Origin: Nitrospira sp. Ga0074138
GTDB taxonomy: Bacteria > Nitrospirota > Nitrospiria > Nitrospirales > Nitrospiraceae
DNA length: 64,000 nt
Assembly (NCBI GenBank): GCA_001464735.1
Contig: LNDU01000044.1
Location: forward strand, 1-64,000
Reading direction: 5' to 3'
The notes below the pieces were generated by a model, which did not search any database, was not told the DNA's origin, and was given only the letters and a program-made list of their open reading frames with translations. Position 1 is the first letter of the stretch; every line of letters begins with the position of its first letter. Shown here piece after piece: positions 1 through 64,000 of this stretch. The position numbers and the translations under genes were made by a program.

Positions 1-1
1 T

Positions 2-361
2 GAACAGCTCCAGGGGTACCAGGTGGGGAAGCAACTGTGGACGGGGCGCAGTATAGCAAAACGTTCAATCAACGACCCTATTATTCAACAGGCCCTGAAT
101 CGATCATTGACGGATGTGGGTGGCGCCGTGTTGTTGGTCTCTCAATTCACACTCTTGGGCCGGACCTCGAACGGACGCCGCCCCAGTTTTGACGGGGCTG
201 CGCCTCCAGACCTGGCCAAGCGCCTCTATGAACAGGTCGCAGCTGATTTGCGGGCATGCGGGACGCAGGTTGAAACGGGTGTGTTTGCCGCCCATATGCA
301 GGTGGCCTTGGTGAATGACGGGCCGGTAACGTTTGTGGTGGACAGCAGGGAGGGGCGCTAA
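2..361 (+). CDS. dtd: D-aminoacyl-tRNA deacylase, 5' end cut off by window edge
   Basis: Dtd hydrolyses D-amino acids wrongly attached to tRNA, a cytoplasmic proofreading step. The visible 119 residues cover most of the usual ~145. The diagnostic stretches are present: NRSLTDVGG, then SQFTL, then RRPSF, and near the end [12 protein letters not shown], which matches the conserved NDGPVT block. The reading frame is open to the window edge, so the N-terminal third (which normally begins with a QRV motif) lies outside. A GTG at position 23 would give a truncated protein and is not a credible start. The residues before the NRSL motif match the family poorly, so a small sequence error or divergence there is possible. 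Identification is from family motifs. Confidence 0.88.
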
Positions 362-478
362 TTCCGACTCAAGATCCGGTGGCGGAGTTCCGATAGAATC
401 AATCAGAGTGGAAAGCGGTTTCGAATCGGGATCTGGTATACTGAGCAGGAGCCTCATCAGACTTCTTGGGAGGTGGAG

Positions 479-1045
479 ATGAACACTCAAGTTCCGCTGC
501 GCCACCCGCTCCGGCAACTCTTCGGCGCCTTAACCGAGAAGATCTTCATGGAACATCTCGGCTGGCCCGATGCCAAGGTCACGTCATACGTCTCGAATCT
601 TTTAGTCGATTTTACCTCTACCGATCAGCTCTATAAGATCAGAAATCGAGAGAATCAGCAGGTCGATTCGGTTGTGGACTTGCTCTTCGAGTCCGAGGTC
701 ATGCTCGAAGCCCAATCGTTGGACCGTGAACGGGATGTGCACCGTCACATCGGTGATTTCACCCTGTTTATGGCGGGATTGTTTCCTGAGTACCTTCGAC
801 GGCTTAAAACGGCTGGGCGCATCTATCACAAGGACTTCCTTGTGGACTATGTGAAGACCGGCAAGCGGTCGTACGGAATTGTTGCGCAGATTGGTCGTGA
901 TGATGCGGCCACCAGCTTGCCCTTGTTTAAAAAACTGTCCGAGAACTTTGAGCTCTGTGTGACGGGTCTGGGTTTTGTGCGGTCCGATCTCGATCGCATG
1001 CAGAATCCCGCCTATCGGAAGACACAGGACTTGCTCTTGAATTGA
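479..1045 (+). CDS. Conserved protein of unknown function, 188 aa
   Basis: I do not recognise the family. The ATG at 479 is preferred over an in-frame GTG at 473 because a GGGAGG ribosome-binding site ends about five bases before it. The protein is soluble-looking, with no signal peptide or membrane segment. It is rich in charged residues and leucine, with a central acidic segment around residues 60-90 (VDLLFESEVMLEAQSL) suggesting an alpha/beta fold. Its TGA overlaps the TTG start of the isoaspartyl peptidase by four bases, so the two are probably translationally coupled. A nuclease-like or Rpn-like fold would be a guess only. Confidence 0.7.
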   Translation: MNTQVPLRHPLRQLFGALTEKIFMEHLGWPDAKVTSYVSNLLVDFTSTDQLYKIRNRENQQVDSVVDLLFESEVMLEAQSLDRERDVHRHIGDFTLFMAGLFPEYLRRLKTAGRIYHKDFLVDYVKTGKRSYGIVAQIGRDDAATSLPLFKKLSENFELCVTGLGFVRSDLDRMQNPAYRKTQDLLLN

Positions 1046-1926
1046 AATCTGTCCGCCCCATCATCCTCGTGCACGGGGGTGCCGGCCCTCGTGCGATGAC
1101 CTCACCGCAAGGCGCCTACCTGCGTGCCGCGCTGCAAGTCGGTTATCACTTGTTGGATCGGGGCAGCTCCGCGCTTGTTGCCGTCGAACAGACCATTCGC
1201 GTGCTTGAGCGCAGTGGACTCTTTAATGCGGGAACAGGAGCGCATCTGCAACTCGACGGAGTGCGGCGGATGGATGCATCCATCATGGAAGGCGAGAGTT
1301 TGCGCGCCGGTGGGGTGGCCTCGATCGAAGGTATCGTTCATCCGATCAGCGCCGCCAGGCTCGTGATGGAAGAAACGGATCATGTGTTGCTCGTTGGGCC
1401 GATGGCGACGAAGTTCGCCGGACATTTCAAGATGGAGCGCCAACCGTTCAGGGGTAAGCCGGGCCGGTTTTCCTATGAAACGGCTCTCCGAAAAACCGCA
1501 CAGAATCGGGATCGGCATGGGACGGTTGGGGCTGTGGCTCTGGATCAGACAGGGACGGTTGCCGCCGGCGCATCGACCGGAGGGATTGATCGCATGCTGC
1601 CAGGCCGAGTCGGGGATACGCCGATCATCGGCTGCGGGGTCTACGCTGAGAATGAAACTGGTGCGGTATCGATGACGGGATTGGGCGAGGGCATCATGCG
1701 CTTGGCGATCGCCAAAGAGATCTGTGACCGATTACGACAAGGAAAGAGTCCAGTGCAGGTGGCGCGAGTTGTCCTCCAGAGGTTGGTGACTAGGATTCAG
1801 GGGACCGCCGGCGCGTTGGTCCTCACCCCCCAAAGACGATTCACCATCGCCCATGTGACGCCCCATATGGCGGCTGGTTGGTGGGATGGGAGGGGAGAGC
1901 CGACGGTGAAAGACAGGTTTCGATGA
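1042..1926 (+). CDS. iaaA: Isoaspartyl peptidase / type 2 L-asparaginase
   Basis: An N-terminal nucleophile hydrolase that removes isoaspartyl residues from damaged peptides and can hydrolyse asparagine. The N-terminal IILVHGGAGPRA motif is typical of the family. The autocleavage site lies in RHGTVGAVALD: Thr161 would become the nucleophile after self-processing into alpha and beta chains. The substrate loop AAGASTGG follows. At 294 aa the length is normal. The start is the rare TTG overlapping the upstream stop; no other start keeps the conserved N-terminus. The stop overlaps the ATG of the next gene (ATGA), so three genes form a tight operon. The exact symbol is uncertain. Confidence 0.88.
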   Translation: MKSVRPIILVHGGAGPRAMTSPQGAYLRAALQVGYHLLDRGSSALVAVEQTIRVLERSGLFNAGTGAHLQLDGVRRMDASIMEGESLRAGGVASIEGIVHPISAARLVMEETDHVLLVGPMATKFAGHFKMERQPFRGKPGRFSYETALRKTAQNRDRHGTVGAVALDQTGTVAAGASTGGIDRMLPGRVGDTPIIGCGVYAENETGAVSMTGLGEGIMRLAIAKEICDRLRQGKSPVQVARVVLQRLVTRIQGTAGALVLTPQRRFTIAHVTPHMAAGWWDGRGEPTVKDRFR

Positions 1927-2366
1927 GCAAGAGTTTGTTTCACCTTGCCTTTCCAATTCATGATTTCGAAGCGACTCTGAGATTCTATGTGGATGGTCTC
2001 GGATGTGCCGTGGGGCGGCGGTCTAAACACGCCATTACGCTTGGTCTGGCTGGCCATCAGCTCGTCGCACACCTCGTGGCGGAACAACCCTCGAAGCAGC
2101 AAGGCATCTACCCGCGCCACTTCGGGCTGGTTTTTCTATCGCAACAGGATTGGCAGGCATTGGCGGATCGGGCTAAGGCGAAGGGCCTCTCCTTCTATCA
2201 ACAACCGCGGGTGCGCTTTTCTGGGACCCGCATTGAGCATCGTACATTCTTTCTGGAAGACCCGTCACGCAATCTGATTGAATTCAAACATTACACCCAT
2301 GAATCAGCGATCTTTGGCGAACAGGATTTTGGTGAAGTGGGTGACGCTTCGGAATATTCCGAGTAA
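1923..2366 (+). CDS. VOC superfamily (glyoxalase/dioxygenase-like) protein
   Basis: 147 aa with the paired beta-alpha-beta-beta-beta layout of vicinal oxygen chelate proteins. His7 (SLFHLAFPI), His124 or so in the TFFLEDPSRNLIEFKHY block and its Glu are the usual metal-ligand positions of glyoxalase/extradiol-dioxygenase folds. The ATG at 1923 overlaps the isoaspartyl peptidase stop; the open frame starts earlier but without family-like sequence. The substrate cannot be read from the sequence. The 3' end converges on mtgA with only 16 bases between, and no terminator hairpin is visible. Confidence 0.82.
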   Translation: MSKSLFHLAFPIHDFEATLRFYVDGLGCAVGRRSKHAITLGLAGHQLVAHLVAEQPSKQQGIYPRHFGLVFLSQQDWQALADRAKAKGLSFYQQPRVRFSGTRIEHRTFFLEDPSRNLIEFKHYTHESAIFGEQDFGEVGDASEYSE

Positions 2367-2382
2367 CTGCGCTTTGGAGGCT

Positions 2383-3192
2383 CTACTCGTGGCTGTTCGG
2401 TGCGAGAGGCGCGGATTGCCGATCGATCCATTTCAGGATACGTTCGTGACGGCGAGTGAGGAAAGTGGTTTTTCGGAGGGGATCATATCGACGCGGCGAC
2501 GGCAACATGGCCGCCAGCCAGGCAGCTTCGTCGACGGTCAGGTCATCGGCTGACTTCCCGAAGTGATGACGGGCCGCGGCTTCAGCACCATAGACGCCCT
2601 GTCCCCACTCGGCGACGTTGAGGTACAATTCGAGAATACGCTTTTTCGTCAGATGCTGTTCGAGTGAACGCGCAATCAGTGCTTCACGTGCTTTTCGAAA
2701 CAGGGACCGTTCGGATGACAAATAGAGGTTTTTGGCCAGCTGCTGCGTAATTGTGCTTCCCCCACGCTTGAGTTCGCCTGCTTCGAGATTGTATTTCGCG
2801 GCCTCTTTAATTCCTTCCCAGTCGAATCCTTCGTGAGTGAAAAACGACGCATCTTCAGCTGCCACGACCGCATGACGAAGGTGAGGAGAGATACGTGAGA
2901 GCGGCACCCATGTCCACTGTCGCGGGGCAGCACGGCCTTGTTTTTTCGCCTGAGTCTGCCGATGGTCCATAAGCGCCGTCGATAGTGGGTTGGCCCTTGC
3001 AAGGACGTCTACGTTGGGGAGCGTGCTAAGCCAGCTCAGCGTGAGGACGCCCAACGGAAGTCCGATGAGTGCGGTGCTCCAGAGGAGCACACGAGTCGCC
3101 GTGCGTCGGCCGGTTGACTTGGGCGGAGGAGGGTCGTATGTGTAGTGACGCAGAAAGGTCGGACTGTGATCGGACTTCCGTCTTGAATCCAT
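2383..3192 (-). CDS. mtgA: Monofunctional biosynthetic peptidoglycan transglycosylase
   Basis: Polymerises lipid II into glycan strands at the outer face of the inner membrane (GT51 family). The 269 aa have a basic cytoplasmic N-terminus, one membrane anchor at about residues 33-52, then the glycosyltransferase domain. The catalytic-glutamate motif is VAAEDASFFTHEGFD (EDxxFxxHxG) and the second motif is GGSTITQQLAKNLYL. A third block, KRILELYLNVAEWGQGVYG, carries the second conserved glutamate. There is no transpeptidase domain, which separates it from class A PBPs. It is divergent from engB, with starts 16 bases apart, so the promoters must overlap the coding ends. Confidence 0.95.
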   Translation of the reverse strand: MDSRRKSDHSPTFLRHYTYDPPPPKSTGRRTATRVLLWSTALIGLPLGVLTLSWLSTLPNVDVLARANPLSTALMDHRQTQAKKQGRAAPRQWTWVPLSRISPHLRHAVVAAEDASFFTHEGFDWEGIKEAAKYNLEAGELKRGGSTITQQLAKNLYLSSERSLFRKAREALIARSLEQHLTKKRILELYLNVAEWGQGVYGAEAAARHHFGKSADDLTVDEAAWLAAMLPSPRRYDPLRKTTFLTRRHERILKWIDRQSAPLAPNSHE

Positions 3193-3208
3193 TGATCAGC
3201 CTAACAAC

Positions 3209-3829
3209 ATGAAAATCTTCGCCGCTGAGTTTATCAAAAGTTGTATGTCTCCAGAACAGTTTCCTTCCGGCAATCTCCACGAGGTGGCTTTTGTGGGGCG
3301 CTCCAATGTTGGCAAATCGTCGTTGATCAATTCGTTGCTCAATCGTCGGGATCTGGCAAAAATCAGCCGGACGCCAGGCAAGACGAGAGCCGTGAACGTG
3401 TTTCTCGTCTCGACCTCCGACCCTGACCTTTCGCAATTCCACCTTGTGGACCTGCCCGGCTATGGATTCGCCAAAGTGTCGAAATCGGTCCGCACCCAGT
3501 GGGGACCGCTGATGGAAGACTATCTTGTCGACCGAGCCTCGCTGCTCGCGGTCGTGATGTTGGTGGACAGCCGGGTTGCGACCGACCAGGATTGTCAGAC
3601 TCTCGCGTGGCTTCGTTCGATCCACCGGAACCCCCTCATTATTGCGACCAAAGTCGACAAGTTGAAGTCTGGCGAACGGGTCCGTACGCTCAGCCAGACC
3701 CATCGGGTCTTAGGACTCACCGAGGGAGAGGTGTTGATTCCGTATTCATCGATAACCGGGGATGGACGGGATCGAGTGTGGAGAGCCATCCGCGACGTGG
3801 CCGGCAGCCTTCGCACGGACCTCGCGTGA
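3209..3829 (+). CDS. engB: Ribosome-biogenesis GTP-binding protein EngB/YsxC
   Basis: TRAFAC-class GTPase involved in large ribosomal subunit assembly. 206 aa, the usual size. G1 is GRSNVGKSSLINSLL, the switch/G2 region contains SRTPGKTR, G3 is DLPGYGFA, and G4 is TKVDK. The C-terminal YSSITGDGRDRVWRAI matches the G5 region. It stands alone on the plus strand and is followed immediately by a palindromic repeat element (3841-4007). Confidence 0.95.
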   Translation: MKIFAAEFIKSCMSPEQFPSGNLHEVAFVGRSNVGKSSLINSLLNRRDLAKISRTPGKTRAVNVFLVSTSDPDLSQFHLVDLPGYGFAKVSKSVRTQWGPLMEDYLVDRASLLAVVMLVDSRVATDQDCQTLAWLRSIHRNPLIIATKVDKLKSGERVRTLSQTHRVLGLTEGEVLIPYSSITGDGRDRVWRAIRDVAGSLRTDLA

Positions 3830-3840
3830 TCTCGGTTCAG

Positions 3841-4007
3841 CAGGATGCTGAAAAAGTCCGCCAGCGGCGTTCTCGCATCACTCAGAAGCTCAACTTACCG
3901 AAGCGTACGCCTTGCCTGTTTGCTCGCTGCGGCCTTGTTCGCGGAACGGCGCGTCTTGGCCCGCCGGGGCTGGGAGGGTGAGAAGTCTGGCCTTTTTGAG
4001 CATCCTG
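3841..4007. repeat. Palindromic MITE-like intergenic element, copy A
   Basis: A 167-bp element lies between engB and surA with terminal inverted repeats. The left end is CAGGATGCTGAAAAAG (3841-3856) and the right end is CTTTTTGAGCATCCTG (3992-4007); 15 of 16 positions pair. The left 60 bases closely resemble 28951-29010, including an identical stretch around GCCAGCGGCGTTCTCGC. It has no transposase and no credible gene; the short open frame through it is an artefact. Being placed between two 3' ends, it might also act as a terminator or processing hairpin. Confidence 0.75.
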
Positions 4008-4044
4008 TAGTTGTCTGGGTATTCCTACCGAATGGAAACTTCCG

Positions 4045-5028
4045 CTATCGGTGGGCTGTGCTCGTATCGTTCTGGAACTTGATTTCGATGTAGGCTTTGT
4101 TTTTGAGTTCCACCAGCCAAGACTGATACATATCCTCGCTCTTCCGCTGATAGACCAGCTCCTGAACTTCTCGCCGTACTTCCTCGTATTGGCGAAACTG
4201 TTTCGGCTTTCTGTCATCCATACGGATAATCTGGATTCCCTCAGGGCTCTCGATGATATCGGAGATTCCTCCAGGCACTAAGTGAGCGACGGCCTGCTCG
4301 ATTGTCGGGATGAGTTCCCCCTGACGGACTAATCCGAGTCGTCCACCCTGCAAGGCGTTGGTGCCGTCGGAGTAGCGCATGGCGACATCTTCAAATTTTT
4401 CACCTCGTTTCAAGTCGTCCATGGCTCGGCGGGCCTTGGTCAAGGCCTCGGCCAATCCATCGGAGGAGCGCGGTTGAATGAGGATCTGGCTCAGCTGGTA
4501 CTCTTCGGGAAGAGCGAACCGATCGCGATGCTCTTGGTAGAACCGCTTCAGCTCGGAGTCTCCGACGGTAATGTTACCGCGAATATGCTGGTCGATGACT
4601 CGCATGAGAAGGAGCTGGTCACGAACGGTTTGTACGTCACTCGGATTGGTGATGTTGAGGGGACTGCCTTGTCGCTTCATCTGTTCAAGGGCTTGCTTTA
4701 CTTCCAGATCAGAAACTTGAACTTTTTGAGCCTTGGCTTCCTGCAGCTGCAAGCGCCGCTCGATGAGCTTCGTCAAGGCCATGTACTCCGCTGTTTTCAG
4801 CCGCTGGGCCAGATCGCTTCCATGGTGCTCGCGGGAAAGCCGTTCTTGCTCCGTTTCAAATTCACGCTTCATATCTGACAACATGATCAATTCCGAATTG
4901 ACGATCGCGACGATGCGATCTTGTAGCCGCGCCTCGCAGAAGGCTGGGGGCCATATTGAGATCATCAACAGGACGAGTGGGAACACACGTGAAGCCAACC
5001 ACTCTGAATCGACCGGTATCTGTCTCAT
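4045..5028 (-). CDS. surA: SurA-type periplasmic peptidyl-prolyl isomerase/chaperone
   Basis: Periplasmic chaperone for outer-membrane proteins. A hydrophobic signal segment (about residues 12-28, VFPLVLLMISIWPP) is followed by the SurA N-terminal chaperone domain (RIVAIVNSELIMLSD). One parvulin domain is present, from about residue 160 (YQLSQILIQ) to GIQIIRMDD; E. coli SurA has two. The C-terminal helix follows. The chosen ATG (5028) gives a compact signal peptide; an upstream ATG at 5064 adds 12 residues. Neither has a strong ribosome-binding site. It lies 78 bases downstream of the PpiC lipoprotein in the same leftward block as mfd. Confidence 0.85.
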   Translation of the reverse strand: MRQIPVDSEWLASRVFPLVLLMISIWPPAFCEARLQDRIVAIVNSELIMLSDMKREFETEQERLSREHHGSDLAQRLKTAEYMALTKLIERRLQLQEAKAQKVQVSDLEVKQALEQMKRQGSPLNITNPSDVQTVRDQLLLMRVIDQHIRGNITVGDSELKRFYQEHRDRFALPEEYQLSQILIQPRSSDGLAEALTKARRAMDDLKRGEKFEDVAMRYSDGTNALQGGRLGLVRQGELIPTIEQAVAHLVPGGISDIIESPEGIQIIRMDDRKPKQFRQYEEVRREVQELVYQRKSEDMYQSWLVELKNKAYIEIKFQNDTSTAHR

Positions 5029-5106
5029 GATGCGTTCATCTCGGGGTAGAGAGCTTCGATGCATAATTCTACACGAAGCGGCGGGTTCGTGGAAATCGAG
5101 TGGACG

Positions 5107-6003
5107 TTAACGTTTTCCGGTGTCCTCAGTGATATAGCGGGAGGCCTCGGCGAAGCGAACTGCGGCATTGGCCCGAATGTCGGCGATGACTTCTTCGAAT
5201 CGTTTACGGCGCTTATCGGACAATAATTCTTGTCGGAGTCGTTCCTGTGTCGCCAGGTCGGCTTGGATGATGGTTTCGTCAAGCGGGGTCAACATGACGA
5301 GGTAATAGCCGTGGTCGGTCTTAATCGGCGCACTGACGATCCCGAGTTTGAGGGTGTGGAGCACAGCATCGACTTCGGGGAGAACCAGACCTTTTCGATA
5401 GGGCCCGAGCTCGCCGCCCTTAGATTTCGATTTTTCGTCGATCGAGTATCGCTGTGCAAACTTGGCAAAATTACCACCGCGATTCACCTGTGCTTCAAGG
5501 TCTTTGGCAGCATACACATTGGGGAGAAGCATCGCCGAGACATTGGCCTTCAAGGGGTCCAAAAGTTGGCTGGCGTGTTTTTCGTAGTAGGCGTCGAGTT
5601 CGGCCTGGGTGAGCTCGACCTTGGATTGGAGCTTATCTTTCAACAGCTCGTCGAGAATCAACTGCTCTTTATACCGTTGTGTCTTGTCTCGAATCGTATC
5701 GTCTTGATCAAGACCCCGGCGGCGGGCTTCCTGCATCAACAGTTCTCGTGTGATGAGTTCGTCCAGGAATCGTTGCTTGCCCCCCTCCTTCTCGTAGCGG
5801 GAGCGTGTGGCCTTGGAGAGCTCGCCCCAGCGTAGATCGAATTCGGTTTGGGTGATGGCGCGCCCATTCACCAGAGCAACGACCGGTTCTTCGTGTCGCT
5901 CGGCACACCCCGACATCACCGGCCCTAAACCAGCTAAGAGGCTGACAAGCAGCCCAGAGAGACAATAGGTTCTGCGGAATTTTAGCAACCGGAAGGACAT
6001 CAT
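5107..6003 (-). CDS. PpiC/parvulin-type peptidyl-prolyl isomerase lipoprotein
   Basis: A second SurA/PrsA-like foldase. The N-terminus has a signal segment ending in the lipobox VMSGC, so it should be lipidated and membrane-anchored. The mature protein starts with VVALVNGRAITQTEFDLRW, the SurA_N/PrsA entry motif. A long helical arm follows, then a parvulin domain (VSAMLLPN ... YSIDEKSKSKGGELGPYRKG ... GYYLVML). The start at the ATG-ATG pair (6003/6000) fits the signal peptide; longer forms would overlap mfd. It sits 25 bases after the mfd stop. Pairing with surA suggests a shared role in envelope protein folding. Confidence 0.85.
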   Translation of the reverse strand: MMSFRLLKFRRTYCLSGLLVSLLAGLGPVMSGCAERHEEPVVALVNGRAITQTEFDLRWGELSKATRSRYEKEGGKQRFLDELITRELLMQEARRRGLDQDDTIRDKTQRYKEQLILDELLKDKLQSKVELTQAELDAYYEKHASQLLDPLKANVSAMLLPNVYAAKDLEAQVNRGGNFAKFAQRYSIDEKSKSKGGELGPYRKGLVLPEVDAVLHTLKLGIVSAPIKTDHGYYLVMLTPLDETIIQADLATQERLRQELLSDKRRKRFEEVIADIRANAAVRFAEASRYITEDTGKR

Positions 6004-6028
6004 AAGTCGAGGTATATGTGGATCTCGA

Positions 6029-9000
6029 TTACGAGACAATCGCATCCCTTTGGATGGTCTTGGTATCACAGAGATCGAGGCTTTGCAAGATTGCGTTGAG
6101 TTCCGAAAAAAGCGAGGGCCAGTCGCTATGACGCATCTGGATCTCGAAAGCGAAGGGGCTCAGGAACCGCAGCCGCTTCTTCAGCTGGTCCGTCAATCGG
6201 TGGACGGAGTTCTCAGGGATGACGGCCTTCGGGTGAAACACAACTTTGGTCGTCTGATCGTGTACCTCGATCGAGGCCAGGCGAAGGCGTTTGGCGTGGG
6301 TCCGGAGTTGCATCACTTCAAGCAGGCGTTCGACTGGTTCCGGAGGAGGACCGTAACGGTCCTGAATCTCCCCATGCAACAGGGCCAGCTCACCGATCTG
6401 AGCACAAGCCGTCAACCGTTTATAGAGGGACAGGCGGTGGTGCGGATCGGTCACATATTGTTCGGGAATAAACGCTGAAACCGGGAACTGCAGCGTCGGG
6501 TCAGGGTCCTCCTCGATCACATGCCCCTTCAACCGCTGAACAGCCTGCTCCACCATTTGCATGTAGAGATCCAACCCGATCGCGGCGATATGACCCGACT
6601 GCTGTTTGCCCAGAAGATTGCCGGCCCCTCGGATCTCAAGGTCTGCCGCAGCGATTCGGAATCCCGATCCGAGTTCCGTGAACTGTTGAATCGCGATCAA
6701 TCGCTTCTGGGCATCGCCGGTCAGTGTCCCTTCATCGGGAATAAGGAAGTACGCGTAGGCTTGTTCTCCACCCCGTCCGACTCGTCCGCGCAATTGGTAC
6801 AACTGTGCGAGGCCGAATAGATCAGCCCGATTGACGATGATGGTGTTGGCGTTGGGGACATCGAGTCCGGACTGAATGATGGCCGACGCGATCAAGACAT
6901 CCGCCTCGCGCTTCACGAACTTCAGCATCACGGCTTCCAGAGGCCTCGCATCCATCTGGCCATGGGCCATGACCATGCGGGCTTCGGGAACCAATTGGTG
7001 CAGCCACGCCCCGATCCGCTCCATAGTTTCGACCCGATTGTGGACGAAATAGATCTGTCCTCCACGCCCAAGTTCTCGCAAGATGGCGTCTCGCACGGCC
7101 TTGTCGCTGAACCGAACCACCTCCGTCTTAATCGCCAATCGTCCTGCCGGTGGGGTATCGATGATCGAGAGATCTCGCACGCTCGACATCGCCATTTGGA
7201 GGGTGCGCGGAATGGGGGTGGCGGTTAACGTCAGCACGTCGACCTGGGTGCGAAGTTGCTTCAGCCGCTCCTTATGTTTGACGCCGAACCATTGCTCTTC
7301 GTCGATGATGACAAGGCCGAGTTGTCGAAATACCACGTCTTTCTGCAGCAGACGGTGAGTACCGATCACGATATCGACCGTTCCTGCCCCGACATCCTTG
7401 AGGATCGCCTTGGTCTCCTTGGGTGACTGAAACCGTGAGAGCAGCGCGACGCGCATCGGAAAGGGCGCGAATCGTTCGGCAAAGTTCTCATGGTGTTGAT
7501 GGGCCAGGAGCGTCGTCGGGACCAGCACCGCCACTTGGCGGTCATGCTCCACGGCCTTGAAGGCCGCGCGCATGGCTACTTCGGTCTTTCCGTATCCAAC
7601 ATCCCCGCAGACCAGTCGATCCATGGGCTTGGTTGACTCCATGTCACGGCCAATGTCCCCGATGGCCCTGAGCTGATCCGATGTTTCCTCGTATTCAAAG
7701 GCGGCTTCAAATTCGTGGTACAGGGTCGTGGTTGTGCCATAGGCATTGCGTTTCACCAGTTCGCGGTTGGCGTAGAGATCGATCAGCTCTTGGGCCATTT
7801 CCTCGATATTTTTCCTCACCCGCGCCGTGGTCTTGGCCCAACTGGTCCCGCCCAGGCGATCCAGTCGAGGGATATGGCCTTCGGCTCCGCCGTACCGTTG
7901 CACCTGATTCAATCGATCGAGAGGAACATAGAGGGTATCTCCGCCGGAGAACTCGAGAATCAGAAAGTCGCTCTCGAAATCTTGGACCGACAGGCGCTTG
8001 AGCCCTCGATATTTGGCGATGCCGTGCTGAACATGCACGACATAGTCGCCCACGTTCAGATCTTCCAGCGAGGAGAGGAAGGTCGCGGTTCTGCTTTTTG
8101 GTTGGGGTTTGTGGCGGGCGCCCTTCGCGAAGAGCTCTTCTTCCGTCAGGAGCGCGAGCCGAAGGTCTCCGGAGAGAAACCCCGCCGACAGATCGCCGTG
8201 CAGTACATAAAACGGGAGCTTTCCGGTCCTCTGGCTTGACCAGGCCGTTGGGTTCCATGGGTCGGCAGGTAAATCGTGCTCTCGGAGTAAGGCGAGTAAG
8301 CGATCGACCTGCCCGCGGCTTCGCGCGACCAAGACGACACGATGTTCGTTCCGGAGCCCTTCTAACAGGCTCAGGGTCTGGCTGAAGGCGGTACCCCTGA
8401 TTCCGAGTCCAATGCTGCCTGGCGCTTGGGCGGAAAACGAAAACGTCTGATCCCAGGTCGAGTCCGGCGCCGCTAGAGGCTCAAGAGCCAACATGGGCCA
8501 GGGCGCGATCCGCTGCTGGATACCCTCCCAGGTGAGAAAGAGTCGTTCGGGCGAGGGATACGGCTGGGTGGCATCCCGGTCGACATGACGGAGATATCCG
8601 TCGTCGATCTTCTCCCAGGCAGTCTCGCAGGCTTTTTTCAGTGCCTCCGGTTGATCGAGCGCGAGGAAAGGAACCGCTGTGAGATAGTCGAACAGTGTGT
8701 CCATGGAATCGTACAAGTCAGGGCTTCGCCACTCAGCATCCGCTTGGATCGGTACGATCGCCTCCGGCGCATGTGGAGGCCGAACGAATTCCCGTGCAGG
8801 CAACACCCAGCCCTCGTTCAATTTTGTGATGGAGGTTTGGGTCGAGGAGTCGAATAAACGAATGGATTCGACATGATCTCCGAGAAACTCCACGCGGACC
8901 GGATTAACGTATGCGGTCGAGAAGACATCAATGATGCCGCCACGGACGCTGAACTCTCCAGGGATTTCCACGACGGACACTCGTCGGTACCCTAGGCGAA

Positions 9001-9499
9001 GGAGATTGGTGGTCAGCGATTCCCGTTCGAAGGCGGCACCTGTTTGGAAGTGAAAGATCGCCTGCTCGAATGTCGAGCGTGGGATGACACGATGCATTGC
9101 AGCCGCGACGGAGGTGACGAGGATGGTGGGTGGGTTAATGAGCAGGCGATGGAGTGTCGTCATCCGGTGTGCAATCAACCCGACATGCGGCGCCGTCGCT
9201 TCATAGGGAAGTGTTTCCCATTCCGGGAACCAGGCGAGGTCCTCGACCGGACGACCCATGAGTCCATGGAAGAAGCACAAGTCATTGAAGATTCGTTCGG
9301 CTGAGTCGTCGTTCGGAGTCACCACCACACATGGACCGGCTCGGTCTGGAGTCCCTTGGCGGGTGTTGTTCAGCAGGGTGAGGGCGCAAGCCGCAGTTGA
9401 GCCGTGCGTCGCAAGCAGACAAGTGCGAGCCTGTCTTTGACTCAGTGCCGAACGGAGCGGGGCAAGCCAGGTTGGGGTGTGAATGTTAGTCTCAGACAA
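6029..9499 (-). CDS. mfd: Transcription-repair coupling factor Mfd
   Basis: ATP-dependent translocase that removes RNA polymerase stalled at lesions and recruits UvrA. 1156 aa. It has a UvrB-like N-terminal region (EIPGEFSVRGGIIDVF), a CarD-like RNAP-interaction domain (VHVQHGIAKYRGL ... SGGDTLYVPLDRLNQVQRY), then SF2 helicase motifs: GDVGYGKTEVA (Walker A), DEEQWFGV (motif II), TATPIPRTLQMAM (motif III), and QLRGRVGRGG (motif VI). The C-terminal D7-like domain is complete. It is separated by three bases from rfaE2 upstream. Confidence 0.97.
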   Translation of the reverse strand: MSETNIHTPTWLAPLRSALSQRQARTCLLATHGSTAACALTLLNNTRQGTPDRAGPCVVVTPNDDSAERIFNDLCFFHGLMGRPVEDLAWFPEWETLPYEATAPHVGLIAHRMTTLHRLLINPPTILVTSVAAAMHRVIPRSTFEQAIFHFQTGAAFERESLTTNLLRLGYRRVSVVEIPGEFSVRGGIIDVFSTAYVNPVRVEFLGDHVESIRLFDSSTQTSITKLNEGWVLPAREFVRPPHAPEAIVPIQADAEWRSPDLYDSMDTLFDYLTAVPFLALDQPEALKKACETAWEKIDDGYLRHVDRDATQPYPSPERLFLTWEGIQQRIAPWPMLALEPLAAPDSTWDQTFSFSAQAPGSIGLGIRGTAFSQTLSLLEGLRNEHRVVLVARSRGQVDRLLALLREHDLPADPWNPTAWSSQRTGKLPFYVLHGDLSAGFLSGDLRLALLTEEELFAKGARHKPQPKSRTATFLSSLEDLNVGDYVVHVQHGIAKYRGLKRLSVQDFESDFLILEFSGGDTLYVPLDRLNQVQRYGGAEGHIPRLDRLGGTSWAKTTARVRKNIEEMAQELIDLYANRELVKRNAYGTTTTLYHEFEAAFEYEETSDQLRAIGDIGRDMESTKPMDRLVCGDVGYGKTEVAMRAAFKAVEHDRQVAVLVPTTLLAHQHHENFAERFAPFPMRVALLSRFQSPKETKAILKDVGAGTVDIVIGTHRLLQKDVVFRQLGLVIIDEEQWFGVKHKERLKQLRTQVDVLTLTATPIPRTLQMAMSSVRDLSIIDTPPAGRLAIKTEVVRFSDKAVRDAILRELGRGGQIYFVHNRVETMERIGAWLHQLVPEARMVMAHGQMDARPLEAVMLKFVKREADVLIASAIIQSGLDVPNANTIIVNRADLFGLAQLYQLRGRVGRGGEQAYAYFLIPDEGTLTGDAQKRLIAIQQFTELGSGFRIAAADLEIRGAGNLLGKQQSGHIAAIGLDLYMQMVEQAVQRLKGHVIEEDPDPTLQFPVSAFIPEQYVTDPHHRLSLYKRLTACAQIGELALLHGEIQDRYGPPPEPVERLLEVMQLRTHAKRLRLASIEVHDQTTKVVFHPKAVIPENSVHRLTDQLKKRLRFLSPFAFEIQMRHSDWPSLFSELNAILQSLDLCDTKTIQRDAIVS

Positions 9500-9502
9500 G
9501 CA

Positions 9503-9985
9503 TCACTTCACAGTTGATCGGATGCGCTGAAGAAGCCCTGTGGTAGACATGTCGGGAACGAGCGGGATCGTCTTGACCACACCTCCACGAGCTTCAACTA
9601 ATTCGCGGCCGACGATCCGGTCGATCGTCCAATCCCCTCCCTTAACTAGGACATCCGGTTGGACGGCTGCGATGAGCGGGAGCGGATCAGGTTCGTCGAA
9701 AATGACCACAAAATTCACACAGCCTAAGGCTGCCAGCACCTCAGCCCGTTGTGCTTCCGGTACGATCGGTCGGTCGGGCGCCTTATCCAGCGTACGGACC
9801 GAGACATCACTGTTGACCCCGACGACCAGAACATCGCCCAGAGCCTTGGCCGCCTGCAGATACCTGGTATGTCCGATGTGCATCAGGTCGAAACAGCCGT
9901 TTGTGAACACGATCCGTTTTCCCTTTGTCCGTTCACCGGAGAGCACGGAGAGGAGTTGATCGCAAGGCAACACTTTGGTGATCAT
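9503..9985 (-). CDS. rfaE2: Heptose 1-phosphate adenylyltransferase (HldE C-terminal type)
   Basis: Makes ADP-heptose from heptose 1-phosphate for lipopolysaccharide core. 160 aa correspond only to the nucleotidyltransferase half of HldE; the kinase half is not in the window. The nucleotidyltransferase signature is FTNGCFDLMHIGHTRYL, followed by VGVNSDVSVR and a VKGGDW motif. gmhA, the first enzyme of the pathway, lies about 5 kb away at 15098-15676. The start overlooks a 200-base intergenic region shared with the divergent sensor kinase. Confidence 0.93.
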   Translation of the reverse strand: MITKVLPCDQLLSVLSGERTKGKRIVFTNGCFDLMHIGHTRYLQAAKALGDVLVVGVNSDVSVRTLDKAPDRPIVPEAQRAEVLAALGCVNFVVIFDEPDPLPLIAAVQPDVLVKGGDWTIDRIVGRELVEARGGVVKTIPLVPDMSTTGLLQRIRSTVK

Positions 9986-10121
9986 GGCCCCATCATACCG
10001 TGCAGATCGCTCTGTCGGCTACATGGAAAGAGGATCGGGCTGGACGGTGTCTGCCGTCTAGGTTCCCTGACGTGACGCACACGATGTTTCAGCAGAATCC
10101 TGGTGTTACCGGACGAGTTGC

Positions 10122-10155
10122 CACATAATGGATTGACATAGCACATAACGGACTG
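10122..10155. promoter_or_regulatory. Direct repeat CACATAAYGGAYTG, candidate regulator site
   Basis: Two 14-base direct repeats, CACATAATGGATTG (10122-10135) and CACATAACGGACTG (10142-10155), start exactly 20 bases apart, two helical turns. They differ at two positions. They lie 32 bases upstream of the sensor kinase ATG, in the divergent gap with rfaE2. Tandem sites spaced by whole helical turns are typical of dimeric response-regulator binding, so this may be an autoregulatory site; that is inference. Confidence 0.35.
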
Positions 10156-10186
10156 GAAGGCCTGGCAAGGGACCTGGCCTAGTGTC

Positions 10187-13100
10187 ATGGGTGTGCCTGG
10201 AGCGTGGGCGATGATGGTGGAAGGCGTGAGCATGGTCTGGATCATTGCGGCGGCCAATGTTTTGCTGATCGCTTCCTTGGTCTTTTCTCTCATGCGGACA
10301 TCCCAGCGAGCACGCCGCACGAGGATCTGTGCGGAAGCCGAAAGACTCCGCTTCCAGGAAAACGAGCAGCGGCTCCGGAGTATGTTGGAAGCTGAACCCC
10401 ATGGGATATTGGTCATCGGGCTCGACTACCGGGTGCTTCAACTCAATCCTGCGGGATGTCTCCTCTTCGATGCGGGATTTTCAGAAGAGATAGTGGGGAC
10501 AGATGTTCGAACGTATATCCAGACGAACGATTGTCTACAGATCGAAGAAATGCATAGGGCAGCGAGGGAAGGCCGGGAAACTTGTGGAAAAGGGCGGCTA
10601 ATCGGACTATCGGGGCAGGTTCGGTGGGTCGAGGTCACGTTCGTCCCACTTGCAGCCAGTGACGGCACTGTGCAAGCGGTCCTTAGCGTCGTCAGGAATG
10701 TGACGGAGCAACGGAGCGCCGATCGTCGGCAAGCTCTCCAGCACGCTGTGGCCAAAGTGCTCGCAGGTGCCTCTACGGTCGAGCAAGCGATCCCCGACCT
10801 TCTCCAGGCCCTTGTTGTGAATCTCGATTGGCATGTTGGTCTGTTCTGGCGGGTGCAAGCCGACCGGCAAACCATTATCTGCACGCAGGACTGGGCGGTT
10901 GATACAACGATGGTGCAGGAGTTCATGAGAAGAAGGCGGCAGGAGATCTACACGGCCGGGGCTGATCTGCCGGGGCACTGTTGGGCCCGTGGGGAGCCGT
11001 TGTGGGTAGAGGACATTGTAAGAGACCCTCTCTTGACGCGTGGGCCTGTCGAAGCGACGGGAATGCTGCACGCGGCCTGTGCGTTTCCTATCTGGCTGAG
11101 GGCTCACGTCTACGGCGTCATCGAGCTCTTCAGCAGGGATCCTCAGGCCAGGGATTGGGATTTACTGAGAGCTTTGGGCACGGTCGGAAGACAGATCGGC
11201 CTGTTCGTCGAACGAACGGAAGTGGAAGCGGCACTGCATGAGAACGAAGCCCGTACCAGCTTGATTATTGATACGGCTCTCGACGCTGTGATGACGATGG
11301 ATCATACAGGCCAGATTACCGAGTGGAATGCCCAGGCTGAGCAGGTATTTGGCTGGTCTGCACATGAGGTGATCGGGCGCGATGTTGCCGACACGATCTT
11401 TCCACCGTCCCAATGCCTCAGCTATCGCGCCTATGTTCAGCGGCTTCTTGAACCCCAGGACTCGCCCCTCTCAAACAGGTTGGTCGAAATGATCGGTCTC
11501 CGGCGTGACGGCTGTGAATTTCCAGTGGAAATCGCCATGACACCATTAGCCGTCGAGGGCTCCGTCATCTTCAGCGCATTTATCCGAGATATCACGAGTC
11601 GGAAAGAAGCCGAGCAAGCACTGAAGGGCTATGCCCAGCAGTTGGAGCATATCAATCAGCAGCTGGATGTCGCCTTGAGGGAGGCCAAAGCCGCCACCGA
11701 GGCCAAGTCGTCGTTCCTGGCGACCATGAGTCACGAAATCCGGACACCGATGAATGGTGTGATCGGGATGACCGGTCTCTTGCTGGAGACCACATTGACG
11801 GAGGAACAACGTGAATATGCGGAGACTGTTCACAGTTGTGGAGACCATCTCCTCACGATCATCAACGATATTCTCGATTTTTCGAAGATTGAAGCAGGGA
11901 AATTGGATTTGGAGATGATTGAGTTCGATCTTCGGCTCACTCTCGACGAGTCGTTGGACCTCGTAGCAGAACGTGCGTCGTCCAAAGGACTTAATGTGGC
12001 TTGTCTCTTCCACGCCGATGTGCCGCGCCATTTGCTTGGTGATCCAGGGCGCCTCCGGCAGGTGGTGATGAACTTGATGGCGAATGCCATTAAGTTTACC
12101 GAAAGCGGGGATGTGGTGGTGGAAGTGACGGTTGAGGCTCAATCGAAGGACGACGCAATGATTCGCGTTGCGGTCACGGACACGGGGATCGGGATCTCAG
12201 AGGAAGCGTGTGAGCGACTATTTCAGTCGTTCAGCCAAGCCGATGGGGCCACAACGAGGAAATATGGTGGGACCGGGCTCGGGCTTGCGATTTGCAAACG
12301 TCTTGTCGAGATGATGGGTGGAACGATTGGGGTGATGAGCCGGGTTGGAGAGGGGAGCTGCTTCTGGTTTACGGTGAATCTTCGTAAACAGGCTGATGGC
12401 TCCCGCAGGGCACACCTCTCTGCTGCCGTGCTAGCCGGTCTTCGTATCTTAATCGTGGATGAGAAGGCCATCAATCGAAGGATGTTGGAGCAGATGACAA
12501 AGAAATGGGGGATGCAACCGACACTGGTTCAGAGCGGCTCCGAGGCGTTGGACGTCCTAAGCGGTGGGCCTATGCAATCACGGTTCGACCTTGCTCTGTT
12601 GGATGTCGATATGAGTCCGACGGATGGGATCGAATTGGCACGTGCGATCAAGGCACGACCTGAAGGAGGCGATGCCAAACTCGTCCTGCTCACATCGTTT
12701 GGTCGGCGGGGAGATGCGAAGACAGCCAAAGAAGCGGGGTTAGCAGCCTATCTGACCAAGCCGATTCGTGAGCGACAGTTGCATGATTGTCTTGTCGCAG
12801 TCCTCATGCAGCGCCCCGTTAGGTCAGGTCTATCGGCCACGAGTGACGCACCTCCACTCATCACTCGGCACACCCTCGCAGAGACCACGGCCACGGTGGA
12901 TCTCCGTATCCTCCTGGCCGAGGATAACATCATTAATCAAAAAGTGGCCGTTCGCCTCTTCCAGCGGTTGGGGCATCGGATTGACGTCGTGACCAACGGG
13001 CGTGAGGCTGTCGAGGCGGTATCGCGCGTGCGCTATGACGTGGTGTTCATGGATTGCCAGATGCCGGACATGGATGGCTTCGAAGCGACAAGCCTCATTC

Positions 13101-13399
13101 GCGAACATGAGGCGGCCGGAACTGTTTCAAGTTGCGATTTTCAGGTCTCGGGCCCAAGATCGGAACATTCCGGCCTCCAACCAGACACTCGGCACCCCAA
13201 ACTTGAAGCTCCCCGTCGTGCGGTGATTATAGCCATGACGGCAAACGCCATGCAGGGAGACCGTGAACGGTGTCTGGCTGCGGGGATGGACGACTATCTC
13301 TCCAAGCCTATTTCGGTAGACGCGCTGGCTGGTGTCCTGGGCCGAGTCAATCAGGAGTACAAAGGTTCCCGACCTGACAAAAGCCAAGAGGCGGCATAG
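10187..13399 (+). CDS. Hybrid sensor histidine kinase, PAS-GAF-PAS-HisKA-HATPase-REC-REC
   Basis: 1070 aa. A single membrane segment (residues ~17-35) is followed by PAS (~60-175), GAF (~180-345) and PAS (~355-470). HisKA contains the phospho-acceptor in MSHEIRTPMNG (His ~517). HATPase carries NLMANAIKF, DTGIGI and GGTGLGLAI. REC1 (~750-870) has its acceptor Asp in ALLDVDMSP; REC2 (~905-1050) has it in VVFMDCQMPDMDG and its lysine in LSKPI. REC2 contains an extra ~30-residue segment (13119-13212) bounded by inverted repeats. There is no HPt domain or DNA-binding partner nearby, so phosphotransfer targets are elsewhere. In-frame ATGs at 10211 and 10232 are alternative starts. The signal is unknown. 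Confidence 0.9.
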   Translation: MGVPGAWAMMVEGVSMVWIIAAANVLLIASLVFSLMRTSQRARRTRICAEAERLRFQENEQRLRSMLEAEPHGILVIGLDYRVLQLNPAGCLLFDAGFSEEIVGTDVRTYIQTNDCLQIEEMHRAAREGRETCGKGRLIGLSGQVRWVEVTFVPLAASDGTVQAVLSVVRNVTEQRSADRRQALQHAVAKVLAGASTVEQAIPDLLQALVVNLDWHVGLFWRVQADRQTIICTQDWAVDTTMVQEFMRRRRQEIYTAGADLPGHCWARGEPLWVEDIVRDPLLTRGPVEATGMLHAACAFPIWLRAHVYGVIELFSRDPQARDWDLLRALGTVGRQIGLFVERTEVEAALHENEARTSLIIDTALDAVMTMDHTGQITEWNAQAEQVFGWSAHEVIGRDVADTIFPPSQCLSYRAYVQRLLEPQDSPLSNRLVEMIGLRRDGCEFPVEIAMTPLAVEGSVIFSAFIRDITSRKEAEQALKGYAQQLEHINQQLDVALREAKAATEAKSSFLATMSHEIRTPMNGVIGMTGLLLETTLTEEQREYAETVHSCGDHLLTIINDILDFSKIEAGKLDLEMIEFDLRLTLDESLDLVAERASSKGLNVACLFHADVPRHLLGDPGRLRQVVMNLMANAIKFTESGDVVVEVTVEAQSKDDAMIRVAVTDTGIGISEEACERLFQSFSQADGATTRKYGGTGLGLAICKRLVEMMGGTIGVMSRVGEGSCFWFTVNLRKQADGSRRAHLSAAVLAGLRILIVDEKAINRRMLEQMTKKWGMQPTLVQSGSEALDVLSGGPMQSRFDLALLDVDMSPTDGIELARAIKARPEGGDAKLVLLTSFGRRGDAKTAKEAGLAAYLTKPIRERQLHDCLVAVLMQRPVRSGLSATSDAPPLITRHTLAETTATVDLRILLAEDNIINQKVAVRLFQRLGHRIDVVTNGREAVEAVSRVRYDVVFMDCQMPDMDGFEATSLIREHEAAGTVSSCDFQVSGPRSEHSGLQPDTRHPKLEAPRRAVIIAMTANAMQGDRERCLAAGMDDYLSKPISVDALAGVLGRVNQEYKGSRPDKSQEAA
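13124..13210 (+). repeat. In-frame palindrome-bounded insertion in REC2
   Basis: Within the second receiver domain, the segment between IREHEAAG and VIIAMTANAMQG is about 30 residues longer than in ordinary receivers. It is bounded by perfect 8-base inverted repeats, TTCAAGTT (13126-13133) and AACTTGAA (13200-13207). The encoded peptide (SSCDFQVSGPRSEHSG..., then HPKLEAP) is unlike receiver sequence. It keeps the frame and sits in a surface loop before beta-4, as expected for a tolerated insertion of a small palindromic element. Confidence 0.5.
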
Positions 13400-13432
13400 C
13401 TTGCCTTTCCCCGTCAGAGTCCCTTTCCCACA

Positions 13433-14128
13433 TCACGTCAGCTCAAGCGTCAATTGTTCTGGTGTTTGGCCGAGGCCAGCCGGTCTGGTTGACCGGATTG
13501 ATAAGTCTAAGGCTCGCGTGAGGTAGGGCGTGGGACGATCCTCGATCAGTTGAGTGGGCGAGACGAGTTCCTGCAATGCGCCTCGACAGGATCCGCAGTG
13601 GTGGCGCTTTGGCTGGATCGTTCTTCGATGCCGTCGATAGAGTCGACCGCAGTCTTGGCATCGCCAGGCGAATTTCGCTAAGGCCATTACTTCCTTCTCC
13701 AGCGTGTGGTAGGTCGTCACGGCGACTGTCCCTGTTCGATTCATCTGCGCCATCTTCCGCAAAAAATCCAGGCCATGATCAGGCCGACGTTTCAATACAT
13801 CGAATTGCCATTGATGAATCATTTCATGGGCCAAGGTGTTGAGCAGCTCCTGTTCCGCGTAGGGTGTCCGTGCGGTGAGCTGTTCAAAGAGCGGGAGAGA
13901 AAGGCGAATTTCTCGACGACTGTGAGTCAGCGTGAGGGGGGAGAAGGCCTTTGGCCCTTCGCGGCAGGCAAACATCCCAACCGAGGAGGTCAGGCGCTGA
14001 CTCCAGACGATCTCGATTGGCCTTAGTAAACCGGCAAAGTACTGTGTGTTCAAGTGCTGCCAACGAGCCTGTAGCCATTCTGAAGAAAGGAGTACCGAAA
14101 GGCTCGGGGCGGACGAGGTTGAGCTCAT
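13433..14128 (-). CDS. SprT-like zinc metalloprotease family protein
   Basis: 231 aa with the SprT-like layout. The zinc-protease helix is HEMIHQWQ (HExxH), with a third ligand candidate in the downstream HGLDFLRKM region. A C-terminal zinc ribbon runs from WRCQDCGRLYRRHRR to HHCGSCRGAL (CxxC...CxxC). SprT/Spartan relatives cut DNA-crosslinked proteins, but the function of stand-alone bacterial members is not well defined. The ATG overlaps the preceding gene's stop by four bases, making it the last gene of the gmhA operon. Confidence 0.82.
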   Translation of the reverse strand: MSSTSSAPSLSVLLSSEWLQARWQHLNTQYFAGLLRPIEIVWSQRLTSSVGMFACREGPKAFSPLTLTHSRREIRLSLPLFEQLTARTPYAEQELLNTLAHEMIHQWQFDVLKRRPDHGLDFLRKMAQMNRTGTVAVTTYHTLEKEVMALAKFAWRCQDCGRLYRRHRRTIQPKRHHCGSCRGALQELVSPTQLIEDRPTPYLTRALDLSIRSTRPAGLGQTPEQLTLELT

Positions 14129-15114
14129 CCCAATTCCTCCAGCACGGCCGCTGCGAGCAACGGCAGCATGATCTCGTGGTGACCGGTTAAGGAATAGCCC
14201 TGGCCCCCCTTTTGCGTGGGGCGCCGCACGACGTTGGTCTGCGGTCGGTAATGGGAGAGAAAGTCCATATTCACGGTCGTAATATTGGCGATCGGATGGC
14301 CGAGGTTTCTCCCTAATGACAGTGTTTTTAGAAAGACCTCTGGCAAAATCACCGCCGAGCCGACGTTCAGGTACACGCCACCTTCCATCCCAGCGACGAC
14401 AGCAGTCAGACGCCTGAAGTCCAGGAGAGAAGTAGCGCCAATGGCTGCACCGTCCGCCGAGGGGTGCATGTGGATAATGTCGGTTCCGACCGCGACGTGC
14501 ACGGTCACCGGAAGACCGAGTTTCGCTCCTGTGGCAAGAATGCTGACAGCTCGATTCGGGAATTGATCGGCTGTTTGGTTCATGTAGCGTCCGATGGCTT
14601 CACCCAGCCCCTGACCGTCTTTCGCGCCACGCGTGATGGCGTCATTCAGAATCTGCCCCGTTTCTTCGGCCATGCCGAACCGACCATTGTCGATCTCGGC
14701 ATCGACTTCTTCGGAGGTGTGCCCCATGAAGGCCAATTCGAAGTCGTGAATAATTCCTGCCCCGTTCATGGCCACTGCCGTGATGATGCCTCGTTCCATC
14801 AAGTCCGTGATGATCGGGGACAGCCCCACCTTGATGACATGGGCGCCGATTCCGAGGATGACGGGGCGACGTCTTCGATGCGCCTTCACGATGGCCTGGG
14901 TGACGGCCCGCAATGTTGTAACCGCGAGGATGTTTGGAAGGCGGGAAGAGAAGGTTGAGAAAGTCCCTCCGCGTTTCCACGGCGCGGCCAAGTCCGAAAG
15001 CCGGACCTTGCTGTGTCGTTTTTTTAGCGGATAGGTCTTGAGGTCAGACGCGTTGATCGGAGGGATCAAGGCGGGCGGCCGAGTCAAGGGAGTCCGATCA
15101 GGACGCTTTCCCAA
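14125..15114 (-). CDS. Conserved protein between gmhA and SprT-like gene, possibly deoxyhypusine synthase-like
   Basis: 329 aa, soluble, well-conserved in appearance. Key stretches are GIGAHVIKVGLSPII, MNGAGIIHDFELAFMG, GRFGMAEETG, and EGGVYLNVGSAVILPEVF. The glycine-rich GAHVIK and NGAG blocks recall Rossmann-type NAD-binding folds, and the general pattern reminds me of deoxyhypusine-synthase-like bacterial proteins; that assignment is tentative. No eIF5A homologue would be expected in bacteria, so a deoxyhypusine role is unlikely even if the fold matches. It overlaps gmhA by 17 bases and sprT-like by four, so it is in one operon and may relate to sugar or envelope metabolism. Confidence 0.65.
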   Translation of the reverse strand: MGKRPDRTPLTRPPALIPPINASDLKTYPLKKRHSKVRLSDLAAPWKRGGTFSTFSSRLPNILAVTTLRAVTQAIVKAHRRRRPVILGIGAHVIKVGLSPIITDLMERGIITAVAMNGAGIIHDFELAFMGHTSEEVDAEIDNGRFGMAEETGQILNDAITRGAKDGQGLGEAIGRYMNQTADQFPNRAVSILATGAKLGLPVTVHVAVGTDIIHMHPSADGAAIGATSLLDFRRLTAVVAGMEGGVYLNVGSAVILPEVFLKTLSLGRNLGHPIANITTVNMDFLSHYRPQTNVVRRPTQKGGQGYSLTGHHEIMLPLLAAAVLEELG

Positions 15115-15676
15115 GGAAATGATCCTCTACCAGTTCGCACAGGACGTGGCCGAGCGTGATGTGACTTTCTTGAATCCGAGACGTGACCGTAGACGGAACG
15201 ATGAAAGGGTAATCGACCAACGCGGCCAGCTTTCCGCCGTTGGCGCCTGTCCAGGCAATCGTGGTCAAGCCACCGTCGCGGGCCGCCGCGACGCCTTTCA
15301 GCACGTTTGGAGAATTTCCGCTGGTACTGATGCCAATCGCAATGTCCCCTTTTCGGCCATGGGCGCGTACCTGGCGGGCAAAGAGTTCTTCGTACCCATA
15401 GTCATTCGCGATGCAAGTAATGGCGGCAATGTCCGTCGCCAAGGCAATTGCGGGTAAAGGCATGCGGTCGGCCTTGTACCGTCCGACGAACTCCGCCGCA
15501 ATATGGGCCGCATCGGTGGCGCTGCCACCGTTGCCGAACAGCAAGACTTTATAGCCGTCGCGAAAGGCCGCTCCGATCAGTCTTGCGACTTGGACGATCC
15601 GGTCGGCATGTTCGTACGCGAACTGCTGTTTGACTCTGGCACTGTCGGCAAACGCCGCGAGGATCGATTCTTTCAT
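15098..15676 (-). CDS. gmhA: Phosphoheptose isomerase
   Basis: Converts sedoheptulose 7-phosphate to D-glycero-heptose 7-phosphate, the first step to LPS core heptose. 192 aa, a single SIS domain: LFGNGGSATDAAHIAAEFVGRY is the substrate/zinc loop and ISTSGNSPNVLKG the phosphosugar-binding serine loop; a late histidine block (SHITLGHVLCELVE) completes the active site. It is first in a three-gene operon with the unknown 14125-15114 gene and the SprT-like gene. Confidence 0.94.
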   Translation of the reverse strand: MKESILAAFADSARVKQQFAYEHADRIVQVARLIGAAFRDGYKVLLFGNGGSATDAAHIAAEFVGRYKADRMPLPAIALATDIAAITCIANDYGYEELFARQVRAHGRKGDIAIGISTSGNSPNVLKGVAAARDGGLTTIAWTGANGGKLAALVDYPFIVPSTVTSRIQESHITLGHVLCELVEDHFLGKAS

Positions 15677-15728
15677 GGCCGCGATTTTAGGCGAGGCGGT
15701 TCATCGTGTCAAACAGACGGGTGTGGCC

Positions 15729-16667
15729 TTACGACTTCACCGGTGCCGATGTTCCGGTCTGTCTGATGGCATTCATCGCCAGCGCGATCATCGAGCCGAC
15801 ATCGGAGACACTCGCCGGCAGAATGAGGGTATTGGTCGTTTTCGCTAGTTCTCCGAACTTTGCGATGTATTGTTCCGCGACGCGGAGCTGAACGGCCTCC
15901 TGCCCTCCGGGAACCTGAATGGTTTCGGCGACTCTGCGGAGCCCCTCGGCAGTAGCTTGGGCGATGGCGAGTATAGCGGCTGCGGCGCCCTCGGCTTCAT
16001 TGATCTGTTGCTGTTTCTTGGCTTCCGACGCCTTGATCACTTGCTGCTTTTCACCCTCGGCCTGATTGATCGCGGCGTCGCGCTCGCCTTCAGACGTGAG
16101 AATCACGGCGCGTTTCTCTCGCTCCGCCCGCATTTGCTTCTCCATCGCATTCAACACGTCTTTCGGCGGCGTAATGTTCTTGATCTCATACCGCAACACT
16201 TTCACGCCCCAGGCTTCTGAGGCCTTGTCCAGCTCGTTCACAACCTGGATGTTAATATTGGTCCGTTCCTCGAACGTTCGGTCGAGTTCGATCTTGCCGA
16301 TCTCGCTTCGCAGCGTGGTTTGCGCGAGTTGGATCAGCGCGAAATTGTAGTCGCTGATGCCGTAGGATGCGCGCTGAGGGTTCAAGATCTTGAGGTACAA
16401 GATACCGTCCACCGAGACCTGCACATTGTCGCGCGTGATACAGACCTGTTCCGGAATGTCGGTGGCGACTTCTTTCAGGGAATGTTTGTAGCGGATGCGA
16501 TCGATGAAAGGCACGAGGATGTGAAAGCCGGCATCCAGTGTCGCCGAATACTTGCCGAGTCGCTCGACGACGTAGGCGCTCTGTTGCGGCACGACGACCG
16601 CAGTTTTGCCAATGACGATCACCACCAGCAACGCCAGCATCAGCATCACGAACAGTCCTTCGGTCAT
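15729..16667 (-). CDS. SPFH/band 7 protein, stomatin/QmcA-like
   Basis: 312 aa with an N-terminal membrane anchor (about residues 4-22) and a SPFH domain starting at VVVPQQSAYVVERLGKYSATLDAGFH. A long charged helical region follows (AEREKRAVILTSEGERDAAINQAEGEKQ), then an alanine-rich stretch. This is the arrangement of QmcA/stomatin proteins, which form oligomeric membrane scaffolds that modulate proteases or lipid domains. It lies 37 bases after an NfeD gene, the usual partner. A separate SPFH pair, hflKC, is present at 52.5-54.5 kb. Confidence 0.9.
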   Translation of the reverse strand: MTEGLFVMLMLALLVVIVIGKTAVVVPQQSAYVVERLGKYSATLDAGFHILVPFIDRIRYKHSLKEVATDIPEQVCITRDNVQVSVDGILYLKILNPQRASYGISDYNFALIQLAQTTLRSEIGKIELDRTFEERTNINIQVVNELDKASEAWGVKVLRYEIKNITPPKDVLNAMEKQMRAEREKRAVILTSEGERDAAINQAEGEKQQVIKASEAKKQQQINEAEGAAAAILAIAQATAEGLRRVAETIQVPGGQEAVQLRVAEQYIAKFGELAKTTNTLILPASVSDVGSMIALAMNAIRQTGTSAPVKS

Positions 16668-16704
16668 CGGTGTATCCTCCCTGCTGATCCTAGTTTTGCG
16701 CGCT

Positions 16705-17139
16705 TCATTCCGCCGTGATCCACAGTGTCAGCCCTTCGACGCGATCGACTTTGCAACGTTGATGTTTCAACAACGGAGTGAGGCCGGCATTGTGGGCGGT
16801 CCAGACGGTGCCGCGTAATTCTGCCTTGCCTGTCGCGCCGGCTGCGAGGTCTTCGAGCGGGGTCGCCTGTTCACCCGCAAGGGTGTCCATGGGAGGTAGG
16901 TTCCCGTTCCGTCGGGTCATCCAGGCCAAGAGGGAGCTTCGGAACATCAGCAGCGACAGGATCGCCAGGCCGGAGAACATGAGCCACTGTAGCCATTCCT
17001 CCTGTACGAACCCTATGCCGGTCAGGCCTCCCACAATCAATGCCGCCAGGCCAAGGAAGAGAATATAAAAACCGCCGGGCGTGACCATTTCGATGCCGAG
17101 CAGCAAGAAACCGAGCAGTACCCAATACCACCAGATCAT
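16705..17139 (-). CDS. NfeD-like membrane protein
   Basis: 144 aa. Two or three N-terminal membrane helices (WYWVLLGFLLLGIEMV; FYILFLGLAALIVGGLTGI; WLQWLMFSGLAILSLLMF) are followed by a small C-terminal OB-fold domain (GKAELRGTVWTAHN ... KVDRVEGLTLWI). This is the short NfeD1b type without the ClpP-like protease domain. It is first in an operon with the SPFH protein; the pair is known widely as a membrane quality-control module. Confidence 0.88.
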   Translation of the reverse strand: MIWWYWVLLGFLLLGIEMVTPGGFYILFLGLAALIVGGLTGIGFVQEEWLQWLMFSGLAILSLLMFRSSLLAWMTRRNGNLPPMDTLAGEQATPLEDLAAGATGKAELRGTVWTAHNAGLTPLLKHQRCKVDRVEGLTLWITAE

Positions 17140-17252
17140 TGGGAGGCCTCGTTGAATCTGTGAGACGACTATGCGATGGGGAAGATTCCAGCGTAAAGTC
17201 TAGGCTGGTTTCAGGAGGCCGTCAAGCGGAAGGGCGATTGGAGAAGGCTGAA

Positions 17253-17281
17253 TTGATCGACCGGGATGTCGGTGCTATAGT
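17253..17281 (+). promoter_or_regulatory. Sigma-70-like promoter for the CARF gene
   Basis: TTGATC (17253-17258) and TATAGT (17276-17281) are separated by 17 bases, a good match to the TTGACA-N17-TATAAT consensus. The ATG of the CARF gene is at 17291, only nine bases after the -10 box, so transcription would begin within a few bases of the start codon and the mRNA would be leaderless or nearly so. No ribosome-binding site is visible before the ATG, which agrees. This is a reading by eye. Confidence 0.45.
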
Positions 17282-17290
17282 TCGCGCGCA

Positions 17291-18547
17291 ATGGCACAAG
17301 ATCAACCGATCAAAGCGCTGGTGATTGCACTGACGGAAGATGCCGAGGGTGCCGTCTATTCGATCAATCGGCTCAAGCCAGACGCGCTCTGTTTTGTGCT
17401 CCCGGAAGCGGGTAAAGCGATAGTGGAGTCGGTTGTGCAGCCCAAGATCGAACGGATGCCTCGGCGATGGGACTGGATTGTGGTCGCGGAGACCGGGGAA
17501 TTTGCCGGCTGCTATCAGACACTCGCCCGGTCGCTACCGGATTTGTTGCGGACCTGGGAAGTACAGCCGGGTGAGCTGGTCGTGGATCTGAGTGGAGCCA
17601 CCCCGGCGATGGCGAGTGCGCTCACCTTGGTGGCGCTCCCATGGACTTCTCGGGTGGTCGAGCTGGCTCGGGCGAGCGACGGTCAGGAGGGCGATCGTAT
17701 CGAGTTGGGCACAAAGACGGTTGTCTGGACCCAGAGTAATCCATGGGACGAGCAATCGACCGTGTCACGTCGGGAAGGGTGCGAATTATTTAACCGGGGT
17801 CTCTTTCACGCCGCCGCCAAACTCTTCCATGGCGTAGAACTGCGAGTGAGTGGCGGGCAAAAGCCGCTCTATCGTGCCTTCACCGATTTGGCCGAGGGCT
17901 ACGAGTTATGGGAACGGTTTCATTACCGGCAAGCTTGGGACAAGTTGAGAACTGCGACAAAGGCTCTGGAGATGGCTTCGCTGTGGGGCGGGCCGACTGG
18001 ATTGAAAGCGATCCTGCCTGCCCTGAAGGCCAACGCGAGTTTCCTCGAGAAGCTGGTGTTGGACCCTGCCGAGGTCAAAGAATACCTTGCGCTGGATCTG
18101 TTGGCGTATGTCAGTAGGCATCTCCATGTCGGCCATGATCCCGAAGGGGCTATGACAGCGCTTGTTCGTGCGCTGGAGGCGTTCGCGCAAGTCCGGCTCT
18201 ATAAGTCGCACAAGATCAAGAGTTGGGATGTGTCGCCGGGACAGCTTCCGCAAGCGCTTCAAGAGACCTGCCGGACCTGTTACCTCGAAGATATCGACGG
18301 CAAGTACAAGCTGCCGTTGCAGGCTCAGTTTCGCGTGTTGGCCGGATTGGGCGACCAATTAGGCCAGGCCTTTCTCCGCGAGTGGCCCATGATGAAGCCG
18401 CTGCTCGATGCCGCCAACCATGCGGTGCTCGGCCATGGCTTCGAGCCGATCAAAGCGGAGCGAGTGCAGCAGCTGTATGATGTCGTTGTCCGACTCACCG
18501 ATGTCGCCGAGTCGTCGCTGCCGAAGTTTCCTGTCTTGAACCTATGA
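17291..18547 (+). CDS. Orphan CARF-domain protein, TIGR02710/Cas02710-like, HEPN motif degenerate
   Basis: 418 aa resembling the TIGR02710 CRISPR-associated family. The N-terminal Rossmann-like CARF domain contains DLSGATPAMASAL (residues ~98-110), the usual D-x-T/S-G-x-T-x-x-M ligand-binding motif for cyclic oligoadenylate. The C-terminal ~200 residues are helical, as in HEPN ribonucleases. Where that family normally has Arg-Asn-x4-His followed by Gly-Phe, this protein reads ANHAVLGHGFEP (residues ~374-385), so the catalytic arginine seems to be alanine. No cas genes or CRISPR array are in the window. Its role may be sensing without RNA cleavage, or a non-CRISPR signal. YbgC and protoglobin follow on the same strand. 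Confidence 0.72.
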   Translation: MAQDQPIKALVIALTEDAEGAVYSINRLKPDALCFVLPEAGKAIVESVVQPKIERMPRRWDWIVVAETGEFAGCYQTLARSLPDLLRTWEVQPGELVVDLSGATPAMASALTLVALPWTSRVVELARASDGQEGDRIELGTKTVVWTQSNPWDEQSTVSRREGCELFNRGLFHAAAKLFHGVELRVSGGQKPLYRAFTDLAEGYELWERFHYRQAWDKLRTATKALEMASLWGGPTGLKAILPALKANASFLEKLVLDPAEVKEYLALDLLAYVSRHLHVGHDPEGAMTALVRALEAFAQVRLYKSHKIKSWDVSPGQLPQALQETCRTCYLEDIDGKYKLPLQAQFRVLAGLGDQLGQAFLREWPMMKPLLDAANHAVLGHGFEPIKAERVQQLYDVVVRLTDVAESSLPKFPVLNL

Positions 18548-18608
18548 GCTTTCAGTGGCTCGTTGTCAAACATTAGATCTAAGGCCGACTGCTGGGAGCT
18601 GGTCGCTC

Positions 18609-19022
18609 ATGGACATTCGCGTCTACTACGAAGATACCGACTGCGGCGGGGTCGTGTACTACGCCAACTATCTCAAATATTTTGAGCGGGCGCGGACCCA
18701 CTATCTCGAAGATCGAGGGTTATCGGTGGTAGGGCTTATGGTTGAAGGAACGGTGTTTGTCGTCGTGCATGCGGAGGTGCATTATCGGTCGCCTGCCCGC
18801 TATGGTGAGACGTTGGTGATTGAGACGGTCGTTCCCGAGATGACGGCTGCGTCGATCACTTTTGCCCACGTGGTCAAGGACAAAGTCAGTGGGCGTGTCG
18901 TGGCCGAAGGGTCGGCCAGACTGGCGGCGACGGACGGCAATGGCAAGGTGAAGCGCCTGGACAAGGTCACTGTCGCTGCGATACAGTCTGAGGGACATTC
19001 TGCCGAGAGACGTCATGCGTAA
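18609..19022 (+). CDS. ybgC: Acyl-CoA thioesterase, YbgC/4-hydroxybenzoyl-CoA type
   Basis: 137 aa hot-dog-fold thioesterase. The signature is VYYEDTDCGGVVYYANYLKYFERAR, with the catalytic aspartate in DTD. The position usually held by histidine (VYHANYL) is tyrosine here (VYYANYL). The rest of the fold (HYRSPARYGETLVIET) is normal. The ATG at 18609 was chosen because the family N-terminus begins there. It starts 61 bases after the CARF gene. YbgC proteins often associate with Tol-Pal or lipid metabolism, but no tol genes are nearby. Confidence 0.88.
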   Translation: MDIRVYYEDTDCGGVVYYANYLKYFERARTHYLEDRGLSVVGLMVEGTVFVVVHAEVHYRSPARYGETLVIETVVPEMTAASITFAHVVKDKVSGRVVAEGSARLAATDGNGKVKRLDKVTVAAIQSEGHSAERRHA

Positions 19023-19219
19023 TATGCAATGCGTGGAGCCTGCGGCCGTTCGTTGTTTTCCGCGAGGGACGAACGACGATTCATAAACTACGCCCTGTCC
19101 GGCAATCGTCCAATAACCAGCGCGGCGCCTGGATCTAGCGGCTGCTCTCAGCCAGTGCGTTGTCGCCATGCCATGATGTGTGAGAGCGGCCATCGCAACA
19201 AGATGAAAGGAGTGCCCTT

Positions 19220-19813
19220 ATGAGCCAGCAGATTCCCGGATATACCTACGGCACCTCGGCGGTCGCGAAGTCGCCGGTGAGCCTTGCCGATTTCGGATTG
19301 ATGCAGAAGAGCGCGTTATTCGGCGAGGAGGACGTGAAGTATTTACGTCTCTCGCACGATGTGGTGAAGGACCAGGTGGAAGCCATTTTGGATGTGTGGT
19401 ACGGCTTCGTCGGATCCCAGCCCCATCTGCTCCAATCGTTCCTCGGTAAAAGTGATGGCAAGCCGCTCGGCGATTATTTGGGCGGGGTGCGCAAGCGGTT
19501 CGGCCAATGGATTCTTGATACGGCTCGTGCAGAGTACGACCAGAAGTGGCTCGATTATCAACATGAGATCGGCTTGCGTCATCATCGCACGAAGAAGAAC
19601 CAGACGGACGGGGCGGCGGCGTCAGCGGCGATCGTGCCGTTTCGCGATCTCTTCGCGCTCATTTTCCCAGTGACTGTTACGTTGAAACCCTTTCTCGCGA
19701 AAAAGGGCCACTCGGCCGAGGACGTTGAGAAGATGTACGCGGCATGGGTCAAGTCCTGCCTGCTCCAGATCACGCTCTGGAGTCACCCCTACATCAAAGC
19801 CGGCGATTTCTAA
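19220..19813 (+). CDS. Protoglobin-domain protein
   Basis: 197 aa single-domain protoglobin (heme globin related to globin-coupled sensors). The N-terminal IPGYTYG is the protoglobin entry motif. The proximal histidine is expected in the YQHEIGLRHHRTKKN block (residues ~113-127). No signalling domain is attached, so it is a stand-alone O2/CO/NO-binding protein rather than a sensor kinase or cyclase. A strong AAAGGAG ribosome-binding site precedes the ATG. A 7-base inverted repeat (CGTTCGT at 19047-19053, ACGAACG at 19069-19075) lies upstream and may be an operator. Confidence 0.87.
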   Translation: MSQQIPGYTYGTSAVAKSPVSLADFGLMQKSALFGEEDVKYLRLSHDVVKDQVEAILDVWYGFVGSQPHLLQSFLGKSDGKPLGDYLGGVRKRFGQWILDTARAEYDQKWLDYQHEIGLRHHRTKKNQTDGAAASAAIVPFRDLFALIFPVTVTLKPFLAKKGHSAEDVEKMYAAWVKSCLLQITLWSHPYIKAGDF

Positions 19814-19833
19814 TCGGGCATTGAGCCGAATGT

Positions 19834-19900
19834 CGGGGACATTCTCATCGAGACCGGGGCTGTCCTCGGTGCGATCTGGGATGTCCCCGTTTTCTTTTCT
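19834..19900 (+). terminator. Rho-independent terminator after protoglobin
   Basis: CGGGGACAT (19834-19842) pairs perfectly with ATGTCCCCG (19881-19889), and a T-rich tract TTTTCTTTTCT follows directly. The loop is long but contains a second hairpin of its own (ACCGGGG / CCTCGGT), so the whole structure can fold compactly. Confidence 0.6.
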
Positions 19901-20033
19901 ACAGCCATGCGCAGCACAATATTTTCCTGCTGTCGATCGCAGGTCTAGCTTGCTGCGGGGATCTTCATTGAGAGGAGTCTTCAGGAGCTCCTCCTGTCAT
20001 CGAACAGGAGGGGGCAGGGTCAGATTCACCCTG

Positions 20034-21695
20034 TCAGCGATGGGTTACTGTTTGAGTCGAGAAGCCCTGGAGTTTCTTACCGATCTGCGCCTTCGTGTCA
20101 CCCACAGTGCCACCTGACTCTGACCACTGCGTAATCACGATTTCTATTCGACGGTTCTTACTCCGGTTTTTTTCCGTGTCATTGGCCGCGATCGGTTTGC
20201 TATCGGCGTACCCCATGGCTTTGACTCGGTCGGCCTCAAGCCCTCCGTTGATCAATATTTGAATGGCACGTTCAGCCCTGGTCCGGGAGAGTTCGATATT
20301 ATCCCGAAAGCCCTTCCGAGGATCGCTCCGGAGCGGCGCGTTGTCGGTATGGCCGGCAACCTCGATGTTCTGGTAACGGAATCCGTGCAAGACGGCTCCG
20401 ATCCGCTCGAGCAATGAGGTGCCTCCGAGGGTAACCGCAGCCTCACCGGTGGGGAACAATTCAGCGGCTGCAAACGCGAGGGTCAATTTATTGCCTCGCT
20501 GCCTCAACGTCGCACTGCCCTTCTTGAGTTCGGGCTGTAAGAGGCTCGCGAGACTCTCGCTCATCTTACCGAGGTCGCTACTTGATGAGGATTCTGTGTC
20601 ATCTGCAAGCGCGGGGGGAGATGGGAGGAGGTTAGTCACGGCTAGGTTCTGATCGAGTGATTGCAGCGGAATCGTGCTTTTGTCGGCACCGCTGTCTTCT
20701 TGGGCAGCAGCTGGCTCGGCTTGCTTGGACGTATTGCGTTCGAGGTCTGTCAGCAATTGCTTCGTACGTGCGAGTTCCATGTCTCTTGCCATGAGTTGAG
20801 GATTCAGATCCGCCAGCTTTTGCGTGACTTGTTTGAGGTCGTCCTTGACCTGCGCCAGCTCTTGCTCCTTCCTTACTATCTGTTGTTCGGCCTCGGCAAC
20901 ACGGCGTTTGGCCTGCGCCAGGTCTTGTTCTTTCCCTGATGCCGTCAGTTGTTCTGCTTCGGCTGGGCGGCGTCTGGCCTGTGCCAGTTCTTGCTCTTTT
21001 CGCGCCGTCTGCTGTTCGGCTTCGGCAAAGCGACGTTTGGCCTGCGCCAGCTCTTGCTCCTTCCCCACCATCTGTTGTTCGATTTCGGCGATACGGCGTC
21101 TGGTCTGTGTCAGGTCCTGCTCTTTCCCCGCCATCTGCTGTTCGGCGTCGGCGATACGACGTTTGGCCTGCGCCAGCTCTTGCTCCTTCCCCACCATCTG
21201 TTGTTCGATTTCGGCGACACGACGTTTAGCCTGCACCAGTTCCTGGTCTTTTTTAGCTGTCTGTTGTTCGGCGTCGGCTGCGCGGCGTTTGGCCTGCGTC
21301 AATTCTTGCCCTTTCCCCGTCGTCAGCTGTTGTTCAACCTCGACGACGCGGCGTTTGGCCTGGTTGAGCTCCTCAGCTTGTGACGCAAGATCCTCTCGAA
21401 GCTTCTTGGAATTCTCGTAGACATTGGATCGCAGGGCTGTGATCTCACTATCTTTGGCATGGAGTTGGATAACCAACTCACCGATCCGCCGTTTTGCATT
21501 CTCCAGATTGCCGGCGGCGAGTTGTCGCTCGAGTTCATCGATTCTTTGTTTGGCCTGCTGGAGATGGTTTCTCGTTACGCTCAATTCGTCGTGTGGCGAC
21601 TGGCCGTCTGCATCTCCGACAGCCATAGAAACCGGCACAACTCCGCATAACATGGTGAGGGATATAAGCGTGAAGGCGGATAATTTTTCGATCAT
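20034..21695 (-). CDS. OmpA-family protein with long 21-residue-repeat coiled coil
   Basis: About 553 aa. A signal peptide (LSAFTLISLTMLCGVVPVSMA) is followed by a long coiled coil, then a disordered acidic linker, then a C-terminal OmpA-like peptidoglycan-binding domain (VAGHTDNAPLRSDPRKGFRDN ... LSRTRAERAIQILI ... AMGYADSKPIAAN ... NRRIEIVI). The coiled coil is built of about eight near-identical 21-residue units of the form QELAQAKRRxAEAEQQ-x3-KE, three heptads each. It resembles periplasmic spacers that tie the envelope to the cell wall. Two ATGs in a row (21698 and 21695) make the exact start ambiguous. Confidence 0.87.
   Translation of the reverse strand: MIEKLSAFTLISLTMLCGVVPVSMAVGDADGQSPHDELSVTRNHLQQAKQRIDELERQLAAGNLENAKRRIGELVIQLHAKDSEITALRSNVYENSKKLREDLASQAEELNQAKRRVVEVEQQLTTGKGQELTQAKRRAADAEQQTAKKDQELVQAKRRVAEIEQQMVGKEQELAQAKRRIADAEQQMAGKEQDLTQTRRRIAEIEQQMVGKEQELAQAKRRFAEAEQQTARKEQELAQARRRPAEAEQLTASGKEQDLAQAKRRVAEAEQQIVRKEQELAQVKDDLKQVTQKLADLNPQLMARDMELARTKQLLTDLERNTSKQAEPAAAQEDSGADKSTIPLQSLDQNLAVTNLLPSPPALADDTESSSSSDLGKMSESLASLLQPELKKGSATLRQRGNKLTLAFAAAELFPTGEAAVTLGGTSLLERIGAVLHGFRYQNIEVAGHTDNAPLRSDPRKGFRDNIELSRTRAERAIQILINGGLEADRVKAMGYADSKPIAANDTEKNRSKNRRIEIVITQWSESGGTVGDTKAQIGKKLQGFSTQTVTHR
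20848..21374 (-). repeat. 63-bp tandem repeat inside OmpA-like gene
   Basis: About eight units of 63 bases (21 codons) encode QELAQAKRR-type heptads. Some units differ only at the residue after KRR and at the three residues before KE. One unit carries an extra codon (EQLTASGKE). High sequence identity between units makes copy-number change by slippage or recombination likely. Confidence 0.85.
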
Positions 21696-21698
21696 CAT

Positions 21699-22028
21699 GT
21701 CTCACCCACGAGCTGCTAAGGTGCAGTGACCATAAATGAAGTCGCGTCTCATCAACGAATTTCAATAGACTCGTGTGTCCATGAAATCCGCTCACGAGGC
21801 ACAGGCGGAAACGCCTGCGTTGAACTCTCAATCGATGTCGGCGCTTCCCCTCTCCGTAAATGGGGAAACAACGAAGGAATCCTATCGCCTTCCTGATTCA
21901 CTTTGCAACGGGGCTGTGAAGCCGTTCACCTATTGTGATGCCAGTTCGTCCACCATCTGCTGGCTGTTGCCACATCGGCAGGCGAGATCGGACACAGCGG
22001 CGAACTGAGTGAGACGTCGCAGCCCGAA
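21699..22028. other. Intergenic, no supported gene
   Basis: Between the OmpA-like gene start and the end of the small lipoprotein gene. A plus-strand frame (21775-22008) has no ribosome-binding site and no family-like sequence. I see no RNA gene or clear hairpin. The OmpA promoter should lie at its left edge but I cannot pick out convincing boxes. Confidence 0.4.
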
Positions 22029-22358
22029 TTACTCCATTGGGTAAAGCGGATCTTTGCTCGTTGGCCGTTTCACTCGTTCGATGAAACTTCCCGAGCACCG
22101 ATAGGCTTCCTGATTCAAGAATGGGAAAATAAGCATGAGCCAGCTCGATTCCACTTGCACGTCGTCGGGTATCAATCGTACGCTTCTCTCCCGCGCGGTT
22201 AGCTTCAGATTGAGCAGACAGCCTTCTTTGGTGTATCCGCTCGCGGTTACCCTTGCGGATCGATCCGACCCTCCTGCCGACTTATCAGCATGGGAAGCGC
22301 ACCCCGCTAAAAATATCGAAGCAACGACGGCAAGCACGACATGGTGAAAGCGGTCCAT
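22029..22358 (-). CDS. Small lipoprotein, unknown function
   Basis: 109 aa. The N-terminus MDRFHHVVLAVVASIFLAGC is a clear lipoprotein signal with lipobox LAGC. The mature part is short and basic, with two further cysteines (EGCLLNLKL; YRCSGSF) that could form a disulphide, and a serine/glycine-rich linker near the lipid anchor. I do not recognise the family. The first residue context and the lipobox support it as real. Confidence 0.65.
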   Translation of the reverse strand: MDRFHHVVLAVVASIFLAGCASHADKSAGGSDRSARVTASGYTKEGCLLNLKLTARERSVRLIPDDVQVESSWLMLIFPFLNQEAYRCSGSFIERVKRPTSKDPLYPME

Positions 22359-22994
22359 TCCTACCTCAAAAATCTTTAGGTGCCGATCGGATTGGTGATT
22401 TCAGTGGACCTCAAGCAACAAGATGCGGGCTACTTGGTGAGAGCATATGAGGGCCGTCTCAAAAGTTTGCGTTCAAAGACTACAGAATTGGCCAGATTGT
22501 CGGAGAAATATACGAAGGGTGTCAAGAAACAAGCGGAGAGGTCTGAATTTGAAGGCGATTTATCATGCATCACATGGACCGTGAAACGTCAGAAGAAGAC
22601 TTGACACCATGATCCCCATCATCTGTGGATAACCTTGTGAACAAGTCTGTCTCTTAGTCGCGCGATGCATAAATGACGTATCTATTTACCAGACTGCCTG
22701 CTTTTTAGGCGTCTGCACTGTACCAGAGCTACCACCACTAATAGTGGTTTACATTATTCTTCTCGATGTTTTCACGCATTCCTAGAAGTATGTGCTCAGC
22801 ATCAAAGACAACTCCCAGTGGAGCCATTGGCTCGATCACCAGATGCATCGCTCTATCCACAGCCATAAGAATTGTCTGTGGATCGTAGATGAATTGATGC
22901 GTCTAGAGCGCTCTTTCTGATCTGTCAAGAGGCGGTCAGAAAAGAAAGCAGCCTCGTCGGGGAGGGAGCTAGAGCCAAATGGCTGGGGGCAGCG
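22359..22994. other. Intergenic region with DnaA-box-like sites and weak short ORFs
   Basis: No well supported gene. A plus frame (22380-22604, 74 aa, ISVDLKQQDAGYLVRAYEG...) has a protein-like composition but no ribosome-binding site; a minus 42-aa frame (22738-22866) starts with ATG. Both are possible small genes, not called. TGTGGATAA at 22624-22632 is a perfect DnaA box; CTATCCACA at 22853-22861 has one mismatch; TGTGGATCG at 22877-22885 has two. ACCACT-AAT-AGTGGT (22734-22748) is a perfect small palindrome. Confidence 0.4.
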
Positions 22995-23171
22995 CTATTT
23001 TTTTCGGTACACATTGAGTCCGATCTTCTCTTGCCGATTAGGAACGGCCACGTTCCCTTCCGTCGAAGCAATGATGATTGTCTTGCCTGTTGAAGAGGGA
23101 CCGAACTCCTTTGAGAGGTCCACTCTGATCGTCAACACAGACCCTTCGACGCTCATCTCAACGTTTTTCAT
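22995..23171 (-). CDS. 58-residue conserved small protein
   Basis: An ATG at 23171 opens a 58-aa frame (MKNVEMSVEG..., ending ...IGLNVYRKK). The pattern of alternating hydrophobic residues (SVLTIRVDL; KTIIIASTEGNVAVP) predicts a compact beta-rich domain. I recall similar tiny proteins with SKEFGPS and GKTIIIASTEG in several phyla, with no known function. AAAGGG lies upstream as a weak ribosome-binding site. It is too short for most ORF callers but the sequence quality argues it is real. Confidence 0.75.
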   Translation of the reverse strand: MKNVEMSVEGSVLTIRVDLSKEFGPSSTGKTIIIASTEGNVAVPNRQEKIGLNVYRKK

Positions 23172-23338
23172 GATCGTACCCTTTCAGTTGCACAAAAGGT
23201 GGTTCGTTGGTTCTCAGCGACGATCCTCCATGACCCATTCACGGGGTTGACCTCTGGCTGTGCCAAGGCCGAGCCCAGGATCAGGTTCTGTATGTGGCTC
23301 GATTTGAGAATGGACGGCTTCCTCACAGGATTAGGGGG

Positions 23339-23800
23339 CTAGCGAGCCAAGGTCTTGCCAGAGAGCTGCTTGGCGATGTTAGGCAAATGTTTTTGGGCAT
23401 CGGCACCTTGAAAGCTAAAGGTCAGCACAAAACCCGAACATTGGGTGTACCCGGTGCCGCCGGGGCCTTTGCCATTTCGGAAATCACCGACAACCATATC
23501 GCTTCCCGTGCAGACGGGAAGGGTCATCTGTTTGAACGCGGGGTTTTGTAGGTACAGGTCTATCGTCTGCTTTATCAACGCCATCGTTTCAGCTTGTTGC
23601 TCGATATGGACATATATAGAGAGTGCCTGGCCGTTGGGCCATTGCCAGGCACAGCCCTCACCAGTTCCCATCGATGTTTGGACGGCAGTGAGTGTGGGGG
23701 ACGTGAGGAGGCCGCAGACTTGGGCTGCCATGGGGCTCCCTGCGTGGGCAGGCGATGCCCAGAGTATTCCCCCGATGGCGATGAAGTGTCTTAGCTTCAA
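23339..23800 (-). CDS. Secreted small protein, unknown function
   Basis: 153 aa from a TTG at 23800, chosen because AAAGGAAAGG lies just upstream and the protein then begins with a perfect signal peptide (KLRHFIAIGGILWASPAHA, cleavage after AHA). The mature domain has four cysteines (AQVCGLL; GEGCAWQW; LPVCTG; YTQCSGF), suggesting two disulphides in the periplasm. A longer frame from ATG 23842 would bury the signal. The family resembles DUF3558-like secreted proteins only in general layout; I cannot assign it. Confidence 0.65.
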   Translation of the reverse strand: MKLRHFIAIGGILWASPAHAGSPMAAQVCGLLTSPTLTAVQTSMGTGEGCAWQWPNGQALSIYVHIEQQAETMALIKQTIDLYLQNPAFKQMTLPVCTGSDMVVGDFRNGKGPGGTGYTQCSGFVLTFSFQGADAQKHLPNIAKQLSGKTLAR

Positions 23801-24112
23801 GTGGCCTTTCCTTTGAAGGACAACACCCGCGACAATGAACAACCGGACGAATTCTAGTCCCGGCGCTTCGATGATTCAATGGTCCGTTCCTCGACCCATC
23901 CGGTTGACTCAGGGATTGAAGGGACTCAGAAACAGTTCAAGGACGCACGAGTTTTGGGTCATGTCGGATGCTGAGCGAGCTTGCATCTGCAAGCTTGCCC
24001 TCGTCGGCTGCTAAGGGGACAGATACCGGCTCAGTGAGACTTGGATTGCACGACGCCACGCCAAGTCGGTCCAACCTTTCTCCGATCCCGATCGTTTGAA
24101 CTCTGGACAGAC

Positions 24113-24431
24113 TCATTCGGGGATGCTGGTGTCTGAGCCTCCCATCTCTTTTGGCAGGTCTTTCATCTTCGGCAGCCAGTCCTTTATTCGTAGTTTGGTC
24201 TCTCCATGGTTCACATGGAGGCTGCCTGGTAGGGGAAGTCAGGAATGACTGCCGCACACACGCCGGTAAGTCCCCACGTAGGATGTTCAGTAAAGATATG
24301 GCCTCCATAGGTTGTGCACCATTTGCGAAAACTCAGCGAGTCTTGCTGTACGTGCGGATATTTTCGGCTCCCTGCGTGATCTGCACCGCCTCGCAAGAGC
24401 AGCAGCTATCGTAGACCTTTCTGGTGCTCAT
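24113..24431 (-). pseudogene. Decayed GFA (glutathione-dependent formaldehyde-activating) family gene
   Basis: Three consecutive frames on the minus strand together spell a GFA-family protein. Frame one starts MSTRKVYDSCCSCEAVQI and runs to NIRTYSKTR. Frame two carries LSFRKWCTTYGGHIFTEHP and TGVCAAVIPDFPYQ. Frame three gives HVNHGETKLRIKDW, then LPKMKDLPKEMGGS and a TGA at 24113. Joins fall near 24350 and 24225. The CxxC-containing middle block is absent after AVQI (about 25-30 codons deleted), so the gene has lost both frame and metal site. Intact relatives bind zinc and are annotated as formaldehyde-activating or CENP-V-like. Confidence 0.75.
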
Positions 24432-24543
24432 CGTGTATTTCCTTGAAGGTGTGCGGGCGTCTGACATATTCGTGTATCTCATTGCCAGAAGTCTTCGTTC
24501 GGGTCGCAGGTGTTGCACTTTAACCTTGAATTCACACTTTGGG

Positions 24544-24888
24544 TTACGTTCTGAGAGGACCTAAACGCAGATTGCTTTTCGACATCGTGATAGGTTTCGT
24601 CTTTGCCTGTCGGCTAGAACGTGTTGTTGGGCGTGATGTTCGTGACAGGAGCGGAAAGCATCTGACGGATTCGACAGCGAGATCAATTCCGAGATCGGGC
24701 CAATGCAGGCAGCTGGGTGTGCGCTGCTCCACATTCATGAGCTTCCGCACGGAGGCATCTTGAAACCAGGGAAACTCTTTAAAGGGAATAAAAAGTTCGT
24801 TGTCTCTGACAAGCAGCCAGAGTCCATGTTTGGAGATGTTTGTGACTTCAACTCCAGAAATGGCTTTACCATGAGTGATGGGTTTCAT
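24544..24888 (-). CDS. DUF2442-family protein
   Basis: 114 aa. The core ISGVEVTNISKHGLWLLVRDNELFIPFKEFPWFQDA followed by LHWPDLGIDLAVESV is the DUF2442 pattern (small beta-rich proteins often paired with DUF4160 in toxin-antitoxin-like loci). No DUF4160 partner is next to it. AGAGGA lies eight bases before the ATG. The C-terminal 35 residues, rich in Ser/Thr/Arg, are longer than typical and may be read-through beyond an older stop. Confidence 0.78.
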   Translation of the reverse strand: MKPITHGKAISGVEVTNISKHGLWLLVRDNELFIPFKEFPWFQDASVRKLMNVEQRTPSCLHWPDLGIDLAVESVRCFPLLSRTSRPTTRSSRQAKTKPITMSKSNLRLGPLRT

Positions 24889-24958
24889 CTGAGTGTTCCT
24901 CTGGGAGAGCGCGTGATTCTGCCGCGACCCAGCAGTGATGAATCGCGCTGATACCGGA

Positions 24959-25552
24959 CTATCCTGCTTTCGAAAAACCTTCGCTCCGAAGAATTTCCGC
25001 CACGTTCAGTTCATTCACAAACACGTCGGCCAGAAGACGATCGTAGACATCTCGGCCGTGTGGCTCGATGCGAATCGAGCCACCGCGAAGGAGTTCTTCT
25101 AGCCGTTGCTTGGCTGCCGGTCCTTGCAGCTCGCTCATTTCTGGAGTGTCGATGCCGCGAAGTCTGATGCGTTGAGACCCAATGCGAATGGTATCTCCAT
25201 CAACAACGCGTACTAATAGCGTGCTCAGCAGTCGCACTTCCTGCCTTGACCGAGTGCGAAGCGTAGAAAGCCGAGACTGTTTGTGCGTAGAGCCGAGTTT
25301 GTACCGTCCTTTGGGGTAGCGCTGTGGTCGGCTGTCCGGCGGACGCCGAGGCCGACGCTGCTTGTAGGTGGGGAGGCGATCTGAGTCTTGCTCCTGATTC
25401 GGTGACGGATACCAGCAGAGATCACATTGCGGTTGTAGAGTCGAACCAAGATCGGAGTTCGGTAAACGATCAGCATGGGCATTGGGTTCGAAGGGTATGA
25501 GAACCCACCAGCCGATGAGCAACCAAGTCGCAATGGGCACATGCAGTTTCAT
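24959..25552 (-). CDS. Secreted SNase-like (thermonuclease) protein
   Basis: 197 aa. A signal peptide (HVPIATWLLIGWWVLIPFEPNAHA) leads to an Arg/Pro-rich linker, then an SNase domain from about residue 105: LVRVVDGDTIRIGSQRIRLRGIDTPE is the conserved nuclease core with the calcium-site aspartate and catalytic arginine. The next catalytic block includes DVYDRLLADVFV, and the end NVAEILRSEGFSKAG is the usual final helix. Likely cleaves nucleic acid in the periplasm. It lies 70 bases upstream of the DUF2442 gene on the same strand. Confidence 0.86.
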   Translation of the reverse strand: MKLHVPIATWLLIGWWVLIPFEPNAHADRLPNSDLGSTLQPQCDLCWYPSPNQEQDSDRLPTYKQRRPRRPPDSRPQRYPKGRYKLGSTHKQSRLSTLRTRSRQEVRLLSTLLVRVVDGDTIRIGSQRIRLRGIDTPEMSELQGPAAKQRLEELLRGGSIRIEPHGRDVYDRLLADVFVNELNVAEILRSEGFSKAG

Positions 25553-25682
25553 AGAATGTGTGCATATGCAGGTATCGCGCCAGACTCTGATCGATTGACA
25601 ATGTTCAAAACCGCATGCTGCAATGGGTTTGCATTTTTACGAGATACGAACGACGCTTCACGATTCACGGAGGTTGAATGTC

Positions 25683-25913
25683 ATGGATATGATGGGACGG
25701 GTGGGGTTGGTTGAAATTCCTATATTGATCGCCCCGGATCAAAAAGCTTGGATGGATCGCATGATTAAGGAAGGGAAAATCGCCATCCCGCCTGGCGGCA
25801 CGTTGGAAAAAGGGTCGCTCTATTCGATGTTTATTCGCATGCTGCTCCATAACGCGATGGAGGAACAGAAGCGGCAAGAGGCCTTAGAGGCCGAAGATGA
25901 GGATGATGAGTAG
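25683..25913 (+). CDS. Small conserved protein, 76 aa, unknown function
   Basis: The ATG at 25683 has a GGAGG ribosome-binding site at 25669-25673. The 76 residues are a compact helical protein (MIKEGKIAIPPGG... MFIRMLLHNAMEEQKRQEAL) ending in an acidic tail EAEDEDDE. A longer frame from 25623 has no ribosome-binding site. I cannot assign a function. It diverges from the SNase gene. Confidence 0.6.
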   Translation: MDMMGRVGLVEIPILIAPDQKAWMDRMIKEGKIAIPPGGTLEKGSLYSMFIRMLLHNAMEEQKRQEALEAEDEDDE

Positions 25914-26041
25914 AGAGTACTCAGATAGGCCTCAAAGGGAAGGGCTCTCAGGTGTCAGTGGCCTGTATCTAAATAGATAACGAGTGTATCCTAGACGATA
26001 CGAATGACCAATCTGACTGGACCTCTTGGGCAGACGCTCAG

Positions 26042-27325
26042 CTAGAGTTTCTTGAAGGCAGTGTGCGCGGCGCGGAGGGTCTTCTCGATGTCCTGTGTGC
26101 TGTGGGCGGTGGAGAGAAAGGCAGCCTCGAACTGAGAGGGCGCGAGATAGACACCCTGCTCCAGCATGTGGTGAAAAAACTGGCCGTAGCGCTTCGTGTC
26201 TGACTGTTTCGCCGTATTCCAGTCTACAACAGGGCCTGGGGTAAAGAAGGTCGTCAACATCGACCCGATTCGGGTCTGCGTCACGGGAATTCCGGCCTTT
26301 TTCGCCGCTTCGCCAATCCCCTTGGCTAGAGCTGCTGATCGCTCCTCGAGTTGCTTATACACTCCCTTTGCGCGCAACTGCTTGAGCGTCGCCAATCCGG
26401 CAGAGACTGCCAGCGGATTGCCGGAGAGAGTACCGGCCTGATAAACCGGTCCCACCGGTGCAATGAGATCCATGATCTCTCTCCGCCCGCCGTAAGCACC
26501 GACGGGCAAGCCTCCTCCGATAATCTTGCCTAGCACCGTCAGATCGGGCTTGATACCATAGAGTGCCTGCGCGCCTCCATAACTGACACGAAACCCCGAG
26601 ATGACTTCGTCGAAAATCAACAAGATGTTGTGTTCGGCAGTCAACTGTCGGAGTGCCGACACGAAGTCTGGAGCTGGCGGAACGACTCCCATATTTCCTG
26701 CGATCGGCTCAACAATGATACAGGCTAGCTGATCCCGGTTGGCCGTGATCAGTTGCTGGACGGTACGGATATCATTATAGGGAGCAGTGAGCGTGTGTTT
26801 GGCAAAGTCGTCCGGCACGCCTGGTGAATCAGGAATCCCCAATGTCGCCAGCCCGGACCCGGCTTTGGCCAATAGATAGTCCCCGTGACCGTGGTAGCAC
26901 CCCTCGAATTTCATGACCTTGGTTCGCTTGGTGAACCCTCGTGCCACTCGGATCGCGCTCATGACGGCTTCGGTCCCGGAGCTGACCAGCCGGATCTTTT
27001 CCATGGAGGGGAAGGCGCTGCGGATTTCTCTGGCCAGCGACACTTCCGACTCGGTCGGGGCTCCGTAACTGGTGCCTCGCCCAGCCGCCTTCTTGATCGA
27101 TTCGATAACCGCCGAATGGGCGTGTCCTAGGATCATCGGTCCCCAGGACAGCACGTAGTCGATATAGACGTTGCGGTCCACATCGTAGAGCCGTGATCCC
27201 TTGGCGCGTGCGATGAAGCGTGGTTGCCCGCCGACCGAGCGGAAGGCTCGAACGGGGCTATTGACGCCACCGGGAATAAGTTGCTGGGCCTCAGTGAAGA
27301 GCTTGGTAGAGCGGGATGTTTTCAT
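26042..27325 (-). CDS. hemL: Glutamate-1-semialdehyde 2,1-aminomutase
   Basis: PLP enzyme making 5-aminolevulinate for heme and related tetrapyrroles. 427 aa from the ATG at 27325, exactly the usual length (the open frame extends 46 codons further without family sequence). N-terminal [19 protein letters not shown] is typical. FDEVISGFR and the PLP-lysine segment [16 protein letters not shown] are intact. [20 protein letters not shown] is the downstream conserved loop. Confidence 0.95.
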
Positions 27326-27587
27326 ATTGGCGGCGCACCCTATCATGCAGGGCGAGAGCCGGTCAAGAAACCCATTGTTGTACGATTTGTTCGGAGGAGC
27401 GCTGTGAGCGGTCAAAAAATGTCGTAAGGGATACCGTATCCATCGATATAGATACGGCAACACACTCTGAGAATCGAAAGGAAGTTGAAGTTCTCGCTTG
27501 TTTTCGGCCTGGACTCCGTTGCGGCGTAACGGCGCGATTCTTGCTGGCTTGCTGGGATGTTAGGTTGCTCAGAAAAGCGAGACGAAT

Positions 27588-27863
27588 ATGCAAGTCATTT
27601 GCTCATGGTGCCGCGGGGAAGGTCGGGTGGGATTCGTCGGAGAAAAGGCTCCCTTTGGAGACCGCCGAGAGACGCATAGTATCTGCATTGAGCATCTGCA
27701 GCTGGTACGAGCTCGTTGGACCGCCCGTCAACGGAGCATAGGTCTCCCTGGCGCATCCATCGACATGCCCAAGGAGCGTCCTTCCCATATTCGCCGGGCG
27801 GTGCGATCGGTCGTGCGGTTATGTGTTGGGTTAAGGGGCTTGGCTCAAAAGACTCGCGGTTAG
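27588..27863 (+). CDS. Small protein with N-terminal CxxC, unknown function
   Basis: 91 aa. Opens with MQVICSWCRGEGRVGFVGEKAPF, a CxxC pair, and has a third cysteine with a histidine after it (SICIEHLQLVR), a possible zinc-knuckle arrangement. The first half looks like small CxxC proteins that I recall beside response regulators; the C-terminal half is Arg-rich and less convincing. Ribosome-binding site is weak. Confidence is moderate. Confidence 0.5.
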   Translation: MQVICSWCRGEGRVGFVGEKAPFGDRRETHSICIEHLQLVRARWTARQRSIGLPGASIDMPKERPSHIRRAVRSVVRLCVGLRGLAQKTRG

Positions 27864-27908
27864 TTTCTTCTTGCCGGTGTGGTCTACCCCAGCTCGTCGT
27901 CGAACGTG

Positions 27909-28457
27909 TTATTTTTTAGACCGCTTCGGCGCACGTTTTAGGCTGGGTTTCGTCTTGGGTGTTGCTGACTCGGTAGGGGAGAACTCTTTCACGTGCCAGT
28001 GTGTCCGTTTTAATTTGTTCTGTTCCGTCACCGTCAAACACACATGGAATGGGGCGCGCCGACCCTCGGCCGTTTGTCCCTTGCTCCAGGCTTCGCCGGC
28101 GTCGCTGAGGATTTCCAGTAGCGTTTCGTACTCCTCTTCATCCTCGGGCAGCACAGCGTCGGCATCGTGAATGAGCAAGATATATCCTTTAGCGGGAAGC
28201 CATTCGAAATCGACCAGACACTCCTCCAATGCGTCCCAGTTGTGTCCGAAGTAATCTGGAAAATCCAGTGCCCGTGCAAACTCACTGAAGAGAGTCGATG
28301 GAGTTCGGCATTTCTTTCCCTGGATGGTACGCACGGCAAAGCCCGGCGGTGTTTTCACCAGGGCCGAGGCTGAGGTCCCTCGAGGGACGACGAGAAGAGC
28401 CGACCAGGGAGATGTGGCATTGCAAAGATGAGCTTGTAAGGTAGGGGTTCCTGCCAT
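27909..28457 (-). CDS. Barstar-family ribonuclease inhibitor
   Basis: 182 aa with a barstar domain in the middle: FARALDFPDYFGHNWDALEECLVDFEWLP is the signature helix-turn with the aspartate/glutamate that plug an RNase active site, and GYILLIHDADAV is the following strand. The C-terminal ~50 residues are a basic tail (KRAPKRSKK). It starts 27 bases after the stop of the secreted RNase gene, so the two are one transcription unit: cytoplasmic immunity protein beside its toxin. Confidence 0.88.
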   Translation of the reverse strand: MAGTPTLQAHLCNATSPWSALLVVPRGTSASALVKTPPGFAVRTIQGKKCRTPSTLFSEFARALDFPDYFGHNWDALEECLVDFEWLPAKGYILLIHDADAVLPEDEEEYETLLEILSDAGEAWSKGQTAEGRRAPFHVCLTVTEQNKLKRTHWHVKEFSPTESATPKTKPSLKRAPKRSKK

Positions 28458-28484
28458 AGACCTATCCGTCGGTTTGGACGTTCG

Positions 28485-28916
28485 TCAGTTCAGGGAAACA
28501 AACGTTCGGTAGTGATCTCCGGTATAATAGGCTTTCCCGGTTCGCTGTTCGATGACGATGCGTTCGGCATCGCGACCGCGGCCTCGTATCTTAGGATTCA
28601 CATCATACTCCCGATAGGAGCCTCGTGGAAGACGTCGTTCTCGATTTTGGAAGTTACGCCCTCCGACGTAGCCTGGCAGGGGTATCCCGCCTCGCTTCTT
28701 GAGCTGTTTGAGCAGATCATAGGCCTTCTGGGGAGGTGTGGTGAGCGAGGACGGTTGCTCGATGTGACCCGGTGCGCTGAGGATGGGATTCGCATTCAGA
28801 AGTTCGTCGCCCAGATCGGCAGCAGCGATTGAGACCGAGGACGCCAGATTAATCGTGCAAAGCAGGCTGATAAGAAGACCGATAAGCTGAACTTGTTTCC
28901 ATTGAGGGGTGAACAC
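28485..28916 (-). CDS. Secreted barnase/RNase Sa-like ribonuclease
   Basis: 143 aa from a GTG at 28916 with GGGAAAGG upstream; this start gives a clean signal peptide (VQLIGLLISLLCTINLASSVSIAA). The C-terminal domain is a microbial guanyl-specific RNase: YREYDVNP supplies the general base (Glu103), DAERIVIE the arginine (Arg119) and GDHYRTF the histidine (His135), matching the barnase catalytic set. A longer frame to 29030 would read into the palindromic repeat and is not used. Paired with the barstar gene downstream. May serve as a secreted toxin or a scavenging RNase. Confidence 0.85.
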   Translation of the reverse strand: MFTPQWKQVQLIGLLISLLCTINLASSVSIAAADLGDELLNANPILSAPGHIEQPSSLTTPPQKAYDLLKQLKKRGGIPLPGYVGGRNFQNRERRLPRGSYREYDVNPKIRGRGRDAERIVIEQRTGKAYYTGDHYRTFVSLN

Positions 28917-28950
28917 AGGCGCCTTTCCCTTGCCAAGATGTTGACCTAAG

Positions 28951-29120
28951 AGGATGCGGGAAAAGACCGCCAGCGGCGTTCTCGCATCGCTCAGAGGCTC
29001 AACGTACGGCCCGGGCAAACGCCTGTTCATACAGCCGATGGGTGGGCGGGTGAAAACAGTCTACGCTTCGCCTCTTCGTTCGCTGCGGCCCTGCGGGACG
29101 GCTTTTGTGCGCATCTTGCC
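28951..29120. repeat. Palindromic MITE-like intergenic element, copy B
   Basis: The first 60 bases match copy A at 3841-3900 with a few differences, starting at AGGATGCGGGAAAAG and sharing the GCCAGCGGCGTTCTCGC core. The right end (CGCTGCGGCC, then a block ending GCGCATCTTGCC) is inverted relative to the left end; CTTGCCAAGATG at 28929-28940 also pairs with the right end apart from one base. The middle differs from copy A. It sits 35 bases upstream of the RNase start and could supply or insulate its promoter. Confidence 0.65.
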
Positions 29121-29292
29121 AAGGGGCGACCGTAGCATTCTCTTTTCAAGAAGGTCAAACAATGCAGGCGCCACCACCTCGTTACCTGGATGTCTCTCGC
29201 CTCCTTTGTTAGAATAAGGCGGCGGAAGCGTACATCTCAAGAAAGAGGGATGTGATTTATGTTCTTGGGTCATCCTTCGAAACCTGTCCGCT

Positions 29293-29883
29293 GTGTGTGA
29301 GACCTATCCGGTTAGACGCGTGTATTCTTTACCCAAGCGCCTCATTCACTGCCTGGTTGCTGTGGCTGTCTTCGCTCTGGCCGTCCCTTCGTACGCCCAA
29401 CTGAGTCCGAGCGGTTCGATGAGGCGGTCTCCAGCGGAAGTCGTGAAGCGGTATGTGCTGTTGGACCAGAAGGGGGCTCGCTTGGACGCTCCGTCATTCG
29501 AGACCGTGCGCCCTTATATTGATTGGAAAGAAGAGCCGGCATGGAGTCGTGTCGTCCTCATACAGGAAACAACCGTCCCGGAGGACTATCGAAAATGGGA
29601 GATTCTCAACAATCTGGAGGTGATCATTCCAGTCACATTTCACGTGCGTGGAGCGGTCTACCTAGACACCGCCATTTTCGTGCCTGAGGACAAGACGGAA
29701 GAGGTTCGCTTTCACGTGAAGGTGGTGGGAAACTATTGGCGGATCATTGCGCCGGTGATCCCTCCCCACGTCGGACTGAAACGGATGGTGAGTTTCGCAC
29801 GAGAGGCTGAAGCCCATGAACAGGATGAAGCGCAACGGATCGTGCTCGCTGCCCTCATTGACTCATTGCGAAAGGCGAAGTAA
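29293..29883 (+). CDS. Exported conserved protein, unknown function
   Basis: 196 aa. A signal peptide (LIHCLVAVAVFALAVPSYAQ) is followed by a domain with alternating strands (VLIQETTVPEDYRKWEILNNLEVIIPVTFHVRGAVYLDTAIFVPED; EVRFHVKVVGNYWRIIAPVIPPHV), resembling NTF2-like or DUF-type periplasmic domains; not recognised. The GTG at 29293 is uncertain; a GTG at 29320 also keeps the signal. Its stop overlaps the gph ATG by one base, so it heads a compact operon running to 36.4 kb. Confidence 0.7.
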   Translation: MCETYPVRRVYSLPKRLIHCLVAVAVFALAVPSYAQLSPSGSMRRSPAEVVKRYVLLDQKGARLDAPSFETVRPYIDWKEEPAWSRVVLIQETTVPEDYRKWEILNNLEVIIPVTFHVRGAVYLDTAIFVPEDKTEEVRFHVKVVGNYWRIIAPVIPPHVGLKRMVSFAREAEAHEQDEAQRIVLAALIDSLRKAK

Positions 29884-30530
29884 TGGCTAAGACCTCTGTG
29901 GATTTGATGATTTTCGACTTGGACGGTACCCTGATCGAGTCGAAGTGGGATATTGCGAAATCCGTCAACTTGACCCTTGCTGAGCTGGGATTGCCCGAAC
30001 GCCCCATCGAAGAAATTTTCGGGTTTGTCGGTGATGGCGTGAAGCGGTTGCTGCGTCTGGCAGTCGGGGAGGGAAATCAAACCAGATTCGAAGAAGCGCT
30101 CAAAATTTTTCGAGGCCATTATCTTGAACATTGTCTGGACCGGACCAGCTTCTATCCAGGTATTGAGCCGATGTTGCAACATTTTTCCCAGAAAGACAAA
30201 GTGATTGCGACCAACAAGTCGATCGAATACACCCGTGTGATCCTGAATGGGTTGGGTCCTCAGCATTTCATGTACATGGTCGGTGGGGACAACGGGTTTG
30301 GACTCAAACCGGAGCCAGGGATGTTATTGCACATCATGGAAACAGTAGGTGCGCCGAAAGAGCGGACGGTCCTCGTCGGAGACAGTACGAATGATATCAA
30401 TGGAGGACATAACGCCGGTATTCGCGTCTGTGCCGTCGGGTATGGGATGGGCAATCGGGAGAAGATGGCAGCCTGTCAGCCCGATTGGTTCATCGAAAAG
30501 CCAGAACAACTCATGGAGATTTTTATATGA
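29883..30530 (+). CDS. gph: Phosphoglycolate phosphatase-like HAD hydrolase
   Basis: 215 aa HAD-superfamily phosphatase. The nucleophile motif I is FDLDGTLIESK; motif II threonine is in VIATNKS; motif III/IV is VGDSTNDINGGHNAG. The cap domain is the small helical type seen in Gph/PGP. Likely dephosphorylates 2-phosphoglycolate, though HAD substrates cannot be told from sequence. Overlaps the M16 peptidase ATG by four bases. Confidence 0.82.
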   Translation: MAKTSVDLMIFDLDGTLIESKWDIAKSVNLTLAELGLPERPIEEIFGFVGDGVKRLLRLAVGEGNQTRFEEALKIFRGHYLEHCLDRTSFYPGIEPMLQHFSQKDKVIATNKSIEYTRVILNGLGPQHFMYMVGGDNGFGLKPEPGMLLHIMETVGAPKERTVLVGDSTNDINGGHNAGIRVCAVGYGMGNREKMAACQPDWFIEKPEQLMEIFI

Positions 30531-32149
30531 CCTATCGTGAGAGGGAACGATTGAAAAGGGTCTGCGGAATGTTCTCAGGTGCGATCGGTTGTTCGATGAT
30601 TGGGGCCTGCGCCTTCATCATCTTGAGCCTCCCCTCGATCTTCAATCCGGCCTACGCTGCCACGCCGAGTCTCGCCGAACGGGTGATCGAGCACCGGTTG
30701 GCAAATGGGCTGACCGTGCTCATGGTCGAACGACATCAGACGCCTGTCGTCTCCATCAACATCACCTTCGCGGTGGGTGGGATCGATGAGCAGGTCGGCC
30801 AAACCGGACTCGCGCATCTCTATGAGCATATGGCCTTTAAAGGCACGCGTGTCGTCGGCACGACAAACTATGAGAACGAAAAACCGATTTTGGACGAACT
30901 CGCGCTCGTCGGGACCGAGCTCGACCAACGTCAGCGTGATCTGGCCACTAAAGGGAGTGGTGCAACGGCTGAAGAGCGTGCCGCGATTGAGTCACTCCAG
31001 AATCGCCTCGTTGAGCTACAGACGCAGGCCTCGCGCTACGTGGTCGGGAATGAAATGGCGTTGTTGTATCAGCGGCATGGCGGTGTCGGACTGAATGCAT
31101 CCACGGGCAAGGATGTGACGCGGTATATGATTAGTCTGCCGTCCAATCGGTTGCCCTTGTGGGCGGCGATTGAATCAGACCGAATGGCCAACCCTGTGTT
31201 GCGCGAGTTCTATAAGGAACGGGGTGTCGTGATGGAAGAACGGCGTCTGCGGAACGAAGACAGTCCGAACGGTCTGTTGTTTGAGACCTTCACGTCGGCC
31301 GCGTTTCGCGCTCATGGCTATGGGGTTCCAACCATCGGATGGGGATCGGATATCCTGTCGTTGACACCCGCCACCACGGAAGCCTTCTTCAAGACCCACT
31401 ATGGTCCCAATCGTGCCACGATAGCGTTGGTCGGCGATATCAATCCACAAGAAACCATCGCGTTGATTGAGCAGACGTTCGGGAAAATTCCTGCCGCACC
31501 GCCGGCGCCGCCTTTGGTGACGATCGAACCGGAGCAGCGAGGCGAGCGGCGAGTTGACGTGGAGTTTGATGCCGAGCCGGCTATCGTGATTGGGTACCAC
31601 AAGCCAACCTTGGGGGATTCAGATGACGATGTGTTTGACGTGATCGACGCGGTACTGAGCGATGGACTGACGTCTCGCTTGCATCACAAGCTGGTACGGG
31701 AGAAGCGGCTGGCCGTCTCAGTCGGGGCAGATGCCAGTCATCCGGGAGTGCGGGCGCCGAATCTCTTCGTCGTCACAGCGACTCCCTTAGCCCCTCATAC
31801 GACAGCGGAAGTCGAAACTGCCATCTATGAGGAGTTGGAACGGTTGAAGCGAGAGCCGGTTTCCTCTCAAGAACTGGAAAAGGTGCTCAATAATTTGGAT
31901 GCCGATCTCGTCCGAGGCCTGCGATCGAATAGCGGTCTGGCTGCTCAACTATCCTTATATCAGGCGGTGGCAGGCGGCTGGCGCTACATCGTGACATCAC
32001 GTGACAAGGTTGCCAAGGTCACGGCGGCTGATGTGCAGCGAGTGGCGACGCAGTACTTTACAAAATCAAACCGTACCGTGGCGGTCTTAGTGAAGAAACA
32101 GACTGAGAAGGCCGTTGCTGGAGTACCAGCCGGTGAGGTGAGACCATGA
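30527..32149 (+). CDS. M16 family zinc metallopeptidase, catalytic subunit
   Basis: 540 aa with a membrane/signal segment (IGACAFIILSLPSIFNPAYAA). The inverted zinc motif HLYEH (HxxEH) is present early (residues ~102-106), with the downstream glutamate in the ERRLRNEDSPNG helix. Two M16 halves follow. Bacterial M16 proteins work as two-subunit clamshells; the next gene is the natural partner. Substrate is unknown; periplasmic peptide degradation is likely. Confidence 0.9.
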   Translation: MTYRERERLKRVCGMFSGAIGCSMIGACAFIILSLPSIFNPAYAATPSLAERVIEHRLANGLTVLMVERHQTPVVSINITFAVGGIDEQVGQTGLAHLYEHMAFKGTRVVGTTNYENEKPILDELALVGTELDQRQRDLATKGSGATAEERAAIESLQNRLVELQTQASRYVVGNEMALLYQRHGGVGLNASTGKDVTRYMISLPSNRLPLWAAIESDRMANPVLREFYKERGVVMEERRLRNEDSPNGLLFETFTSAAFRAHGYGVPTIGWGSDILSLTPATTEAFFKTHYGPNRATIALVGDINPQETIALIEQTFGKIPAAPPAPPLVTIEPEQRGERRVDVEFDAEPAIVIGYHKPTLGDSDDDVFDVIDAVLSDGLTSRLHHKLVREKRLAVSVGADASHPGVRAPNLFVVTATPLAPHTTAEVETAIYEELERLKREPVSSQELEKVLNNLDADLVRGLRSNSGLAAQLSLYQAVAGGWRYIVTSRDKVAKVTAADVQRVATQYFTKSNRTVAVLVKKQTEKAVAGVPAGEVRP

Positions 32150-33618
32150 GGACGATGAGGGGTAAGGGGGGAGGGGTGAGGGGAGGTGGAATCGCTGGCT
32201 TGGTTGGCGTAGCCATGTTGCTGGCGTCAGTCACCACGGTGTGTGCGGGGGAACTCTCACTCGGTGATCCCAGAACCATGACGTTTAAGCCGGTGGAATT
32301 TTCACCACCGGAACCCGAGCGGGTCGTGCTGGACAACGGCATGGTCCTCTATTTGCTGGAAGACCATGAATTGCCGTTGGTGTCGATCACGGCGACGATG
32401 CGAACAGGGAGTTGGCTTGATCCAATCGATAAGATCGGACTCGCTGGCATGACCGGGGCGGTGATGCGGACCGGTGGCGGTGGCGGTCTTTCCGCAGAGC
32501 AGGTTGATGCTGAGCTGGAGCAATTCGCGGCTGATGTGAGTATCGGGATCGGACGGCAATCAGGGTCGGCGTCTCTCGATGTCCTGAGCAAAGATGTGAA
32601 TCGAGGGTTGGAGATCTTCGCCGGTCTCATTCGGACCCCAGCGTTCGATCCTGCCCGTGTCGAATTAGTCAAGCTGCAGGCGATCGAGGGGATCCGCCGC
32701 CGTCAGGATAATCCCGGTTCCATCGTCGGCCGTGAATTTGCCAAGATGCTCTATGGGGCCGCTCATCCGAGTGCCAGAGAGAGCTCGCTGGATTCGGTCA
32801 CACGCATCACGAGGGACGATCTCGTTACCTTCCATCACAACACGATTCATCCGAACGGGATGATCCTCGGTGTGACCGGTGATTTCAAGAGAGATGAGAT
32901 GGTGGCCTCTCTGCGCAAAGTATTCGGAAATTGGGAAAAGGGAACGGTGCCGGAGCTGAGGATCGGTGATGTACCGGAGGCGGAGCTGTCCAGGCCGGTT
33001 GTCCGGTTCGTCGGTAAAGAGACCTCGCAGACCCATCTTCGGGTGGGACATCTTTCGATCAAGGAGAATGATCCCGATTACGTGGCGTTGGCCATCGCGA
33101 ACGATATTTTGGGCGGGAGTTCATTTCGCAGCCGCCTCTTCAACGATGTGCGGACGAAACGGGGGCTGGCCTATTCCGTCGGCAGCCGTCTCAATACGGG
33201 GATGCATGACCAGGGTGTCTGGCTGATGCGGGCGGAAACCAAGTTGACCTCCACACAGGAAGTGATTGAGCGGTTCGTGGCGAATATCGAACGCATCCGC
33301 GCCGAGCCGGTGACCGATGCCGAGCTGGCGGAGGCCAAGGAAGCGTATGTGAATTCGTTCGTATTTTCCTTTGCCAGCCCTTCGGCGATCGTTAGCCGGT
33401 TGATCGAGTTAGAGTACGATGGATTGCCGAAGGACTTTCTGCAACAGCTGCGGACCAAGGTCGTGCAGCTGACGAAAGCGGAGGTCTTAGCGGCGGCCAA
33501 GAAACATTTGCGCCCCGATCGATTGAAGATCGTGGCCGTTGGGTCAGGGGAGGCGTTGCCGAAGGCCCTTTCGACATTTGGAGACGTGAAAGAAATCGCA
33601 CTCACTCCTGAAGGGTGA
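32146..33618 (+). CDS. M16 peptidase, non-catalytic partner subunit
   Basis: 490 aa. The signal peptide follows a glycine/arginine-rich leader encoded by a run of G tracts (32159-32183). The M16 fold is recognisable, but the HxxEH position reads GMTGAVM, so zinc binding is lost. The second-half substrate-binding block RGLAYSVGSRL is kept. This is the standard division of labour between M16 partners. The start ATG overlaps the stop of the first subunit by four bases. Confidence 0.9.
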   Translation: MRTMRGKGGGVRGGGIAGLVGVAMLLASVTTVCAGELSLGDPRTMTFKPVEFSPPEPERVVLDNGMVLYLLEDHELPLVSITATMRTGSWLDPIDKIGLAGMTGAVMRTGGGGGLSAEQVDAELEQFAADVSIGIGRQSGSASLDVLSKDVNRGLEIFAGLIRTPAFDPARVELVKLQAIEGIRRRQDNPGSIVGREFAKMLYGAAHPSARESSLDSVTRITRDDLVTFHHNTIHPNGMILGVTGDFKRDEMVASLRKVFGNWEKGTVPELRIGDVPEAELSRPVVRFVGKETSQTHLRVGHLSIKENDPDYVALAIANDILGGSSFRSRLFNDVRTKRGLAYSVGSRLNTGMHDQGVWLMRAETKLTSTQEVIERFVANIERIRAEPVTDAELAEAKEAYVNSFVFSFASPSAIVSRLIELEYDGLPKDFLQQLRTKVVQLTKAEVLAAAKKHLRPDRLKIVAVGSGEALPKALSTFGDVKEIALTPEG

Positions 33619-33706
33619 TGGGACGGACTATGATGAAGCGAACTCGATTCAGCGACACTATTGTCGGATTCGTACCTTTCGCATTCTCTTTTGGCTATAG
33701 GCTGCC

Positions 33707-34549
33707 ATGCCGTTAGAAGACGACTTTTGCGATATCCTCAAAAAGGCGCGGATCGGACAAGGGTTGTCGGTCGGCGATGTAGCCCGAATGACGGGGTTGC
33801 CGGGGGGCGATATTACAGCGCTGGAACGTGGCGATCAGCCGCGAGACCGTGCGGAGGTGCGCGCACTGGCCAAGGCTTTGGACTTGCGGGCTGAGCCGCT
33901 GGAGCAAATCGCCATTGATAAGTGGGAGCCGGTTGTCCAACGCATGCCACCTTGGGTGGACATGGTGCAGGGTTCCATTAACGGGTACGGCGTCCAGGGA
34001 TACGTTCTGCATGATGAGGGTGAAGCGTTGTTGGTTGATACGGCCTATAATGCTGAGGCGATGCTTGATGTGCTTCGACGACGCAGCTTGCGCCTGCTAG
34101 GTATTTGTCTGACGCATGGCCATGCGGACCATGCGGATGGAATCGAGCAGATTCTCAGCCGTCATGAAGTCCCGGTCTATCTTGGACCGGAGGATGTGGG
34201 CCTGTTGAGCTGGCGGCCACGGACGGAGCTGCTGGTGGCGCCGGCAGATGGATTGTCGATCAGCGTCGGACGCCGTACGCTTCACTGTTTGACGACACCG
34301 GGCCATACCGCGGGCGGCATCTGTTACCGGCTGGATGACGAACAACTCCCGGTCTGTTTCGTCGGTGATACCCTCTTTGCCGGATCGATCGGTCGGTCCA
34401 ATCCCAAGGAGCTGTATTCGGCTCATCTCAATTCGGTTCGCGACCGTCTGCTGACGCTCTCTCCTGACTATCGCCTTCTGCCAGGGCATGGACCTGCAAC
34501 AACCGTTGAGGAAGAACTCGATCACAATCCGTTTGTGACGATTCAGTAG
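33707..34549 (+). CDS. Fusion of XRE-type HTH and metallo-beta-lactamase-fold hydrolase
   Basis: 280 aa. Residues ~8-60 form a Cro/C1-type helix-turn-helix (ILKKARIGQGLSVGDVARMTGLPGGDITALERGDQP). From ~85 the MBL fold begins: LTHGHADHADG carries the HxHxDH metal motif, then TPGHTAGG, GDTLFAG and LLPGHGP complete a glyoxalase II-like site with conserved metal ligands. Either a regulator sensing a thioester/lactone metabolite or a hydrolase with a leftover DNA-binding domain. It lies 88 bases after the M16 pair and 11 bases before the M50 protease. Confidence 0.87.
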   Translation: MPLEDDFCDILKKARIGQGLSVGDVARMTGLPGGDITALERGDQPRDRAEVRALAKALDLRAEPLEQIAIDKWEPVVQRMPPWVDMVQGSINGYGVQGYVLHDEGEALLVDTAYNAEAMLDVLRRRSLRLLGICLTHGHADHADGIEQILSRHEVPVYLGPEDVGLLSWRPRTELLVAPADGLSISVGRRTLHCLTTPGHTAGGICYRLDDEQLPVCFVGDTLFAGSIGRSNPKELYSAHLNSVRDRLLTLSPDYRLLPGHGPATTVEEELDHNPFVTIQ

Positions 34550-34560
34550 ACAGGGATGAC

Positions 34561-35541
34561 ATGGATGGATCGGGACGGCATGAACATCGAGATCTTGAGA
34601 ACACGCCTGTTCTTGATGCCAGGGAAGAGCCTGCTCAAGAAATCATTGATGTGACGGAGATCGATGATGAGGGAGAGCCGTCGCTTTTTTCCAAGTGGGC
34701 ATTACCGATCGTCCTCTTTCTCCTGACGGTCTTTACGACGTTGTGGGCTGGAGCTTACCAAGCCTACCACGGTCCGGTGCGTGGGCCTCTCAATTTTCTC
34801 TTGAGTTCTCCCGAGACGCTTTGGCGGGGCATCCCGTTTGCCGGTGCGCTGCTGTTTATTCTCACCACACACGAGTTGGGGCATTATCTGTTATCCAAGA
34901 TCCACCGAGTTCCCGCCTCCTTGCCGCTGTTTATTCCTGGACCACCGCATTTCATTGGGACGTTCGGTGCCATCATCCGCATGCGTGGTCCGATTCTGAG
35001 CCGCCGTGCGCTGTTTGACATCGGCGTCGCCGGTCCCTTGGCGGGCTTCGTGGTTGCCGTCGTGGCATTGATCGTGGGACTGAATCTGTCCACAGTCGTG
35101 GATCGAACCGGCACGTTTGGATTGCAACTCGGCGAGCCTTTGCTGCTACAGTTCATGTCCTGGGTGATCATCGGGCCGCTCCCGCCGGAGGCAGACGTGG
35201 TGCTCCACCCGATCGGCTTCGCCGCCTGGTTCGGACTCTTCGTCACCTCTCTCAATCTTCTTCCAATCGGTCAGCTCGACGGCGGCCATGTGGCCTATGC
35301 TCTTTGGGGCCGTCGGCAGCGGACGATGGCGCTCGCCTTTCTACCGATCTTGTTGGCCTTGGGATTCTTCGGCTGGCCAGGCTGGTTGCTCTGGGCGTTC
35401 ATGGCAGGACTCTGGGGTCTCGGCCATCCACCCGTCATGGATCCTCATGTACCATTGGGTCGCAACCGGACGATCGTCGGCTGGATTGCCTTCGCCGTAT
35501 TTGTCGTCAGCTTTGCACCGGTTCCGTTTTCCTTCCACTAA
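34561..35541 (+). CDS. Site-2-protease-like M50 membrane peptidase
   Basis: 326 aa, about seven hydrophobic segments. The zinc motif is HELGHYL in helix two; the second ligand Asp lies in NLLPIGQLDGGH. A GPLAGF block follows the SRRALFDIGVAGP loop. The short N-terminal cytoplasmic part is acidic (EIIDVTEIDDEGEP). No PDZ domain. S2P homologues cleave anti-sigma factors or other membrane regulators; no such target is adjacent. Confidence 0.88.
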   Translation: MDGSGRHEHRDLENTPVLDAREEPAQEIIDVTEIDDEGEPSLFSKWALPIVLFLLTVFTTLWAGAYQAYHGPVRGPLNFLLSSPETLWRGIPFAGALLFILTTHELGHYLLSKIHRVPASLPLFIPGPPHFIGTFGAIIRMRGPILSRRALFDIGVAGPLAGFVVAVVALIVGLNLSTVVDRTGTFGLQLGEPLLLQFMSWVIIGPLPPEADVVLHPIGFAAWFGLFVTSLNLLPIGQLDGGHVAYALWGRRQRTMALAFLPILLALGFFGWPGWLLWAFMAGLWGLGHPPVMDPHVPLGRNRTIVGWIAFAVFVVSFAPVPFSFH

Positions 35542-35615
35542 TCACTCGTTGCTCAAGTCCGTATCATTCTGCTGATTTTCTTGTCTGATTCATACCTCGC
35601 TTTTAGAGTGGAGCT

Positions 35616-36368
35616 ATGCTCGCGACCGGCGCATCCACGACTCGGTGTCCAAAATGTCATGCTGAACGATCTGATGGTGCAGTGGAGTGTGTACGCTGCG
35701 GTATCATTTTCGACAAGTATCGTCCAGATGTGCGGAAAGTATCTGTTTCACCCATCTCACCATTGACATCGAGATCTGAATGGTTCCTGACAGCCAAGCA
35801 ATGGCTGATCGAGTCGGATACAACTACCGATTCGATGACGTTCTACGGTCGCGCTGCTCTATTGGTGGTTCTGGTGTGGTGGGGGTGGAAATTTATCACC
35901 ACATCGCTCGAAACGAATTACACCGGAGAGTCCTTTCTTCACCTGATCAATCTGCCCTTTCATGAAGCGGGACATGTGATCTTCATCCCATTCGGTCGCT
36001 TCATGACGATTCTCGGCGGGAGTCTTGGCCAAGTTCTCATGCCGATGATCTGCCTCGGGACCTTCCTTGTGAGAACTCGTGATCCGTTCGGCGCGGCAGT
36101 GGCTCTGTGGTGGACTGCGGAGAGCCTGATGGACATTGCCCCCTACATCAACGATGCGCGAGCGCTTGACCTCATGTTGATCGGCGGAGTGACCGGGAAA
36201 GAAACCGACGGACATGACTGGAACAATATTCTGACAATGCTGGGCTTATTGGAATGGGATCATCGGTTGGCTCACTTCACCTACAATATCGGAATTCTCC
36301 TCATGCTTGGCTCCTTCTTCTGGGGCAGCGCCATCTTGCTGCGACACTATCGGCGTCTGTCGGCCTAG
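35616..36368 (+). CDS. Zinc-ribbon membrane protein with M50-like HEAGH motif
   Basis: 250 aa. A CPKC...CVRCG zinc ribbon at residues ~11-33 is followed by a membrane region containing PFHEAGHVIFIPFG (HExxH in a helix) and several further hydrophobic segments. This is the layout of small site-2-protease-like proteins with an extra N-terminal zinc ribbon; a second zinc ligand for catalysis is not obvious. GTGGAG ribosome-binding site before the ATG. Possibly a non-standard protease or a zinc-binding scaffold. Confidence 0.7.
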   Translation: MLATGASTTRCPKCHAERSDGAVECVRCGIIFDKYRPDVRKVSVSPISPLTSRSEWFLTAKQWLIESDTTTDSMTFYGRAALLVVLVWWGWKFITTSLETNYTGESFLHLINLPFHEAGHVIFIPFGRFMTILGGSLGQVLMPMICLGTFLVRTRDPFGAAVALWWTAESLMDIAPYINDARALDLMLIGGVTGKETDGHDWNNILTMLGLLEWDHRLAHFTYNIGILLMLGSFFWGSAILLRHYRRLSA

Positions 36369-36523
36369 CCCACCTCGCTTCTTACTGCTCAAGGTCAGTA
36401 CACCTTCACCAACATTTCACTGTGTTGCACGAGTTTTGATCTCTTCTTGACGATGCACACGACCATTTTGACGCCATTTTTACGGCGAGAGAGATAGACT
36501 GATTGCCTATAGAGGATCTCACG

Positions 36524-36604
36524 ATGGACTTGATCTACATCGGGCTGGTGGTGGGTTTCTTCATCCTCTCCAGGTGGCTGATCTTGGGCCTGGAGCGACT
36601 CTAA
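36524..36604 (+). CDS. 26-residue membrane peptide upstream of kdpF
   Basis: ATG-to-TAA frame of 26 codons encoding MDLIYIGLVVGFFILSRWLI then LGLERL: one transmembrane helix with a charged C-terminus. It ends one base before the kdpF ATG, so the two are coupled. I recall similar tiny ORFs in front of kdpF in other bacteria, usually unannotated. Role unknown; a helix packing with the Kdp complex is a guess. Confidence 0.6.
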   Translation: MDLIYIGLVVGFFILSRWLILGLERL

Positions 36605-36605
36605 G

Positions 36606-36704
36606 ATGGTGGGCATGAATGCGATGTATGTGCTGAGCGGAATGGTATCTGTGGGCCTGTTGATCTATCTCATGATCGCGTTGCTGAAGGCGGAGCGGTT
36701 CTGA
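36606..36704 (+). CDS. kdpF: KdpF, small subunit of the K+-transporting ATPase
   Basis: 32-aa single-helix protein (MVGMNAMYVLSGMVSVGLLI, then YLMIALLKAERF). The C-terminal LL(K/R)xERF is typical of KdpF, which stabilises the KdpABC complex lipid-facing side. TGA overlaps the kdpA ATG. Too short for most ORF callers. Confidence 0.82.
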   Translation: MVGMNAMYVLSGMVSVGLLIYLMIALLKAERF

Positions 36705-38509
36705 TGACCACGAATGCAATCCTCCAAGTACTCGTGTACTTCGTCGTGTTGCTAGCACTTGTGAAGCCGCTAGGCTGGTATATGGCGAGAGTGTATGAAG
36801 GCAAACCCTGCGGTTTGGACCGTCTTCTCGGTTTTGTTGAACGGGCCATGTATCGTCTCTGCGGCGTTCGACCAGGCGATGAGATGGACTGGAAACGCTA
36901 TGGAGCGGCCATGTTGTTCTTCAATGCGGCCGGGTTCATGTTCCTCTACGGCTTGTTGCGTCTACAGAGTCTTTTGCCCCTGAACCCGGCCAACCTCGGC
37001 GCGGTCGCACCGGACCTGGCTTTCAATACAGCCGTAAGCTTCGTGACGAACACCAACTGGCAGGCGTATGGCGGGGAAACCACCTTGAGTTATTTGACCC
37101 AGATGCTCGGCATGACCGTGCAGAACTTTGTCTCCGCCGCGACGGGAATGGCAGTGCTCGTTGCATTGATTCGGGGTTTGAGCCGGAGCACGACGACGAC
37201 CCTGGGAAATTTCTGGAGCGACCTGGTCCGTAGTACGCTCTACATCCTGCTGCCTCTGGCTCTGCTCTTATCGGTCCTATTGGTGTCCCAGGGTGTTGTC
37301 CAGAACATGAATTCCTATCAGACGGCGATGCTGATACAGCCGACCGCTTATGCCAAGTCCGTGACCGATGCGAATGGCCAGGCCGTGCTCGACACACAGG
37401 GAAAGCCAAAACCCGAGTTTGTCAAGGCAATCGAGCAGATTCTTGCCGTGGGTCCGGCTGCCTCCCAGATCGCCATCAAGCAGCTCGGCACGAACGGCGG
37501 CGGATTCTTCAACGTCAATTCAGCGCATCCGTTCGAGAATGCCACGCCCTTCTCCAATTTTCTGGAAGTCCTGGCGATAATTCTTATCCCGGCCGCGCTC
37601 TGCTACACCTTTGGCATGATGGTGGGAGACGCTCGCCAAGGCTGGGTTATTCTCGCCGCCATGACCATTCTTCTGCTCGGTTTTGTTTCACTCGGACTGT
37701 GGGCTGAACAAAACGGCAACCCACTGCTGGCCGGAGCCACTGTGGATCTGCGGGCCCAAGCCGGTCAGGCAGGCGGCAACATGGAAGGGAAGGAGCTGCG
37801 CTTCGGCATCACTCAGTCGGTCCTGTGGTCCGCCGTGACGACTGCCGCTTCCAATGGCTCCGTGAACTCGATGCATGATTCCTATACCCCATTGGGCGGA
37901 CTCGTGCCGCTGTTTCTCATGCAGTTCGGCGAAGTGGTGTTCGGAGGGGTCGGCTCAGGTTTGTACGGCATGATCGTCTTTGCCATCATCGCCGTGTTTG
38001 TTGCTGGCCTCATGGTCGGGCGGACACCGGAGTATCTGGGCAAGAAGATCGAGCCCTATGAGATGAAGATGGCCGCGCTACTCATTCTCATCATGCCCAT
38101 CGTCGTCTTAGGTTTCACAGCCCTGGCGATCAGCACTGAGACCGGCAGATCGTCTATCCTGAATCCCGGCCCCCACGGGTTCAGCGAAGTCCTCTATGCC
38201 TATACTTCTCAGGGGAACAACAACGGCAGCGCCTTCGCCGGTCTCAACGTCAATACGCCCTTCTACAATCTGACGGGCGGCATTGCGATGCTGATATCCC
38301 GATTCTGGCTGGCTATCCCCATTCTGGCACTCGCAGGTGCCTTGGCTCGCAAGAAACTGGTGCCGGCCGGCCCAGGGACTTTGCCGACTCACACCCCGTT
38401 GTTCGTGATTCTCTTAATCGGCGTGGTGGTGATGGTCGGGGCGCTTACGTTTCTACCTGCTCTAGCCTTGGGGCCGATCGTGGAAGAGCTGATGATGAGG
38501 GGACAGTAA
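36704..38509 (+). CDS. kdpA: K+-transporting ATPase subunit A
   Basis: 601 aa, about ten membrane segments. The K+-channel-like subunit: [33 protein letters not shown] (first selectivity-filter repeat), [20 protein letters not shown] (the strongly conserved second filter) and [15 protein letters not shown] / [14 protein letters not shown] blocks are all present. Length and architecture are normal. Overlaps kdpF by one base and leads kdpB by 13 bases. Confidence 0.96.
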
Positions 38510-38522
38510 GGAGTCACATCCG

Positions 38523-40612
38523 ATGAGCATGTCGACAAAAGCACACAAGTCCCAGTCTCTGTTCGACACCGCAGTGATACGCCATGCGTCGCGCGATGCC
38601 ATCTTCAAGCTCGACCCTCGTCATCAGGTCAAGAATCCAGTCATGTTTATCGTCTGGGTCGGAAGCGTTTTGACGACCCTTTTGTTCGCGCAGGCTCTGG
38701 CGGGAACCGGGGAGACTCCCACCTGGTTCATTCTCTCGATCACGGTCTGGCTCTGGTTCACCGTGCTGTTTGCAAACTTTGCAGAAGCTATGGCGGAAGG
38801 TCGGGGCAAGGCGCAGGCCGATTCGCTGAGGCGGGCGCGTCATGAACTTACGGCCAAAAAGCTCGGCGCTGTCGATCTCGGCAGAGAGCATCATGCCCCG
38901 TGGAACCGTCAGTTCCAGCGAGGCGATACGTTCAGCGTGGTATCCGCGAATCAGCTCACGAAGGGGGATGTGATCCTCGTAGAGGCAGGAGATTTCATTC
39001 CGGCCGACGGCGAGGTTGTCGACGGCGTGGCGTCAGTGAACGAGAGCGCGATCACCGGCGAGAGCGCACCCGTCATTCGGGAAAGTGGTGGTGATCGCAG
39101 TGCGGTCACGGGGGGTACGAAGATTCTGTCTGACTGGCTCGTTGTTTGTGTGACGGCCAGTTCAGGAGAAAGTTTTCTGGATCGGATGATCGCCATGGTG
39201 GAAGGAGCCAAACGCCAGAAAACGCCGAATGAAATCGCCCTCACCATTCTGCTCGCAGCCCTGACCATCATCTTCCTCCTGGCCACGGTGACATTGTTGC
39301 CGTTCTCGCTGTACAGCGTGCAAGCCATGGGGCAGGGGACGCCGGTTACCGTCACTGTATTGGTAGCCCTCTTGGTCTGCCTGATTCCGACGACCATTGG
39401 GGCTCTCCTTTCGGCAATCGGTATCGCCGGCATGGATCGCATGGTGCAGGCCAATGTCATTGCGATGTCGTCCTGCTGCTGGATAAGACCGGTACCATCA
39501 CGTTGGGCAACCGCCAGGCGACAGCCTTCGTTCCGGCGGAGGGAGTAGACGTCCGGGCGTTGGCCGACGCTGCTCAACTCTCATCGTTGACAGACGAGAC
39601 GCCTGAGGGCCGAAGCATCGTCGTGCTGGCCAAAGAAAAGTTTGGTTTGCGTGCGCGTGATATCCATGAGATGGGCGCCACATTCATTCCCTTCACGGCC
39701 CAGACGCGAATGAGCGGGGTCAATCTTGACGGGCGGCAGATCCGCAAAGGAGCGGCGGATGCGGTCGAGGCTTATGTGACGTCGCAGGGAGGGCACTTTT
39801 CTCAGTGTGTCCGGCTGAATGTCGAGACGATTGCAAAACAAGGCGGAACGCCACTGGTGGTGGCGGAGAAGGCCAAGGTGCTGGGGGTGATTGCGCTACA
39901 AGATATTGTGAAGGGCGGAATCAAAGAGCGGTTCGGAGAACTGCGGCGCATGGGGATCAAGACCTTGATGATCACAGGCGACAACCCGCAAACAGCTGCA
40001 GCCGTGGCGGCGGAGGCCGGAGTGGATGATTTCCTGGCCCAGGCCACGCCGGAGGCCAAACTCAAGTTGATCCGGGATCTTCAGGCCGAGGGCCGACTCG
40101 TGGCCATGACCGGGGACGGAACAAACGACGCCCCGGCGCTGGCGCAGGCTGACGTTGCCGTCGCAATGAACACCGGGACCCAGGCGGCAAAAGAGGCGGG
40201 CAACCTGGTCGATCTGGATTCCAATCCCACGAAGCTCATCGAAATCGTGGAAATCGGCAAACAATTGCTCATGACCCGCGGCGCGTTGACCACGTTCAGC
40301 ATTGCCAACGATGTGGCCAAATACTTCGCCATCATTCCTGCAGCCTTCGCCACGACCTATCCGGCGCTCAATGCATTGAACGTGATGCGGCTGGCGACTC
40401 CGCAGAGCGCGGTCCTTTCCGCGGTCATCTTCAACGCGTTAGTCATCATCGCACTGATTCCGCTTGCGCTGAAAGGAATCACCTATCGCCCGATCGGCGC
40501 GGGAGCGCTACTTCGGCGGCATCTTTTGATCTACGGATTAGGTGGCCTGGTGGTGCCGTTCGTCGGCATCAAACTGATCGATATGATTCTGGTGGCCTTG
40601 CATCTCGGTTAA
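38523..40612 (+). pseudogene. kdpB: K+-transporting ATPase subunit B, broken by a frameshift at ~39467
   Basis: The P-type ATPase catalytic subunit, in two frames. The first frame (38523-39548 as an ORF) is normal up to QANVIAMS. The phosphorylation motif DKTGT (39482-39496) and all later parts ([44 protein letters not shown]) are in the +1 frame. Compared with KdpB generally, GRAVEAAGDVD is missing, about 34 bases. GCGATGTCG at the junction would be one of two short direct repeats (expected in ATTGCGATGTCG... and ...GGCGATGTCG), so slippage deletion fits. If real, Kdp cannot transport; an assembly error is equally possible. Confidence 0.8.
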
Positions 40613-40652
40613 CTTGGAAAACGATCAGGTCGTGAGGAGACAGGCGAGAGCT

Positions 40653-41225
40653 ATGAAAGACCACATAAGGCCTGCACTGACCATGCTGTTACTTCTGACT
40701 GTCTTAACGGGGCTGGTCTATCCGCTGGCGGTCACCGGCTTGGCCCAACTGGTTTTCCCGAACCAAGCGAACGGCAGTTTGATCGTGCGCGAAGGCAAGG
40801 TGATCGGGTCCAAGTTGATCGGACAGTATTTTGACAGGCCGGAGTATTTCTGGAGTCGTCCGTCGGCAACCTCGCCATTTCCTTACAACGCCGCTGCGTC
40901 GGGCGGATCAAACCTTGGGCCCACCAACCCTGTATTGATCGAAGCGGTTAAATCGAGAGTGGCCGCTTTGCGGGCCGCTTATCCGGGCAACGACTCGCTT
41001 GTCCCTGTCGACCTCGTGACTTCATCAGGGAGCGGGCTGGACCCCCACATCAGCCCGGAGGCTGCTCAGTACCAAATCAGAAGAGTGGCTCGTGTTCGAG
41101 GGATTGATGAGGCCGTTTTGCGCGACCTCGTGGTCCAACACACAGAAGGCCGCCAGCTCGGCGTTCTCGGAGAACCACGAGTCAATGTTCTTCTTCTGAA
41201 TCTAGCTCTGGACGAGAGGCGTTAG
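40653..41225 (+). CDS. kdpC: K+-transporting ATPase subunit C
   Basis: 190 aa from the ATG at 40653; GAGGAGAC lies upstream and the protein begins with the membrane anchor [28 protein letters not shown]. The diagnostic blocks [22 protein letters not shown] and [17 protein letters not shown] are present, followed by VARVRGI. Normal length. Not frameshifted, unlike kdpB. Confidence 0.95.
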
Positions 41226-41355
41226 TTGAAGCACTCGTTACTCTCGCACGAGCGGTCGTGCGGTTGACGCTCCTCCGGGCCTACCCTAGAATTCAAGCGC
41301 CGGCATCTAAGTCGTCTTTAATTTTGCGCGCAACGTTGCGTGGGAAACTGCTCTC

Positions 41356-44049
41356 ATGAACCAACCACGACCAGATCCCGATGCGCTGCTGAAGCGTGTG
41401 CAGGCGGAGGAGGCCCGCAAAGCCCAAGGCAAACTCAAGGTCTTCTTCGGCGCCAATCCCGGCGTAGGGAAGACGTACGCCATGCTCGAAGCGGCGCATG
41501 AGCAGCGGCGTGACGGTGTCGATGTCGTCATCGGCGTCGTTGAGACTCATGGCCGGGCTGAAACCGAGGCGTTGGTGGACGAACTTGAGGTCCTCCCGCG
41601 CCGCGTTGTCGGCTACCGTGGTGCAACGTTGAAAGAATTCGATCTCGACGCGGCCCTTGCGCGATACCCCACTATCATCCTCATCGACGAACTTGCGCAC
41701 ACCAACGCCCCGGGCCAGCGTCATGCCAAACGGTGGCAGGATGTTCAGGAGTTACTCAAGGCTGGTATTACGGTCTACACCACTGTGAACGTGCAGCACT
41801 TGGAAAGTTTGAACGATGTGGTCACGCAGATTACCGGCGTGCGGGTGCGCGAGACCGTCCCGGATTCCGTTCTTGAACGGGCGGATGACGTGGAGCTGAT
41901 CGACCTCCCACCCGACGATCTACTTCAGCGGCTCAAAGACGGGAAGGTTTACGTTCCGGAACAGATCCAACGTGCGATTCAACATTTCTTTACCAAGGGA
42001 AATCTGATCGCGCTTCGCGAACTCGCTTTGCGCCGCACGGCCGAGCGAGTCGACCAGCAGATGGAGGTCTACCGGCGCGACCATGCAGTGGTACGAACCT
42101 GGCCGGCAGCGGAGACGATCATGGTCTGCGTCAATATGAAGCCGCGTGGCCCTCGTTTGATCAGGGCCGCCCGCCAGATGGCGGTCGATCTCCATGCCAA
42201 GTGGATCGCGGTCTATGTGCAGCTTCCTCGGCATCTTGGCCTGTCGCAAACCGAACGGGACCGTCTGGTACAAACACTGAGACTGGCGGAGCAGTTAGGG
42301 GCCGAAACCGTCACCCTCACCGGCGAGGACGTAGCCCAGGAACTCTTGAGTTACGCGCAGAACCGAAACGCGACGAAGATTATTGTCGGAAAACCGGTCA
42401 GATCCTGGTGGAAAGAATGGGTGTTTGGGTCGGTCGTATCGGACCTCGTCCATCAAAGCGGGGAGATCGATATCTATGTCATTACGGGAGAGGCTGGCGA
42501 AGGACAGCCTCTTGTCCGCCGCAGTCTCCGAAGGACCAGCGATGTCTCCGAATATGCGTATGCTTCGCTCGGGGTGTTGATTGCGACGGCGGTCGCCTGG
42601 CTGATGTTTCCATATTTCGCGGCGGCGAATTTGATCATGATGTATCTCATTGCCGTGATCGTCATCGCGATTCTTTGGGGGCGTGGACCGTCGGTGCTGG
42701 CTTCGGTTTTGAGCGTGGCGGCCTTCGACTTTTTTTTCGTCCCACCCTACTTTTCCTTCGCGGTCTCCGACATCCAATACCTATTGACCTTCGCCGTCAT
42801 GCTCGTGGCGGCTTTGGTCATCAGTAATCTTGCCGTGCGTCTCCACCAGCAAGCTGAGCTGGCTCGCTACCGAGAAAGGCGCACAGGGGTGTTGTATGCC
42901 ATGAGTCGCGATCTTGCCACGCATCGTGGAACCGGCATGTTGGCGCAACTCGCGGCCAAACATCTCCGTGACGTGTTTGACGCTCAAGTTGCCATCTTCC
43001 TGGCGGATGCGGAAAAGCGGGTGCAACTGCAACGCGGGGAACTGCTATTTTTTGAGTTGGACCCGAAGGAGGCTGGTGTAGCTCAGTGGGTATTTGATCA
43101 CAGTGAACGAGCCGGAGTTGGGACAGATACGCTGCCGGGTGCCAGTGCGCTGTACCTGCCCCTGGTCGGATCAGCAGGGGCAATCGGCGTGGTTGCAGTC
43201 CGTTCGAAAGACTCGGGATTCTTGCTGGACCCCGAGCAACTCCATTTGCTTGAGTCCCTGGTGAATCAGGTGGCGTTGGCGATTGAGCGGACGTGCCTGT
43301 CCGAGGAGGCACAGAACGCCCGCGTGCGCGCGGAAACGGAGCGCATGCGGAACGCTATTCTTAGTTCGGTGTCTCACGACCTGAGGACTCCGCTGGCCAC
43401 CATTACCGGCGCTGCCAGCAGCTTGGCGGAAGAGCAGAGGGAGCTCGACCCTGCTGCTCGGCGCGAGCTCTCTCGGTCCATTTATCGAGAGGCTAACCGT
43501 CTTGACCGTTTGTTGAAGAACCTTCTCGACATGATGCGCATTGAAGCGGGAGCTGTACAGCTCAGCAGGGAGTGGCATCCTATGGATGAGGTCGTGGGTG
43601 CGGCACTGGCGAGATTGGAGGGACGGTTGCACGACCATACCGTCAGTACCGCATTTCCAGCCGATCTGCCACTGGTGTTGGTTGATGGGGTGCTCCTGGA
43701 ACAGGTGGTGATTAATTTAGTGGAGAACGCCATGAAGTATGCGCCCTCAGGAAGTACGATTGACGTGTCTGCATCGGCGATCGGTCGCGAAATTGTCGTC
43801 GAAGTGGCTGATCGAGGCCCTGGCATCCCTTCCGGGGAGGAGGCCCGCATCTTCGACAAGTTCTATCGCGGCCGGCTCGCGCGAGAGGGAGGGGTTGGAC
43901 TCGGGCTGACGATTTGTCGCGGTATCGTGGAAGCGCATGGCGGCCGTATTTGGGCTGAGAATCACTCCGGAGGCGGCGCCCTCTTTCGCTTTTCGATCCC
44001 GTTGCCGGAGCAGCAGCCGCCTGTGGAGACGGAGACTCAACAAGGCTAA
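41356..44049 (+). CDS. kdpD: Osmosensitive K+ channel sensor histidine kinase KdpD
   Basis: 897 aa. N-terminal KdpD domain with Walker A GANPGVGKTYAML; a universal-stress-like domain (~250-380); four membrane helices in the DUF4118 region (~400-495); a GAF-like domain; then HisKA (LSSVSHDLRTPLATI, His ~680) and HATPase (NLVENAMKYAP, DRGPGIP, GVGLGLTICRGI). Responds to low K+ and osmotic stress by phosphorylating KdpE. The stop is 42 bases from kdpE. Confidence 0.95.
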   Translation: MNQPRPDPDALLKRVQAEEARKAQGKLKVFFGANPGVGKTYAMLEAAHEQRRDGVDVVIGVVETHGRAETEALVDELEVLPRRVVGYRGATLKEFDLDAALARYPTIILIDELAHTNAPGQRHAKRWQDVQELLKAGITVYTTVNVQHLESLNDVVTQITGVRVRETVPDSVLERADDVELIDLPPDDLLQRLKDGKVYVPEQIQRAIQHFFTKGNLIALRELALRRTAERVDQQMEVYRRDHAVVRTWPAAETIMVCVNMKPRGPRLIRAARQMAVDLHAKWIAVYVQLPRHLGLSQTERDRLVQTLRLAEQLGAETVTLTGEDVAQELLSYAQNRNATKIIVGKPVRSWWKEWVFGSVVSDLVHQSGEIDIYVITGEAGEGQPLVRRSLRRTSDVSEYAYASLGVLIATAVAWLMFPYFAAANLIMMYLIAVIVIAILWGRGPSVLASVLSVAAFDFFFVPPYFSFAVSDIQYLLTFAVMLVAALVISNLAVRLHQQAELARYRERRTGVLYAMSRDLATHRGTGMLAQLAAKHLRDVFDAQVAIFLADAEKRVQLQRGELLFFELDPKEAGVAQWVFDHSERAGVGTDTLPGASALYLPLVGSAGAIGVVAVRSKDSGFLLDPEQLHLLESLVNQVALAIERTCLSEEAQNARVRAETERMRNAILSSVSHDLRTPLATITGAASSLAEEQRELDPAARRELSRSIYREANRLDRLLKNLLDMMRIEAGAVQLSREWHPMDEVVGAALARLEGRLHDHTVSTAFPADLPLVLVDGVLLEQVVINLVENAMKYAPSGSTIDVSASAIGREIVVEVADRGPGIPSGEEARIFDKFYRGRLAREGGVGLGLTICRGIVEAHGGRIWAENHSGGGALFRFSIPLPEQQPPVETETQQG

Positions 44050-44091
44050 GCCTTTTCCATCGAAGAGCGGTGATCGAGACCGTATTGCCAT

Positions 44092-44784
44092 ATGTCACAG
44101 GAAGCCACGATACTCCTGATTGAAGATGAACCGGAGATTCGCCGCTTCTTGCGGACGACACTGCCTGCCCATGGCTTTCGATTGTACGAGGCTGCGACGG
44201 GACGGGACGGTATTGCCGAAGCCCAAGCAAGAAATCCCGATCTCATCCTGCTGGACCTCGGTTTGCCGGATCTAGAGGGGAGCGAGGTCATTCGGCAGGT
44301 GCGAGAATGGACTGCCACTCCCATCATCGTACTTTCGGCTCGAGACCAGGAACAGGTCAAAGTGGCGGCACTCGATCTCGGTGCCGACGATTATGTGACG
44401 AAGCCGTTCGGGGTCAACGAACTCCTTGCACGGATGCGAGCGGCGCTTCGTCATGCGTCCCGACCAGCTGACGGCGGCGAATCGGTGTTTACACTCGGTG
44501 ATCTTAAGGTGGATCTCGGGCGGCGGCAGGTGTTTCTCTCAGGGAAGGAAATTCATCTTACGCCGATCGAGTATAAACTGCTCATAACGTTGATCCGGTA
44601 TGCCGGCAAAGTGCTGACTCACCGGCAACTGCTAAAAGAGGTCTGGGGACCGCTTCATGTAGACGAAGGACATTATCTACGGGTCTACATGCGACAGTTG
44701 AGGAACAAACTGGAGAAAAACCCCGCTCATCCCCGCTATCTTGTGACCGAACTGGGTGTTGGCTATCGACTCCGGACAGAATAA
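44092..44784 (+). CDS. kdpE: Response regulator KdpE
   Basis: 230 aa OmpR/PhoB-type regulator. Receiver: LLIEDEPEIRRFL, acceptor Asp in LILLDLGLPDLEG, Lys in VTKPFG. The C-terminal winged helix has the recognition helix in HRQLLKEVWGP. Activates kdpFABC at low K+. Directly after kdpD; an operon with the six preceding genes is likely. Confidence 0.95.
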   Translation: MSQEATILLIEDEPEIRRFLRTTLPAHGFRLYEAATGRDGIAEAQARNPDLILLDLGLPDLEGSEVIRQVREWTATPIIVLSARDQEQVKVAALDLGADDYVTKPFGVNELLARMRAALRHASRPADGGESVFTLGDLKVDLGRRQVFLSGKEIHLTPIEYKLLITLIRYAGKVLTHRQLLKEVWGPLHVDEGHYLRVYMRQLRNKLEKNPAHPRYLVTELGVGYRLRTE

Positions 44785-44948
44785 TCCAGTCCTGCTTTTA
44801 TGCCACACGCACTGTCACAGCATTGGTTTTTATCCCGTTTTGATATCTGACAAAGTATGGTTTGTAAGTGGGACTTGAGAGTCGGTTCTCCGCAGTTGGG
44901 AAACCGCATATGATAGGGGCGGGCATTGCGCATCCGTCAACGATCGAT

Positions 44949-46157
44949 ATGAAGACCATTAATCATGAGTATAGTTGGCTAGTGATCCTATGGGGGCTCA
45001 TTGCGACGGTGTCCGTATGCGGGGCTCAAGACCTCAGTCAACGATCAGAAGAGAAAGCGGCACCTATGCCCGCCGCCGCCCTCACAGGCTCTATCGCAAC
45101 TGATTGGCACTATGGGGCGTACATTGATGTTGGGTATATCGGGAATTTCAACTTTCCCGATAACCAACTCTGGCGCAATCGTGCCACAGCCGCGCATCAC
45201 AATCAGCTTTCTCCGAACATGGGACTGGCCTATGTGCGCAAGGATGCCATGGAATCTTCGCGATGGGGTATGGAACTTGGCTTCCAAGGCGGGCGGGATT
45301 CGGAAGAGTTCGCATTCTTGGTGGGGGAGAGACGAGTCGATGGGTCGGATGTGCTCCGACACATTCATCGCGCAAACATGTCGTACCTAGCCCCGGTCGG
45401 CAACGGGCTGACGATCACCGCCGGTCTGTTCAACAGTCTGATGGGGTACGAGTCGCTTTATGCCAAAGACAACGCCAATTACACGAGGTCGTGGATCGCG
45501 GACAACACGCCCTACATGATGTTTGGCGTGAATGCGCAGTATCCTCTCAACGACAATCTCACCGTCACCGCCTTCGTCGTGAATAGCTACTATCATCTAG
45601 CGCATCCGAATGATCTCCCAAGCTATGGGGGGAGATGGGGTTGGAAGGCCATGCCACGGTTCACGTTGACCCAAACCTTATACGCAGGACCAACTCAAAC
45701 GGATACCTCTCTGGAGTTTTGGCGTTTGTATGGGAATCACATTCTGGAATGGAGAGGGGACGATGTGACGGTCGCGGCGTCCTTCGATATTGGAACCGAA
45801 AGCATTGCCATTCAGCCAGGTCGCCCACGAACCTTTGTCATGGGAGGCAACATGGTCGTCAGGTGGCATGTCACCGGGCCTTGGTCTGTGGCGTTGCGGC
45901 CCGAGTTCTACTGGGATCGGAACGGTCGGTGGACAGGCTCAGAACAATTCGTGAAGGCGATCACTTCTACCGTCGAGTACAAGCTCCTATATAAATGGAC
46001 CACCATGGTGGTGCGAGCAGAACATCGTTACGATGACTCAACTGGGGCGGGAGGCGGGTTCTTCAAGAATGGGGGGATCCGTCCCGACGTCGTTGGCCTT
46101 GCGCGTGAGCAGCATCTGCTTTTGCTGGGAGCCCTTGTCAGCTTCGACTCACCGTGA
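44949..46157 (+). CDS. Porin-like outer-membrane beta-barrel protein (BBP2-like)
   Basis: 402 aa from the ATG at 44949. A signal peptide (WLVILWGLIATVSVCGA) is followed by aromatic- and glycine-rich beta strands throughout (YGAYIDVGYIGNFNFP ... GMELGFQGGRDSEEFAF), as in the BBP2/OmpL-like porin family, and the C-terminus LLLGALVSFDSP resembles a closing strand. Such porins often follow kdp operons, and may give K+ or nutrients access to the periplasm; that is inference. It overlaps the convergent lipoprotein gene by nine bases. Confidence 0.75.
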   Translation: MKTINHEYSWLVILWGLIATVSVCGAQDLSQRSEEKAAPMPAAALTGSIATDWHYGAYIDVGYIGNFNFPDNQLWRNRATAAHHNQLSPNMGLAYVRKDAMESSRWGMELGFQGGRDSEEFAFLVGERRVDGSDVLRHIHRANMSYLAPVGNGLTITAGLFNSLMGYESLYAKDNANYTRSWIADNTPYMMFGVNAQYPLNDNLTVTAFVVNSYYHLAHPNDLPSYGGRWGWKAMPRFTLTQTLYAGPTQTDTSLEFWRLYGNHILEWRGDDVTVAASFDIGTESIAIQPGRPRTFVMGGNMVVRWHVTGPWSVALRPEFYWDRNGRWTGSEQFVKAITSTVEYKLLYKWTTMVVRAEHRYDDSTGAGGGFFKNGGIRPDVVGLAREQHLLLLGALVSFDSP

Positions 46158-46880
46158 GTGGGGGGCAGGGGGTGGGAGCTCCTGTATCCAGTGTGGGAAC
46201 CGATCGACGATGCGTTGGCCGAGTGCTTGGATGGCGTGTCTCTTCGCCTCTTGTAGCGCGGCGATATCTTCGACTAAGACAGCCGATCCGACCAGCTTCG
46301 ATGTTCCTTCAACTGTCTGTATCGGTGCGTGCCATTCGGAGCGCACAGCCCACAAGTTGCCGGTGATCATGACGAGCGTGTCACTTTCGGTACCAGGGGC
46401 GAGATAGGCGCCGATTAAGGTCGGATACAACCAGGCAAAGCTGTTGTTGTATCGATCGACGGCCGCAACTCCGTCGACGATCAAGACCACATCTACTCCG
46501 TATCGAGCACCAGACTGGCGGATCCCGCTAATATCTTCACCTCGCAGAGTGGCATCCATCAGCACAAATGCATCCTGGAGGACATGCGTATCTTGTAGTG
46601 GAGCCAGCTCGCGGAGTAGTTGGTCTCTATCCCTAGCTGCCCATTCGACTGCGCGGACGGACTGCCTGTGCGGAAAGTCGTGATGTACAAAAAAGACACC
46701 GAGCCGAAAGGGTGTGGAAAGGTGAACGCCATGGCTCGCGAGGGGCTGACTCTCAGGGATTGGGGCAGGCTCGACATGAAGGACTTCGTTCATCACCGTC
46801 CGATCGAACCCTTGGCTGCTCGCACAGCCGGCCGACAGTGCGAATATGAACGATGCCACAATTGTAAGTAGTTGAACCAT
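46149..46880 (-). CDS. Lipoprotein, possibly rhombotarget/GNA1162-like
   Basis: 243 aa with lipoprotein signal MVQLLTIVASFIFALSAGC. The mature protein has a LGVFFVHHD block, a GVDVVLIVDGVAAVD segment, and a LYPTLIGAYLAPGTESDTLVMITGNLWAVRS block that matches the general outline of the rhombotarget-type lipoproteins I recall. Assignment is tentative. Its 3' end overlaps that of the porin gene. Confidence 0.65.
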   Translation of the reverse strand: MVQLLTIVASFIFALSAGCASSQGFDRTVMNEVLHVEPAPIPESQPLASHGVHLSTPFRLGVFFVHHDFPHRQSVRAVEWAARDRDQLLRELAPLQDTHVLQDAFVLMDATLRGEDISGIRQSGARYGVDVVLIVDGVAAVDRYNNSFAWLYPTLIGAYLAPGTESDTLVMITGNLWAVRSEWHAPIQTVEGTSKLVGSAVLVEDIAALQEAKRHAIQALGQRIVDRFPHWIQELPPPAPHSR

Positions 46881-46963
46881 CGCTTCGTTTACTACTCCTT
46901 CGGTCGATTGATTGAACTGGTGGAGTTGACGTGTATCGGTACCATGGCCGGCTGCTAAGATGG

Positions 46964-47431
46964 TTACTCGACGATTGGAAGAATGCGATCGGCGACTGCC
47001 TGTACCACACGTTCTTGTTCGGTCACCGCTTTCAATCCTTTGAAACTGAGATAGTGGCCTCCGTGACTCGGTGCCTGAATCGTGGCGCTGACTTCGACAC
47101 GATCTCCATCCTCGACTTCCGGATCGCGGACAACTGGTCTACCACAAATGCCTAACACGGCCACTGGAATCGTCGCCTCATCGTCCTCAAGACGGAACAA
47201 GTACGCACCATAACAATTGTCCCCATTGGCAATTGGGTAGGGCTCCAGGGGCTGTACATCCCGTGCAATGCCTCGCAAGATGACATGCCGAAGGTGATAG
47301 ACCCGCGGTTCATCGAGGATCTGTTGGATGCTGGTCGGTTCTTCTGCCCACACCGGTATCGGTCTATCTGCTCCTAGAAGTGTGAGCAGAGCAATGAGGA
47401 GAGGAGCGATGATTCGTGCCGAAGTGGTCAT
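46964..47431 (-). CDS. Exported protein with OB-like domain, unknown function
   Basis: 155 aa from an ATG at 47431 that places a signal peptide (ARIIAPLLIALLTLLGADRPIPVWA) at the N-terminus; an ATG at 47458 is an alternative, and the full open frame reaches 47539. The mature domain (VYHLRHVILRGIARDVQPL ... CYGAYLFRLEDDEATIPVAVLG ... GDRVEVSATIQ) has the strand pattern of OB-fold nucleic-acid- or ligand-binding domains. Divergent from the M20 peptidase; regulation presumably shared. Function unknown. Confidence 0.6.
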   Translation of the reverse strand: MTTSARIIAPLLIALLTLLGADRPIPVWAEEPTSIQQILDEPRVYHLRHVILRGIARDVQPLEPYPIANGDNCYGAYLFRLEDDEATIPVAVLGICGRPVVRDPEVEDGDRVEVSATIQAPSHGGHYLSFKGLKAVTEQERVVQAVADRILPIVE

Positions 47432-47544
47432 GCTGGGTGAAAGGCATTTTATCATCATTTTGAGTTTGGAACCCGGGGCTGCTTTCTCTTGCGCGACATG
47501 ATCGCTATAATCCCTCGTCTTTTTGTCAAGGAGGAGCACTCGCT

Positions 47545-48912
47545 ATGGTGAATGAGCGGCAACTGAGGATTTTCGTGAAGGAATCACGGCCAAGGTTTGA
47601 GGATATCTTGGGGCAGATGGTCGAGGTGCCGTCGATCAGTATGGATTCATCGCGTGCGGGCGATATCCGCCGCATGGCTGACCTTGCGAAGCAGTATTTG
47701 GTTGGGATGAATGCCAAGGTTCACGTGGTAGAGACCGGCGGGTATCCCATCGTTTCCGGCGGGTGGGTAACAGGGCCTGAGTATCCGACCGTCACGATCT
47801 ACAATCACCTGGACGTGCAGCCGGCGCAGGAGCCGGAATGGAGGCAGGCGCCATTTGCCTTTAAGAATGAACGGGGGATGTATCGGGGGCGAGGAGCGAC
47901 TGATGACAAGGGTCCGGCCCTCACGGCGATGTTCGGCGCTCGATATGCGATCGACCAAGGTTGGCCGATCAACATCCGGTTCTTGTGGGAACTGGAAGAA
48001 GAGATCGGTAGCCCACATTTTGTTGCAGGACTTAAGGATCGCGCGGCTGTTCCACAGCCCGATTCCGTGGTCGTCTCAGATACGATCTGGATTGCCAAGG
48101 GGCGGCCTGCGGTGCCATACGGCTTGCGCGGCCTGCTTGGCGCACGTCTGATCCTGCGCACAGGGGAGAACGATGCACATTCGGGTGTGACTGGAGGAGC
48201 AGCTCGTAACCCGCTGGCCGAATTGATGGAGGTGGCGAACAGCTGTGTCGATGCGAGGACCGGCAGGGTAAAAATTCCTGGTTTCTATGACGATGTGGTT
48301 GAGCCCACGACCACTGAGATCAAGGATTTCCTGAAGTCCGGTTTTGAGGTAGAACGTTTCAAGAAAGCCTACGGATTTCGATCGCTTCGCGTGCAGGATC
48401 CCGCCGATATCATGCGACGGATTTGGGCATCTCCGACCTTCGAAATCCATGGCCTCAGTGGGGGATACCATGGACAGGGGGTGAAGACCGTTGTGCCCGG
48501 TCATGCTGAGCTCAAGGTCAGTATGCGGCTTGTTCCAGATCAGGTACCGGAAAGAGTGTTTACTGTGTTGAAGAAGCATGTGGCGAAGGTGAATCCAGAT
48601 GTGAAGGTGGAGAGGGAGGGCATGCTCCATCCATTCAAGGGCAGTTTCGAAGGATCATATGTGGATTGTGTGAAACGTGCCGTAAAGACAGGGTTTGGTA
48701 AAGATCCCGCATTTGTGCGAGAAGGAGGATCAATCGGTGCGGTGGTTACCATGCAGAAAACCTGGAAGGTACCAATCCTCTTCATAGGCTTAAGCCTCCC
48801 TGAGCATGGATATCATGCTCCCAACGAATATTACGATTGGGGTCAGGCTTCAGGGGGGATGAAGACATTCGCTCATTACTTCTCAGAGTTAGCAAAGATG
48901 GGGAAGGTATAG
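47545..48912 (+). CDS. M20 family metallopeptidase (dipeptidase/ArgE type)
   Basis: 455 aa. Di-zinc ligands: NHLDVQPAQ (first His/Asp), GRGATDDKGP (bridging Asp), WELEEEIGSPHF (Glu pair). The dimerisation domain sits in the middle (~215-345) and the closing ligand His is in PEHGYHAPNE near the end. AGGAGG ribosome-binding site precedes the ATG. Likely a cytoplasmic dipeptidase; substrate not readable. Divergent from the OB-like gene. Confidence 0.92.
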   Translation: MVNERQLRIFVKESRPRFEDILGQMVEVPSISMDSSRAGDIRRMADLAKQYLVGMNAKVHVVETGGYPIVSGGWVTGPEYPTVTIYNHLDVQPAQEPEWRQAPFAFKNERGMYRGRGATDDKGPALTAMFGARYAIDQGWPINIRFLWELEEEIGSPHFVAGLKDRAAVPQPDSVVVSDTIWIAKGRPAVPYGLRGLLGARLILRTGENDAHSGVTGGAARNPLAELMEVANSCVDARTGRVKIPGFYDDVVEPTTTEIKDFLKSGFEVERFKKAYGFRSLRVQDPADIMRRIWASPTFEIHGLSGGYHGQGVKTVVPGHAELKVSMRLVPDQVPERVFTVLKKHVAKVNPDVKVEREGMLHPFKGSFEGSYVDCVKRAVKTGFGKDPAFVREGGSIGAVVTMQKTWKVPILFIGLSLPEHGYHAPNEYYDWGQASGGMKTFAHYFSELAKMGKV

Positions 48913-49206
48913 GGTCTGTTTTTGATCATCGTAAAGACAGCCTGTGGAAAACTCGGGGAAAGTCTGTTTTTGAACGCCGGTGTCCCAAAAATTGCCTGCC
49001 TGCCATGTTTGTCATACAGTCTCTCGTTCTAGAGCCATATCCTCAAATGAGTCGAATTCGTAAGGCATTGTAAATAAACATAATATTAAGCGTTAATCTT
49101 TTCTGGAAAGGCACAGATGTTGCTCAACGTGAAGTTGGGGAGCAGGTCGTGCCATTGAAATGATCCGGTTGATTGTCGAGAAGCGCTTGAGTATCCTGGC
49201 TACCCT

Positions 49207-49536
49207 ATGGGGACTGAATCGATCCAGGTAGTGGTAGTCATGGTCACAACGGCAAGCCAAGACGAAGCAGTGAAGATTGCCGACCAGGTGGTACAGTCTC
49301 GTCTGGCTGCTTGCGCGTCTACGATTCCCACAGTGCGTTCAACGTACTGGTGGGAAGGAAAGTTGATGAACGACCAGGAATCGCTACTGTTGATCAAGAC
49401 AACCTCTGATAAATTCAATTCTCTCGAGGAAACAATACGGAAGATCCATTCGTACAAGGTGCCGGAAATAATAGCGATTCCTGTTTGTCAGGGGTTTCCA
49501 CCATATCTAGAGTGGGTTCGCCGAGAAACCTCCTAG
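49207..49536 (+). CDS. cutA: CutA-like divalent cation tolerance protein
   Basis: 109 aa trimeric small protein. Family blocks VVMVTTASQDEAVKIADQVVQSRLAACASTIP and STYWWEGKLMNDQESLLLIKT, then YKVPEIIAIPVCQG, are all present. Role in copper tolerance is historical; many CutA proteins act as signalling or scaffold trimers. 294 bases before it hold only a 12-base direct repeat GTCTGTTTTTGA (48914-48925 and 48962-48973). Confidence 0.93.
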   Translation: MGTESIQVVVVMVTTASQDEAVKIADQVVQSRLAACASTIPTVRSTYWWEGKLMNDQESLLLIKTTSDKFNSLEETIRKIHSYKVPEIIAIPVCQGFPPYLEWVRRETS

Positions 49537-49665
49537 ATTATGCGGTTGAAACCATCATCGCCGAAGCACTATTTTAGGGTTGACCAATGGGGGGCTAGAT
49601 CGGTAGTTTGAAGGGTAAGTTTTGACATGCCTTCCAGGTACAAGTAGGCACGGGAGACGAAGGTT

Positions 49666-50685
49666 ATGAACCAGACAAATATTCAGGACGGTGATGCCTA
49701 TACCGTTGTGGTTTTCAGGGGATCCACGGCAAAGCCTATCCGCTTCAGCTTTTCGAAGAAACTACTCCGCCGATTGTTGGTCTGTGTGGGGTTGGTCGTT
49801 CTTGCCGATCTTCTCGTGGTTTCTCACTATGTCATTAGAACGGGAGAGGTATGGGAACTGGCGGCTTTTCGCACGGAAGCCATGAGCGCACGAGAGCAGA
49901 CCGCCGCTTTCTCCACAGCTATTGATGATCTGAAGAAGCGCCTTGGGGCGATGAATGAGGTGAATCAAAGGCTTCGGGTCACGCTCGGTATAGAAGTACC
50001 CAAGACGGGAGATATGGCAAACGGTAGGGGTGGAGAAGAGGTCCCGATTTCTGAAGAAGGAGGCTCAATATCCGGTAGAACCGAACTGGGTGTTTCCTCA
50101 GGTATCTCCAATCAAACATCTGAGGGTAATCAAGAACATTCGTCTGCTGTTGGGCTCGAGCCTTCTCGAGATGCCCTCCAGGCAATTACATCAGTGAAAG
50201 AGGGGTTGGAATGGCTCTCAAAACAAGCCACGGTGCAGGAACGTATTCTTGACGAGTTATCACAAGCAGCTGAGCAGCGCTCGTCTCGCTGGGCCTCGAC
50301 GCCTTCGATTTGGCCAGTCAAAGGGTGGGTCACGTCTGGGTTTGGCCCGCGAATTTCTCCTTTCACGGAGAAGCCAGCTTGGCATGATGGATTAGATATC
50401 GGTGCCGCACCAAACACCCCAGTCCGTGCTCCGGCCCAAGGTCGGATTACATCCATAGGATACGATCCTAAGCTCGGGAACATGGTCCGCGTCGATCATG
50501 GATTCGGAGTTGAAACCCTCTACGGACACCTGGCGAAGTCCTTGGTGAAGGAAGGCCAAAGGGTCGAGCGGGGCGATGTCATTGCGCTTGTCGGGAGCTC
50601 GGGCCTATCCACCGGTCCTCACCTGCATTACATGGTGAAATTGAACGGCCAGGCGCTTGATCCAACCAAGTACATTTTGGAATAG
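49666..50685 (+). CDS. M23 LytM-type peptidoglycan endopeptidase
   Basis: 339 aa. A single N-terminal membrane anchor (LLRRLLVCVGLVVLADLLVVSHY) is followed by a coiled coil, a variable linker, and a C-terminal LytM domain. Zinc ligands: HDGLDIGA (HxxxD) and HLHYMVK (HxH). GFGPRISPFTEKPAWHDG is the standard entry. Cleaves peptide cross-links during wall growth or acts as an amidase activator. Alone on its strand. Confidence 0.93.
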   Translation: MNQTNIQDGDAYTVVVFRGSTAKPIRFSFSKKLLRRLLVCVGLVVLADLLVVSHYVIRTGEVWELAAFRTEAMSAREQTAAFSTAIDDLKKRLGAMNEVNQRLRVTLGIEVPKTGDMANGRGGEEVPISEEGGSISGRTELGVSSGISNQTSEGNQEHSSAVGLEPSRDALQAITSVKEGLEWLSKQATVQERILDELSQAAEQRSSRWASTPSIWPVKGWVTSGFGPRISPFTEKPAWHDGLDIGAAPNTPVRAPAQGRITSIGYDPKLGNMVRVDHGFGVETLYGHLAKSLVKEGQRVERGDVIALVGSSGLSTGPHLHYMVKLNGQALDPTKYILE

Positions 50686-50829
50686 CAGACCGCTTCGATA
50701 TTATGAGGACAGCACAATTTGTTTCTGCTGCTTCTCGAAATCCAACAGTCCGACGCCCGACCGCTCCTCGATTAGAGCCTCTGCAATGCCTGTGGCCCCG
50801 TACGATCTAGATAACGACACGAGCGCTTC

Positions 50830-52512
50830 TTGACCGATCTTGAGATTGCTCAATCTGTTACCCCTCGCCCTATCCTGGAAATCGCTTCCCAGCTTGGGAT
50901 CCGTGCCGAAGAGCTTACTCTCTATGGACGGGATAAGGCCAAAATATCGCCGCAAGTCTTGGATCGCCTCGATGCTGCACCGCAAGGACGGTATGTACTT
51001 GTCACAGCGATTAACCCAACACTTTTAGGAGAGGGAAAGACGACGACATCAATCGGCCTAGCCATGGGGCTCACGCGGCTCGGGCGTCGGGCCGCGCTTA
51101 CCCTCAGGCAGCCATCGCTCGGTCCTGTGTTTGGAGTGAAAGGTGGCGGCACCGGTGGGGGGCACGCACAGGTGGTGCCGATGGAGGATATCAACCTTCA
51201 TCTGACGGGAGATGCCCATGCGGTAGCTGCCAGCCACAATCTGCTTTCTGCTTTCCTCGATAATCACCTGTTTCATGGAAACCCTCTCTCGATCGATCCA
51301 GCAAGAGCTACATGGCCACGGACGTTGAGTATCAATGACCGTGCTCTCCGAGACGTGTTATTGGGGGAAGAAACCGGCAGACGTCGGGGCCAATTCGTCA
51401 TCACCGAGGCTTCAGAGGTTATGGCGGTGTTGGCACTTGCGAAGGATCACAACGATCTCCTTGAGCGGCTTGGCCGAATAGTGGTCGGGTTCACAACGGC
51501 AGGGACACCGGTCAAGGCCGAGGCGCTTGGATGTGTAGGAGCGATGGCGGTTCTTCTGAAAGACGCCCTTAAACCGAATCTGGTTCAAACGCTAGAAGGG
51601 AGCCCCGCATTCGTGCACACGGGGCCGTTCGGCAACATCGCCCATGGGAACTGCTCGATCATGTCCGATGCCATTGCACTCCGATGCGCTGACTTTGTCG
51701 TGACCGAGGCGGGCTTCGGTAGCGATCTTGGAGCGGAGAAGTTTTTCAATATCAAGTGCCGCGCGTCAGGGTTCACTCCGACCGTGGCGGTTGTTGTGGC
51801 GACCTTACGGGCGCTGAAACTCCATGGGGGGGGTGGCGTCGTCAAGGCTGGCGTTGCGCTGCCTTCGAGTCTCACGGGCCCGAACCAGGAGGCCTTATCG
51901 AAAGGGATCGCTAATCTGCAACAGCATATCGCCAATGTCCTGGCGCATGGGGTCCCGGTCGTTGTCGCCGTTAATGCCTTCAAGGATGATCCTCAGGATG
52001 AGTTGGACTGGGTTCGAGAACAGTCACTAAGGATGGGCGCAGTCGATGCGGAGGTCTCTACGCACTGGGCCGACGGAGGGAAGGGGGCCGAACGGCTGGC
52101 GACTGCTGTCCTCAAGGCATCTGAAAGACCGACCAAATTCAGGCATCTGTATGATGTGTCATGGCCGATCAGGAAAAAGATAGAAACCATTGCAACCCAG
52201 ATGTACGGAGCTGCGGGGGTTTCGTTCGAACCGGAGGCGGAGCGTCAAATAGATACGGCCGAGGCATTGGGGTATGGGGGCTTACCCGTTTGCATGGCGA
52301 AAACGCCACTGTCACTGTCGCACGACCCTACGCTGAAGGGGAGGCCGACTGGTTTTACGGTCCCAATCAAGGAATTGCGGATCTTGGCTGGTGCCGGGTT
52401 CGTCACGGCCGTCTGTTCAGGAATTCAATTGATGCCGGGGTTGCCCAAGAGGCCGGTTGGTGAGCGGATTACGCTTGATCCGACCAGCGGGAAGATAGTG
52501 GGGCTGTCGTAG
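50830..52512 (+). CDS. fhs: Formate-tetrahydrofolate ligase
   Basis: Makes 10-formyl-THF from formate, ATP and THF. 560 aa, normal length. The Walker-like loop is TLLGEGKTTTSIGLAMGL; TLRQPSLGPVFGVKGGGTGGG is the diagnostic glycine-rich block; EAGFGSDLGAEKF and VVAVNAF are family motifs. The start is a TTG at 50830: an in-frame stop lies just upstream and the N-terminus TDLEIAQSVTPRPI is family-like. In anaerobes this is part of the methyl branch of the Wood-Ljungdahl route, and in aerobes of one-carbon metabolism. Confidence 0.95.
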   Translation: MTDLEIAQSVTPRPILEIASQLGIRAEELTLYGRDKAKISPQVLDRLDAAPQGRYVLVTAINPTLLGEGKTTTSIGLAMGLTRLGRRAALTLRQPSLGPVFGVKGGGTGGGHAQVVPMEDINLHLTGDAHAVAASHNLLSAFLDNHLFHGNPLSIDPARATWPRTLSINDRALRDVLLGEETGRRRGQFVITEASEVMAVLALAKDHNDLLERLGRIVVGFTTAGTPVKAEALGCVGAMAVLLKDALKPNLVQTLEGSPAFVHTGPFGNIAHGNCSIMSDAIALRCADFVVTEAGFGSDLGAEKFFNIKCRASGFTPTVAVVVATLRALKLHGGGGVVKAGVALPSSLTGPNQEALSKGIANLQQHIANVLAHGVPVVVAVNAFKDDPQDELDWVREQSLRMGAVDAEVSTHWADGGKGAERLATAVLKASERPTKFRHLYDVSWPIRKKIETIATQMYGAAGVSFEPEAERQIDTAEALGYGGLPVCMAKTPLSLSHDPTLKGRPTGFTVPIKELRILAGAGFVTAVCSGIQLMPGLPKRPVGERITLDPTSGKIVGLS

Positions 52513-52516
52513 AAGC

Positions 52517-53377
52517 TCAGCGCTGCTTCAAATATCGGAAGAATTCAGAATCGGGGCTCATCACCAGGGTCGTACCGTCTTTGAAGGCGCTCTTATAGGC
52601 TTCCATGGAGCGGGTGAACTCGAAAAACTTCAGGTCCTGTCGGTAGGCGTCAGCATAGATCCGAAATGCCTTGGCATCGCCGCCGCCTCGAAGTTCTTCC
52701 GACTCCTTATAGGCTTGGGCGAGGAGAATTTCTCGGTCTTTTTCGGCTTCCGATCGAATCTTTTGCGCTTCTTCCGCGCCCTCAGCGCGATATTGCTTCG
52801 CCTGTCGTTCCCGTTCCGCCTGCATCCGAGCAAAGACTGCCTTCTCATTTTGCTCAGGCAAATCAGCGCGCTTGATTCGGACATCCTGGATCTCGATGCC
52901 ATACACCGTGGCCTTCTCGTGTGCCCGTTCGGTCACCACCTTCATGATGTCCGCTCTCGTGCTCGACACGATTTCAAGCAACTCATGGCGACCCAACTCG
53001 ACGCGGAGCTCGGAATAGATAATGTCATGCAGCCGCTGGAGTGCGCCGCGCTGGCTTTGGAAGTTCTGATAGACCTTTAACGGGTCGACGATGCGCCATT
53101 TCGCAAAGTTGTCGAGCAGCAGGGTCTTCTTGTCGGAGGTAATGACATCCTGCGCGTTCGAATCGTAATCCAGTAACCGCTTCTCGAAGTACGTCACCTC
53201 CTGGACGAACGGCACTTTGACGTACAGTCCTGGCTCAGTGATGTTGCGAACGGGTTTCCCAAGTTGCACGACAATGGCCGTCTGGATCACGTCTACGACG
53301 AAAAGGGGAGACGCTCCCAGCACGAACAATCCAACGGTCACGGCGAGGAGCGCGATAACGATCCCTTGTTTCGTCAT
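52517..53377 (-). CDS. hflC: HflC, SPFH protein modulating FtsH
   Basis: 286 aa SPFH protein with N-terminal anchor (VIALLAVTVGLFVLGASPLF). VQLGKPVRNITEPGLYVKVPFVQEVTYFEKRLLDYD opens the band-7 domain. The charged helical tail RAEGAEEAQKIRSEAEKDREIL and the C-terminal YADAYRQDLKFFEFTRSMEAYK block are as in HflC. Forms the HflKC cage around FtsH with HflK, whose stop overlaps its ATG by four bases. The 3' end converges on fhs with only 4 bases between. Confidence 0.94.
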   Translation of the reverse strand: MTKQGIVIALLAVTVGLFVLGASPLFVVDVIQTAIVVQLGKPVRNITEPGLYVKVPFVQEVTYFEKRLLDYDSNAQDVITSDKKTLLLDNFAKWRIVDPLKVYQNFQSQRGALQRLHDIIYSELRVELGRHELLEIVSSTRADIMKVVTERAHEKATVYGIEIQDVRIKRADLPEQNEKAVFARMQAERERQAKQYRAEGAEEAQKIRSEAEKDREILLAQAYKESEELRGGGDAKAFRIYADAYRQDLKFFEFTRSMEAYKSAFKDGTTLVMSPDSEFFRYLKQR

Positions 53378-54501
53378 GGACGGCCACCTCTCGGCTTTTG
53401 AAGGGAGGTGGGCTCCGGTCTGGATTCATCAGCCTCCAGTTGCTGGGTCGGTTTGGCGAGGGATGAGGATCTAGACTTGGAGAGGCGGTCCAGCGGGAGA
53501 TACGGCAACACCCGTTCGCCGCCTTTCCCGTCGATGATGACTTTCTCCATGTTCGGCAGGATTTCCTCCATGGTTTCGATATAAATCCGCTTGCTGATCA
53601 CGTCTTTCGCTTGGTTGTACTCTTTGAGGGTAGCCAGGAAGCGGTTCGCCTCGCCCTGGGCACGATTGAGCCGGGATTGCGCAAATCCCCTCGCCCGGTT
53701 GACCAGCTCAGCTGCTTCACCCTTGGCTCTCGGAATAATGTCATTACGGTATCCCTGTGCCTGGTTGATGAGCTTCTCTCGGTCTTCCTTGGCATTGGTG
53801 ACGTCTTTGAACGCGGCGGCGACCGCTTCCGGAGGATCAACGTCTTGGAGTTGCACTGCGGCAATTTGTACGCCCGCATGGTATTGATCGAGAATCGTCT
53901 GCAGCAACGTCAAGGTGTCCTGCTGAATCACCGCTTTTCCCGTGGTTAGGGCTTCGTCGATCTTGCTCTTACCGACGATCTCACGCATGGAAGCTTCAGC
54001 GGCCTTGCCGATGGTTTCATGGATATCCGCCACGTTAAACAGATACTCGCGGGCTTCTTTGATCTTGTATTGAACGATGAACTCGATCGCGAGAATGTTC
54101 ATATCACCGGTCAGCATCAAGGCCTCTTGGGGCACCATCTGTTGGCGGCCTTGCTGGTTGGTACGGAACCCGACCTCTACGCGAAAGAGTTTTGCGACTT
54201 TCGGCTGGAGGACGGATTCAATCAGAGGAATCTTGAAGTGCGGGCCTGGTTCTACGGCCCGAACCGGAACCCCGAATCGTTTCACGACACCTTCTTCATC
54301 CGGGGCGATGATAACCACACTCTGCCAGACGAGAAAGATGAGCAGAGCGGCGATGATGAGATTCCAGACTCCGCCAGAGGGGAGGAGGCTCTTCAGGCCA
54401 CCGGGAGGAAGGATGTCCTTGAATTGTGACTGGGCCTGCTTGAGAACTTCCTCAAGTGGGTCAGGCTTTTTGCCCCACGGATCTTTTGGGTCCCAGACCA
54501 T
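53374..54501 (-). CDS. hflK: HflK, SPFH protein modulating FtsH
   Basis: 375 aa. Cytoplasmic N-terminus (MVWDPKDPWGKKPDPLEEVL), membrane segment (VWNLIIAALLIFLVWQSVVIIAPDEEGVVKRFG), then SPFH domain with the usual PHFKIPL. The tail ARGFAQSRLNRAQGEANRFLATLKEYNQAKDVISKRIYIETMEEIL is the HflK region that packs against HflC. C-terminal Pro/Ser-rich extension (residues ~345-375) is longer than in E. coli. First gene of the hflKC operon. Confidence 0.95.
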   Translation of the reverse strand: MVWDPKDPWGKKPDPLEEVLKQAQSQFKDILPPGGLKSLLPSGGVWNLIIAALLIFLVWQSVVIIAPDEEGVVKRFGVPVRAVEPGPHFKIPLIESVLQPKVAKLFRVEVGFRTNQQGRQQMVPQEALMLTGDMNILAIEFIVQYKIKEAREYLFNVADIHETIGKAAEASMREIVGKSKIDEALTTGKAVIQQDTLTLLQTILDQYHAGVQIAAVQLQDVDPPEAVAAAFKDVTNAKEDREKLINQAQGYRNDIIPRAKGEAAELVNRARGFAQSRLNRAQGEANRFLATLKEYNQAKDVISKRIYIETMEEILPNMEKVIIDGKGGERVLPYLPLDRLSKSRSSSLAKPTQQLEADESRPEPTSLQKPRGGRP

Positions 54502-54577
54502 TCAGTAATGTAGGATATCCAATAACAATGAAGGACAGATCGGTACCTTAACAGAATGGTGCGGTGATAGACAAGGC

Positions 54578-55711
54578 CTAGATTACCCTGGTCAGGAGAA
54601 AGTAGGTCAGGCAAGCCAGGAGCGCGGCGGCGGGAACAGTCACCATCCATGCAAGGGTCATCTCCCGCACGGTGATCCAGCGGATGGCGGACGGTCTTTT
54701 CAACAAACCAATACCGATGATCGCGGAGCTGCTGAGGTGGGTGGTCGAGACCGGCAGGCCAAGCGATCCGGAGAGAAGCACGAGCGAAGAGGTCGTGAGA
54801 TTGGCAGACAATCCTTCCACATGATTCATCGTCGTCACGTGTTCCGCAAGCACTTCTGTGACACGGCGCCCGCCCCAATAACTGCCGGCACCCATGGCGA
54901 TCGCCACGCCCGCAAACACGAGCAGTTGCAAAGCCACACTGGGCCAGCCAGTCTGGAGACTTCCGAGTAACAGCATCGCGGCAATCTTCGGCGCGTCGTT
55001 CATGCCTCGGGCCATGGCCGTCAGCCCGCTTGAGAGCCAGTGAATGGAGTCGAGGCCAAGCGTTGGGCCGGACAGGCCTGCGCGGTTGCATTGCGAGGGC
55101 ACCGATGCGACCGGCACGCCGAGGCCTCCGGCTTGAAACAAGGTGCGGGTACACCCCTGTGCGTTGATCGTGACGAGGGCGCGATGGCTTGGCAGGACAC
55201 AGACGCAGAGACCTTCCCATCGATTTGCAACCAGGCGCAGAAGAGGGTGAACCAGGCACGAGATGGCAAACGAAAGGAAGGGGCTCAGCAACAATGGAAG
55301 CGCGATCTTTTTTGAAACCGTGTCCCAGATCAAGCCCTCGGTTCCGAACGCCATTAGGCCGGCCCCCACGAGGGAACCGGTCAAGGCATGTGTTGTCGAA
55401 ACCGGGAGTCCGGTTCTCGATGCAACGAGCACCCAGAGAATGGTACCGCTTAGGATTGCCGGAGCTAGTGATGACGGGATGGCGAGGTCCGGTTGGATGA
55501 GACCGCTGCTGAACGTCTTGACCATCGCGCTGGCCACGAACGCCGCAGTGCCCGCTCCGATCATCGTCCACAACGTTCCCCAGGCGATGGCGGTCCGATA
55601 GCTGGTGACGCCGCTGCCGACTAGCGTCGCGATAGCCTTCGACACGTCATTCGTGCCATTGGCGAAGGCCAGCACGAGGACCAGTAAAAACGTGAAGACC
55701 GACAGGTCCAT
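54578..55711 (-). CDS. PiT-family inorganic phosphate transporter
   Basis: 377 aa, about ten membrane helices. The two signature repeats are FANGTNDVSKAIATLVGSG (N-half) and MARGMNDAPKIAAMLLLGS (C-half), the paired Na+/H+-phosphate-binding motifs. Each repeat also carries a GLPVSTTH block. Because it is last in the operon with ArsM and ArsS (10 bases after arsS), it may supply phosphate or take up arsenate alongside arsenic handling. Confidence 0.9.
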   Translation of the reverse strand: MDLSVFTFLLVLVLAFANGTNDVSKAIATLVGSGVTSYRTAIAWGTLWTMIGAGTAAFVASAMVKTFSSGLIQPDLAIPSSLAPAILSGTILWVLVASRTGLPVSTTHALTGSLVGAGLMAFGTEGLIWDTVSKKIALPLLLSPFLSFAISCLVHPLLRLVANRWEGLCVCVLPSHRALVTINAQGCTRTLFQAGGLGVPVASVPSQCNRAGLSGPTLGLDSIHWLSSGLTAMARGMNDAPKIAAMLLLGSLQTGWPSVALQLLVFAGVAIAMGAGSYWGGRRVTEVLAEHVTTMNHVEGLSANLTTSSLVLLSGSLGLPVSTTHLSSSAIIGIGLLKRPSAIRWITVREMTLAWMVTVPAAALLACLTYFLLTRVI

Positions 55712-55720
55712 GGAGACCTT

Positions 55721-56758
55721 CTAGGCCGTAGATCCGCCACAGGATGAACCGGTACCGGCGGTGCAACCGAAGCAATGGTTGCGCGTGATGATCTGTCGAT
55801 GATGGAGTTGATCAGGATCAAAGTCGCGGATATGCGACGGCGCTCCGTGATCAACTGAGAGTTCGAGCATCTGGTTGAAGTCACAGTCGTAGAGTCTGCC
55901 GTCCCATCCAACGGACAGTGTGTACCGGCACATGACGCCGGCGGCCGCAGCCGGGGTGAACGCATTGGCCAGGCGCGTCATGTACTGATCATAGTTGCCA
56001 CTTTCGATGAGGAACTCCAGGAACCGGCTGATCGGCATGTTGGTGATCGTGTAGAGCCGGTTGAACTCAACCCCATGCTTGGTCAGCAATTCTTTCTTAA
56101 ACTGTGCTTCAATGGCCTCCTGCCTTGGAGGCAGGAACGCGCCGACGGGATTGTAGACCAAGTTCAGGGCGAGCCCACTATCCGAACGGCCATAGCCGAA
56201 TCGGTTCAGCAGACGGAGTGCTTCCATCGATTTCTCAAAGATGCCGTCGCCTCGTTGTGCATCGGTCTGGCTGGCACGGTACGACGGAAGCGAGGCGATG
56301 ATTTCCACCTGGTGGTGAGCCAGGAATTCCACGAGATCCGCTTGGGAAGGAAGCAACAACACGGACAGATTACAGCGATCCATGACATGTCGGCCAAGCC
56401 TGCGGGATTGTTCGACGAGCCAGCGAAAATGGGGATTCAGTTCCGGCGCGCCCCCGGTGATATCCACTGTGGGAATGTCCGTTTTGGCCAGCGCGTCGAT
56501 ACATTGTTCAGCCGTTTCTAAGGACATGGTTTCAGGACGATCCGGTCCGGCATCCACGTGGCAATGGCGGCAGGTCTGGTTACAGAGCTTACCGACGTTG
56601 ATTTGGAAGACCGTGATGCCGCTCGCACGCAGCGGAAAAATTCCAGCTTGGGCGAGTCGCAGGGCGAACGGTGGAGAACCACTCGGTTGATCAAGGATAC
56701 GGAGTTGTTCAGCCGCTGAGGCGAGGGGGTTGCTTCGGCCAAGCAACGTGAGCGTCAT
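55721..56758 (-). CDS. arsS: Radical SAM protein, arsenosugar biosynthesis ArsS type
   Basis: 345 aa. The SAM cluster motif is LCNQTCRHCHVDAGPDRPE (CxxxCxxC). The C-terminal ITRNHCFGCTAGTGSSCGG is the cysteine-rich tail of ArsS-type proteins (auxiliary cluster ligands). ArsS builds arsenosugars from methylated arsenic. Its ATG directly abuts the arsM stop, so the two are coupled. Confidence 0.9.
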   Translation of the reverse strand: MTLTLLGRSNPLASAAEQLRILDQPSGSPPFALRLAQAGIFPLRASGITVFQINVGKLCNQTCRHCHVDAGPDRPETMSLETAEQCIDALAKTDIPTVDITGGAPELNPHFRWLVEQSRRLGRHVMDRCNLSVLLLPSQADLVEFLAHHQVEIIASLPSYRASQTDAQRGDGIFEKSMEALRLLNRFGYGRSDSGLALNLVYNPVGAFLPPRQEAIEAQFKKELLTKHGVEFNRLYTITNMPISRFLEFLIESGNYDQYMTRLANAFTPAAAAGVMCRYTLSVGWDGRLYDCDFNQMLELSVDHGAPSHIRDFDPDQLHHRQIITRNHCFGCTAGTGSSCGGSTA

Positions 56759-57946
56759 CTAGCAGCAGCCTCCGTTAGGAGCACAGGTGACGGCTTCACC
56801 TCTGGCATGGTCACCGGCTCGATTTAAAATGACGAAATGGGGTTGATACCCCTCGGTTTCCAGAACGGCCACCGTCTTGGAGCAGATTTCCAGCGGTTCG
56901 CCGCGGCGATAGACATGGTGATCGTCATCAGCCGCTTCGACGAAGGGACCGGCCAGCAATGCATAGTGTCCTTGCCAGGTGCATGGGGCATCGGCTGGGA
57001 GGACGGCGGTCCAGCGCGGATCATCGCGGTCCAGCGCGACAGGCTTGGTGGTCAGGAGGAAGTGTCCGGCGAAGGGAGGGGTGCTCAACAACAGTATCTC
57101 CTTCGACGTGATCGGTTGCGGAATGCCGCGTTGGTAGGTCGTACCTCCTTCAACCACAACTCGGCTGAAGGGCCCACGTAATGTCGCGTGGAACATCGAC
57201 GGAGGAATCGTCGTCTGAGGGAGTTTGTAACCGGTCAACGTCACGGAAAAGAAATGAATCCCGTCGATGACGCGCCAGGGGGAAGATTTGACGAGATGGA
57301 TGGCGCGAAACCCAGCTGCAGTCATGCCGTTCATGTAGTCGGTGAGCGTCAAGGCGCCGGATAAACATTCTCCCCATTTTTGTGTGTCATGGACAAGGTA
57401 CTGCGGCACGATGTGATCGGACACGATGTCTGAGATGGTGAACCGTCCGCCGGGCTTGGCGACCCGATACATTTCCTGAAACACCTTCTGCTTATCCGGA
57501 GCAAGGTTGATCACGCAATTCGAGATGATCAGGTCGATCGTCCCATCGTCGACGGGCATTGCATCTGCCAGGCCTTTGCGAAACTCAACGTTCGAGGCGG
57601 GATAGCCAAGATTCGCGGCCACGACCGCTGCATTTGTTCGGGCGATCTCCAGCATCGTCTCGGTCATGTCGATCCCGATCACGCATCCAGTGGGGCCCAC
57701 CAAGCGGGAGGCCTCAAAGCAATCAATCCCGCCGCCCGACCCAATGTCCAAGACCGTCTCACCGGCCTGCACCGTCTTCAGAGCAGCTGGTGTGCCGCAG
57801 CCATAGGAGATTTTGAGCACCGCTTCAGGAATGAAGGTTTTGAGATGTCCCATGTCGTAGCTGGTGGGGCAGCACATCTCTTCGCCGGTACTAGCGGCTT
57901 TGGCATAGCGCTCGCTGACCTTTTGTGTGATGTCATTAATCGGCAT
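56759..57946 (-). CDS. arsM: ArsM-like arsenic methyltransferase with C-terminal extension
   Basis: 395 aa. The SAM-binding fold is at ~60-190: [23 protein letters not shown], then [29 protein letters not shown], the latter a hallmark of ArsM with its conserved Cys. Further cysteines EEMCCPTSY near the N-terminus and GGCC at the C-terminus can bind As(III). About 130-150 residues follow the core ([20 protein letters not shown] ... [20 protein letters not shown]), not part of basic ArsM. First in the operon with arsS and the PiT transporter. No arsR is visible nearby. Confidence 0.85.
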
Positions 57947-58394
57947 GGCCGGCCTCGCAGAGTTGATCAGAATACCTACGAAATATGTGTATCAACACTT
58001 CACCTATCGGGTCAATCGGAGCTTCCCCAGGTAGGCAGAGAAGGTATGAATAGAAACATTCGGTTATCTCCTCTACAGAGTCGGTTTCAGGACGCAAATC
58101 TTACAGGTGTTTCGAAGTAATTGGTTGGGAGGCGGCAACGTTCGCTGGTTACCCATTACCTGACCCAGGCAGAGAAGCACGGAGGAAAAGCAAGGTCCGT
58201 CGTGTGAAAAGGGTGTGAATTTCAACGTGAGGCCTGCTGATCGGGTCAGTCGAGAGTATCAGCAGCCGTTGGTTTCGTGCTGCTGGGTGAGCTGATTAGT
58301 TTATGGGGGGGCTGAGTTCAGACGCTTTTCGCAGTATTCTGTGTTCAGCGGTCATGGGGTTGGTGATAGGAGAATAGTCGAACCTCGGTCGTGC
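57947..58394. other. Intergenic, regulatory side of arsM operon
   Basis: No supported gene. The arsM promoter must lie at the left edge; on the minus strand TTGATA followed by a TATTCT-like box is only 15 bases away, so the promoter assignment is weak. ATATGTGTATCAACAC (57979-57994) is a partly palindromic site in the same place and could be an operator. I see no RNA gene or repeat in the remainder. Confidence 0.35.
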
Positions 58395-58709
58395 TCAGCG
58401 ATTGCTGATCATCGCAAACACGAGCTGTTCCACCCGCGCTTTTCGCTTGATCTGGGCGCGCGACATGGGGCGGGACGTGGTGGGGGTGTGACGGGGTAGC
58501 GTAGATGTATGACCATGATGCCGGTCTTGTTCTCTGTTCCCGCATTGGGCCGGTTCTGATTCTTGGGCGATGAGCTCTTGGTGTTGTTGCCACAGCTTGA
58601 TCTGCAGCTCTTCGAACGATTCCCCATAGGCCTCTTGCTCTTGGTAGCCTTCCAGGTAGCCGCGCCATCCGTCTCCGTCTTGCACGATGATGTATTTTGT
58701 TGAGCGCAT
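58395..58709 (-). CDS. Small protein with HicB-like N-terminus
   Basis: 104 aa from the ATG at 58709 (an earlier ATG at 58730 adds seven residues). The first half (STKYIIVQDGDGWRGYLEGY ... SFEELQIKLWQQHQEL) has the strand-strand-helix layout of HicB-type antitoxins. The second half is low-complexity, then a basic tail (IKRKARVEQLVFAMISNR). No HicA-like toxin is adjacent, so an orphan antitoxin-like protein is the best guess. Confidence 0.5.
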   Translation of the reverse strand: MRSTKYIIVQDGDGWRGYLEGYQEQEAYGESFEELQIKLWQQHQELIAQESEPAQCGNREQDRHHGHTSTLPRHTPTTSRPMSRAQIKRKARVEQLVFAMISNR

Positions 58710-58730
58710 TGGGAAAGTATAGCTGGACAT

Positions 58731-59108
58731 TTCAGATGCGCAAGCGAAGCGGGGAAATGAACTTCTTTGGGATTCAAATCTGAAAAAGTACCAGGAAGGC
58801 CAATGGCTTAAGTCTGTATATTCCTTCCGTGGAAAGTCTGTTGGGCCTCTGCGCTTAATAAAAAATGATTCTCGAATCGCAGTGAGTCAGCCTCGCAGAG
58901 ACATTCCAATTCTGCATCGGTCTCAAGCGAATACTTCGCGAATGGAAGCAAGGGTTGATCGGTAGAGGTGTCACGCCAATTGGACGGAGGATGGTCTGTC
59001 AATTTGGCGGGAAAAGATCGACAAGAACGGCGTTCACCGCTACATTTCGAAACAGGCGTTCCGAATTTCAATTTCGTACTCCGAGCGAGTGCAGAGAGGA
59101 GCCAAGAT
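58731..59108. other. Intergenic, no supported gene
   Basis: Frames on both strands here lack ribosome-binding sites and family-like sequence. It holds the starts of two divergent genes. I find no hairpin with a T tract and no repeat matching the two palindromic elements elsewhere. Confidence 0.4.
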
Positions 59109-59633
59109 ATGATGCCAACCCAAACACCGACGGATGCACAGTTGAAGGACCAGGCGATCAGACAAGCGCTCGCGGGCGATACCACCGAGGCACGGCAAAC
59201 TACAAATGAGATCGTTGATAAGAGGTACTTGCGAGAGGCCTGGCAAATGATGCTGTTTATCGAGTCGGAACGCGGCAATGTCCAGGCGGTCAAGGACACG
59301 ATCGTTTCATGTCCTGATCCGTCGCTCTTGGCCAGTCACTTCTACCTTGAGTTGCCGCAAGTCTTCGTCAAGGCCGGAGATCGGTCCGGAGCCATCGAGA
59401 TTGCTAAGGCCATGGGCGATGCCGGAACTTTACCGCTTATTGGAATCGCCGCTCATCTCGCACAGGACGGAGATGTTGCCGGGGTGCGAGAGGCGCTCTC
59501 TCATATCGATGATGAAGATTTGAGAACGATGATTGTGCGCAAGGTGAGTGCCTATCAGCCAAAAATCCAGCGACTTGATGGACTGAATCTGGTGGGAGAC
59601 CAAGCAGCTGAAGCCAAGTCATTGGCAGCCTAA
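59109..59633 (+). CDS. Helical repeat protein, unknown function, 174 aa
   Basis: The ATG at 59109 (immediately followed by another ATG) has GAGAGGAG upstream; a longer frame from 58968 has no ribosome-binding site. The protein is all-helical with short repeats of about 30-35 residues (AREAWQMMLFIESERGNVQ; FVKAGDRSGAIEIAKAMGDAG; LAQDGDVAGVREALSHIDDED), the spacing of TPR-like repeats. Cytoplasmic, no signal. Function unknown. Confidence 0.65.
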   Translation: MMPTQTPTDAQLKDQAIRQALAGDTTEARQTTNEIVDKRYLREAWQMMLFIESERGNVQAVKDTIVSCPDPSLLASHFYLELPQVFVKAGDRSGAIEIAKAMGDAGTLPLIGIAAHLAQDGDVAGVREALSHIDDEDLRTMIVRKVSAYQPKIQRLDGLNLVGDQAAEAKSLAA

Positions 59634-59771
59634 CCAGTTCGACGACACAATTCTTCTGTTCATGCCTCGCTTGATTCCCACCTGCGCGGGTCTTGCTTTG
59701 TGCAGAGGCCTATCCTAAGTCTTAGAGGAGGATCCGCCTCCTCACTGAACTGCATCGGGAAAAGTCAGAGA

Positions 59772-59807
59772 GGGCCCGGTGCGGTGGTATCACCCCACCG
59801 GGCCCTT
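59772..59807. terminator. Hairpin between convergent genes, likely bidirectional terminator
   Basis: AGGGCCCGGTG (59772-59782) pairs perfectly with CACCGGGCCCT (59797-59807), an 11-bp GC-rich stem with a 14-base loop that itself pairs (GGTG/CACC). T tracts are weak on both sides (TTCACT to the right; TTTT six bases beyond the stem on the other strand). Placed exactly between convergent genes. Confidence 0.55.
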
Positions 59808-59867
59808 CACTATGCTACCCATGTCAGGATTTTTGATCTAGTCGTATTCAACACCCTGATCACAGGA

Positions 59868-61930
59868 CTATGACTCAGGACACGTATCAACTGGTGGACC
59901 GACCGGATTCCGCTGTGCCGGCGAGAGTTGATCACAGAAACTCTTAGGAAGCTTCTGCACCCACCCATTGTAGACATTGGGAACAGGTAGTAATCCCTGT
60001 CCACCCATGCCTTTGTTTCCAGTGATGGAATCATCGTTCGGTGCAGCATCATCAGCCAGTACGACCCAACCGACAAGCTTCGCATCATCACCATTGCCAA
60101 TGTCGTAGACCAACAAACGGTTAGCAAACTTGCTGGTGACATAGGCGTAGTACCCACCACCCTTCTTGGCACCGAAGTCTACTCCATGGCAGCCAGGATC
60201 GCAGGTCAAACTCTTCACCAGCGTATCATCGCTGGTTCGAATGATTGTGATCGTCCCGGTCAGGGTATTCCCAGTGACCACAAATTTCCCGTCTGGGCTC
60301 ACAGGGGTCTGAATTGGAAGCCCACCAATCGCCGCCCCTGCTTTTGGCCCATTAATGACATCATAATTGCCATTGGCAGAAGTGTCTAATAGCGGGATGT
60401 CCTTTATCTTTGTCCCAGGACCACCACTCACCCACTCTGGAATGGGAGGAGTAGCCGCAGTCCCGCCGCACAGGACGGATATCGAATGGCCGAGATAGTT
60501 TGAAACATAGGTCTTCGTCGATCTCGGATCCATCGCTGCCGCAATAGGTAAAAATCCAGTCGACTCTTTTTTTACGACTTTATCCGTTGGGAAATCAAAG
60601 AACGATGAGTCATTTGTATTGGCATTGGGCGTTGCCATCGTCTTCCCATCGTGACCCATCCAATGGGCATGGGGTTGAGTTAGATTTCCTGGCTTAGCTG
60701 GATCTTGCATGGAGATATTCCGCTTTTTCGTGAGCAAGCCCGTGGCCGAGTCCCGGTCCAATTCTACGACGCTATCCTCACCATTAAGCCCTGAATGGAC
60801 CTGTTGGGTATCGACTCTCGTCATGACGTGGGCCGGATCTTCACCGACTTCAATTTCCTGTAGGAACTTTCCGTCAGCACGATTCAAGACGTACAAACTC
60901 TTCCCGTGCCATTCTGTTTGATAGATATGGTTTTGATCGTGGCTCGACCACATGTTGTGGCCATTATTCATCTTCTGGTCAGGCAACGCGATTTTCCGCT
61001 TCACCTTCCATGTCTCGGTATCGACCACGGTAATGGAACTGGGATAGGCATCACCTTTTTTAGCACTGATCTCATATTGGGTGTCCACCCAGACTTCTCC
61101 AACCCCAGCAGTGGCAGGTTTGGTTTGTGATGCCGGGATTTTGTCACCATCAAACGCCTTTTCCAAAGCTGCTTTTAACGAAGGAACGACGGCGCCGCCG
61201 GTGACCACAACAGGTACATCGGGATAAACCGGATGATAGACCGTATTGAGTTTCGTATAGTCTTTCCAACCTGATGGACTGGTGACGACGAAGAATGCGC
61301 GCAACAATCGCAATCCGAGGTCTGAATTGCTCGGAAAGGCACTTCCTGCATCGGCAGCTTCAGTCACACCCTTGGTATGGGTGACGCCAAGGAGATGGAG
61401 CCTCTCACCGATGTCAAAGGCTGCAATTGGTTCTGATGAGCCTGGCTTGGTTGTGGTCGTCTTCTCATCATCGACGATGACTCCCGCCAACATATAGGGA
61501 TGTACCTTGCACACGAACACATAGAGGCCCTTGGCATTCAGAGTCACTTCATGGTCAGCCTTGTTGGCGATCGCTTGATCGATCCGTTCAGCGGGCGTCG
61601 CATCCGACGGCCAAATCAGGCTGGTGACGGTGTGGAGGCTCTCCACACGAGACGCACCAGCACCATTCGGGTCGGGCCATTTTCCGACCTGGTCTGAAGG
61701 AATCGTACCTTCTCGCCTGGCTTTATGATGGCCAGGGATCGAGTGCCAGCAACCGGATTTCCAGTGTCGAACCAATACCCCGCTTCGTCAGTCACATCAA
61801 ATGTGGCGGCAGCGGGCGAGGGCGTTGGCGCAGGCCCTCCTGCAGCAGGCGCCGAAGGGTCGTCGCCCGAACAACCGGCCACTCCTGCCGCAAGGCAGAG
61901 AGCAGCCCCTAACGTAACGCACCTCTTCAT
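59868..61930 (-). pseudogene. Cupredoxin-like plus beta-propeller lipoprotein, frameshifted near 61650-61720
   Basis: The gene starts at the ATG 61930 with AGGAGG ahead and lipobox VAGC (MKRCVTLGAALCLAAGVAGC). The first frame runs through AIIKPGEKVRFLQT, then continues into an unrelated tail ending at 61616. The real continuation is in another frame: SRVESLHTVTSLIWP and YVFVCKVHPYMLAGVIVDD, which give His, Cys-x2-His and Met, the copper ligands of a cupredoxin. After this, a ~450-residue YVTN-type beta-propeller follows (EVWVDTQYEIS ... AHVMTRVDTQQVHSG ... SPDGKFVVTGN). The overlap of the two frames, and a cupredoxin split by it, mean a frameshift. Possibly an electron-transfer protein; if the shift is real, inactive. 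Confidence 0.75.
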
Positions 61931-62577
61931 GAAAGCCTCCTTTTGAGATGAGAGAATGACACCTGTTACCTGACTGCTGCGATCCGATTGAACTGAACAC
62001 GCAGACGGTTGGAAACGCATGACCCAATGCGCCCAATCGTCGTGAAATTGGTTGCCGTATAATGCATGAAATGTAGAAAACCAATACCTAACGATTAGTA
62101 ACGATAAGTATATGTACCCATTCATGGCGATATGTGCGTGCCGTTCAGTCGCCGAATGTTTCGTTGCTCAGCAAACCACATGCCATTGAGGACAGTTGGC
62201 TTGCATAAGGCGTTATCTTTGACATGGCACCACCTTTTTCTTCCATAGCCTGTCGACCTCCCTCGGTTTCATAGAATCGAATTAGATACACCCCATGAAT
62301 CGAATTGGGTACAGTCTGGACTAAGCTCCAGCTGCCTAGTCATGTCACAGGTGTACTCCCCTCCACCTCTATCCCAGCGACCTTCCCCCGCGTGACGGTG
62401 TCCGTTCCATGAAGCCGTATGCCTCTTGCTGGGCCTGGAGACGAGAGAGGTGGTCAGGAATGTTGTACGAGAGGTAATTGCGCACGCATGGCTTGCTCGA
62501 CTTGCCTGCGGTCGGTCATCTATACTTGATTCGCTGTGATCACTATCACGACCCTATCCTTCTGATTCGCCTTCCCT
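61931..62577. other. Intergenic, no supported gene
   Basis: Between the propeller gene and recQ, divergent. No protein-like frame beyond short ones and no recognisable RNA gene. An AT-rich stretch near 62085-62115 may hold the propeller promoter (TAACGATAAG-type sequence). recQ's own promoter cannot be picked out. Confidence 0.4.
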
Positions 62578-64000
62578 GTGGATGATCTCACTCGACAGCT
62601 CAGCGAACGATTCGGTTTTGCCACCTTTCGGCCAGGCCAAGAAGCCGTCATCCGTGCCGTGTTAGCGGGGCGCGATGCGATGGCGGTCATGCCGACCGGG
62701 CAGGGGAAGTCGCTCTGCTATCAGTTGCCCGCAACCCTATTGCCAGGGCTGACGCTGGTGATTTCTCCACTCATTGCGTTGATGCAGGATCAGGTGACGG
62801 CCATGAAGCAACGGAAGATTGCCGCCGCGGCGTTTCACTCCAGCCTCACCGGAATAGAAAAAAACCGCGTGATGGAGGAGCTCCAGCATCGGCGGCTGCA
62901 GCTGCTGTACGTGGCGCCGGAGCGGATGCAACACGAGGGATTTCTCCGGTTGTTACGTTCCCTCTGGGTCTCGTTGCTGGTAGTCGACGAAGCGCACTGT
63001 ATTTCCCAGTGGGGCCATGATTTTAGGCCCGATTACCTCAAGATCGGTCGCCTGCGCCAGGAACTCACGAGCCCCCCCTGTCTGGCACTGACGGCCACGG
63101 CCACTGCAAGAGTGCAAACAGATCTGTGCCAACGGCTGTCGCTTCGCGATCCCTTTCGACTCGTCGCAGGGTTTCGTCGAGCCAACCTTGCCCTCTCCGT
63201 ACATCTCGCTCAGTCTCGCCAAGACAAACTGTCGACGCTGGGACGCTTGGTTCGCGAGACGGAGAAGGGGACGATTCTCGTCTATTGCGCCACTCGCCGA
63301 GCCGTGGAGGAGGTCGCGGCATGGCTGGGACAATCCTACCCCTCGGTCGGCTATTACCATGCCGGGCTTTCGGATGAGGAACGTCGGCTCGTCCATGAGG
63401 AGTTTCGCCGAGGGACCGTGCGAATCCTGGTCGCGACGAATGCCTTCGGCATGGGCATCGATAAGCCGGACGTCCGCTTGGTCGTCCATTTCGACATTCC
63501 TGGAAGCCTCGAGGCCTATTACCAGGAGGTGGGGCGTGCCGGTCGCGACGGACGGCCCGCAGCGTGTGCGTTGCTGTTCCATGAGCGTGATCTGGCCACG
63601 CAAGAATACTTTATCGAGCAGGCATCAAAAGATCCTGAGGGCACGGATCGCGCTGGGCGAATGAAGACGCTTCTTCGAGAAATGTTGGGGTATGTTTCGA
63701 CGTCGACCTGTCGGCAGCTCGCGATTCTTGAGTATTTCAGCGACGATGCCGAACTGGCGTTGGGCCCATGCGGTCTGTGCGATCGTTGTGTCACACCGGC
63801 GCAACAGCCTGGCCGCTCGATCTCCCACAAAACCGAAGTTTCCGCGAAGGCCATATTGGAAACCGTGTCCTGGTGCATGGGGCGGTTCGGTATGGGCCGC
63901 ATCGTCGATATGCTTCGTGGAAGCCGCTCGAAAGCGCTGTTGGCCTATGGCGCAGAAAACTGTCCGACATACGGTCTCTGTCGGGCCCAGACCAAGCCCG
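62578..64000 (+). CDS. recQ: ATP-dependent DNA helicase RecQ, 3' end outside window
   Basis: Open from a GTG at 62578 to the window edge (474 complete codons). Motif 0/I: FRPGQEAVIRAVLAGRDAMAVM, then PTGQGKSLCYQ, where the usual TGGGKS has Gln at the third position. Motif II is VVDEAHCISQWGHDFRPDY; III is LALTATAT; V/VI are VATNAFGMGIDKPDVR and YYQEVGRAGRDG. The zinc-binding cysteines lie in CRQLAILEYF and GPCGLCDRC. The C-terminal winged-helix/HRDC region is not reached before the edge. Confidence 0.93.
   Translation, partial: MDDLTRQLSERFGFATFRPGQEAVIRAVLAGRDAMAVMPTGQGKSLCYQLPATLLPGLTLVISPLIALMQDQVTAMKQRKIAAAAFHSSLTGIEKNRVMEELQHRRLQLLYVAPERMQHEGFLRLLRSLWVSLLVVDEAHCISQWGHDFRPDYLKIGRLRQELTSPPCLALTATATARVQTDLCQRLSLRDPFRLVAGFRRANLALSVHLAQSRQDKLSTLGRLVRETEKGTILVYCATRRAVEEVAAWLGQSYPSVGYYHAGLSDEERRLVHEEFRRGTVRILVATNAFGMGIDKPDVRLVVHFDIPGSLEAYYQEVGRAGRDGRPAACALLFHERDLATQEYFIEQASKDPEGTDRAGRMKTLLREMLGYVSTSTCRQLAILEYFSDDAELALGPCGLCDRCVTPAQQPGRSISHKTEVSAKAILETVSWCMGRFGMGRIVDMLRGSRSKALLAYGAENCPTYGLCRAQTKP

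Follow-up and report, generated by a model that had tools for sequence, protein, structure and literature searches.

INTRODUCTION

The presence of a CARF-HEPN protein is taken as a marker of cyclic-oligoadenylate (cOA)-based defense. TTHB144, a Cas02710/TIGR02710 protein of T. thermophilus, is a cA4-activated RNase that depends upon K94 and H368 (PMC6599890), and its K94A mutant has lost both detectable cA4 binding and activation of the RNase (PMC6599890). Csm6 of the same organism (TtCsm6; TTHB152; PDB 5FSH/8JH1) loses almost all RNase activity upon alanine substitution of R415, N416, H422 or E332 (PMC4748810), a result repeated for the R415, N416 and H422 mutants (PMC10897365), and loses cA4 binding completely with the K137A mutation (PMC10897365). 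A 2013 survey of HEPN proteins entered Cas_Cas02710 as conserving the Rx4-6H motif, and described HEPN families in which this motif is not intact, namely HEPN-M SAV_6107, the aminoglycoside-NT C-terminal family and part of MtlR (PMC3710099). These families, like the protein described here, have a HEPN fold without the motif, but their architectures are unrelated and lack a CARF domain.

Here we examine a chromosomal gene of Nitrospira sp. Ga0074138 (contig LNDU01000044.1), which lies in a 64-kb stretch of DNA that we analyzed as a whole and refer to as the window. The protein resembles TTHB144 in its CARF-6H-HEPN order, in homology over the full length, and in D99, H382 and the scaffold residues. 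Unlike TTHB144, it has Pro in place of K94 and Ala in place of the HEPN Arg, and it is a lineage gene of the chromosome without a type III system, whereas TTHB144 adjoins cas1, cas2 and cas10.

RESULTS

The gene encodes a CARF-6H-HEPN protein of the TIGR02710 family

The open reading frame begins with the ATG at 17291 and its stop codon ends at 18547. These coordinates, as well as its two diagnostic motifs, are as given in a first-pass annotation made from the sequence alone. The features of the gene are:

17291..18547, + strand: degenerate Csm6-like CARF-6H-HEPN protein of the TIGR02710/Cas02710 family, 418 amino acids (profiles and fold)
17291..17743, + strand: CARF domain, Rossmann-like b-a-b, with degenerate pocket motifs, residues 1-151 (secondary structure of the AlphaFold2 model)
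17330..17347, + strand: strand-1 loop LTEDAE, residues 14-19, replacing canonical VGGS/VGTT, acidic at columns 16/17
17585..17611, + strand: DLSGATPAM, residues 99-107, replacing D-x-TGGTK-x-M, with P105 at the cA4-binding Lys
17768..18046, + strand: Csm6 6H helical domain, residues 160-252 (PF22205, 46.9 bits; cut-off 27.6)
18083..18502, + strand: HEPN domain, residues 265-404 (PF09670, Cas_Cas02710 HEPN, 62.7 bits; cut-off 27)
18413..18436, + strand: putatively dead HEPN motif ANHAVLGH, residues 375-382, with Ala for the catalytic Arg, and Asn and His retained

Membership in the TIGR02710/Cas02710 CARF-HEPN family, which had been proposed in the first-pass annotation, was borne out by both profiles and fold. 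The TIGR02710 match scored 117.9 bits (cut-off 83.9) and spanned positions 2-382 of the 384 in the model, PF22205 and PF09670 were likewise above their cut-offs (PF09670 reached 65.3 bits in the genome search), and the PADLOC profile CARF1--CARF_HEPN PDLC01812 matched all 418 of 418 residues with 832 bits. Queried alone against PDB chains, the sequence gave no real match. Comparison of structures was informative: among solved structures, TtCsm6 was the closest to an AlphaFold2 model built from 55 orthologs (pLDDT 86.8, pTM 0.69), matching it along the entire chain (Foldseek E 1.8e-14; VIA-align Z 21.5, rmsd 7.0 over 379 residues, 20% identity). Residues 5-151 align with known CARF domains (VIA-align Z 10-15). 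The protein thus shares the whole-chain fold of TtCsm6, but differs from it at the positions of R415, K137 and Y328, which are A375, P105 and V292.

The CARF pocket lacks the residues required for cA4 binding in homologs

We counted residues in 107 non-redundant Nitrospirales orthologs and in 24 canonical homologs, the latter including paralogs within Nitrospirales genomes. Residue 105 aligns with both K94 of TTHB144 and K137 of TtCsm6. Lys occupies this column in 23 of the 24 canonical homologs, compared to none of the 107 orthologs, which have Pro, Ala, Ser, Val or Thr instead. The GG(S/T) of the strand-1 loop is also replaced, such that Asp or Glu is found at column 16 or 17, the positions of TTHB144 T10/T11, in 104 of 107 orthologs (2/24 in the canonical set); G15 persists in 5/107 orthologs and G103 in 0/107 (Ala, Thr or Ser in all). 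The first-pass annotation had held that the protein kept its sensor, which these counts contradict: the orthologs have neither the pocket of Csm6/Csx1 RNases (GG(S/T) plus TGGTK with the cOA-binding Lys) nor the T/S pair and Lys with which CARF ring nucleases cleave cOA.

If the pocket has not simply been abandoned, the CARF domain could sense a ligand other than cOA and drive a HEPN output that binds RNA or protein without cleaving it. The CARF fold is kept; D99, T/S101, T104 and M107 are mostly conserved among the orthologs; residues that are new across the lineage (W60, D61, W62, W232, W312 and Q394) include invariant Trp residues that could build a new site; and there is precedent in RtcR and Rv2818, CARF families without the strand-4 basic residue (Lys/Arg) that are proposed to bind distinct ligands (PMC4012209). 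Nevertheless, we consider such a ligand possible but rather unlikely, based on the loop facing the old pocket, which is acidic and variable among the orthologs, and on the variability of column 105, since one would expect greater uniformity in a new site.

The catalytic Arg of the HEPN domain is replaced in every ortholog

R415, N416, H422 and E332 of TtCsm6 align with A375, N376, H382 and E296 of the window protein. The column of the HEPN Arg contains Ala in 103 orthologs, Ser in 2, Val in 1 and Thr in 1, but Arg in none of the 107, compared to Arg in 24/24 canonical homologs; the Ala reported by the first-pass annotation at this place is therefore real. Lys105 and Arg375 are both absent from every ortholog, whereas G15, K105 and R375 are present together in 22 of the 24 canonical homologs. 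Moreover, no other Arg-x4-6-His pair that might substitute is conserved (R276-x5-H282 occurs in 56/107 orthologs and R302-x4-H307 in 46/107), so that the R-x4-6-H motif typical of Csm6/Csx1 cOA-activated HEPN RNases is missing.

Losses extend to neighboring core residues. D286, R290 and Y292, which vary little or not at all among the canonical homologs, are lost in the orthologs, and N273, which is similarly constrained in those homologs, is retained in only 3 of 107. On the other hand, D269, R276, R293, E296, Q300, W207 and G383 are retained. To judge from the alignment, the active centers are lost and the scaffold is kept. Thus, of the earlier claim that the nuclease was lost, the loss of the Arg is confirmed, and the loss of RNase activity is strongly suggested by the sequence.

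We considered that the RNase might still be active, with some other basic residue replacing the HEPN Arg, a possibility raised earlier for the Parep1/8 HEPN family, in which the R is absent and the H is kept (PMC3710099). His382, Asn376 and Glu296 are mostly retained across the orthologs, and R276 and R293 are invariant. However, R276 and R293 are conserved in the active family too and so do not count as replacements, 10 of the orthologs have lost H382, R290, D286 and Y292 are gone, and R415A alone abolishes the RNase of TtCsm6 (PMC4748810; PMC10897365). We therefore regard an active RNase as improbable, although residual or altered activity at the HEPN site is conceivable.

Most carriers of the gene lack a clear Cas10

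The gene is an orphan, as the first-pass annotation had described it: we found no Cas10, Cas1 or RAMP match in its own genome (94.7% complete), and neither CRISPR-like direct repeats nor Rfam matches within the window. Across genomes, a clear Cas10 was present in 6 of 82 ortholog carriers, compared to 4 of 5 carriers of an intact-motif homolog from the Nitrospirota family f20 (Fisher p 0.0004, with relatedness ignored); weak Cas10-palm matches in four genomes (G057, G079, G001 and G091; 21-30 bits) were left out of the count. The association with type III CRISPR that characterizes Csm6/Csx1 RNases is thus lacking. Canonical CARF-HEPN paralogs occur mostly in those Nitrospirales genomes that do bear Cas10, for instance adjoining cas1 in G095, so the core copy is no substitute for the effector.

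The genome without a Cas10 match does carry a CBASS cyclase, on another contig (C40). The CBASS operon (L203:3042-7407) consists of a TRIP13-like ATPase, two small ORFs, a CD-NTase and a SAVED-PDDEXK effector (PADLOC, 484.6 bits for the cyclase and 677 bits for the effector). We rejected CBASS as the source of a signal, as the operon looks complete with an effector of its own, and SMODS cyclases are sporadic (16/98 Nitrospirales relatives) and cannot account for a near-universal gene.

These observations bear on an earlier idea, that the protein is a cOA-binding regulator or a sponge that damps type III CRISPR signaling. CARF domains do bind cOA and several CARF proteins are ring nucleases (TTHB144; PMC6599890), but all 107 orthologs have lost the Lys on which cA4 binding depends and 104 have an acidic rim loop, no clear Cas10 was seen in 76 of the 82 carriers, Cas10-bearing Nitrospirales often carry a separate canonical CARF-HEPN, and the sole cyclase found in the gene's own genome belongs to CBASS. 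We therefore regard a cyclic-nucleotide sponge, or a regulator of type III immunity, as very unlikely. The alternative in the first-pass annotation, a role outside CRISPR, is probably correct.

The orthologs form a single clade under purifying selection

Matches to the protein were found in 83 of 98 Nitrospirales genomes and orthologs in 82; G039 has only a canonical paralog. In a survey of the phylum, all Nitrospira and almost all other Nitrospiraceae among the genomes listed have the ortholog, as opposed to 0 of 15 listed genomes from the other families of the class. The gene is absent from some fairly complete genomes, such as G218 and all four g4 genomes, so it cannot be strictly indispensable to every member of the order. 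No relative was found in the phages and viral contigs searched, and plasmid matches were only to distant canonical TIGR02710 proteins (22-27% identity).

In a tree computed without the motif columns, all sampled Nitrospirales sequences form one clade (100/100), whose sister is the intact-motif f20 group (97/95), and the losses require a single change of state. Thus, there was one old loss. The f20 proteins (L169-L172; 37-39% identity) are, like the window protein, orphan CARF-HEPN proteins in a chromosomal housekeeping context, but unlike it they retain GGSPEP, TGGTKPM and RN-x4-H with small variations. With gene names read from sequence, rho-prfA-murA adjoins the f20 gene in L169, L170 and L171, and in the first two of these NAD kinase flanks it on the other side; these three are likely active RNases outside any CRISPR locus. 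Since the intact sister is also found in housekeeping synteny, the whole branch may go back to a CARF-HEPN protein that already had a chromosomal role outside CRISPR loci.

dN/dS among Nitrospira orthologs is 0.06-0.14, well below 1, indicating that the gene is maintained by purifying selection, in keeping with its near-universal presence. One might suppose that a protein that has lost both active centers is a decaying relic without function, and a few draft genomes (G033, G034 and G056) do have fragments or frame breaks of the gene. We give this almost no credence, given the low dN/dS, dozens of columns that are invariant over the order, and full-length ORFs in about 100 genomes.

Neighborhood of the gene

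We scored neighboring genes in relatives, using these features of the window as markers:

18555..19022, + strand: YbgC/FadM-type 4HBT acyl-CoA thioesterase, ORF from GTG at 18555, homologous core from ATG at 18609
15098..15676, - strand: SIS-domain (GmhA-like) gene, divergent; used to mark synteny, with no functional part ascribed to it
14125..15114, - strand: deoxyhypusine-synthase-like gene, divergent; used to mark synteny, with no functional part ascribed to it

Both neighbors named by the first-pass annotation, a thioesterase and a protoglobin, are present in the window, but only the former is widespread. The thioesterase is the commonest downstream neighbor on the same strand (60/66 in the genus group, 18/26 elsewhere in the order). 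Of 88 matches scored, 69 have it no more than 300 bp away, although a few loci may be counted twice. In contrast, the protoglobin neighbors the gene in 20/56 loci of the genus group and 0/23 of the remaining Nitrospirales, and like NfeD and stomatin is limited to the genus group among the loci scored. The divergent SIS gene is beside the CARF-HEPN gene in 50/56 loci of the genus group and 16/25 outside it, and the deoxyhypusine-synthase-like gene is nearby in 48/56 and 14/23. Because general synteny is also conserved here, a functional link to the thioesterase is only a guess, useful as a lead.

Several features of these loci were noted in passing. The deoxyhypusine-synthase-like protein, here in a bacterium, matches the Pfam DS profile with 21.2 bits, which is under the cut-off, and its gene is beside SIS through much of the order. 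A small ORF lies directly downstream of the CARF gene at L083:11281-11670 and 12 other loci, in several cases between the CARF gene and the thioesterase, and its product, we presume, resembles the four-helix-bundle family of 23S-rRNA intervening sequences. In G056, the full CARF-HEPN gene is followed after about 1.2 kb by a second, partial copy (L141:8505-8753), which covers residues 333-418 with 73% identity. Finally, a 36-nt repeat occurs eight times, at a spacing of about 63 nt (20880-21362), within a window gene for an OmpA-type protein (20034-21698, - strand), where it encodes a repetitive, probably coiled-coil region.

DISCUSSION

We favor the interpretation that the window gene encodes an exapted Csm6-type effector that is now a non-catalytic, cOA-blind binding protein, to which we assign a probability of roughly 0.6. 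We are considerably more confident of its core, that the protein is exapted, cOA-blind and RNase-dead, which is very probable; that it acts as a plain scaffold we favor only somewhat. Based on the mutants of TtCsm6 and TTHB144, the substitutions would be expected to abolish both cOA binding and RNase activity. By analogy to Csm6, the protein probably forms a dimer, and we infer that binding is its mode of action. The residues that are new across the lineage, W60, D61, W62, W232, W312 and Q394, are in keeping with this interpretation as well.

In the proposed course of events, an ancestral orphan CARF-HEPN RNase would have left the cyclic-oligoadenylate pathway. On the Nitrospirales stem, the cOA-binding residues of the CARF pocket, the HEPN Arg and neighboring core residues would have been lost, with the scaffold of the fold kept. 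Thereafter the gene would have been inherited vertically as a near-universal chromosomal gene under purifying selection, and at present its product most likely binds a protein or RNA partner without catalysis or cOA, probably as a dimer. We consider it an even bet that the Nitrospirales turned a Csm6-type alarm effector into a housekeeping protein in this manner, with pocket and RNase center removed in one old event.

The sequence cluster itself is already known, since PADLOC catalogs it (PDLC01812) as a defense-type CARF-HEPN and NCBIfam would name the gene CRISPR-associated, but we found no mention there of the double loss. In the literature text searched, we found no report of an inactivated or pseudoenzyme CARF-HEPN protein, nor of the double loss in a Nitrospira Csm6, although the 2020 CARF classification may contain a prior remark. 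The PADLOC and NCBIfam labels, which would mark nearly every Nitrospira genome as carrying a defense or CRISPR-associated gene, are probably wrong for this protein.

If our interpretation is correct, the gene would be a clear case of exaptation of a CRISPR effector, one that can be placed on a tree and in which sensor and nuclease have both been dismantled, and it would provide a natural experiment on a CARF-HEPN dimer without catalysis in ecologically important nitrifiers. These results suggest that a phage-defense protein was recruited for another job in the Nitrospirales, the order that includes the nitrite oxidizer Nitrospira.
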